Shown piece by piece: positions 1 through 33,537 of a stretch of DNA of 33,537 bases. This DNA comes from Alphaproteobacteria bacterium (GTDB taxonomy: Bacteria; Pseudomonadota; Alphaproteobacteria; Caulobacterales; Caulobacteraceae), in the NCBI GenBank assembly GCA_025350685.1, contig JANXXK010000159.1, forward strand, positions 1 through 33,537, read 5' to 3'. The notes under the pieces were generated by a model. It saw only the letters and a program-made list of their open reading frames with translations. It was not told the origin of the DNA and did no database searches. The position numbers were made by a program, and so were the translations under genes. Position 1 is the stretch's first letter, and every line of letters begins with the position of its first letter.

Positions 1-2
1 TC

Positions 3-1115
3 ATCGCCGACCGATGGCTGGGCCGCGGGCGCACGCTGACCATTGGCCTGGTGGTGATGGTCGCCAGCTACATCCTGTTGGCCACCGAGGCCGGCTTCCT
101 GATCGCCATCGCGCTGATGATCGTCGGCGTCGGCCTGGTGAAGCTCAACCTGGTCAGTCAGATCGGCAGCCTCTACGCCCCCGGCGACGGCCGGCGCACC
201 CAGGGCTTCGCCTACTACCTGATCGCCGCCAACATTGGCTCGTTCGTCACGCCCTTGATCAGCGGCACCCTCGCTGAGCGGGTCAGCTACCGCTACGGCC
301 TTGAGTCGCTGGCCGTCAGCATGGCCCTCGCGCTCATCGTCTATCTGGCCGGTCGCCGGCGCATGCCGCAGGACCCGGCGAAACCGGCGCCCGTCACGGC
401 GACCAAGGCGACGCCCGCCCGCACGAGGGACGCCCGCACCGGGGAGGTCGGCGTGATCGCAGCCCTGCTGCTCCTGCTGGTCGGCGAGATCCTAATGTAC
501 GCCACCTACAATCAGGCGTTCAGCATCTTCCCGATCTGGGCCAAGGCGCATGTCGACCTGAACGTCCACGGCTTCGAGATGCCGGTCACCTGGTTCAGCA
601 CGCTCGACGGCATCCTAACCATCGTCGGCGCCATGCTGACCATCCGCTTCTGGGCCTGGCAGCGGCGCCGCGGACGGGAGTCCAGCGACGCGGGCCGCCT
701 GGTCGTCGGCTGCCTGCTCACCGCCGGTGCATTCCTGTTCCTGGCGCTGGGCGCGCTCGCCTCAACCGCCGGCAAGACCTCGATGGCGCCGGCGGTCGGC
801 TTCTTCCTGCTGGCCGACCCGGCGATCACCTGGATCGACACGGTGATCTTGGCCGCCTTCACCCGCGCCGCGCCGCGCGCGATCAACAGCCTGATGCTGG
901 GCGCTTTCTACCTGTCGGTGGCGGTCGGCAGCATGGCGGCGGGCTGGCTTGGCTCCTTCTACGAGACGATGACGCCAACCACGTTCTGGCTGATCGACGC
1001 CGCGGTGGCCGCCTCCGGCGCCGCATTCTTCGTTGTCCTCGGACCGTGGCTGCGCGGCGTGCTCGCGCCAAAGGCTGAGCCCGATGCCGTGATCGGCGAG
1101 ACCGCGCTGGCCTAG
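3..1115 (+). CDS. POT-family (PTR2) proton-coupled peptide transporter, 5'-truncated
   Basis: The frame is already open at the window edge (first whole codon at base 3) and ends with TAG at 1113-1115, so only the C-terminal part, about 370 residues, is present. The visible start, IADRWLGRGRTLTIG, matches the loop after TM2 of the POT family. It is followed by the family pattern of a glycine-rich helix, then LYAPGDGRRTQGFAYYLIAANIG, which corresponds to the second POT signature. Many hydrophobic segments follow (about ten helices). POT proteins import di- and tripeptides with protons across the inner membrane. Substrate cannot be told here: the N-terminal ExxER motif lies outside the window. 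The gene converges on the thioesterase gene and shares a CTAG with it, so the two stop codons overlap. Confidence 0.85.
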   Translation: MADRWLGRGRTLTIGLVVMVASYILLATEAGFLIAIALMIVGVGLVKLNLVSQIGSLYAPGDGRRTQGFAYYLIAANIGSFVTPLISGTLAERVSYRYGLESLAVSMALALIVYLAGRRRMPQDPAKPAPVTATKATPARTRDARTGEVGVIAALLLLLVGEILMYATYNQAFSIFPIWAKAHVDLNVHGFEMPVTWFSTLDGILTIVGAMLTIRFWAWQRRRGRESSDAGRLVVGCLLTAGAFLFLALGALASTAGKTSMAPAVGFFLLADPAITWIDTVILAAFTRAAPRAINSLMLGAFYLSVAVGSMAAGWLGSFYETMTPTTFWLIDAAVAASGAAFFVVLGPWLRGVLAPKAEPDAVIGETALA

Positions 1116-1538
1116 CGTGACCGGTTCATCAGCTTGAAGACGCCGGAGCAGCGGATCACGTCGTGGCCGCCGACCCAGGCGCGGCCCTCGGCGAAGGCGA
1201 CCTCCCTGGTCACCCGCGTGGTCTTCGCCTCGCCGAACACCCACTCGCCGGCGCGCGCCATGTGCAGGAAGTCGATGGACAGGTGGATGGTCACGCCGGC
1301 CCGCCCGGCGCCGCGCCAGACCGCGCCGGCCAGCACCCCGTCCATGAAGGCCGAGAGCATGCCGCCGTGCACCAGGCCCATGCCGTTAGTGTGCCGCGGC
1401 AGGGCGAAGAACGCCTGCTCGGCCATCGCCCCGTCGCCCGGCTTGTGGAAGTAGGGCCCATTCAAAGTCGAAAAGCCGCCGCGGCCAGTGGCCGCGACGT
1501 AGCCTGGCGGCGGAGCCGGAGCCTCTTCAGCCCCGCCC

Positions 1539-1546
<8 letters not shown>
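1112..1546 (-). CDS. PaaI-like hotdog-fold acyl-CoA thioesterase
   Basis: A 144-residue single hotdog domain. The motif LVHGGMLSAFMDGVLAGAV is the typical PaaI-family helix, with HGG followed by the acidic residue used in thioester hydrolysis. It is followed by a beta-sheet region with THLSIDFL-like spacing (ITIHLSIDFLHMARAGEWV in general form). Such enzymes hydrolyse acyl-CoA thioesters in the cytoplasm; the acyl group is unknown. I chose the ATG at 1544-1546 because it overlaps the TAA of the upstream DUF192 gene (ATGGCTAA), which suggests translational coupling. A longer frame to 1594 exists but would lie inside the DUF192 gene. The stop TAG (1112-1114) overlaps the stop of the convergent transporter gene. 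Confidence 0.85.
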
Positions 1547-2697
<1,151 letters not shown>

Positions 2698-2723
2698 TTA
2701 CTCTCCCGATCCCGTCTGCGGGT

Positions 2724-2738
2724 AGGCCTACTATAACA
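2724..2738 (-). promoter_or_regulatory. Possible extended -10 promoter for the cold shock gene
   Basis: On the minus strand TGTTATAGT (TG-N-TATAGT, with TATAGT at 2730-2735) forms an extended -10 element about 45 bases upstream of the cold shock ATG. A TTGACG lies further up at 2760-2765, but 24 bases away, which is too far for a normal -35. Weak support. Confidence 0.35.
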
Positions 2739-2830
2739 CTGTTCTGGTAAAGCTGTGTCCGTCAACGCGGAAATATACACGCGTCAGGGGAATCTCAGCC
2801 GGAGCCTTCGGCGAGACAGCGGTCGCGGCC

Positions 2831-2905
2831 TGGCAGTCCCTAGGGGAGTCGAACCCCTCTTTTCAGGTTGAAAACCTGACGTCCTAACCGATAGACGAAG
2901 GGACC
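2831..2905 (-). tRNA. tRNA-Glu (anticodon TTC)
   Basis: The minus strand folds as a full cloverleaf of 75 nt with encoded CCA. The acceptor stem GGTCCCT pairs with AGGGACT (G-U at the first pair), followed by discriminator G and CCA. The anticodon stem TCAGG/CCTGA closes the loop TTTTCAA, giving anticodon TTC. The T arm is GAGGGGTTCGACTCCCCT-like with the standard GTTCGA. The gene lies between recJ and the cold shock gene and has its own promoter. Confidence 0.97.
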
Positions 2906-2924
2906 GCGTGGCGCGAAGGCGCGC

Positions 2925-2953
2925 TCTATATCCGCCTTCCCGTAGGGGTGCAA
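2925..2953 (-). promoter_or_regulatory. Sigma-70-type promoter of tRNA-Glu
   Basis: On the minus strand TTGCAC (2948-2953), a 17-base spacer, then TATAGA (2925-2930). Predicted transcription start is about 12 bases before the mature tRNA 5' end at 2905. The elements lie in the 65-base gap after the recJ stop. Confidence 0.7.
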
Positions 2954-2970
2954 GACTGGCCGCGGGCGGG

Positions 2971-4770
2971 CTAAGCGCGGCGCGGGTCCGCGACGTCCTC
3001 GATCTCGAACTCCACGCCCGCCCGGCCCTGCCAATCATCGGGTTTCAGCTTGCCCGCGACGTGGATCGCGCCACCCTCGCCCATGAGCCGTTTGCCGGCC
3101 TCCGTACCCTCGACGCGCCAGGCCACGGCCTTCAATCGACCGCCGGAGCCGTCGGTCAGCGTCACCCGCACGTGACCGCCGCGCAGCGGCATCGGCCGCT
3201 CGACGCGCACGTCGGCTAGGGCGAACAGCGGCTCTGAGTTACCCGGCCCGAAGGGGGCCATGCGCTGAAAGTCCTGCCACAGCGCCCGGTCACAGCCGCG
3301 CGTCGCCACCAGGGCGTCGATCTCCAGGCAATCGTCAGCCGCCGCCACCTGGCTCTCCGCCGCCAGCCGCTCGCAGAGGAAGGCCCGCAGTTCCGGGATC
3401 GTGTCCGGCCGCACCGACAGCCCCGCGGCCATGGCGTGCCCGCCGCCGGCCAGGAGCAGGCCTTCGTCGTAAGCCGCCTGCACAGCCCGGCCGAGGTTCA
3501 CGCCGGGCTGTGAGCGCCCCGAGCCCTTGCCGATATTGGCCGCCCGGTCGACGCCCACCACCACGCAGGGCTTGCGGTACTTCTCGCGCAGCCGGCCCGC
3601 GACGATACCTATGACGCCGGGATGCCAATCATCGGCCGCCACCAGCAGCATCGGCGCGTCCGGCGCGTTGCTCTCGGTCTCGATATGGGCGATCGCCGCC
3701 TCGGTGACCTCGCGCTCGACCTCCTTGCGCGACGCATTCAGCGCATCCAGCTCCTCCGCCAGCCCCCGCGCCTCTTCCGGGTCGTCGGTCGACAGCAGCC
3801 GGGCGCCCAGGTCGGCCCGGCCAATCCGCCCGCCGGCGTTGATCCTCGGCCCCAGGATGAAGCCCGCGGTGAACACCGAAGCCGCCCCTTGCGCCCCGGC
3901 CACGTCCATCAGCGCCTTCAGCCCCGGATTGCGCCAGGCCGACATCACCTTCAGCCCCTGCGCGGTCAGCGCCCGGTTGAAGCCGCGCAGTTCGGTCACG
4001 TCGCAGATCGCGCCCATGGCCGCCAGGTCCAGCGCCTGACGCAGGTCCGGCTCGGCGCGGTCCCCGAACAGCCCGCGCTTGCGCGCCTCGCGGTTCAGCG
4101 CCGCGGTCAGCACGAAGGTTACGCCCGCGGCCGCCAGATGGCCCTGCCCTGACGTATCGTCCGGCCGGTTGGGGTTCACCAGGGCCGCGACGTGCGGGAT
4201 TTCCTCGCCGCGCATCAGGTGGTGGTCGATCACCACCACCTCCAGGCCGATCTCGGCGGCGCAGGCCAGCGCATCGTGCGCCGCGGCTCCGCAGTCCACC
4301 GTGATCACCAGATCCGCGCCCTCGGCCTTCAGTCGTTTGAACGCTGCCGGTGAGGGGCCGTAACCCTCCAGGATCCGGTCCGGGACATAGATCGGCAGCT
4401 CCGCGCCCATGGCCCGGAACCAGCGCACCAGCTGCGCCGCCGACGAGGCCCCGTCCACGTCATAGTCGGCGAACACCACCATCGGGCGTTTGCGTTCGAG
4501 CCGGTCCACCAGGATCTCGGCCGCGCGGTCCATGTCGGCGAACGACGACGGGTCGGGGAACAGCGCCTTCAGCGTCGGGTTCAGATAGTCCTCAGCCTGC
4601 TCGGACAGCACACCCCGGGCCGCCAGGGCCCGGGCCAGTGGCTCGGACAGCGCGAAGTTCAGTTGCAGCTTGCGCACCAGCTCCGCATCGGCCGCCCTCT
4701 CGCGCCACAGCCGCCCGCTGAGCGACTGCGTCACGCCGAGATAGCCTGGATATGTGCTGCCGTCCGGCAA
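2971..4770 (-). CDS. recJ: Single-stranded-DNA-specific exonuclease RecJ
   Basis: A 5'-3' exonuclease on single-stranded DNA, acting in RecF-pathway recombination and mismatch repair. DHH-family motifs are present in order: VVFADYDVDGASSAAQLV (motif I), LVITVDCGAAA (II), VVVIDHH (III, the DHH triad). The DHHA1 motif GGHAMAAGLSV follows, then a C-terminal OB-like domain. About 599 residues, normal for RecJ. Start choice: the frame runs up to 4881, but the TTG at 4768-4770 has AGGAG seven bases upstream and begins just before the conserved YLGVTQSLSGR segment. A GTG at 4798-4800 is an alternative with no visible ribosome binding site. In many alphaproteobacteria recJ directly follows hom-glpX; here about 6.7 kb of plus-strand genes separates it from glpX. 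Confidence 0.93.
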   Translation of the reverse strand: MPDGSTYPGYLGVTQSLSGRLWRERAADAELVRKLQLNFALSEPLARALAARGVLSEQAEDYLNPTLKALFPDPSSFADMDRAAEILVDRLERKRPMVVFADYDVDGASSAAQLVRWFRAMGAELPIYVPDRILEGYGPSPAAFKRLKAEGADLVITVDCGAAAHDALACAAEIGLEVVVIDHHLMRGEEIPHVAALVNPNRPDDTSGQGHLAAAGVTFVLTAALNREARKRGLFGDRAEPDLRQALDLAAMGAICDVTELRGFNRALTAQGLKVMSAWRNPGLKALMDVAGAQGAASVFTAGFILGPRINAGGRIGRADLGARLLSTDDPEEARGLAEELDALNASRKEVEREVTEAAIAHIETESNAPDAPMLLVAADDWHPGVIGIVAGRLREKYRKPCVVVGVDRAANIGKGSGRSQPGVNLGRAVQAAYDEGLLLAGGGHAMAAGLSVRPDTIPELRAFLCERLAAESQVAAADDCLEIDALVATRGCDRALWQDFQRMAPFGPGNSEPLFALADVRVERPMPLRGGHVRVTLTDGSGGRLKAVAWRVEGTEAGKRLMGEGGAIHVAGKLKPDDWQGRAGVEFEIEDVADPRRA

Positions 4771-4800
4771 ACCGCCGCTCCTGACCCCGCCTCGCGTCAC

Positions 4801-4957
4801 TATCGGCCCGCGGCGCACGAGTCGCCAGTCGGCTCGCGGTTGCAGTCGAACGCCTGGCTGCGTCAAAATCGGTCGCAGCAAGCTGCAGCTGTCATAAAAA
4901 TTTCAATGGCGACCGAAATCGTTCCGGCCTACCCGCAAGCCGGTCGAGGGAGCTGGC
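4801..4957. other. Divergent intergenic region between recJ and the multiubiquitin gene
   Basis: 157 bases that must carry promoters in both directions. A relatively AT-rich patch (4891-4909) follows a 10-bp perfect palindrome AGCTGCAGCT (4881-4890). On the plus strand TTGCAG (4840s) is followed after 17 bases by TCAAAA, a weak candidate promoter. No stronger element seen. Confidence 0.4.
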
Positions 4958-5479
4958 ATGAACGACTGTGTGGCCGGGGATATTGAAGACCTTGAGGTGT
5001 GCGTGCGCGAAGGTCGGCGTCCGCGGGATAACGGCCCCTACCGGGTGATGGTGGGCGATTCGCTGATGCGCTTCGCCCCGATCATCGCTGAAGACGCCAA
5101 CCACACCGGCCGCTCCCTGCTTGGGCTGACCGCCCTGGAACCGGTCGAGGAACATGTGCTGTTCGCCGTGCTGGCGGGTGGCCTTCTCGAGGAGATCCGC
5201 CTGGAGGAGACGGTCGACCTGCGCCAGGGTGTCGAGAAGTTCGTGGCGTTTCGGAGCGATCGTATCTTCCGCCTGCTGATCAACGGCCGCGAGTATGATT
5301 GGGGTGGCTGCTTCATAAGCGGCGCGACGGTGTTGAAGCTCGCGAAGGCCGACAGCGACGCCGAGGGCGTTTGGCTCAAGGGCGCTGGCGGCGAGGAACG
5401 CCGCATCGGCGCCGCCGAGCTGATCGACCTCAGTCAGCCCGGCGTCGAGACCTTCGCCACGCGCGCGCTGGGCGGCTAG
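4958..5479 (+). CDS. Orphan multiubiquitin-family protein: two tandem ubiquitin-like (beta-grasp) domains, C-terminal Gly-Gly
   Basis: 173 residues. Two related units are visible: about residues 27-99 (YRVMVGD ... GRSLLGL ... PVEEHVLFAVL ... LEEIRLEETVDLR ... GVEKFVAFRS) and about 103-168 (FRLLINGREYDW ... ISGATVLKLA ... GVWLKG ... RRIGAAELIDLS ... GVETFAT). This is the pattern of the bacterial multiubiquitin family (Pfam Multi_ubiq). The protein ends ATRALGG, so a diglycine is exposed at the C-terminus as in a mature ubiquitin-like modifier. ATG 4958 has GAGGGAG five bases upstream. In known systems such proteins are encoded with E1, E2 and JAB-protease genes, some acting in phage defence. 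None of these is next to this gene in the window, so partner and function are unknown. The family call is from recognition of motifs, without a search. Confidence 0.75.
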   Translation: MNDCVAGDIEDLEVCVREGRRPRDNGPYRVMVGDSLMRFAPIIAEDANHTGRSLLGLTALEPVEEHVLFAVLAGGLLEEIRLEETVDLRQGVEKFVAFRSDRIFRLLINGREYDWGGCFISGATVLKLAKADSDAEGVWLKGAGGEERRIGAAELIDLSQPGVETFATRALGG

Positions 5480-5543
5480 CGACAGTTCATTCACGCCGCA
5501 ACCGGACCGCCGGCGAACGCGAGCCGACTGCGCAGCCGTGTGT

Positions 5544-5563
5544 TGGCCACATGAAAGTGGCCA
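5544..5563. promoter_or_regulatory. Perfect inverted repeat, likely operator of the aldo/keto reductase gene
   Basis: TGGCCAC (5544-5550), a 6-base spacer, GTGGCCA (5557-5563). It lies 31 bases before the ATG at 5595 and abuts CATATAAGG, which could hold the -10 element. A bound dimeric repressor here would block transcription. No regulator gene is adjacent. Confidence 0.5.
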
Positions 5564-5594
5564 TATAAGGCACGTCCCAACCCGGAGGCCCGAG

Positions 5595-6470
5595 ATGACC
5601 GACATCACCCGCGCCGGCGCCTTCCAGCTCAGCGACCGATCCGTCAACCGCATGGGCTACGGCGCAATGCAACTGGCTGGCCCCGGCGTGTTCGGGCCAC
5701 CCAAGGACCACGCCGGCGCGCTCGCGGTGCTGCGCGAAGCTGTGGCCCGCGGCGTCAACCACATCGACACCAGCGACTATTACGGCCCCCACGTCACCAA
5801 CCAGCTGATCCGCGAGGCCCTGCACCCCTATCGCGACGGCCTGACCATCGTCACCAAGCTCGGCGCCCGGCGCGGCGACGACGCCTCCTGGATCCCGGCC
5901 CACAGCCCCGCCGAGCTGACCCAGGGCGTGCACGACAATCTGCGCAACCTCGGCCTCGAAGCGCTCGACGTCGCCAACCTGCGGATCGGCGACATCCAGG
6001 GACCCGCGGAGGGCACGCTGGAGCCGCAGTTCGCCACGCTCGCCGAGTTGCAGCGTCAAGGCCTGATCCGCCACCTGGGCCTCAGCAATGTGACCTCGGC
6101 CCAGGTCAAGGAAGCCCGCGCCATCGCGCCGGTGGTCTGCGTGCAGAACCACTACAACCTCGCCCATCGCGGCGACGACGCGCTGATCGACGAGCTGGCC
6201 GGGCTGTGCATCGCCTATGCGCCGTTCTTCCCCCTGGGTGGTTTCTTCCCGCTGCAATCCTCGGCGCTGTCCGAGGTGGCGGCGGACCTGGGGGCGACCC
6301 CGATGCAGGTGGCGCTGGCCTGGCTGCTGCGCCGGGCGCCCAACATCCTGCTGATTCCCGGCACCTCATCCCTCGACCACCTGAGCGAGAACCTGGCCGC
6401 GGCCGAACTGGCGTTGCCGGACGCCGCGCTCGCCCGCCTCAACGCCATCGGCGCGCTCGCGGCCAGTTAA
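5595..6470 (+). CDS. pdxI: YdbC/PdxI-type aldo/keto reductase (probable pyridoxal reductase)
   Basis: 291 residues. From memory it matches E. coli YdbC (renamed PdxI, NADPH-dependent pyridoxal reductase) closely along its length: SVNRMGYGAMQLAGPGVFG at the N-terminus, REAVARGVNHIDTSDYYGP (AKR catalytic Asp and Tyr), TIVTKLGARRG (catalytic Lys), HLGLSNV, and LLIPGTSS near the C-terminus. The fourth AKR residue, usually His in a QLH motif, is Arg here (ANLRIG); E. coli YdbC also lacks it, so this is a subfamily trait. Start: ATG 5595 with GGAGG six to seven bases upstream; the frame extends to 5538 but has no such signal. An inverted repeat sits just upstream. Substrate is inferred from the homologue. 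Confidence 0.85.
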   Translation: MTDITRAGAFQLSDRSVNRMGYGAMQLAGPGVFGPPKDHAGALAVLREAVARGVNHIDTSDYYGPHVTNQLIREALHPYRDGLTIVTKLGARRGDDASWIPAHSPAELTQGVHDNLRNLGLEALDVANLRIGDIQGPAEGTLEPQFATLAELQRQGLIRHLGLSNVTSAQVKEARAIAPVVCVQNHYNLAHRGDDALIDELAGLCIAYAPFFPLGGFFPLQSSALSEVAADLGATPMQVALAWLLRRAPNILLIPGTSSLDHLSENLAAAELALPDAALARLNAIGALAAS

Positions 6471-6527
6471 GCCCTCGTCGGCAGCCCCGAGATTGACGGC
6501 GGCCCGCCGGCCACGTCTGTTCGCATC

Positions 6528-8839
6528 ATGTCGGGGTCCCTATCGCGTCGTCAGGCACTCGCGCGGTCCGTGGCGGCGTGGCTTTTCGCCGCCGCCTCCC
6601 CGGCCCTGGCGCGGCGCAGGCCCGCCGACCCGGGTCCGGCCCGCGCGGCCCTGACCCGCCTCTTCGGACCCCGCGCCCGCCAGATCGAGCTGACGCTGCA
6701 GCCATCGCCCCAGGCCGGTTCGCGCCCTTGGTATGCCGCCGAGAGCCACGGTGGAACGCTCTCGGTGCGCGGCGACAGCCCCGTCGCCTTGGTGCGCGGC
6801 GCCTACGCCGCCCTGCGCGATGCCGGCTACGCCCACGTGAGCTGGGAGGGCGACCGCATCGCCTTGCCCGCCCGTCTGCCCGATGCCGCGACCGGGCGTG
6901 TCGAGAGCCCCTTCGCCCACCGCGCCTACCTGAACACCTGCGCGTTCGGCTACACGACGCCCTGGTGGGACTGGCCGCGCTGGTCGCGCGAGATCGACTG
7001 GATGGCGGTCCACGGCATCGACATGCCCCTGGCCATGGAGGGCCAGGAATACGTCTGGCGGGCCCTGTGGCGCGAGGCTGGCCTCACCGAGCCCGAACTG
7101 GCCGACTACTTTTCCGGCCCTGCCTTCACCCCCTGGCAGCGGATGGGCAACCTCGAGGGCTACCGCGCCCCGCTGGCGGCCGCCTGGATCGACAAGAAGC
7201 GCGACCTGCAACGCCTGATCCTGACGCGGATGCGCGAGCTGGGCATGAGCCCGATCCTGCCGGCCTTCGGCGGCTATGTGCCCAAGGCCTTCGCGCTCAA
7301 ACACCCCAAGGCCCGCATCTACAGGATGCGCGCCGGCGCCGGCTTCCACGAGACCTACTGGCTCGATCCGGGCGATGCGCTGTTCGCCCACCTCGCCGGC
7401 CGGTTCCTGGCGCTCTACACGGGCACCTACGGCGCCGGGACCCACTACCTGGCCGACTCGTTCAACGAGATGACCCCGCCGATCGCTGACGACGGCTCCG
7501 ACGCCGGGGCGCCTTCAACGACGCCGCGGCCGCCTCGGCCGCCGCCAAGACCGTCGATCCGGTCGTCAAGGCCAAGCGTCTCGCGGCCTACGGCAAGGCG
7601 ATCCACGACGCCTTCGCCCAGACCCGGCCCGACGCCGTGTGGGTGATGCAAGGCTGGCTGTTCGGCGCCGACCAGGCGTTCTGGACCGCCGGCGCCATCG
7701 CCGCCTACCTGAGCCAGGTCCCCGACGACAGGCTGATGATCCTCGACATCGGCAACGACCGCTATCCGGACATCTGGCGCAAGGCCCGAGGCTTCGCCGG
7801 CAAGCCGTGGATCTACGGCTACGTCCACAACTACGGCGCCAGCAATCCGGTCTACGGCGATCTCGGCTACTACCGCGCCGACCTCGCCGCCCTCACCGCC
7901 CTCACCGCCAGCCCCGACACCAAAGCGCTGGCCGGATTCGGTCTGTTCCCCGAGGGCCTGAACAACAATTCCATCGTCTACGAAGCTGCTTACGACCTCG
8001 CCTGGAACGCCGGCGGTGCCTCGCAAGGCGCGTGGCTCGCGACCTACGCCCGGTCCCGCTACGGCCGCACCACGCCCGACCTCGAAGCGACGCTCGGCCA
8101 ACTCAGGGAGGCCGCCTATTCGACCCGCTACTGGACGCCCCGCTGGTGGCGCAACAAGGCCGGCGCCTACCTGTTCTGCAAGCGGCCCACCGCGGCCATC
8201 GTCGAATTCGAGGGCCATCCCGGCGACCGGATCAAGCTCACCGCCGCCGTGCGCGAGTTGGCCCGCCTTGCGCCCCAGTTCGCCGACCAATCGCTGTTCG
8301 TCATCGACCTCGTCGACGCCGCCCGCCATCTGGTCAGCGAAGAGATCGACCTGCTGTTGATCCAGGCCGTCGCCGGCTACCGCCACCGCCCTGTCACCGC
8401 CCCCGCCGGCGACCGCAATCGCCGTAAGGTCGAGGACCTGGCGCTCGCCCTCGACGCCTTGATGGGCGTTCGCGCCGAGACCCTGGCGACCTGGATCGAC
8501 GAGGCCCGCGCCTACGCCGACAACCCCGCCGACGCCCGCGCCTACGTCTTGAACGCCAAGGCCCAGGTCACGATCTGGGGCGGCCAGGGCAACCTCAACG
8601 ACTATGCGTCCAAGGCCTGGCAGGGGCTTTACCGCGACTTCTACCTGCCCCGCTGGATGAAGTTCCTCGACGCCCTGCGCGACGCCGCCCCCGGCCCTTT
8701 CGACGAAGGCCCCGTGGTCCGCGACATCGCCGCCTGGGAGCAGGCCTGGGTCGAGGCCGACACCGCCTACGTCCGCACCCGCCCCGCCGATCCGATCGCT
8801 TCGGTCCGCGCCCTGCTGGCCCGTCTGGAGCAGCCATGA
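6528..8839 (+). pseudogene. GH89 alpha-N-acetylglucosaminidase (NAGLU family), interrupted by a frameshift
   Basis: Two frames together encode a protein of about 770 residues, normal for GH89. The N-terminus MSGSLSRRQALARSVAA is a twin-arginine signal, so export to the periplasm is expected. Frame 1 (6528 to about 7500) holds the N-terminal domain and much of the barrel, including MAVHGIDMPLAMEGQEYVWR and DSFNEMTPP; the Glu of FNEM (residue 314) aligns with human NAGLU E316. The sequence then continues in another frame to 8839, with VWVMQGWLF and GLFPEGLNNNS, whose Glu matches the second catalytic residue. A TGA in the second frame at 7487-7489 and loss of similarity after about 7505 in the first place the shift at 7490-7505. 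Neither half has both catalytic residues. Either a real lesion or a sequencing error in a GC-rich run. The downstream gene overlaps by ATGA. Confidence 0.88.
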
Positions 8840-9957
8840 GCCCGCCGCCCGCCGCCAATCGCTTCCTGTCGCTGGACGTGTTCCGGGGCCTCGCCGTCGC
8901 CCTGATGATCGTCGTCAACACGCCCGGTCCCGGCGCCCATCCCTACCCTTGGCTCCTCCACGCCAAGTGGTTCGGCTTCACCGCCGCCGACTGGGTGTTC
9001 CCCTCGTTCCTGTTCGCCGTGGGCTGCGGCATGGCCTTCGCCTTTGCGCGGCCGACCAGCCACGGCGCCTTCGCGGTGAAGGTCCTGCGCCGCTCCGCCC
9101 TGATCTTCCTCTTCGGCTTCGCTATGTACTGGTACCCCTTCGTGCACCAGGTTGACGGGGCCTTGAGCCTGATCCCGTTCGCCGACACGCGGGTGATGGG
9201 CGTGCTGCAGCGGATCGCGCTCTGCTATGCGCTGGCCGCCTTAGCCGTCCGCTACCTCTCGGTGCGCAGGCTGGTGGCGCTCTCGGGGCTGCTGCTCGCC
9301 GGCTACTGGGCCATCCTGCTGACGCTTGGCGATCCCGCCGACCCGCTCTCCAGGCTTGGCAATGCCGGGACCCACCTCGACCTCCTGGTTCTGGGCCAGA
9401 GCCACCTCTACCGCCGCGACGGCGGCTTCGACCCGGAAGGCCTGCTAGGGACCTTGCCCGCGACGGTCAATGTGATCGCCGGATACTTGGCCGCCCGCTA
9501 TCTCACCGGGGCCCCCGACCGCCGCCGCACGGTCATCAGCATGGCCCTGGCCGGTCTCGTCCTGGGGCTCGCCGCCCTGGCCTGGAACCCGTGGTTCCCG
9601 ATCGCCAAGAAGCTCTGGACCAGCAGCTTCGTCCTGCTGACCGTCGGCATCGACCTGGTGGTGCTGGCCGTGCTGGCCGCAGCCGTGGAGGGCCGTCCGC
9701 CCAACCCGGCGACCCGCTTCTTCCAGGTGTTCGGCCGCAACCCCCTGGTTATCTATCTGTTCTCGGAGCTGTTCGTGACCACCCTGAACCTGATCAAGGT
9801 CGCGCCCGACGCCGGCGTCTACGAGTGGATCGGCGGCCTGTTCCAGGCGCTGGCCCCGGGCCCGCCGGGCTCGCTGCTTTGCGCGATCGCCTACACTCTG
9901 GTCTGCTGGCTGCTTGGCTACCTCCTCGACCGCCGAGGGATCGTGGTGAAGCTCTGA
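8836..9957 (+). CDS. nagX: NagX / heparan-alpha-glucosaminide N-acetyltransferase-like membrane protein (DUF5009)
   Basis: 373 residues, about ten transmembrane helices. The start FLSLDVFRGLAVALMIVVN and the following HAKWFGFTAADWVFPSFLF are the signature of the family that includes lysosomal HGSNAT and bacterial NagX; the His of the second motif is a candidate for the acetyl-carrying residue known in HGSNAT. Near the C-terminus FFQVFGRNPLVIYLFSEL is also typical. ATG overlaps the GH89 stop (ATGA), so the two are translationally coupled. In bacteria nagX accompanies GlcNAc catabolic genes; a membrane acyltransferase acting on amino sugars is inferred. It fits with an upstream enzyme that releases GlcNAc. 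Confidence 0.82.
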   Translation: MSPPPAANRFLSLDVFRGLAVALMIVVNTPGPGAHPYPWLLHAKWFGFTAADWVFPSFLFAVGCGMAFAFARPTSHGAFAVKVLRRSALIFLFGFAMYWYPFVHQVDGALSLIPFADTRVMGVLQRIALCYALAALAVRYLSVRRLVALSGLLLAGYWAILLTLGDPADPLSRLGNAGTHLDLLVLGQSHLYRRDGGFDPEGLLGTLPATVNVIAGYLAARYLTGAPDRRRTVISMALAGLVLGLAALAWNPWFPIAKKLWTSSFVLLTVGIDLVVLAVLAAAVEGRPPNPATRFFQVFGRNPLVIYLFSELFVTTLNLIKVAPDAGVYEWIGGLFQALAPGPPGSLLCAIAYTLVCWLLGYLLDRRGIVVKL

Positions 9958-9986
9958 GCCGGTCAGGCCGGGCGGCATTGATCGCC

Positions 9987-10014
9987 TTGCCAATCGCGCG
10001 CCGGCCGCTAGCCT
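9987..10014 (+). promoter_or_regulatory. Possible promoter of the M20 peptidase gene
   Basis: TTGCCA (9987-9992), 16-base spacer, TAGCCT (10009-10014), 26 bases before the ATG at 10040. Position is right; the -10 match is weak. Confidence 0.4.
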
Positions 10015-10039
10015 CGGCCGAATCTTCGGGGGACGGCAG

Positions 10040-11452
10040 ATGCTCGGGATCATTGGAATTGCGGCCGCGACCGCCGCGGTCGCCGCCGCGCCGGCTCAGT
10101 CGCCGATGCCGCGTGCTGATCAGGTCGAGTTTCGGGCGCTCTACAAGGAGCTGGTGGAAACCAACACCACCCTGTCATCGGGAAGTTGCACGCTCGCGGC
10201 CGAGCGGATGGGGGCGCGCCTGAAGGCGGCAGGCCTCCCGGAGTCCGACCTGCATATCTTCACCGCGCCGGACCACCCCAAGGAAGGCGGCCTGGTCGCG
10301 ATCTATCCCGGGCGCGATCCGAAGGCCAAGGCTGTGCTGATGCTGGCCCACCTCGACGTCGTCGAGGCCAAGCGAGAGGACTGGACCCGCGATCCGTTCA
10401 CGCTGGTGGAGGAAAACGGCAATTTCTACGCGCGGGGCGCATCGGACGATAAGGCGATGGCCGCGACCTGGGTCGACACGCTCGTCCGGTACAGCCGCGA
10501 GGGCTACAAGCCGCGACGGACGCTCAAGATGGCGCTCACCTGCGGTGAGGAGACCAGTGGCGCCTTCAACGGCGCGGAATACCTGGCCAAGAACAAGCGT
10601 GATCTGATTGACGCCGCCTTTGCCGTCAACGAGGGCGGCGGCGGCATGCTCGACGCCGCCGGCAAGCCGGTGTTTGGGGCGATCCAGGTCGGCGAGAAGC
10701 TCTCCCAGAATTTCACCCTGGAGGTGACCAATCCCGGCGGTCACTCCTCCCGCCCGCTGCCGGACAACGCCATCTACCACCTGGCGCGCGCCCTGACGCG
10801 GGTTCAGGCCTACCGCTTCCCGGTGACATTCAGTGACACGACCCGGGACTATTTCACCCGCTATTCCAAGCTGCTGCCCACGCAGAAGCGGAACGCCATC
10901 GTCGCGCTCCTGAAGAACCCGCGCGATGAGAAAGCCCGCGCGATCGCCGAGAAAGACCCGGACAACAATTCCATCCTGCACACCAACTGCGTGGCTACGA
11001 TGCTGGACGCCGGACATGCGACGAACGCGCTTCCCCAGAGGGCGCGGGCGAACGTGAACTGCCGCATTTTCCCGGGCACGCCGACCGAAACCGTTCTGCA
11101 GACGCTCAATCAGGCGATCGGAGACCCGAAGGTGAAAATCACCCTGCGCGAGGTCCGCAACGCGCCCGCGCCGCCGCCGCCGCTCGATCCCAAGGTGCTG
11201 GGTCCCGCCGAGAAGCTGGCGGCCGAGATGTATCCGGGCGTGCCGGAGCTGCGGATCATGTCGGCCGGCGCGACCGACGGCGCGTTCCTGACGCCGGTCG
11301 GCATTCCGACCTACGGCATTTCAGGCGATTTCGGGGATCCGGACGGCGATGGCGTCCACGGCCTGAACGAGCGCGAGCGGGTGAAAGTGCTCTACGACAG
11401 CCGCGACTACCTCTATCGCCTGATGAAGATCTACGGCGACCAGCCGGACTGA
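10040..11452 (+). CDS. Secreted M20 family metallopeptidase
   Basis: 470 residues with an N-terminal signal peptide (MLGIIGIAAATAAVAAAPAQ). M20 metal-binding and catalytic motifs in order: LMLAHLDVV (His and Asp), RGASDDKA (bridging Asp), ALTCGEETSG (catalytic Glu pair), FAVNEGGGG, and near the C-terminus GISGDFGDPDGDGVHGLNER with the last metal His. The dimerisation (lid) domain includes NPGGHSSRP. Family members hydrolyse dipeptides or N-acyl amino acids with two zinc ions; the substrate here is unknown. ATG 10040 follows GGGGGACGGCAG. It is convergent with glpX, leaving a 30-base gap with no clear terminator. Confidence 0.9.
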   Translation: MLGIIGIAAATAAVAAAPAQSPMPRADQVEFRALYKELVETNTTLSSGSCTLAAERMGARLKAAGLPESDLHIFTAPDHPKEGGLVAIYPGRDPKAKAVLMLAHLDVVEAKREDWTRDPFTLVEENGNFYARGASDDKAMAATWVDTLVRYSREGYKPRRTLKMALTCGEETSGAFNGAEYLAKNKRDLIDAAFAVNEGGGGMLDAAGKPVFGAIQVGEKLSQNFTLEVTNPGGHSSRPLPDNAIYHLARALTRVQAYRFPVTFSDTTRDYFTRYSKLLPTQKRNAIVALLKNPRDEKARAIAEKDPDNNSILHTNCVATMLDAGHATNALPQRARANVNCRIFPGTPTETVLQTLNQAIGDPKVKITLREVRNAPAPPPPLDPKVLGPAEKLAAEMYPGVPELRIMSAGATDGAFLTPVGIPTYGISGDFGDPDGDGVHGLNERERVKVLYDSRDYLYRLMKIYGDQPD

Positions 11453-11482
11453 AGTCACCGCCCGCGGCCATCGTCCCCGCGC

Positions 11483-12436
11483 TCAGACGGGCCGCTTCAT
11501 CCGCACTTCGCGCACCGTCCGCGTGGCCGAGTTCATCACCAGGGTGTGGGTGTGCACGAAGCCGCCCTCCAGCTTCACCCCGTCCAGCAGGGCGCCGTTG
11601 GTGACGCCGGTGGCCGCGAAGATCGCGTCGGCGCGGACCATCTCGTGCAGGTCGTACTTCTTGTCGAAGTCAGTGATCCCCACGCGGGCCGCGCGGGCCT
11701 TTTCATCGGCGTTGCGGAACACCAGGCGGCCCTGGAACTGCCCGCCGACGCACTTCAGCGCCGCGCAGGCTAGCACGCCCTCCGGCGCCCCCCCCTGGCC
11801 GACATAGAGGTCGACGCCGGTCTCGGGATCGGCGGTGTTCATCACGCCCGCCACATCGCCGTCGGTGATCAGATAGATGCGGCAGCCGACGGAACGCAGG
11901 CTGGCGATGATGTCGGCATGCCGCGGCCGGTCCAACACGCAGACCGTGATCTCGTCAGCCGGGACGCCCTTGGCCTTGGCCAGCGCCGCGACGTTCTCGG
12001 CCGGGGTCTTGTCCAGGTCGATGATCCCCGCCGGATAACCCGGCCCGCAGGCGATCTTGTCCATATAGGTGTCGGGCGCGTTCAGCAGAGTGCCCTTCGG
12101 CGCCCAGGCCATCACCGCCAGGGCGTTAGCCATGGCCTTTGCGGTCAGCGTCGTGCCTTCCAGCGGATCCAGCGCGATATCGATCTTGTGATTGCCGCCC
12201 TTGCCGACCTTCTCGCCGATGTAGAGCATCGGCGCCTCGTCGCGCTCGCCCTCGCCGATGACGATCTCGCCCTCGATATCGAGGTCGTTCAGCGCCGTGC
12301 GCATGGCGTCGACGGCGGCCTGGTCGGCCTCCTTCTCATCGCCCCGGCCCACCTGTTTCCAGGCGGCGATGGCGGCGATCTCGGTGACGCGGACCGCGTC
12401 CAGCACCAGGCTGCGGTCCAGGATTTCGGAACTCAT
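11483..12436 (-). CDS. glpX: Class II fructose-1,6-bisphosphatase
   Basis: 317 residues, full length for GlpX. Motifs: AAWKQVGRGDEKEADQAAVD at the N-terminus, IVIGEGERDEAPMLYIGE and IDIALDPLEGTTLTA, which bind metal and the 1-phosphate, and DGDVAGVM and GQGGAPEGVL. It dephosphorylates fructose 1,6-bisphosphate in gluconeogenesis in the cytoplasm. It is the last gene of the run aminotransferase-hom-glpX, 41 bases after hom. ATG 12434-12436 is preceded by GGAG at 12 bases and GAGAGAC directly before the start. Confidence 0.96.
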   Translation of the reverse strand: MSSEILDRSLVLDAVRVTEIAAIAAWKQVGRGDEKEADQAAVDAMRTALNDLDIEGEIVIGEGERDEAPMLYIGEKVGKGGNHKIDIALDPLEGTTLTAKAMANALAVMAWAPKGTLLNAPDTYMDKIACGPGYPAGIIDLDKTPAENVAALAKAKGVPADEITVCVLDRPRHADIIASLRSVGCRIYLITDGDVAGVMNTADPETGVDLYVGQGGAPEGVLACAALKCVGGQFQGRLVFRNADEKARAARVGITDFDKKYDLHEMVRADAIFAATGVTNGALLDGVKLEGGFVHTHTLVMNSATRTVREVRMKRPV

Positions 12437-12477
12437 GTCTCTCAGCGTCTCCGGCCGTTCTTTTGGTCTTGCGCAGC

Positions 12478-13767
12478 TTAGATGCGGGCGATGCGTAGCA
12501 GCCTGGGGCGGTCGAGCACAGCCGGCAGCGCCGCAATGCGCTCAATCGCCGCCTTCAGCACCGATTCCGCCACCGCATGGGTGGTCAGCACGATCGGCAC
12601 TCCGTCAGCCTTTTCCACCGGCTTCTGCAGGAAGCTCTCGATGGAGACGCCGGCGTCGCCAAGGGTCTCGGTGACCGCCGCGATCACGCCGGGCTCGTCC
12701 TTCACCGACAGGCGTAGGTAGGCGCGGCCCAGGCTTTTCGAGGGATCGACCGGGGTGAACGGCTTCAAGTCGGTGGCCGGCTTCTGGAACACCGGCCGCA
12801 CCGCCCCGGTCATCACGTCGGCGATGTCGGCGGCGACGGCGGCGGCCGTGGGACCCGATCCCGCGCCTGGCCCCTGGATGAAAATCCGCCCGATCCGCGT
12901 CCCCTCGATGAACAGCGCGTTCAGTGCGCCTCCGGCCTGGGCCAACGGATGCGCCAGCGGCGCCAGCGACGGATGCACGCGCACCAGCACGCCATCCGGC
13001 GAACGGTCGGCCGAGGCCACCAGCTTGATCCGGTAGCCCAGGTCGCGGGCGAGCTGGATGTCGAGCAGGTCGACGCCCTCGATCCCCTCGATCTCGGCGG
13101 CGGCGTAGTTCGGCGCACAGCCGAAGGCCAACGCCGCCAGGATGGAGATCTTGTGGGCCGCGTCGAACCCGCCCACGTCCATGGTCGGATCGGCCTCGGC
13201 GTAGCCCAGCCGCTGGGCCTCGCCGAGCACCTCGGCGAACGAACGGCCCGTCGCCTCCATCTCGGTCAGGATGTAGTTGCAGGTGCCGTTGAGGATGCCG
13301 GCCACCGACTTCACGTCATCGCCGACCATGGCCTCGCGCAGCATCTTGACCGCCGGGGTGCCGCCCATGACCGCCGCCTCGAACAGCAGCGGCGCGCCCT
13401 TGGCCTCGGCCAGCGCTGCCAAATCGGCCCCATGCTCGGCGATCAGCGCCTTGTTGGCGGTGACCACGGGCTTGCCGGCCCGGAGCGCCGCCTCGACCGC
13501 GGCCTTGGCCGGCCCATCCGAGCCGCCGATCAGCTCGACGAAGACGTCGGTCTCCGGCGAATTTGCCAGCGCAACCGGATCGTCGAACCAGGGCAGGTTG
13601 GAAATGTCGAACGGCCGTGGCCTGGAGCGCGAGCGCGCGGAGACGCCGGTGACGGTCGCCCGCCCGCCCGCCGGCGCGAAGTCCGGCCGCTCGGCGAGGA
13701 AGGTCAGCAGGCCTGCGCCGACCGTTCCCAGGCCCGCGACCCCGATGCGCCAGGTTTTCTGAGCCAT
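12478..13767 (-). CDS. hom: Homoserine dehydrogenase with ACT domain
   Basis: 429 residues. N-terminal Rossmann motif GVAGLGTVGAGLL, catalytic region VVTANKALIAEHG, signature GILNGTCNYILTEM and LGYAEADPTMDVGGFDAAHK, then a C-terminal ACT domain (YLRLSVKDEPGVIAAVTETLGDAGVSI in outline) for feedback control, normally by threonine. It reduces aspartate semialdehyde to homoserine for Thr, Met and Ile synthesis. The ATG overlaps the aminotransferase stop in TAATG, so translation is coupled. A much longer frame reaching 14445 is antisense-like coding in another frame of the aminotransferase gene and is not part of hom. Confidence 0.96.
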   Translation of the reverse strand: MAQKTWRIGVAGLGTVGAGLLTFLAERPDFAPAGGRATVTGVSARSRSRPRPFDISNLPWFDDPVALANSPETDVFVELIGGSDGPAKAAVEAALRAGKPVVTANKALIAEHGADLAALAEAKGAPLLFEAAVMGGTPAVKMLREAMVGDDVKSVAGILNGTCNYILTEMEATGRSFAEVLGEAQRLGYAEADPTMDVGGFDAAHKISILAALAFGCAPNYAAAEIEGIEGVDLLDIQLARDLGYRIKLVASADRSPDGVLVRVHPSLAPLAHPLAQAGGALNALFIEGTRIGRIFIQGPGAGSGPTAAAVAADIADVMTGAVRPVFQKPATDLKPFTPVDPSKSLGRAYLRLSVKDEPGVIAAVTETLGDAGVSIESFLQKPVEKADGVPIVLTTHAVAESVLKAAIERIAALPAVLDRPRLLRIARI

Positions 13768-14987
13768 TACTGAGCCGCCAGGGCGTTGTGCGACCGGCCG
13801 AGAATCTCGTCGGCGTTGGCCAGGAATTTCTTCACATTGCGCGCGGCCTGGCGGATGCGATGTTCGTTCTCGACGAGGCCCACGCGGACATAGCCTTCGC
13901 CGTATTCGCCGAAGCTGACGCCGGGCGCCACGGCCACCCCGGCCTCCTCGATCAACAGCTTGGAGAACAGCAGGCTGCCGGCCGCCTTGAACTGCTCCGG
14001 CACGGGGGCCCAGGCGAACATCGAAGCCTGCGGCGAGGGGATGTCCCAGCCTGCCCGCTTCATGGTCTCCACCAGCACGTCGCGGCGCGACTTGTAGATC
14101 GCCCGGATCTCGTCGACGCAGTCCTGCGGCCCGTTCAGCGCCGCGGCCGCCGCCACCTGGATCGGCGTGTAGGCGCCGTAGTCGAGGTAGGACTTCACCC
14201 GCGCCAGGGCAGAGCAGATCCGCGCATTGCCGACCACCATGCCGACCCGCCAGCCGGCCATGGCGTAGGTCTTGGACAGCGAATTGACCTCCACGGCGAT
14301 GTCCTTGGCCCCGTCGATCTGCAGCACCGACGGCGGCGGGTTGCCGTCGAAATAGATCTCTGAATAGGCGATGTCGCTGATCACCAGCATGTCGTGCTTC
14401 TTCGCCAGTGAGACGGCGTCGCGATAGAAGTCCAGGTCCACGCACTGGGCCGTCGGATTGGACGGGTAGGAAAGGATCAGCACCGTCGGCGGCGGCGCCG
14501 AATGCTTCACCGCCCGGCTGACGCCTGCCAGATACTCCTCAGGCGACAGCGCCGGCACGTGGCGGATCACGCCCCCGGCCATGATGAAGCCGTAGGCGTG
14601 GATCGGATAGGCCGGGTTCGGGCAGACGATCACGTCGCCGGGCGCGGTCAGCGCCTGGGCGAGGTTCGCGAAGCCTTCCTTGGACCCGAGCGTGGCGATC
14701 ACCTCGGTGTCCGGGTCGAGCTTCACGCCGAAGCGGCGGTCATAGTAGCCGGCCATGGCGCGCCTGAGGCCGACGATGCCTTTCGAGGCCGAATAGCGCC
14801 CGGCCTTGGGGTCGCGGGCGGTCTCGATCATCTTGTCGACGATGTGCTTTGGCGTCGGCATGTCGGGATTGCCCATGCCGAAGTCGATGATATCCGTGCC
14901 TTGGGCGCGCAGGCGCGCCTTAATGCGGTTGACCTCCTCCAGGACGTAGGGCGGGAGGCGACGGATGCGGTGGAAATCGGGGGTCAT
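13767..14987 (-). CDS. alaC: Class I/II PLP-dependent aminotransferase, AlaC type
   Basis: 406 residues. Fold-type I motifs: DFGMGNPDMPTP, ILSYPSNPTAQCVD, ISDIAYSEIYFDG and the PLP-binding Lys239 in NSLSKTYAMAGWRVG; the C-terminal Arg for the carboxylate is in YVRVGLVENEHRIRQA. It resembles the glutamate-pyruvate aminotransferase AlaC, and by position in front of hom it may serve amino-acid synthesis from aspartate or pyruvate; the substrate is not settled by sequence. The ATG at 14985-14987 overlaps by four bases (ATGA) the stop of a 21-codon upstream ORF, whose leader contains competing hairpins. Confidence 0.92.
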   Translation of the reverse strand: MTPDFHRIRRLPPYVLEEVNRIKARLRAQGTDIIDFGMGNPDMPTPKHIVDKMIETARDPKAGRYSASKGIVGLRRAMAGYYDRRFGVKLDPDTEVIATLGSKEGFANLAQALTAPGDVIVCPNPAYPIHAYGFIMAGGVIRHVPALSPEEYLAGVSRAVKHSAPPPTVLILSYPSNPTAQCVDLDFYRDAVSLAKKHDMLVISDIAYSEIYFDGNPPPSVLQIDGAKDIAVEVNSLSKTYAMAGWRVGMVVGNARICSALARVKSYLDYGAYTPIQVAAAAALNGPQDCVDEIRAIYKSRRDVLVETMKRAGWDIPSPQASMFAWAPVPEQFKAAGSLLFSKLLIEEAGVAVAPGVSFGEYGEGYVRVGLVENEHRIRQAARNVKKFLANADEILGRSHNALAAQ

Positions 14988-15049
14988 GTGAAGGGTCTTG
15001 CGCCGCGGATTGCCCGGGTGCGGCTTTCATCGGAGGTGAGGTCGGGCAT
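14984..15049 (-). CDS. Small leader ORF (21 aa) overlapping the alaC-type gene
   Basis: Reads MPDLTSDESRTRAIRGARPF followed by T and TGA. ATG at 15047-15049 has GGAGA (15057-15061) seven bases upstream, a better ribosome binding site than that of the aminotransferase gene itself. Its TGA overlaps the aminotransferase ATG (ATGA), so reading it would deliver ribosomes to that start. It has three Thr, one Ile and five Arg codons among 21, not a classic attenuator run. No domain is recognised. It could be a coupling leader rather than a functional peptide. Confidence 0.45.
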   Translation of the reverse strand: MPDLTSDESRTRAIRGARPFT

Positions 15050-15056
15050 TGGATAG

Positions 15057-15106
15057 TCTCCGGGCCGGAGGCAGCCAAGCCATTGATCGATGAATTTTCT
15101 GCCTCC
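15057..15106 (-). promoter_or_regulatory. Two mutually exclusive hairpins in the leader of the aminotransferase-hom-glpX operon
   Basis: In the minus-strand RNA, GGAGGCAG (15106-15099) can pair over 8 bp with CTGCCTCC (15074-15067), loop 24 nt. Alternatively CTCCG (15070-15066) pairs with CGGAG (15062-15058), loop of 3, which buries the Shine-Dalgarno GGAGA of the small leader ORF. The two structures share bases 15067-15070, so only one can form. There is no U-run after either, so control of translation is likelier than termination. The first hairpin begins 8 bases after the stop of the lipoprotein gene and may merely mark its 3' end. Confidence 0.45.
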
Positions 15107-15114
15107 GCGGGGCC

Positions 15115-15576
15115 CTAGTGCTTGGCCGGCGGAGGCGGTGTAGCTCGCTTGCGCAGGGCTGCGGCGAAGGCCTCGGTGTCCGCCGTGGTCGCCGCCGGCA
15201 GGTCCGGACCCACCGTCGCGCGCGCCTCGGCGGCGAAGGCGTCGGTGGTGTGCTGCAGCGTCCAGGTGGTCTCGGCCGTGGCCTGTTCCAGGTCGGCGGC
15301 GGCCTGATCGTTTTGGCCGGCGGCGACGCCGTACTGCTTGCGCGGCCGCACATCCTTGGGAACCGCGGGCACGCCGGCAAAGGTCGGATAGGCGGCGTCG
15401 GCGCGCACCAGCTTGGGCACTTCCTTGGCGATCGGCGAGCGTGGATCGACCTGGGCGTCGGCAAACGGATTGCCCACGCACCCGCTCAGCAGCGCGCAGC
15501 CCGCCACGCAAACCATCAGCTTTGCGGCCGCATGGCTTTGACGGGCTTTCACAAAAAGGCTCACGCGCGCATTCAT
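15115..15576 (-). CDS. Small lipoprotein of unknown function
   Basis: 153 residues from the ATG at 15574-15576. The N-terminus has basic residues, then AAKLMVCVAGCALLSGC: a signal peptide with lipobox LSGC, so a lipid-modified, membrane-anchored protein is expected. The remainder is Ala-rich (VRADAAYPTFAGVPAVP, QAAADLEQATAETTW) with no domain I recognise; it ends in APPPPAKH-like Pro/Lys residues. A shorter start at 15516 would give only the signal peptide core. No good ribosome binding site is visible for the long form. It is divergent from phaC (78-base gap) and upstream of the aminotransferase operon. Confidence 0.7.
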   Translation of the reverse strand: MNARVSLFVKARQSHAAAKLMVCVAGCALLSGCVGNPFADAQVDPRSPIAKEVPKLVRADAAYPTFAGVPAVPKDVRPRKQYGVAAGQNDQAAADLEQATAETTWTLQHTTDAFAAEARATVGPDLPAATTADTEAFAAALRKRATPPPPAKH

Positions 15577-15653
15577 AGTGTGTCCGGTCTTATGCGATGA
15601 TCGGCCAAGGCGAAAGGGCGTGCGCGTTTTCGCGCCTTCGAGAGGACGGAACC

Positions 15654-17702
15654 ATGAGCGAGCACACCTCGCCGACCAAGGCTGCGAAGAAGAAGTCCGG
15701 CAAAGGCGCGAAGGGCGATGTCAAAGCCACCGGGAAGGGCAAGAAGAAGGCCGCCAAGGCTGCGAAGTCCGCCAAGGCCGCGACCCCATCACCCAAGAAA
15801 GCGGCGAAGCCGACCCTGAGGCCAAGTCCGAAGCCGGCCTCGAAGATCGCGCCGGAGCCGCAGGTCTTCGCCGCCAAGGCCAGCGCCACCGCCTCGGCCA
15901 TGCCCAACTTCGACATCGCCGCGATGACCGCCGACCAGCGCGCCCAGGTCGAGAAGCTGTCCACCAACCTCGCCCGCGCCGCGCTGACCGCCCAGGGCGC
16001 CATCGCCGAGATGGCCCTGCGCCAGGCCGAGCACCCCGCCGCCCTGTCGCCCGACCCCTTCCACGTCGCGCCGGCGCTTACCGAGGTGATGGGCCGCCTC
16101 GCCGCCCAGCCGGACCGGCTGATGCGCGCCCAGGCCGACCTGTTCGCCCGCTACCTCGACCTGTGGCAGGCCACAGCCAAGCGCGCCGGCGGCGAGGCGG
16201 CCGAGCCGGTCGCCCAGCCGGCCAAGGGCGACAAGCGCTTCAACGATCCTGACTGGGCGGAAAAACCGGTCTTCGACGTGATCAAGCAGTCCTACCTGCT
16301 GACCGCCAACTGGATGAACGCCCTGGTGGCCGAGGTCGATGACGTCGACCCGATGGTCAAGCGCCGCGTCGAGTTCTTCATGAAGATGCTCACCGACGCC
16401 TTCTCACCGTCGAACTTCCTGGCCTCCAATCCCGCGGCGTTGCGCGAAGTCATGGCCACCGGCGGCGAGAGCCTGGTGAAGGGCATGGAGAACTTCGCCG
16501 CCGACCTGGAACGCGGCGGCGGCCAGCTGTCGATCGCCCAGACCGATTACGAGATGTTCAAGATCGGTGAGAACGTTGCGACCGCTCCTGGAAAGGTCGT
16601 ATTCCGCAACGAAATCATTGAGCTGCTGCAGTTTTCTCCTACGACCGAGAGCGTCTGCGAAATCCCGCTGGTGATCTTCCCGCCGTGGATCAACAAGTTC
16701 TACATCCTCGACCTGCGCCCCGAGAACTCGATGATCCGCTGGCTCGCGAGCCAGGGCGTCACCGTCTTCGTGGCCTCCTGGGTGAACCCCACGGCCGAGC
16801 TCGCCGACCGCACCTTCGAAGACTATATGCGCGATGGTATCTACGCCGGCACACAGGCCGCCATGGAGCAATGCGGCGTCGATCGTGTGAACACCGTCGG
16901 CTACTGCATCGGCGGCACGCTCCTGTCGTCCACCCTCGCCCACATGGCGGCCAAGAACGACAAGCGGATCGCGTCCGCCACGTTCTTCGCCGCCCAGCAG
17001 GATTTCTCCGAAGCCGGCGACCTGTTGCTGTTCACCAACGAGGACTGGCTGGCCGATCTCGAGAAGAAGATGGACGAGGGCGGCGGCGTGCTCTCCGGCC
17101 AGACCATGGCCGAGACGTTCAACGCGCTTCGCGCCAACGACCTGATCTGGTCGTTCTTCGTCTCCAACTACCTGATGGGCAAGGAGCCCAAGCCCTTCGA
17201 CCTGTTGTTCTGGAACTCCGACCAGACGCGGATGCCGCGCACGCTGCATCTGTTCTATCTGCGGAAATTCTACATGGAGAACGCGCTGGCCAAGGGTGAG
17301 CTGGTGCTCGACAACGTCCGCCTCGACCTCGGTACGGTGAAGACCCCGATCTACGTCCAGTCGTCGAAGGAGGACCACATCGCGCCGGCCCGCTCGGTTT
17401 ACAAGGGCGCCAGGCTGTTCGGCGGCCCGGTCAACTTCACCATGGCCGGAAGCGGCCACATCGCCGGCGTGATCAACGCCCCGGCGGCCCACAAGTACCA
17501 GCACTGGACCAACCCGGACCTGCCCGCCACCCTCGAGGAGTGGCAGGCCGGCGCCTCGGAGACCGCCGGCTCCTGGTGGCCCCACTGGATCGAATGGCTG
17601 AAGGCCCGCTCCGGTAAACAGGTCGCCGCACGCGACCCGGCCAAGGGCAAGCTCAAGGTGCTGGGCAACGCGCCGGGGACCTATGTGAAGGTCAGGAGCT
17701 AG
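15654..17702 (+). CDS. phaC: Class I poly(3-hydroxyalkanoate) synthase with Lys/Ala-rich N-terminal extension
   Basis: 682 residues. Polymerises hydroxyacyl-CoA into PHA on the granule surface. The lipase-like box GYCIGGTLLSS places the nucleophile at Cys418; Asp574 in QSSKEDHIAP and His602 in GSGHIAGVINAP complete the triad. PPWINKFYILDLRPENS and VASWVNPT are class I signatures. The first ~75 residues are an unusual basic stretch (AAKKKSGKGAKG, GKGKKKAAKAAKSAKAA, KKAAKP) resembling histone H1-like or PhaF-type tails; class I synthases are usually near 590 residues. ATG 15654 follows GAGAGGACGGAACC. The stop TAG overlaps that of the convergent kinase gene on a shared CTAG. Confidence 0.95.
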   Translation: MSEHTSPTKAAKKKSGKGAKGDVKATGKGKKKAAKAAKSAKAATPSPKKAAKPTLRPSPKPASKIAPEPQVFAAKASATASAMPNFDIAAMTADQRAQVEKLSTNLARAALTAQGAIAEMALRQAEHPAALSPDPFHVAPALTEVMGRLAAQPDRLMRAQADLFARYLDLWQATAKRAGGEAAEPVAQPAKGDKRFNDPDWAEKPVFDVIKQSYLLTANWMNALVAEVDDVDPMVKRRVEFFMKMLTDAFSPSNFLASNPAALREVMATGGESLVKGMENFAADLERGGGQLSIAQTDYEMFKIGENVATAPGKVVFRNEIIELLQFSPTTESVCEIPLVIFPPWINKFYILDLRPENSMIRWLASQGVTVFVASWVNPTAELADRTFEDYMRDGIYAGTQAAMEQCGVDRVNTVGYCIGGTLLSSTLAHMAAKNDKRIASATFFAAQQDFSEAGDLLLFTNEDWLADLEKKMDEGGGVLSGQTMAETFNALRANDLIWSFFVSNYLMGKEPKPFDLLFWNSDQTRMPRTLHLFYLRKFYMENALAKGELVLDNVRLDLGTVKTPIYVQSSKEDHIAPARSVYKGARLFGGPVNFTMAGSGHIAGVINAPAAHKYQHWTNPDLPATLEEWQAGASETAGSWWPHWIEWLKARSGKQVAARDPAKGKLKVLGNAPGTYVKVRS

Positions 17703-19627
17703 CCGCCGGCAGGCCAGGTCACGCCGGCGACCGTCTCTGTCGGCTCGTCGTGGACAAGCGCCTCGATGCGGCAGACCAGACCCTCGGCTTCGAATGACAA
17801 CCTGGCCTGTCCGCCCAGATCGGCCGACAGGCTGCGCTCGATCAGCCGCGTCCCAAAGCCGGTCGTCTGAGGCGCCACAACCGCGGGTCCGCCACACTCG
17901 CGCCACTCCACCTCCAGCAACACCCCCCCCGCCGGGCTCGGTTCGGCGGTCCAGGTCAGGCTCACCTGCCCCCGCTCGGAGGAAAGCGCGCCGTATTTCG
18001 CGGCGTTGGTCGCGAGTTCGTGAAACGCGAGCGCCATGGCGATGGCGGTCCGGGGCGGCAGCACCACCGGCGGGCCCTTGATCTCGAAACCAGGGCCGAG
18101 GTGTCGATAGGGGCCAGCCGCCTGCTCGGCGATTTCCTGCAGATTGGCGCCGGTCCACCGGGTCTCGGTCAGCACGTCGTGGGCCTTCGCGAGCGCCAGG
18201 ATGCGGCCGGTGAGCGCCTCGCGGATGACCGGGGTGACCGATGCGCTGCGCAGCGTCTGCGTGACGATCGCCTGAACGGTCGCCAGGGAATTCTTAACCC
18301 GATGGTTCAGCTCGTTGACCATGAGCCTCAGGTGTTCCTCGGCGTGCTTGCGCGCGCTTACGTCGATGGCGGTCCCGATGACGCGAGTGCAGACCCCATC
18401 GTCGTTGAAGACGCCCCGCCCCTTGGCGGCCACCCAGCGGATGACGCCGTCTTCCTTCCCGACGGTACGGTATTCGACGTCGTAAAGGTCTCTCGAGACT
18501 GGATCGACTGCCGCGGCGAAGGCCAAGCTTGTCCGTTCACGATCCTCCGGATGCAAGCCCTGGTAGAAGTCTGCCATTGTCACCGGCACCTCGGGGGAGA
18601 TCCCGAACATGGCCTTCACCCGAGGTGGCCAAAATAGCGTGCCGTTGACCTGATCCACGTCCCATAGACCGACTTCCGCCGCCTCGATCGCCAACCGAAG
18701 CTGCTCTTCACGCTGGGTCAGCACCGTTTGGGCACGGTGTTGTGCCGTGACGTCGAAGCCCTCGCAAAAGACCCCCTCTACATGGCCGTGTTCGTCGAAG
18801 ATGGGAGCGTACACAAAGCTGAGGAAGTGCTGTTCCTCCGGTGCGTCCGGCCCCCGCCGGTAGCGCACCTCACTGCCGGCGGCCTCAAACGGCTCGCCTG
18901 TCGAGAACACGCCGTCCAGTTGCTCGAAGAGACCCTGGCCCTCCAGGCTTGGGAACGCCTCGCGGATCGTCCTGCCGACCCAGTCCTGGCTTCCGAACAT
19001 CCGCCGATGCGCTTCGTTGACGAAATCGACGGTGTGCTCGGGGCCGCTCGTCACGATGATGAACCCGGGAGCCTGCTCGAACTGCTGGCGTTGGCGGGCT
19101 GTCACCTGGGCAAGACGCCGCTCGCCGATGACGTGGCGCGTGGTCTCCGTGCAGACTCCGAAAAGGCCCCTCACGTCCCCCGCCTCATCCCGGGCGGGCG
19201 TATAGGAAAAGCTGAAATGCGCCTCGCGGAGCGTTCCGTCACGGTCGAGGTCTAGCGCGAAGTCGTCCATCTGCACCGAATGGCCGGCGAACACCTGGGC
19301 GAACAATGGCGCGAGCACCGCGTCAGCCTCCCGCCAAACCTCCGTCAGCGCGGGCAGGCCTAGCGCGGTAGGATGTTTTGTTCCCAGGATCGGAACGAAG
19401 GCGTCATTGTAGAGCCAGGTGGCCTGCGGCCCCCAGGCAATGAACATAGGCTGTGCTGACGCCAGCATGAGGCGCGTCAACGATCGCAGGCTCTCCGGCC
19501 AATTGTCGCGCGGTCCAAGCGAGGTCGCCGACCAGTCGCGCTCGCGAATCGCGTCGGTCATGCCGGCCGCGGCGCGCAACCAATCCTGCGGGGTCGAAAG
19601 CGGCTCTGACGTGGGCGCGGCGGACAA
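17699..19627 (-). CDS. HWE-family sensor histidine kinase with PAS domains
   Basis: 642 residues, no transmembrane segment seen, so cytoplasmic. Three PAS-like regions (about 25-165, 175-300, 305-430), the last with a typical PAC end (VIGTAIDVSARKHAEEHL). The kinase core has the phospho-acceptor His442 in ELNHRVKNSLATVQAI, the N-box FHELATNAAKYGAL with the family His, and WRE (Trp575) in the G1 box; these define the HWE class. GFGTRLIERSL is the G2 region. Start: TTG 19625-19627, with GGGAGG eight bases upstream; no better ATG exists. No response regulator is adjacent, so this is an orphan kinase. HWE kinases often feed the general stress response (PhyR) in alphaproteobacteria; that link is inference. 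Confidence 0.92.
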   Translation of the reverse strand: MSAAPTSEPLSTPQDWLRAAAGMTDAIRERDWSATSLGPRDNWPESLRSLTRLMLASAQPMFIAWGPQATWLYNDAFVPILGTKHPTALGLPALTEVWREADAVLAPLFAQVFAGHSVQMDDFALDLDRDGTLREAHFSFSYTPARDEAGDVRGLFGVCTETTRHVIGERRLAQVTARQRQQFEQAPGFIIVTSGPEHTVDFVNEAHRRMFGSQDWVGRTIREAFPSLEGQGLFEQLDGVFSTGEPFEAAGSEVRYRRGPDAPEEQHFLSFVYAPIFDEHGHVEGVFCEGFDVTAQHRAQTVLTQREEQLRLAIEAAEVGLWDVDQVNGTLFWPPRVKAMFGISPEVPVTMADFYQGLHPEDRERTSLAFAAAVDPVSRDLYDVEYRTVGKEDGVIRWVAAKGRGVFNDDGVCTRVIGTAIDVSARKHAEEHLRLMVNELNHRVKNSLATVQAIVTQTLRSASVTPVIREALTGRILALAKAHDVLTETRWTGANLQEIAEQAAGPYRHLGPGFEIKGPPVVLPPRTAIAMALAFHELATNAAKYGALSSERGQVSLTWTAEPSPAGGVLLEVEWRECGGPAVVAPQTTGFGTRLIERSLSADLGGQARLSFEAEGLVCRIEALVHDEPTETVAGVTWPAGG

Positions 19628-19873
19628 CTGGACGGCCTCCCTTCAGCGGCAACCTTGCATCGGTCCGTGGCAAAGTCACGCAGACCGGAATTGCTCTGCG
19701 CCAGCTCGGCCATTCGGCCGATCGTGCGGCGTTGCACGCCGAACCCCCAGGACGCGGACGCCTGCGTCGGTCGGTCGACACTGGCCTGGCCGACGTTACT
19801 AAGGTTTAATGCCAGCTACCTTGTACCACCCAATACCTTGCGATAGGTGTTGGGCTTGCAAGGAGGCGCCGAG
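19628..19873. other. Divergent intergenic region between the HWE kinase and the PadR gene
   Basis: About 246 bases. The PadR side (19801-19873) is AT-richer and holds an inverted repeat and a strong ribosome binding site. On the kinase side I see no convincing promoter. Open frames across it look like chance in GC-rich DNA. Confidence 0.5.
19821..19852 (+). promoter_or_regulatory. Probable PadR operator overlapping a promoter
   Basis: CAATACCT (19831-19838), six bases, AGGTGTTG (19845-19852): an inverted repeat with 7 of 8 positions matching. TTGTAC at 19821-19826 could be a -35 and TAGGTG (19844-19849) a poor -10, 17 bases apart. Binding here would occlude the promoter, as expected for PadR autoregulation. 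Confidence 0.5.
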
Positions 19874-20200
19874 GTGCCCGAAGCCATTGAAATCCAGCTG
19901 AAGAAAGGGGCGCTCGAACTGTGCGTGCTCGCCCTGCTCTCGCAGCATGAAAGCTACGCCTACGAGATCGCCAGCAAGCTCTCCAACCTGATCGGCATGG
20001 GCGAGGGCACCATCTATCCGCTGATGCGCCGGCTTCAGAACGACCGCCTGGTGGAGACCTACCTGGTCGAAAGCTCGGCCGGGCCGTCGCGCAAATACTA
20101 CCGCCTCACCGAGGCCGGCAAGGCGAGCTTCGGCTCGCAGAAGTCCGCCTGGGCGTCATTCTCCGGGGCGGTGGAAAGCATTCTGGGAGGGGCGAAATGA
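19874..20200 (+). CDS. PadR family transcriptional regulator
   Basis: 108 residues from GTG 19874, chosen for AAGGAGG seven bases upstream; a GTG at 19847 lies before the ribosome binding site and inside the candidate operator. PadR winged-helix features: LKKGALELCVLALLSQHESYAYEIASKL, then the recognition region GEGTIYPLMRRLQNDRLVETYLVES and the wing GPSRKYYRLTEAGKA. The family represses its own operon. The stop overlaps the next gene start (ATGA at 20197-20200), so it is the first gene of a three-gene module with the HAAS and DUF2807 proteins. Confidence 0.93.
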   Translation: MPEAIEIQLKKGALELCVLALLSQHESYAYEIASKLSNLIGMGEGTIYPLMRRLQNDRLVETYLVESSAGPSRKYYRLTEAGKASFGSQKSAWASFSGAVESILGGAK

Positions 20201-20757
20201 CCCGTCAGGCGTTCATGGCGCGGCTGAGGGAAGGCCTGCGCGGCCTGCCGCCCTCGGCTCAGGCCGACATCGTCGCGGACTACGAGAACCACTTCAACGA
20301 AGGCCAGGCGGCCGGGCGCAGCGAGGCCGATGTGGCCGCGGGCCTGGGCGATCCGGGCCGGCTCGCCCGCGAACTGCACGCCCAGGCCGGCCTGCGGCGC
20401 TGGGAAGAGGAGCGCAGCCCCTCGGCCGGGGCCTCGGCGGTCTTCGCCGTCCTCGGGCTTGGGGCCATCGACATCCTGGTCCTGCTGCCGATCCTGATGG
20501 GGGTCGGCGGCGCGATCTTCGGGATCGGCGTGGCGGTCGTCGCGGTGTTCTTCGCCGGCGGCGTGCTGTTCGCGGCGGGGCCTTTCACCGGCATACCCGG
20601 CGGGACCATCGTCGCGGTCCTGGGCGGCATCGGCATGATGACCGGCGCAGCCTCGGCCGGCGCGGTCCTGGCCATTGTCACCATCGGGCTGGTCAACGCG
20701 CTGGTCTGGTACGGCCGCCTGCACTTCCGGCTGCTCAAGCCGGCCCTCGAACACTAG
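20197..20757 (+). CDS. HAAS-domain (DUF1700) membrane protein
   Basis: 186 residues. The N-terminal ~75 are the HAAS alpha-helical signalling domain: MTRQAFMARLREGLRGLPPS, then IVADYENHFNEGQAAGRSEADVAAGLGDPGRLARELHA, typical of DUF1700. The rest has four or more hydrophobic, Gly-rich helices in the inner membrane. HAAS domains are commonly encoded right after PadR regulators and are thought to signal between membrane and regulator. The ATGA overlap with the PadR gene supports co-expression. The molecular role is unknown. Confidence 0.88.
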   Translation: MTRQAFMARLREGLRGLPPSAQADIVADYENHFNEGQAAGRSEADVAAGLGDPGRLARELHAQAGLRRWEEERSPSAGASAVFAVLGLGAIDILVLLPILMGVGGAIFGIGVAVVAVFFAGGVLFAAGPFTGIPGGTIVAVLGGIGMMTGAASAGAVLAIVTIGLVNALVWYGRLHFRLLKPALEH

Positions 20758-20774
20758 GCCTGGGGAGACCTGAG

Positions 20775-21593
20775 ATGATTCGCGTCCTCGTCATGATCGC
20801 CGTCGCCGGCTTCTTCGTTTCGATCGTCACCCTCGCCACCGCCGTCGCCATCGGCGGCCCCGAGGCCATCGCCGACAACGCCTGGAACTGGGGCCGCGGC
20901 CACTGGGGATGGAGCGACGGCGATTACGGCTGGGGCGCGCGCGGCCATCACGGCCGCTGGGATGGTCCGGAGGCCACGCGGGAGATGGCCTGGACCGGCG
21001 GCGACAGCCTCGACATCGATGTGCCGGCCGACGTCAGTTACACTCAGGCGCCCGGCGTGGGAAAACTCATCATCACCGGACCGCAGGATGCGCTCAACGC
21101 CCTCGAGATCGACGGTGGCCATCTTCGCTTCGACCGTCGCCACCACCACTGGGGCGACCTGACCATCGTCATGACCGCCCCGGCCGTCACCCACTTCGAC
21201 ATGAGTGGCTCTGGCAAGCTGGTTATCCAGGGCTACAAGCAGGACAAGCTCGCCCTCGACCTCTCCGGCAACGCCGACGTCACCGCCAGCGGCGAGGCCC
21301 GGTCCGTGGCCCTGTCGGCCTCCGGCTCGTCGGACACCGATCTGTCGGGCCTCAAGGTCGCCGACGCCGATCTCGACATCACCGGCTCCGGCGCGGTAAA
21401 GTTGGCGCCCACCGGGAACGCCAACGTCAACATCTCCGGCTCCGGCGACGTGACCCTGCTCAGCCGCCCGGCCAGGCTGCAAAGCAGCGTCTCGGGGTCC
21501 GGCAGCATCAATCAGGAAGACCGCGGTCCGACGCCGCCGACACCGCCGCCGACACCGCCCGCGCCTGCGCCCAAGGTCGCTAAGAAGACCTAG
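20775..21593 (+). CDS. Exported DUF2807 (GIN domain, putative auto-transporter adhesin head) protein
   Basis: 272 residues. Starts with a signal peptide or anchor (MIRVLVMIAVAGFFVSIVTLATAVAIGG). An unusual Trp/Gly/His-rich stretch follows (WNWGRGHWGWSDGDYGWG and more, residues 35-65). Then a beta-helical DUF2807 domain (about 80-245) with recurring S-G-S/N-A motifs: FDMSGSGKLVIQG, LDLSGNADVTASG, LDITGSGAVKL, VNISGSGDVTLL. The C-terminus is a Pro/Thr tail (PTPPTPPPTPP) ending in Lys. ATG 20775 follows GGGGAGACCTGAG. It is last in the PadR-HAAS-DUF2807 module. Its stop TAG overlaps the stop of convergent msrB. Confidence 0.87.
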   Translation: MIRVLVMIAVAGFFVSIVTLATAVAIGGPEAIADNAWNWGRGHWGWSDGDYGWGARGHHGRWDGPEATREMAWTGGDSLDIDVPADVSYTQAPGVGKLIITGPQDALNALEIDGGHLRFDRRHHHWGDLTIVMTAPAVTHFDMSGSGKLVIQGYKQDKLALDLSGNADVTASGEARSVALSASGSSDTDLSGLKVADADLDITGSGAVKLAPTGNANVNISGSGDVTLLSRPARLQSSVSGSGSINQEDRGPTPPTPPPTPPAPAPKVAKKT

Positions 21594-22081
21594 GCGGGGA
21601 TGAACTTCAGCGCCACGCCGTTGTTGCAGTAGCGCAGGCCGGTGGGCCTGGGGCCGTCGTCGAAGACGTGGCCGTGGTGGCCCAGGCACTGGGCGCAGTG
21701 GTACTCGGTCCGCGGCACGCCGATGGCGAAGTCGGACTTCCTGGCGAGCGCGCCGGGGATGGCGGTGTAGAAGCTCGGCCAGCCGGTGCCGCTCTCGAAC
21801 TTCCATTCCGACTTGAAGAGCGCCAGCCCGCAGCCCAGGCAAGCGAAGGTCCCTTTGCGATGCTCGCCCAGGAGCGGACTGCTGCCGGGGCGCTCGGTGT
21901 CCTCGTGGCGAAGCACCTCGTAGGAGGGCTTCGGCAAGCGCGTCTTCCAATCAGCGTCGCTGACCTTGCGAAACGGCGAGGCGGCGTAGGGATCGGGCGC
22001 AGCGAGCGCGAGGCTTGGAACGGCGGCGGCGAAGGCCGACGCCATCAGGAAGTTTCGGCGAGACAGGTTCAGGGTGCTCAT
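21590..22081 (-). CDS. msrB: Peptide-methionine (R)-S-oxide reductase MsrB, Tat-exported
   Basis: 163 residues from ATG 22079-22081. The N-terminus STLNLSRRNFLMASAFAAA is a twin-arginine signal, so it acts outside the cytoplasm. MsrB motifs: YEVLRHEDTERPGSSPLL, zinc-binding CLGCG and CAQCLGHHGHVF (four Cys), GTGWPSF, and catalytic Cys in RYCNNGVALKF. It reduces methionine-R-sulfoxide in proteins. The frame extends to 22108, but the later ATG gives a proper Tat signal. The gene is convergent with the DUF2807 gene, sharing CTAG at 21590-21593. Confidence 0.94.
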   Translation of the reverse strand: MSTLNLSRRNFLMASAFAAAVPSLALAAPDPYAASPFRKVSDADWKTRLPKPSYEVLRHEDTERPGSSPLLGEHRKGTFACLGCGLALFKSEWKFESGTGWPSFYTAIPGALARKSDFAIGVPRTEYHCAQCLGHHGHVFDDGPRPTGLRYCNNGVALKFIPA

Positions 22082-22130
22082 GCCTGAATTACGTGGCGCC
22101 ACGGGCAAAAGTTACAAGCCCCGATCGATG

Positions 22131-22568
22131 TCACGGCCGCCATTGGTAGAGAACATCGGCGGTGTTTTCCTCGTTGCCGGCCCCATCGGTGAACTCGACG
22201 GCGACGAAGCCGCGGTCCTCGTAGAATTTCCGCGCCCGGGCGTTCTTCTGGAAGGTCCAGAGCTTGCGCGCGCGACCATCGGCGATCGCCTTGGCCAGCA
22301 GCTCCGGGCCGATCCCCTGCCCCTGGAAATCCGGCAGGATGTAGAGGTGATTGATCCGGTCGGCGTCGAAGCCGACGTAGCCCACCACCCGGCCATCGCC
22401 CTCGGCCACCCAGACCTCGTTGGCCGGCAGAAACTTCTGCCCGAAGTACCCGAGGTCCTGCTCGGCCGTGTGCAACTCCGGCAGGAAGCTCAGCGACACC
22501 CGCATGGCCGTGCGATGGACGATGGCGACCGCCTGGGCGTCCGCCGCCGTGGCCAGCCGCAGGATCAC
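22131..22568 (-). CDS. GNAT family N-acetyltransferase
   Basis: 145 residues. GNAT core: [22 protein letters not shown] at the start, [15 protein letters not shown] (motif D), [24 protein letters not shown] (motif A, Q/RGxGxG acetyl-CoA site), and [16 protein letters not shown] (motif B). Start: GTG 22566-22568 overlaps the argC stop (GTGA), so the longer frame to 22793 is antisense-like coding over argC. Substrate unknown; neighbours suggest only co-expression with argC. Confidence 0.9.
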
Positions 22569-23542
22569 AGCCCCGCGCCCTCCTCCAGGCCCAGCATCAG
22601 GTTGAGGTTCTGCACGGCCGCGCCCGAGGCGCCCTTGCCGAGATTGTCCAGCAGGGCGACCAGCCGGACCTGGCTGCGCTCGGCGTTGGGAAACACGAAA
22701 AGCCGCATGCGGTTGGTGCCGTTCAGCGCCTCCGGATCTAGCGCCGCCACATAGCCGCCGGCGCCGGCGCGGATCTTGGCCAGTTCGGCGCACTCGGCCT
22801 CGCTCGCCACCTCGACGAAGCGCTCACCGGCATAGGCCGCGGCCAGCGCGGCGTGCAGGTCGGAGGGCGCGGGTTTGCCGGGCAAGGCCCAGAGCTGAAC
22901 GGGGACCTCGACGATCATCCCTTGGGCGTAGCGGCCCACACTGGGCGCGAAGACCGGCGGATGCGCCAGCCCGGCGTGCTGCTGCATCTCCGGCAGGTGC
23001 TTGTGCGCCAGGCTCAGGCCATAGACCCGATAGGCGTCCTGGGTCGCGTCCGGCCCCGGCGCCTCGAACTCAGCGATCAGCCCCTTGCCGCCGCCGGAGT
23101 AGCCGGAGATGGCGTTGACGCTCAGCGGGAAGTCCGCGGGAACCAGGCCCGCCGCCACCAGCGGCCGGATCAGGCCGATGAAGCCGGTCGGATAGCAGCC
23201 GGGATTGCTGACCCGCGTCGAGCCGGCGATCGCCGCACGCTGGCCAGGCGCCATCTCGGCGAAGCCATAGGCCCAGCCGCCGGCGGTGCGGTGCGCCGTC
23301 GAGGCGTCGACGACGCGGACGCTATTGGACTGCACCAGCGACACCGCCCCGCGCGCCGCGTCGTCGGGCAGGCAGAGGATAACGGCGTCGACGCCGTTCA
23401 GCAGCTCGGCTCGCGCGGCCGGATCCTTGCGCCGATCCGGATCGATAGAGACGACCTGCAGGTCGCGGCGGTCCGCCAGCCGCTGCCGGATCTGCAGGCC
23501 GGTGGTGCCGGCTTCGCCATCGATGAAGACTGTGTGGGCCAT
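22565..23542 (-). CDS. argC: N-acetyl-gamma-glutamyl-phosphate reductase, short (type 2) form
   Basis: 325 residues. Reduces N-acetylglutamyl phosphate to the semialdehyde in arginine synthesis, in the cytoplasm. Visible: [20 protein letters not shown] (NADP-binding start), [10 protein letters not shown], catalytic Cys116 in [38 protein letters not shown]. The pattern [14 protein letters not shown] is that of the short type 2 ArgC. ATG 23540-23542 fits the family start better than the longer frame (23569), which would run into the terminator of rpsI. Next gene overlaps by GTGA. It follows rplM-rpsI as in Caulobacter. Confidence 0.95.
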
Positions 23543-23566
23543 GACAGGATGTTCCAGGAAAGCAGA

Positions 23567-23603
23567 CAAAGAGAAAGGGCGCTCCGGTTTCCCGAAGCGC
23601 CCT
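23567..23603 (-). terminator. Rho-independent terminator after rpsI
   Basis: In the minus strand AGGGCG-CTTCGG, loop GAAA, CCGGAG-CGCCCT: a near-perfect stem of about 12 bp (23576-23603; one G-U) followed by TTTCTCTTTG. It lies 30 bases after the rpsI stop and ends about 25 bases before the argC ATG. Confidence 0.85.
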
Positions 23604-23632
23604 CTGCAATCGCGAAATTTCGCGCGCGAGCT

Positions 23633-24187
23633 CTAGCGCTTCGAGAACTGGAAGCTGCGTCGGGCCTTGGCCTTGCCGTACTTCTTCCGCTCAACCACGC
23701 GGCTGTCGCGGGTCAGGAGGCCGTGCGGCTTCAGCACGCCGCGCAGCTCGGGCTCGTAGTAGGTCAGGGCCTTGGAGATGCCGTGGCGGATCGCGCCGGC
23801 CTGGCCGGAGAGGCCCGAGCCCTGCACGGAAACGATCACGTCGAACTGGCCCGCACGATCGGCGAGGTCCATCGGCTGGGCGATCATCATCCGCAGCACG
23901 GGGCGTGCAAAGTAGATCTCCTGGTCGCGGCCGTTGATGGTGATCTTGCCCTTGCCGGGCTTGATCCAGACGCGGGCGATGGCGTTCTTCCGCTTGCCGG
24001 TCGCATAGGCGCGGCCCTGGGCGTCAACCTTGCGCTCGTGGACGACCGCGTCCTCGGCGACGGTGCCCAGGCCTTTCAGGGCGTCGAAGCCCTTTGGCTC
24101 AGACGCCTTGGGAGCCTCGACAGCGGGAGCCTCGACGACGGGGGCTTGAGCGACGGGGGCGTCTTCGGTGGTGGGGGTCTCGGACAT
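23633..24187 (-). CDS. rpsI: 30S ribosomal protein S9
   Basis: 184 residues; the core (about 53-184) is S9: [43 protein letters not shown], and the basic tail ending RRSFQFSKR that reaches the P-site tRNA. A Pro/Ala/Val/Glu-rich N-terminal extension of about 50 residues ([18 protein letters not shown]) makes it longer than the ~130 of E. coli; such extensions occur in alphaproteobacterial S9. ATG 24185-24187 is two bases after the rplM TAA, so the two are coupled. Confidence 0.97.
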
Positions 24188-24189
24188 GC

Positions 24190-24663
24190 TTACGCGCTCC
24201 GCACGTTCTTGGCGTTCAGGTCGGCGAACGCGATGGTCACGGGGTTCTGCGCGGCGTGCGGATGCTCCGGCGCGTTGTAGATGCGAAGGTGGGTCAGCTG
24301 CTTGCGCGCCAGGGGGCTCTCCTTGGGCAGCATGCGCTCGACGGCCTTTTCCAGCACGCGCTCGGGATACTTGCCGTCCAGGATCTGGCCGGCCGTGCGC
24401 TGCTTCACGCCGCCCGGGTGGCCGGTGTGCCAGTAGTAGATCTTGTCGGCGAGCTTCTTGCCGGTGAACTTCACCTTATCGGCGTTGATCACGACGACGA
24501 AGTCGCCGCAGTCGACGTTCGGGGTGTAGTCAGGCCGATGCTTGCCGCGAAGACGGTTGGCGATGAAGGTCGCGAGACGGCCGACAACGGCGTTCTCGGC
24601 GTCAATCAAGATCCACTTCTTCTCGACCTCGGCGGGCTTCAACGAAGCCGTGGTCTTCATCAT
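24190..24663 (-). CDS. rplM: 50S ribosomal protein L13
   Basis: 157 residues, normal length. L13 motifs: [79 protein letters not shown]. Two ATG codons in tandem (24663 and 24660); the second gives the more usual MKT start. Promoter with strong elements lies 60-85 bases upstream. First gene of rplM-rpsI. Confidence 0.97.
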
Positions 24664-24718
24664 GGGAAACTCATCCGGTATTGGCGGGGCCCGACGAGGG
24701 TCCCGGCGTGAGCCGGCG

Positions 24719-24747
24719 CATATGCCGTCTCAGCTCGCCAATGTCAA
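24719..24747 (-). promoter_or_regulatory. Promoter of rplM-rpsI
   Basis: Minus strand: perfect -35 TTGACA (24742-24747), 17-base spacer, -10 CATATG (24719-24724). Expected start near 24712 gives a leader of about 50 bases. Confidence 0.75.
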
Positions 24748-24803
24748 TGCATCCATCACGTCGCCTGAGCGGTAAAATCCCATGAATTCCAAGACTTAGA
24801 GAA

Positions 24804-24823
24804 TACGGTACTATAATACCGTA
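24804..24823. repeat. Perfect AT-rich inverted repeat after the cytochrome P460 gene
   Basis: TACGGTA (24804-24810), CTATAA, TACCGTA (24817-24823): 7-bp arms, 6-base loop, starting one base after the P460 stop. In the minus RNA it is followed by TTCTCT, so it may be a weak terminator. On the plus strand it contains a perfect TATAAT (24812-24817) and it also resembles a repressor operator. Confidence 0.6.
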
Positions 24824-24824
24824 A

Positions 24825-25454
24825 TTATTTCGCCCCGGCGGCGCCCTTTTCCTCCGCCAGATAGGCCGCGCTCATGGTCTTCATCTCCTGCGCCTTGCCG
24901 ATCAGCGTCGGGTAGAACTGGACGAAGGTGGTGTCCACGGCCCCGTGCTTCTCGTGGCAGACGTTGCACTGCGAGGTCTGCGGCAAGGCCTGGGCCGGTC
25001 CCGATGCCGATCCGCCGTTGAACGGGAAGAACGCCCAACCGCTCTTGAACCGGGCGGTGTCCTTCACATGCGCCTCGCGGCCCATAACCAAGGGCGCCTG
25101 AAACAGACCCTTCTTGTTGATCGAGCCGCGATCCTGCCCCATGCGAGCCTCCAGCATGAAGATCGTCTTGTCGGGCCAGGTCCCGGTCTGCTGGTAGACC
25201 TCATAGGCCTCGCGGTTGACGAAGACGTTGTCGAACATGTGGTGGTCGGCCATGGCGGGACTGTCCGTGTAGGCCATGTCCATGCCGCTCGAGAGGTAGA
25301 CCCAGGTCCGGTAGTCCTTGGGAAACACCATCTTGCCGTCGGCGGTGTAGGTCAGGGCGGCCGCGGCCGGTTGGGCATGCGACACGGGGCTCGCCGCCAG
25401 CCCGACGGCCACCGCCCCCGCGAGCGTCACCGATACGATCCGAAGTCGCGACAT
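24825..25454 (-). CDS. Cytochrome P460 family c-type heme protein
   Basis: 209 residues. Signal peptide MSRLRIVSVTLAGAVAVGLAAS-type, cleaved after SHAQ or nearby, so periplasmic. The body follows the P460 pattern: MVFPKDYRTWVYLSSGMDMAY, FDNVFVNREAYEVYQQTGTWPDKTIFMLE, and near the C-terminus a single heme motif CNVCHEKHGAVDTTFVQFYPTL. Family members bind c-heme with a cross-linked lysine and oxidise hydroxylamine or react with NO; whether the cross-link exists here cannot be judged. ATG 25452-25454 follows AGGGGCGAAACAGG. No oxidase or nitrogen genes are adjacent. Confidence 0.87.
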   Translation of the reverse strand: MSRLRIVSVTLAGAVAVGLAASPVSHAQPAAAALTYTADGKMVFPKDYRTWVYLSSGMDMAYTDSPAMADHHMFDNVFVNREAYEVYQQTGTWPDKTIFMLEARMGQDRGSINKKGLFQAPLVMGREAHVKDTARFKSGWAFFPFNGGSASGPAQALPQTSQCNVCHEKHGAVDTTFVQFYPTLIGKAQEMKTMSAAYLAEEKGAAGAK

Positions 25455-25560
25455 CCTGTTTCGCCCCTGGTTGCAGCCTAGTCAGCCCTGCCCTTGTCGG
25501 CTGATCCCGCAGACGCCGCAATGACCTCCGCCGGACGAATTCGGACTCACTTGTCCAGGC

Positions 25561-26553
25561 TTACTCCGCGGCCATGGGCTCGCTGCCGAACCGGTCGCGG
25601 TAGTGGGTCGGGATCACCCCGAACCGTCGCTCGAACGCCCGGCGGAACACCGCGCCGGAGGCGTAGCCGACCGAGGCGGCGATGGCGTCGACGGTGGCGG
25701 TCGAGCTCACCAGCCGTTCGGCCGCTTCGGCCAGGCGCAGGGACTCGACGAATTCGGCCGGAGCGGCGGCGAAGGTGTCCTTGAACAGGCGGGCGAAGTG
25801 ACGCGGGCTGCAATTGACCCGCGCGGCCAGCGCCTCCACCGACAGGTCACCGGAGAGATTGGCCGGGATCCAGGCGGCCAGGTCGGCGAAGCGGCCCTTG
25901 GCGCGCACCTGGAAGCGTAGCGGCTCGGAATACTGCCGCTGGCCGCCGGAGCGTTTCACGTAGACCACCAACATCCGGGCGATCGCCAGCGCCGCGCTCG
26001 GCCCCAGGTCCTCCTCGACCAGGGCCAGCGCCAGGTCGATGCCGGCGGTGATCCCCGCCGACGTAGCGAAGACCCCATCGCGGATGAAGATGGCGTCGGG
26101 CTCAAGCCGGATCGCCGGGTAGCGCCGCGCCACCTCGGCGGCGTAGGCCCAGTGGGTGGTCGCGCGCCGCCCCTCCAACAGCCCCGCCTCGGCGAGGGCG
26201 ATGATGCCGGTGCACACCGACGTCAGCCGGCGCGTCGACGCCGCCCTCGCGCGCAGCCAATCGGCGATCGGCTTCAAGGTCTGCGGCGCGCGAATGCCCA
26301 CGCCACCGGGGATCAGGATGGTGTCGAACGCCGGTGCATCGGCCAGGGAGGCTTCGGCGCTATAGGACAGGCCGGATTCGCTGCGGAACGGGCGGCCATC
26401 AGGGCTGAGGCAGATCACCCTGTAGGCCCGCTCTCGCGGCGCGTCGCGCGATTGCGACCACGTCATGGCCCCGGAAAACACCTCGTGCGGACCGGTGAGG
26501 TCAAGCGCATTGACCCCTTCATAGCCGACGATGCCTACCAGGCGCCGCGTCAT
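25561..26553 (-). CDS. GlxA family transcriptional regulator (DJ-1/PfpI-like domain + AraC HTH)
   Basis: 330 residues. N-terminal class I glutamine amidotransferase-like domain (about 1-190): VGIVGYEGVNALDLTGPHEVF, TILIPGG, TSVCTGIIALAEAGLLEGRRATTHW with the cysteine at the nucleophile-elbow position, and GVFATSAGITAGIDLALALVE. C-terminal AraC domain (about 225-325) with two helix-turn-helix units: LSVEALAARVNCSPRHFARLFK and VDAIAASVGYASGAVFRRAFERRFGV. Such proteins sense small molecules and act on metabolic genes. ATG 26551-26553 with GGAG five bases upstream was preferred over a longer frame to 26673 that runs into the heme A synthase gene. Target unknown. Confidence 0.92.
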   Translation of the reverse strand: MTRRLVGIVGYEGVNALDLTGPHEVFSGAMTWSQSRDAPRERAYRVICLSPDGRPFRSESGLSYSAEASLADAPAFDTILIPGGVGIRAPQTLKPIADWLRARAASTRRLTSVCTGIIALAEAGLLEGRRATTHWAYAAEVARRYPAIRLEPDAIFIRDGVFATSAGITAGIDLALALVEEDLGPSAALAIARMLVVYVKRSGGQRQYSEPLRFQVRAKGRFADLAAWIPANLSGDLSVEALAARVNCSPRHFARLFKDTFAAAPAEFVESLRLAEAAERLVSSTATVDAIAASVGYASGAVFRRAFERRFGVIPTHYRDRFGSEPMAAE

Positions 26554-26630
26554 GCCGACTCCGCTACGGTTCGGCGGGGACAATGGCGTCGGCCGGCCCG
26601 GCCTGCGAGTGAATTCACCGTAAGGTCGCG

Positions 26631-27662
26631 CTAGACCCGGCGGACCCGCCAGGCGAAGGCGACGGCCAGGCACAGGGTCAGGGCCGCGGTCAGCTGGTGG
26701 GCGACGCCCAGACCGACCGGCACACGGGCCATCAGCGTCGCGATCCCCAGCAGCGCCTGGATGACCACGAAGCCGGCCACGGCCAGGGCGAGCCGCTTAG
26801 AGGCTTGAGCGAGATAGCGCGAGCGGACGGCGGCTACCGCCATGCTGATCGCCACGACGACCAGCAGGTAGGCCACCAGGCGGTGATGCAGTTGCACCGC
26901 GCCCTGACTGTGGGCCAGCGTTGCCCAGAGGCCGTGGCCGGCGTAGTCCTGCGGCAGCAGGTGACCGGCAAACAGCGGCCAGTCGTTGTAGACCAGCCCG
27001 GCCTGATTGCCGGCGACAAGCGCGCCCAGCAGGATCTGCAGGAAGATCAGGCCCACCAGCCCGAGCACGCGGCCGCCCCAGGGACTGGGCAGGATCTGGC
27101 GCGCCAAACCGGCCCAGGCGTCCAGCGCCGTCCAGATCAGCGCCGCCAGCAGCGCGAAGGCCAGGCCCAGGTGGATCATCAGCCGCTCCGGCGCGACATA
27201 GACCCGTTCGGAGAGGCCGCTCGCCACCATCCACCAGCCAACCAGGCCCTGCAGGCCGCCCAGGGCGAACAGCGCGGCCAGCCGCCAGACCATGCGGCGG
27301 GAAAGCTCCCGGCGCACGGCGAACCATACAAACGGAACCGCGAACACCACGCCCACCAGCCGGCCCAACAGCCTGTGCGTCCACTCCCACCAGTAGATGG
27401 TCTTGAAGGCCGCGAGCGTCATGTTCGGATTGACCAGCCGGAACTGCGGGATCGCCTGGTAGCGGGCGAACTCCACCTGCCAGTCGGCAGGCGACAGCGG
27501 CGGCAGGGCGCCGGAGACCGGCTTCCACTGGGTGATCGACAGCCCCGAGCCGGTCAGCCGCGTCGAGCCGCCCAGGATCACCATGCCCACCACCAGCACG
27601 GCCACCGCCACCAGCCACAGGGCCACGGCGCGGGAACGGTCGGAACGCAGAAACGAGGTCAT
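26631..27662 (-). CDS. ctaA: Heme A synthase (COX15/CtaA family)
   Basis: 343 residues, eight transmembrane helices in two four-helix halves. Converts heme O to heme A for cytochrome aa3 oxidase. The four conserved heme-ligand His are visible: [31 protein letters not shown] and [31 protein letters not shown] is the family N-terminal signature. I chose ATG 27660-27662 as it gives the usual [17 protein letters not shown] start; the frame extends to a GTG at 27722. No ribosome binding site is clear for either. Divergent from the DUF2842 gene. Confidence 0.93.
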
Positions 27663-27784
27663 GGGGCGGGATGGAGGGTCAGTGCGGCTGAACTTGGGCG
27701 GGGCCGTAACCTGGAAACGCACGGGCGTCCACGCTTCCGCCCTTCTTGCTTTCGTGGGCCGCTTCGGCCCGCTAAGGACGGCTC

Positions 27785-27982
27785 ATGAGCATGCGCCTGC
27801 GCAAACTGATCGGCCTCTTCGGCATCCTGGGCTTCATCGTCCTCTACATCGCCGCAGTGGTCCGCATCGCGGCCTACGTTCCCGATCACGGCGTGTGGCA
27901 GGCCGCCTTCTACGGCCTGGCCGGGATTTCCTGGGGCATCCCCATCCTGCCGCTCATCTCCTGGATGAACCGGGGGCGTTAG
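27785..27982 (+). CDS. DUF2842 small membrane protein
   Basis: 65 residues, two transmembrane helices: [23 protein letters not shown] and [22 protein letters not shown]. The pattern (basic N-terminus RLRKLIG, central [11 protein letters not shown], ending LISWM) is that of DUF2842, found in alphaproteobacteria and often near ctaA. Function unknown. ATG 27785 preceded by AAGGACGG. Divergent from ctaA. Confidence 0.85.
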
Positions 27983-27994
27983 CAGTTTTCGGGA

Positions 27995-28024
27995 TTGCGG
28001 CGATGGAGATCGCCCGCCTATAAG
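27995..28024 (+). promoter_or_regulatory. Promoter of tRNA-Pro
   Basis: TTGCGG (27995-28000), 18-base spacer, TATAAG (28019-28024), about 20 bases before the tRNA 5' end. Confidence 0.6.
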
Positions 28025-28044
28025 GCGCGCTCGCCGCGAGGCGT

Positions 28045-28121
<77 letters not shown>

Positions 28122-28169
28122 TCGCGTCGATCATCCCCCTATGTGATCGTCATCACCGCCCGCGTGGCG

Positions 28170-28559
28170 TCAGTGGGCCTTCAACAGGTCATCCAACCGC
28201 AGTTTGACGGCTTCCAGGTCGCGGAGCGCCTCGTAGAGGCCGTCCTTGCCTCGGGCCGCCGATGCAGGCTGACCGGCCGGGGCGGCAGCGCCCTCGCCCG
28301 CCGTCACCAGCCGGCGCAGACCCTCTTCGCGGTGCAGCCGCTGAACGCCCTTGATGGTGTAGCCCTCGTCGTGCAGCAGGCGACGGACGCCGCGCAGCAC
28401 CGCGATATCCGTCGGCCGATAGAACCGCCGGCCGCCGGCGCGCTTCATCGGCCGGATGAAGGCAAACTTGGTTTCCCAAAACCGCAGGACGTGCTGCGGC
28501 ACGTGAAGCTCGTCCGCCGCTTCGGAGATGGTCCGAAAGGCTTCCGGGCCCTTGGCCAC
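28170..28559 (-). CDS. MerR family transcriptional regulator
   Basis: 129 residues. An N-terminal MerR winged helix: [25 protein letters not shown], then [41 protein letters not shown]-terminal ~45 residues form a likely coiled coil ([18 protein letters not shown]). No Cys cluster, so no metal site. It regularly follows ihfA in alphaproteobacteria. Start GTG 28557-28559; the 14-bp tandem repeat upstream carries a GAGGG about 10 bases away. Confidence 0.92.
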
Positions 28560-28565
28560 GGTCTA

Positions 28566-28593
28566 GGCCGCCCTCACCGGGCCGCCCTCACCG
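28566..28593. repeat. Perfect 14-bp tandem duplication at the ihfA / MerR junction
   Basis: GGCCGCCCTCACCG occurs twice head to tail (28566-28579, 28580-28593). It spans the ihfA stop (28588-28590) and the leader of the MerR gene, where its complement GTGAGGGCGG duplicates a Shine-Dalgarno-like GAGGG. Confidence 0.9.
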
Positions 28594-28890
28594 AGCCAGC
28601 GCGCGATCGACCCGCGCCTTCATCACCTGGCTCGCGCGGAAGCCGATCACCCGCCGCGGCTCAATGGCCGCCGGCTCGCCGGTCTTGGGATTGCGCCCCA
28701 TCCGCGCGCGCTTGGCGCGGACCTGGAAGACGCCGAAGCCGGAGAGTTTGACCTGCTGGCCCTTCTCGAGGGCCACAGCCATCAGTTCGAGGACGCGTTC
28801 GACCAACTCGCCGCAGTCCTGGCGCGTCAGGCCCACTTCCTCATGGACCGCCTCGCAGAGGTCCGCCCGCGTCACTGTCGCGCCCTTCAT
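28588..28890 (-). CDS. ihfA: Integration host factor subunit alpha
   Basis: 100 residues, normal length. TVTRADLCEAVHEEVGLTRQDCGELVERVLELM is the helical dimerisation part; KLSGFGVFQVRAKRARMGRNPKTGEP contains the DNA-bending beta arm with the intercalating Pro in NPKTG. It binds and sharply bends DNA as heterodimer with IhfB. ATG 28888-28890, with GGGAGAT upstream. Gap of 152 bases to fabH contains a hairpin. Confidence 0.95.
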   Translation of the reverse strand: MKGATVTRADLCEAVHEEVGLTRQDCGELVERVLELMAVALEKGQQVKLSGFGVFQVRAKRARMGRNPKTGEPAAIEPRRVIGFRASQVMKARVDRALAR

Positions 28891-28968
28891 CGTCGCCCGA
28901 TCTCCCGTAACGATGACCTCACCGTGCCCTGATTGTCGTATTCCGTCAAAGACTTCTAGCGCGCCCTT

Positions 28969-29001
28969 CCGGCGAACGCTCAGCCCGGAAGCGTTTGCCG
29001 G
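28969..29001. terminator. Hairpin between fabH and ihfA, possible terminator
   Basis: CCGGCGAACGC (28969-28979) and GCGTTTGCCGG (28991-29001) form an 11-bp stem with one mismatch or wobble and an 11-base loop, 40 bases after the fabH stop. No U-run follows in the minus strand, so termination efficiency is doubtful. Confidence 0.4.
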
Positions 29002-29042
29002 CCAACCTGCCAGGTTCGCCGATCAGCGAGAGCGACAAAGCG

Positions 29043-30023
29043 TCAGAGGCGCAGGACGCAGGCGCCCCAGGTCAGGCCGCCGCCCATGGCTTCCAGGAGC
29101 AGCATCTGGCCCGGCTTGATTCGCCCGTCGCGGACGCCCTGATCGAGGGCCAGCGGGATCGACGCCGCAGATGTGTTGGCGTGTTCGGCGAGCGTGGTGA
29201 TCACCTTGGCCTCGTCGATACCAAGGCGGCGCGCGACCCCCTGCAGGATGCGGATATTGGCCTGGTGGGGGATGAACCAGTCGACGCTGGCCACCTCGAT
29301 GCCGGCGTCAGCGGCGGCGGCGGTCACCGCCTCGGAGATGTTCACCACCGCGTGACGGAACACCTGATTGCCCTGCATGCGCAGCTTGCCGACCGTGCCG
29401 CTGGTCGAGGGCCCGCCGTCCACGTAGAGCAGGTCCTGCTTGGTCCCGTCGGTGCGCAGCGCAAAGCCCAGGAGGCCGCGATCGGCGGTGGTCCCCTGCC
29501 CCTCGACCGGCTCGACCACCACAGCGCCGGCCCCGTCGCCGAACAGCACGCAGGTTCCCCGATCGGTCCAGTCCATCAGCCGGGTCATGGTCTCGGCGCC
29601 GATGACCAGCGCGCACTTCGACCGCCCCCGGGCCACGAACCCGTCGGCCACCGAGAGCGCGAAGACGAAGCCCGAGCAGACCGCCTGCACGTCAAACGCG
29701 ATGCCCACCGGGCAGCCAAGCTTGCGTTGCACGATGGCGGCGACCGCGGGGAAGGTCAGGTCCGGCGTGGTGGTGGCGACGACGATCAGGTCGACCTCGT
29801 CCGGCCTGCGGCCCGCGCCCTCCAGGGCGCGGCGCGCGGCGCCCACGGCCAGGTCGGAGACCGGCTGGTCGTCGGTGACCCGATGCCGCTGGCGGATGCC
29901 TGTGCGCTCGACGATCCACTGGTCGGACGTATCCACGAACTTGGCGAGGTCGTCGTTGGTGACCACGTTTTCGGGCAGGTAGCCGCCCACGCCGGTCACC
30001 GCGCTACGCAGGACGCTCGTCAC
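29043..30023 (-). CDS. fabH: Beta-ketoacyl-ACP synthase III
   Basis: 326 residues. Condenses acetyl-CoA with malonyl-ACP to start fatty-acid synthesis. Catalytic triad in view: Cys116 in DVQAVCSGFVFAL, His in FIPHQANIRI, Asn in HANTSAASIPLAL. TSDQWIVERTGIRQRH is a FabH signature. Start GTG 30021-30023 overlaps the plsX stop (GTGA), showing coupling with phospholipid synthesis. Confidence 0.96.
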   Translation of the reverse strand: MTSVLRSAVTGVGGYLPENVVTNDDLAKFVDTSDQWIVERTGIRQRHRVTDDQPVSDLAVGAARRALEGAGRRPDEVDLIVVATTTPDLTFPAVAAIVQRKLGCPVGIAFDVQAVCSGFVFALSVADGFVARGRSKCALVIGAETMTRLMDWTDRGTCVLFGDGAGAVVVEPVEGQGTTADRGLLGFALRTDGTKQDLLYVDGGPSTSGTVGKLRMQGNQVFRHAVVNISEAVTAAAADAGIEVASVDWFIPHQANIRILQGVARRLGIDEAKVITTLAEHANTSAASIPLALDQGVRDGRIKPGQMLLLEAMGGGLTWGACVLRL

Positions 30024-31120
30024 TCTTGAACTCCTTGCGCCGCTCCGTCGGCCACGGGGGCGTCCGGCGCAGCCGCCTCGGCGGGGACCGGCGCCGGCTC
30101 GGCCAGCGCTGCGGGAAGCCGCCGCATATTCCGTTCGATCTCGGAGGTGAAGTCACTGCGCGCCAGATCGACGGCGACCTGGATCGACATGGCGAAGTCG
30201 CGCTCCGTCGCCCCGCCGTGGCATTTCAGCACGATGCCGTTCAGCCCCAGCAGCGGCGCCGCCGGCGGCGGGCTCAACCGCTCGCGGAACTTCAGCAGCG
30301 CAGGCCGCGCCAGCACCGCGCCCAGGGTGGCCAGCAGGCCCCCGGTGAGCGCCTGCTGCAGCTCACCGATCACGAAGCGGCCGACGCCTTCCATGCTCTT
30401 CAGCGCCACGTTGCCGGTAAAACCGTCGGTGACGATCACATCCACGACGCCGCGCGTGATGTCGTCGCCCTCGACGAAGCCGCGGTAGTCGAGGTCGATC
30501 TTGCCTTCGCGCAGGATGCGGTTCGCTTCACGGACCTCCTCGTGGCCCTTCACCTCCTCGGAGCCGACGTTGAGCAGGGCGACGGTCGGCCTGGGCACGC
30601 CGTGGGCGGCGCGGTGGAAGGCCTCGCCCATGATCGCGAACTCGACCAGCCGCTCGGCGTCGCAGTCGACGTTGGCGCCCACGTCCAGGAAGGTGGTCAC
30701 GCCGCGCGGGGTCGGAACGCTGGCCACCAGCGCCGGGCGTTCCAGATCTGCGCACATCCGCAGGATCAGCTTGGAGATCGCCATCAGGGCGCCGGTGTTG
30801 CCGGCCGAGACCGCAGCGTGGGCCTGGCCCTCGCGGATCGCCTCGATGGCGTTCCACATGGAAGTGCCCTTGCCTCGGCGCAGGGCCTGGGCCGGCTTTT
30901 CGTCCATGCCGATCACGCGCTCGGAATGGCGAATCTCCATGCGCCGCGCGGCGTCAGGGTGCTTGGCGAGCGCGGCGGTGATGGTCGGCTCGTCGCCATG
31001 CAGCAGGAAGCGCACGTTCTGCGGCAGGCCTGCAATGGCGCGCACGACAGCGGGGATCACCACGGGCGGTCCATGGTCTCCGCCCATGGCGTCGATGGAT
31101 ATCACCAGTGGTTGGGTCAA
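30020..31120 (-). CDS. plsX: Phosphate acyltransferase PlsX
   Basis: 366 residues. Converts acyl-ACP to acyl-phosphate for glycerophospholipid synthesis. Motifs: VISIDAMGGDHGP, AAVSAGNTGALMA, FLDVGANVDCDAERLVEFA, LLNVGSEEVKGHE, DVIVTDGFTGNVALKSMEG. The C-terminus has an extra Ala/Pro-rich tail of about 30 residues. Start: TTG 31118-31120, since the conserved ISIDAMGG begins six residues later; a GTG five codons on is an alternative. Neither has a good ribosome binding site. The 86-base gap to the DUF177 gene lacks rpmF, which sits there in many other bacteria. Confidence 0.94.
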   Translation of the reverse strand: MTQPLVISIDAMGGDHGPPVVIPAVVRAIAGLPQNVRFLLHGDEPTITAALAKHPDAARRMEIRHSERVIGMDEKPAQALRRGKGTSMWNAIEAIREGQAHAAVSAGNTGALMAISKLILRMCADLERPALVASVPTPRGVTTFLDVGANVDCDAERLVEFAIMGEAFHRAAHGVPRPTVALLNVGSEEVKGHEEVREANRILREGKIDLDYRGFVEGDDITRGVVDVIVTDGFTGNVALKSMEGVGRFVIGELQQALTGGLLATLGAVLARPALLKFRERLSPPPAAPLLGLNGIVLKCHGGATERDFAMSIQVAVDLARSDFTSEIERNMRRLPAALAEPAPVPAEAAAPDAPVADGAAQGVQE

Positions 31121-31206
31121 GGCGGCGCTTTGGTCCTTCGACGGGTCCCGCCGGATTCGCCGGGACGATAGCGCCCGGGCGTGGCTATGGAAACCGCGAG
31201 GGGGCC

Positions 31207-31728
31207 TTAGGGTTCGCGGTTGGCGATATTCCTGAGGACGGCGAAGGGGGACTCCTCCTCCACCGGGTCGGCGTATTCGAACGCGACGCCGGGTTTGCGG
31301 GCGAACGGGTCGATCTCCAGCGCCAGGTGCTCAACCACATAGGCCGCCAGGTCGATGGCGTCGCCGTCCAGCACGTCCGGCGGATCGGGCGCTTCGGGAT
31401 CGTAGTCGACCTCGCGCCCCGTCGGTTGCGGCGCGTGCGCGCTGCCGGCCGGCACGGCGCGGACCTCGATCTCGCCCGACAGGGGGTGTTCGAAGGCGTC
31501 CAGCGACACGGCGCAGAGCTGCTCGACCACGGCGTCGAAGCGGCCGGTGATCTCCACCCCGTCAAGCCAGGGCCGCAGGGTCAGGTGCGCGGTCAGCGCC
31601 CGCAGAGACTCCAGCCCGAGTTGTTTGGCGACCGCGGCCCTTTCCGCTGCGTCGGGGGCCAGGCGCAGGGTCAGCACGCCGCGGCCGAGGTCATGCATCC
31701 GCAAGGGCTTCGACCAGGTCTGCGTCAT
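31207..31728 (-). CDS. DUF177 / YceD family protein
   Basis: 173 residues. YceD-like pattern: TLRLAPDAAERAAVAKQLGLESLRALTAHLTLRPWLDGVEITGRF, VEQLCAVSLDAFEHPLSGEIEVRAV, then an acidic region (DYDPEAPDPPDVLDGDAIDLAAYVVEHLALEIDPFARKPG) ending with ESPFAVLRNI. The family affects 23S rRNA or acetyl-CoA carboxylase-linked functions in some species; role unproven here. Start chosen at ATG 31726-31728, which overlaps the upstream stop (ATGA); an ATG at 31740 is possible. Confidence 0.87.
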   Translation of the reverse strand: MTQTWSKPLRMHDLGRGVLTLRLAPDAAERAAVAKQLGLESLRALTAHLTLRPWLDGVEITGRFDAVVEQLCAVSLDAFEHPLSGEIEVRAVPAGSAHAPQPTGREVDYDPEAPDPPDVLDGDAIDLAAYVVEHLALEIDPFARKPGVAFEYADPVEEESPFAVLRNIANREP

Positions 31729-32255
31729 GCCGCGCCCCATTCCGCCTCGCCGACCGCCAGGCGCTCCAGCGGTTGCCCCGCCAAGGCTGCCCGTTGGGCA
31801 ATCACATAGGCCGCAAGGCGCGGCGCGGCGGGGGCCAGGCCCCCGGCGTAGGCCGTGCGGACCAGCAGCGCCTCCAGCGGTCCGGCGTCCGGCAGGGCGG
31901 CGAAGGCCACGTCATAGGCCTTGCCGCGGCCGTAGAAGGCCTCGCCCAACTTGCGCATCTTCTTGCCGACCGACAGGTCGCCCACGCCCATCTCGCGCAG
32001 CGCCGCGTCCAAGTCCTTCACATAGGCGTCGAACAGAATCTGCGAGATTTCACCCGCCTCCGTCCCCTGGCCGCGCAGTCTGTCGAGCAGAAGCACCACA
32101 TGCAGGCTGTAGAGCTCGAACCGGCCCTCGACAGTGTCCGGGACGCCCAGGTCGGCATAGAGGCCGGGCGATCGCGCCTGATCGACCGCCAGCGCGTAGA
32201 GCGCGCGGCCCGCGGTCAGCGCCGGACGGGTTCGGAACAATCGGTCCAGCAGCAT
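31725..32255 (-). CDS. Ubiquinol-cytochrome c chaperone (CBP3-like)
   Basis: 176 residues. The family (Ubiq_cyt_C_chap) assists assembly of the cytochrome bc1 complex. Pattern: ALYALAVDQARSPGLYADLGVPDTVEGRFELYSLHVVLLLDRLR, QILFDAYVKDLDAALREMGVGDLSVGKKMRKLGEAFYGR. Start ATG 32253-32255 with GAGG four bases upstream; a longer start at 32285 has no ribosome binding site. Divergent from bamE. Often located beside DUF177 in alphaproteobacteria. Confidence 0.92.
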   Translation of the reverse strand: MLLDRLFRTRPALTAGRALYALAVDQARSPGLYADLGVPDTVEGRFELYSLHVVLLLDRLRGQGTEAGEISQILFDAYVKDLDAALREMGVGDLSVGKKMRKLGEAFYGRGKAYDVAFAALPDAGPLEALLVRTAYAGGLAPAAPRLAAYVIAQRAALAGQPLERLAVGEAEWGAA

Positions 32256-32294
32256 GACGCCTCGATTTCGCCCGATCCATTCCATAAAGCCGCA

Positions 32295-32323
32295 TTGAAC
32301 TAAGGGGCGACGGGCGATAGGTC
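32295..32323 (+). promoter_or_regulatory. Likely promoter of bamE
   Basis: TTGAAC (32295-32300), 17-base spacer, TAGGTC (32318-32323). Transcription would start near 32330, just before the first possible bamE ATG, which favours the ATG at 32360. Confidence 0.45.
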
Positions 32324-32338
32324 AAAGCCCACAGCGCA

Positions 32339-32866
32339 ATGAGCAGGTTCCAGAAGCATATGTTCCAACGAGCCGCCTTCGCCATCGTCGCCGTCGGCCT
32401 GTTGGCCTCCGCCGGCGGGGCCAGCCTCACGGCGTGCGCGCCGATCACCAGCTATTCCGGCTTCCAGGCGATCGAAAGCGATCCCAAGGACGTCAAGGTC
32501 GGGGTCGACACCATGTCGACCGTGCGCGCCCGCCTGGGCTCGCCCTCGACCACGGGCACCTTCGACCCCAACACCTGGTTCTACATGAACCAGCTGAAGT
32601 CCCGGGTGGCCTTCAAGCGGCCCGAGGTGGTCGCGCGCAACGTCACCGCGATCACCTTCGACAAGGACTCCGAGCAGGTGAAGGCGGTCAATAGCCTGAC
32701 GCTCAGAGACGGCAAGGTCATCGCCTTCAACGGCCGCGAAACCCCGACCCGCGGGCGCGAGCTGACCATCATCGAGCAGTTGCTCGGCAACGTCGGCCGC
32801 GGCACCATCCTGCAAAACCAGGACGACACGGTCCCCGGCAACCGCCCCGGCGACCAGCGCCGCTAA
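32339..32866 (+). CDS. bamE: Outer membrane assembly lipoprotein BamE (SmpA/OmlA family)
   Basis: 175 residues from ATG 32339, or 168 from ATG 32360. Signal peptide MFQRAAFAIVAVGLLASAGGASLTAC with lipobox LTAC gives an outer-membrane lipoprotein. The BamE fold is seen in KVGVDTMSTVRARLGSPSTTGTFDPNTWFYMNQL and ITFDKDSEQVKAVNSLTLRDGKVIAF. It is a component of the beta-barrel assembly machine. Which ATG is used is unclear: the promoter position favours 32360. A strong hairpin terminator follows 21 bases after the stop. Confidence 0.92.
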   Translation: MSRFQKHMFQRAAFAIVAVGLLASAGGASLTACAPITSYSGFQAIESDPKDVKVGVDTMSTVRARLGSPSTTGTFDPNTWFYMNQLKSRVAFKRPEVVARNVTAITFDKDSEQVKAVNSLTLRDGKVIAFNGRETPTRGRELTIIEQLLGNVGRGTILQNQDDTVPGNRPGDQRR

Positions 32867-32887
32867 CCTCGGCTCCGCCCAGACTCA

Positions 32888-32921
32888 AAAGCGCCCCGGA
32901 GATCGCTCTCCGGGGCGCTTT
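32888..32921. terminator. Bidirectional terminator between bamE and hppA
   Basis: AAAGCGCCCCGGAGA and TCTCCGGGGCGCTTT form a perfect 15-bp stem with a 4-base loop (TCGC). T-rich ends on both strands (TTTCG after on plus, TTTTGAG on minus). Confidence 0.93.
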
Positions 32922-32942
32922 CGTATCAGCCTGCGTCGAGGT

Positions 32943-33537
<595 letters not shown>

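Follow-up and report, generated by a model that had tools for sequence, protein, structure and literature searches.

A solitary tandem ubiquitin-like protein from Caulobacteraceae, perhaps a non-conjugated module of a polyUbl-type protein

Here, we describe a gene from a Caulobacteraceae bacterium that encodes two ubiquitin-like (Ubl) domains in tandem and stands alone. The searches support that it is an orphan in the whole 93%-complete genome, for the families searched. We consider it somewhat probable, at roughly 55%, that the product is a retained, non-conjugated Ubl1-Ubl2 module from a polyUbl/Bub-type protein that acts by non-covalent assembly or binding. Such a module would derive from a bacterial ubiquitination-like polyUbl ('Bub'-type) protein and would have kept its two N-terminal Ubl domains; E2 domain, conjugation tail and operon would be missing, yet selection would still act on it as a folded protein. 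The gene lies in what we call the window, the whole stretch of DNA that was analysed (33.5 kb), which is one whole contig of a 3.88 Mb assembly in 343 contigs. In the following, L-numbers denote fetched loci and G-numbers genomes, G000 being the window's own genome, and the term orphans refers to the window gene, L060 and L061.

The open reading frame is intact, runs from ATG to TAG and ends in ...ETFATRALGG (Table 1). An earlier note on this DNA had recognized a tandem protein of the multi-ubiquitin family, and the Pfam search bears this out, since Multi_ubiq (PF14452) matches the protein with 92.6 bits against a cut-off of 24.5 and in two stretches. The units that had been proposed at residues 27-99 and 103-168 lie close to the profile matches at 5093-5254 and 5267-5464; a search of the whole genome returned these two and a single further match below the cut-off. 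The third-position GC content (GC3) of 0.83 is that of coding composition, and homologues can be aligned from residue 1. Searches of NCBIfam and PADLOC with the window protein gave no family at E<=0.001.

Table 1. Positions of the orphan gene and of its parts in the window.
Feature	Position	Strand	Basis
Orphan tandem ubiquitin-like gene, 173 aa	4958..5479	+	PF14452 E=1.7e-26
N-terminal segment, residues 9-30, common to the three orphans and the L058 Ubl-Ubl-E2 fusion	4982..5047	+	alignment
Ubl1, first beta-grasp domain, residues 27-99	5036..5254	+	Pfam, model
Ubl2, second beta-grasp domain, residues 103-169	5264..5464	+	Pfam, model
Phe166, last-strand reference for the tail Gly at +10 in relatives	5453..5455	+	
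Short tail ATRALGG and stop, ending at +7, three residues before the relatives' tail Gly	5456..5479	+	

An AlphaFold2 model calculated from six aligned sequences (alignment A3) consists of two beta-grasp units (pLDDT 89.0, pTM 0.81), and the prediction of a ubiquitin-like fold for both domains was thus not refuted. Among PDB sequences, phmmer found 9cd2 (E=8.2e-26) and then 9d59, 8u38 and 9d5b. The best eight rows of a Foldseek search were likewise multi-ubiquitin chains (9cd2, 9d59, 9d5a, 9d5b, 8u38; E down to 1.2e-15), followed by linear di-ubiquitin, ISG15 and talin entries. The model superimposes on the solved pairs with a TM score of about 0.5 and an rmsd of about 6 Å, so the arrangement of the domains is not closely matched and may differ. 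According to their PDB titles 9d59 and 9d5b are multi-ubiquitin filaments. They are resolved over 146 residues of 247 and 261, and the resolved chains align with the two-domain model over 143-145 columns. From these lengths and the alignment we infer that the orphan covers the stretch that is resolved in the filaments. We take 9cd2, 9d59/9d5a, 9d5b and 8u38 to be the structures of Gong et al. 2025, in which three-domain bacterial Ubls reportedly form filaments in a Ca2+-mediated manner; an unusual conjugation chemistry is said to have been reported by Ye et al. 2026. Because the resolved chains of the filament relatives comprise roughly this pair of domains, self-assembly or partner binding through the Ubl1-Ubl2 surfaces would be the most likely activity of the orphan, as judged from its relatives.

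The neighbours of the gene had been described as unrelated to conjugation, and by Pfam they are indeed recJ (DHH, DHHA1, RecJ_OB) and an aldo/keto reductase. A recJ gene was detected in 58 of 60 genus genomes, and among the best 30 recJ loci, with flanks of up to 1.5 kb each, a Ubl gene stands beside it only in the own genome. A PEP-CTERM gene lies between recJ and the aldo/keto reductase in G015 (L142), and in G098 (L139) a glpX-like gene is directly beside recJ. In the window the gap between recJ and glpX (4958-11452) measures about 6.6 kb and holds the Ubl gene together with aldo/keto reductase, NAGLU, HGSNAT-like and M20 genes. With these differences at the recJ site, the orphan seems to mark the border of a variable segment. 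The NAGLU (alpha-N-acetylglucosaminidase) gene at 6528-8839 is split into two overlapping reading frames, 6528-7646 and 7637-8839, in different frames, which could reflect a frameshift or an error in sequencing. The spacer that separates the orphan from the reductase gene contains a perfect inverted repeat (5544-5563; 7-base arms, 6-base loop), which is operator-like and has no T run. A role of this repeat as an RNA element or terminator was considered: the 115 bases of 5480-5594 fold no better than shuffled sequence (z -0.71), with 39 of 200 shuffles folding at least as well.

Multi_ubiq proteins occur in 15 of 101 genus genomes and in 43 of 390 genomes of the family Caulobacteraceae, the latter with 44 loci since G692 has two. 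In 40 of the 44 family loci the fetched stretch also contains an E1-like gene, and the exceptions are the three orphans plus a truncated fragment. The E1 profile alone finds an E1-like reading frame in 35 of 44. Its seed sequences were 14 operon E1s selected by eye and the ThiF protein of G000; 11 of the 35 matching loci supplied such E1s and hence match by construction. A diverged E1 is found in five more loci (L052, L102, L103, L105, L113). In L052, E1-N and ThiF exceed the cut-off, Metal_CEHH is present and JAB scores below cut-off. For L103 the JAB and ThiF matches are both sub-threshold and PADLOC reports BilD; the E1 of L105 is 76% identical to that of L103. L102 and L113, the latter cut by a contig end, match a BilD-like profile. 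By eye, the multi-Ubl loci L102, L103, L105, L113 and L050 sit after a large UvrD-like helicase gene (~1130 aa).

The loci that lack an E1 are the window, L060 (G120), L114 (G791) and L124 (G553). Judged by its length and its mirrored reading frame, L114 is the same 6934-base contig as L061, which was assigned to G508. In L124 (5140-5562) the Multi_ubiq gene is a truncated fragment; it matches 43 of the 69 positions of the profile, has an integrase-like gene (by eye) nearby and possibly reflects operon decay. The window protein is most similar to L060 (172 aa) and L061, with 59-60% identity; the L061 frame was called with 185 aa, of which 176 aa remain when it is read from the aligned start. 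On the L061 contig a gene for a RyR-domain protein (3521-5236) follows the orphan, and one for a TIR-domain protein (6080-6934) lies further on. Five of 385 genomes of a class sample, the own genome included, reach E<=1e-10 with the three-row profile A2, and the other four all have an E1 (L128 and L129 by profile, L069 and L070 by eye). In an order sample 19 of 398 genomes, again including the own, match the orphan profile A5 at E<=1e-15; the open frames of the 18 others, at 253-397 aa, are all longer than that of the window (193). A pattern scan of genome contigs with alignment A2 gave six loci, namely L061, L062 (the L060 contig), L063 (the L058 contig) and three of other phyla with adjoining E1. 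The contig scan with the window protein alone as query gave no relative.

The earlier note had described the gene as an orphan within 33 kb, and this holds: the E1 profile built here finds no E1-like reading frame in the window, and none of the ThiF, JAB, Prok-E2_E and BilD-like matches listed for the own genome lies on the window contig. It had left open that partners are encoded elsewhere and had proposed to search the genome for E1, E2 and JAB genes. G000 has one ThiF match above cut-off, on another contig (258 bits), in a 252-aa frame that is MoeB-like by eye and stands beside genes resembling nth, fabA and fabB (by eye). Its one JAB match above cut-off is RadC. Among the orphan genomes, for which the E2 search covered the Prok-E2_E family and the JAB search G000, no Prok-E2_E match exceeds the cut-off of 25; the best scores are 12.6 bits in G000 and 16.7 in G120, with no match in G508, and the positive genomes G090 and G031 score 152.5 and 99.2 bits. 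At E<=0.001 ThiF gives one full-length match in G120 (245 bits) and none in G508, housekeeping copy included. The BilD-like profile, which scores 812 bits in the control genome G589, gives only cross-hits at ThiF genes (24.4 bits in G000, 32.5 in G120) and none in G508. Partners elsewhere in the genome are therefore disfavoured, with neither an operon-type E1 nor a Prok-E2_E match above cut-off in G000, G120 and G508. At completeness values of 93% (G000), 98% (G120) and 94% (G791), three independent assembly gaps are unlikely.

A conjugation-dead Ubl pair could also act as a decoy or antagonist that poisons Bub/Bil-type systems of incoming plasmids or mobile elements, either by co-assembly with their Ubl or by occupying their E1, E2 or JAB. 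The orphan retains both Ubl domains known from a conjugation protein and lacks the tail, relatives are carried by plasmids (120 of 72,556 records at E<=1e-3), and no own operon was found in the orphan genomes. However, 50,697 phage records gave no match at E<=0.01, and neither did a scan of IMG/VR with two peptide patterns. Moreover, three genomes without an operon would be expected by chance, because most family genomes have no Multi_ubiq gene at all. We therefore regard an antagonist as unlikely, even though it comes second to self-assembly, which on our analysis would be the leading idea.

In a 32-row tree, comprising 23 of the 44 family loci and nine outside rows (two pairs identical), the three orphans form one clade (100/98) with L058 as sister (91/91); the 21 family loci outside the tree mostly have one Ubl or are weakly similar. 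L058 is from Phenylobacterium sp. (G090, JAHUZY010000104.1) and encodes a Ubl-Ubl-Prok-E2_E protein (150 bits for the E2 family), followed by a JAB-ThiF gene that is cut by the contig end. The segment of residues 9-30 is strongly conserved between this protein and the orphans. Pairwise dN/dS values among the orphans are 0.22, 0.23 and 0.30 at 56-60% amino acid identity, and between orphans and L058 they are 0.23-0.42; they were obtained with our own script after Nei-Gojobori counting at a dS of 1.0-1.5, which is partly saturated. Values well below 1, together with the shared N-terminal segment, make it most likely that, after leaving the operon, the orphan protein has been retained as a folded chain. 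This weighs against the view that the gene is left over from a lost conjugation operon, is decaying and has no function today. Such decay would suit the sporadic occurrence (3 orphans among 390 family genomes), the different tails of the three orphans and the truncated fragment known from G553, but three intact reading frames under a dN/dS of 0.22-0.30 and an N-terminal segment conserved despite long divergence speak against it, and we consider a remnant less probable still than an antagonist.

The tails of the relatives follow a spacing rule, derived in this analysis for E2-linked and short-tail members. Among the relatives counted, which are E2-linked or have a short tail, 22 of 22 carry a Gly at position +10 past the last-strand Phe or Leu, and none of the three orphans does. 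These 22 comprise five free-ending modifiers with ...PLDETEG (L054, L057, L059, L118, L122), two with ...QDG plus a two-residue extension (L108, L112), nine Ubl-Ubl-E2 fusions with TTEG, STEG or TTAG around the Gly (L058, L070, L099, L170, L172, L173, L175, L176, L179) and six other proteins that run into an E2-like region (L028, L055, L104, L109, L116, L129). Some of these tails were picked by a TEG-like motif, and the last Ubl match was in some cases chosen by eye. Two subsets are independent of the motif. All nine Ubl-Ubl-E2 fusions among the 15 rows listed carry the Gly, the other six rows being the window gene plus five proteins that have a third domain; so do seven of seven E2 fusions from the family census (L028, L055, L058, L099, L104, L109, L116), two of which are also among the nine. 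For the E2 domain, the assignment comes from Pfam in L058 and L028 and was made by eye in the remaining fusions. Left out of the count were the tails FNVTxTxxS, HSS, VVQGG and similar, L050, and the L029/L119/L123 type (INPGR). L050 has a terminal Gly at +9, so the +10 spacing does not hold across the wider family. In the Ubl-Ubl-E2 fusions the Gly has the same spacing as the ends of the separate modifiers (...DETEG). An earlier tally of 16/16 against 0/3 gave 0.001 as an exact count, with orphans that are one clade and not independent; since they are three members of one clade, the absence of the +10 Gly may be a single loss.

The orphan tails themselves are short or changed. The window protein ends with ATRALGG after +7, L060 (...RPLS) with VTRPLS after +6, and L061 (...PLDSPTH) reads VIEPLDSPTH with a His at +10. 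The earlier note had taken the end of the window protein for a free C-terminal diglycine and had named the conservation of the final Gly-Gly across orthologues as a check. The Gly-Gly is present, but in only one of the three known orphans, the window protein alone, and is therefore not conserved; it stands at +6/+7, where relatives have DE, SS or QT, and not at their Gly position. We thus rejected a functional diglycine tail. In ubiquitin's own geometry a Gly-Gly two to three residues past the last strand is not out of place, and that is where it lies relative to the modelled last strand of the window protein, so that it may be a lineage-specific ubiquitin-like tail. The idea that the protein is a true modifier, its Gly-Gly activated in trans by the MoeB-like E1 or its partners hidden in the missing 7% of the assembly, is the least probable of all: it has in its favour this Gly-Gly end just past the last strand and the full-length ThiF-family protein in the genome, and against it the other two orphans without Gly-Gly, the mismatch with the relatives' tail position, three genomes of 93, 98 and 94% completeness in which no operon-type E1 or Prok-E2_E was found, and the occurrence of Gly-Gly ends in 12 of 412 predicted genes of the family loci (among them the window gene and four BilA-like proteins with VVQGG).

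A kept fold, a short or changed tail and no enzyme partner in sight fit a binding protein rather than an attached one. The orphan would then be neither adenylated nor conjugated, and as a retained Ubl1-Ubl2 module it would work non-covalently. Thus, the tandem Multi_ubiq architecture and the orphan state proposed in the earlier note stand, and its alternative of a protein that acts alone and is not conjugated gains support by inference from the missing tail Gly and from the operon-type E1 and Prok-E2_E that were not found, while the functional free diglycine does not hold up and partners elsewhere are disfavoured. More tentatively, and with clearly less confidence than in the retained module, one may think of a Ubl family that has gone from conjugation, in which a solitary operon-derived pair serves as a self-assembling or sensing scaffold without dedicated E1 and E2. 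If true, the solitary scaffold would be an exaptation of the modifier's assembly module. Bacterial multi-Ubl conjugation proteins seem to combine assembly and attachment in a way that is hard to separate; a natural Ubl1-Ubl2 protein without E2, E1 and tail would make the assembly job directly testable on its own. The +10 Gly motif is a possible JAB cleavage site as judged from sequence, and this Gly, often in TTEG or TEG before the E2 or at the end, would predict the JAB cut site in Ubl-E2 fusions.

How does the orphan compare with known systems? The solved multi-ubiquitin proteins (9cd2, 9d59/9d5a, 9d5b, 8u38) have the same two domains. Their chains, however, are 222-261 residues long, with sequence continuing past the matched pair, and the orphan ends after Ubl2. 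Among the titles and abstract openings listed in a literature search, none deals with a bacterial multi-ubiquitin protein that is orphan or stand-alone; reviews of bacterial ubiquitin-like conjugation are available (PMC11354881, PMC12687455). The Bil (ISG15-like) systems with a multi-Ubl BilA share the tandem Ubl with the orphan, and the family loci L102, L103, L105 and L113 resemble Bil in ending with VVQGG beside JAB-like and BilD-like genes. Unlike in Bil, there is no third domain bearing a VVQGG tail in the orphan, and the BilD-like match of its genome is the ThiF cross-hit only.

Among the closest parallels is polyUbl type 6e. According to Iyer, Burroughs and Aravind 2006 (PMC1779556), polyUbl operons of this type encode one to three Ubl repeats. 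In mutually exclusive subsets these are fused either to a further, third domain of Ubl type or to an E2/RWD-like domain that is inactive, and the E1 encoded beside them is mostly fused to JAB. Related operons were named Bub, with 544 counted, in PMC13373217, which also states that phage protection by Bub operons has yet to be demonstrated. In contrast to polyUbl/Bub proteins, the orphan is solitary and without E1, E2/RWD domain, third Ubl and the usual tail Gly. It shares with them the Multi_ubiq domains, and its nearest non-orphan relative, L058, with two Ubl domains and an E2/RWD-like domain beside a JAB-E1, is itself of polyUbl type 6e.
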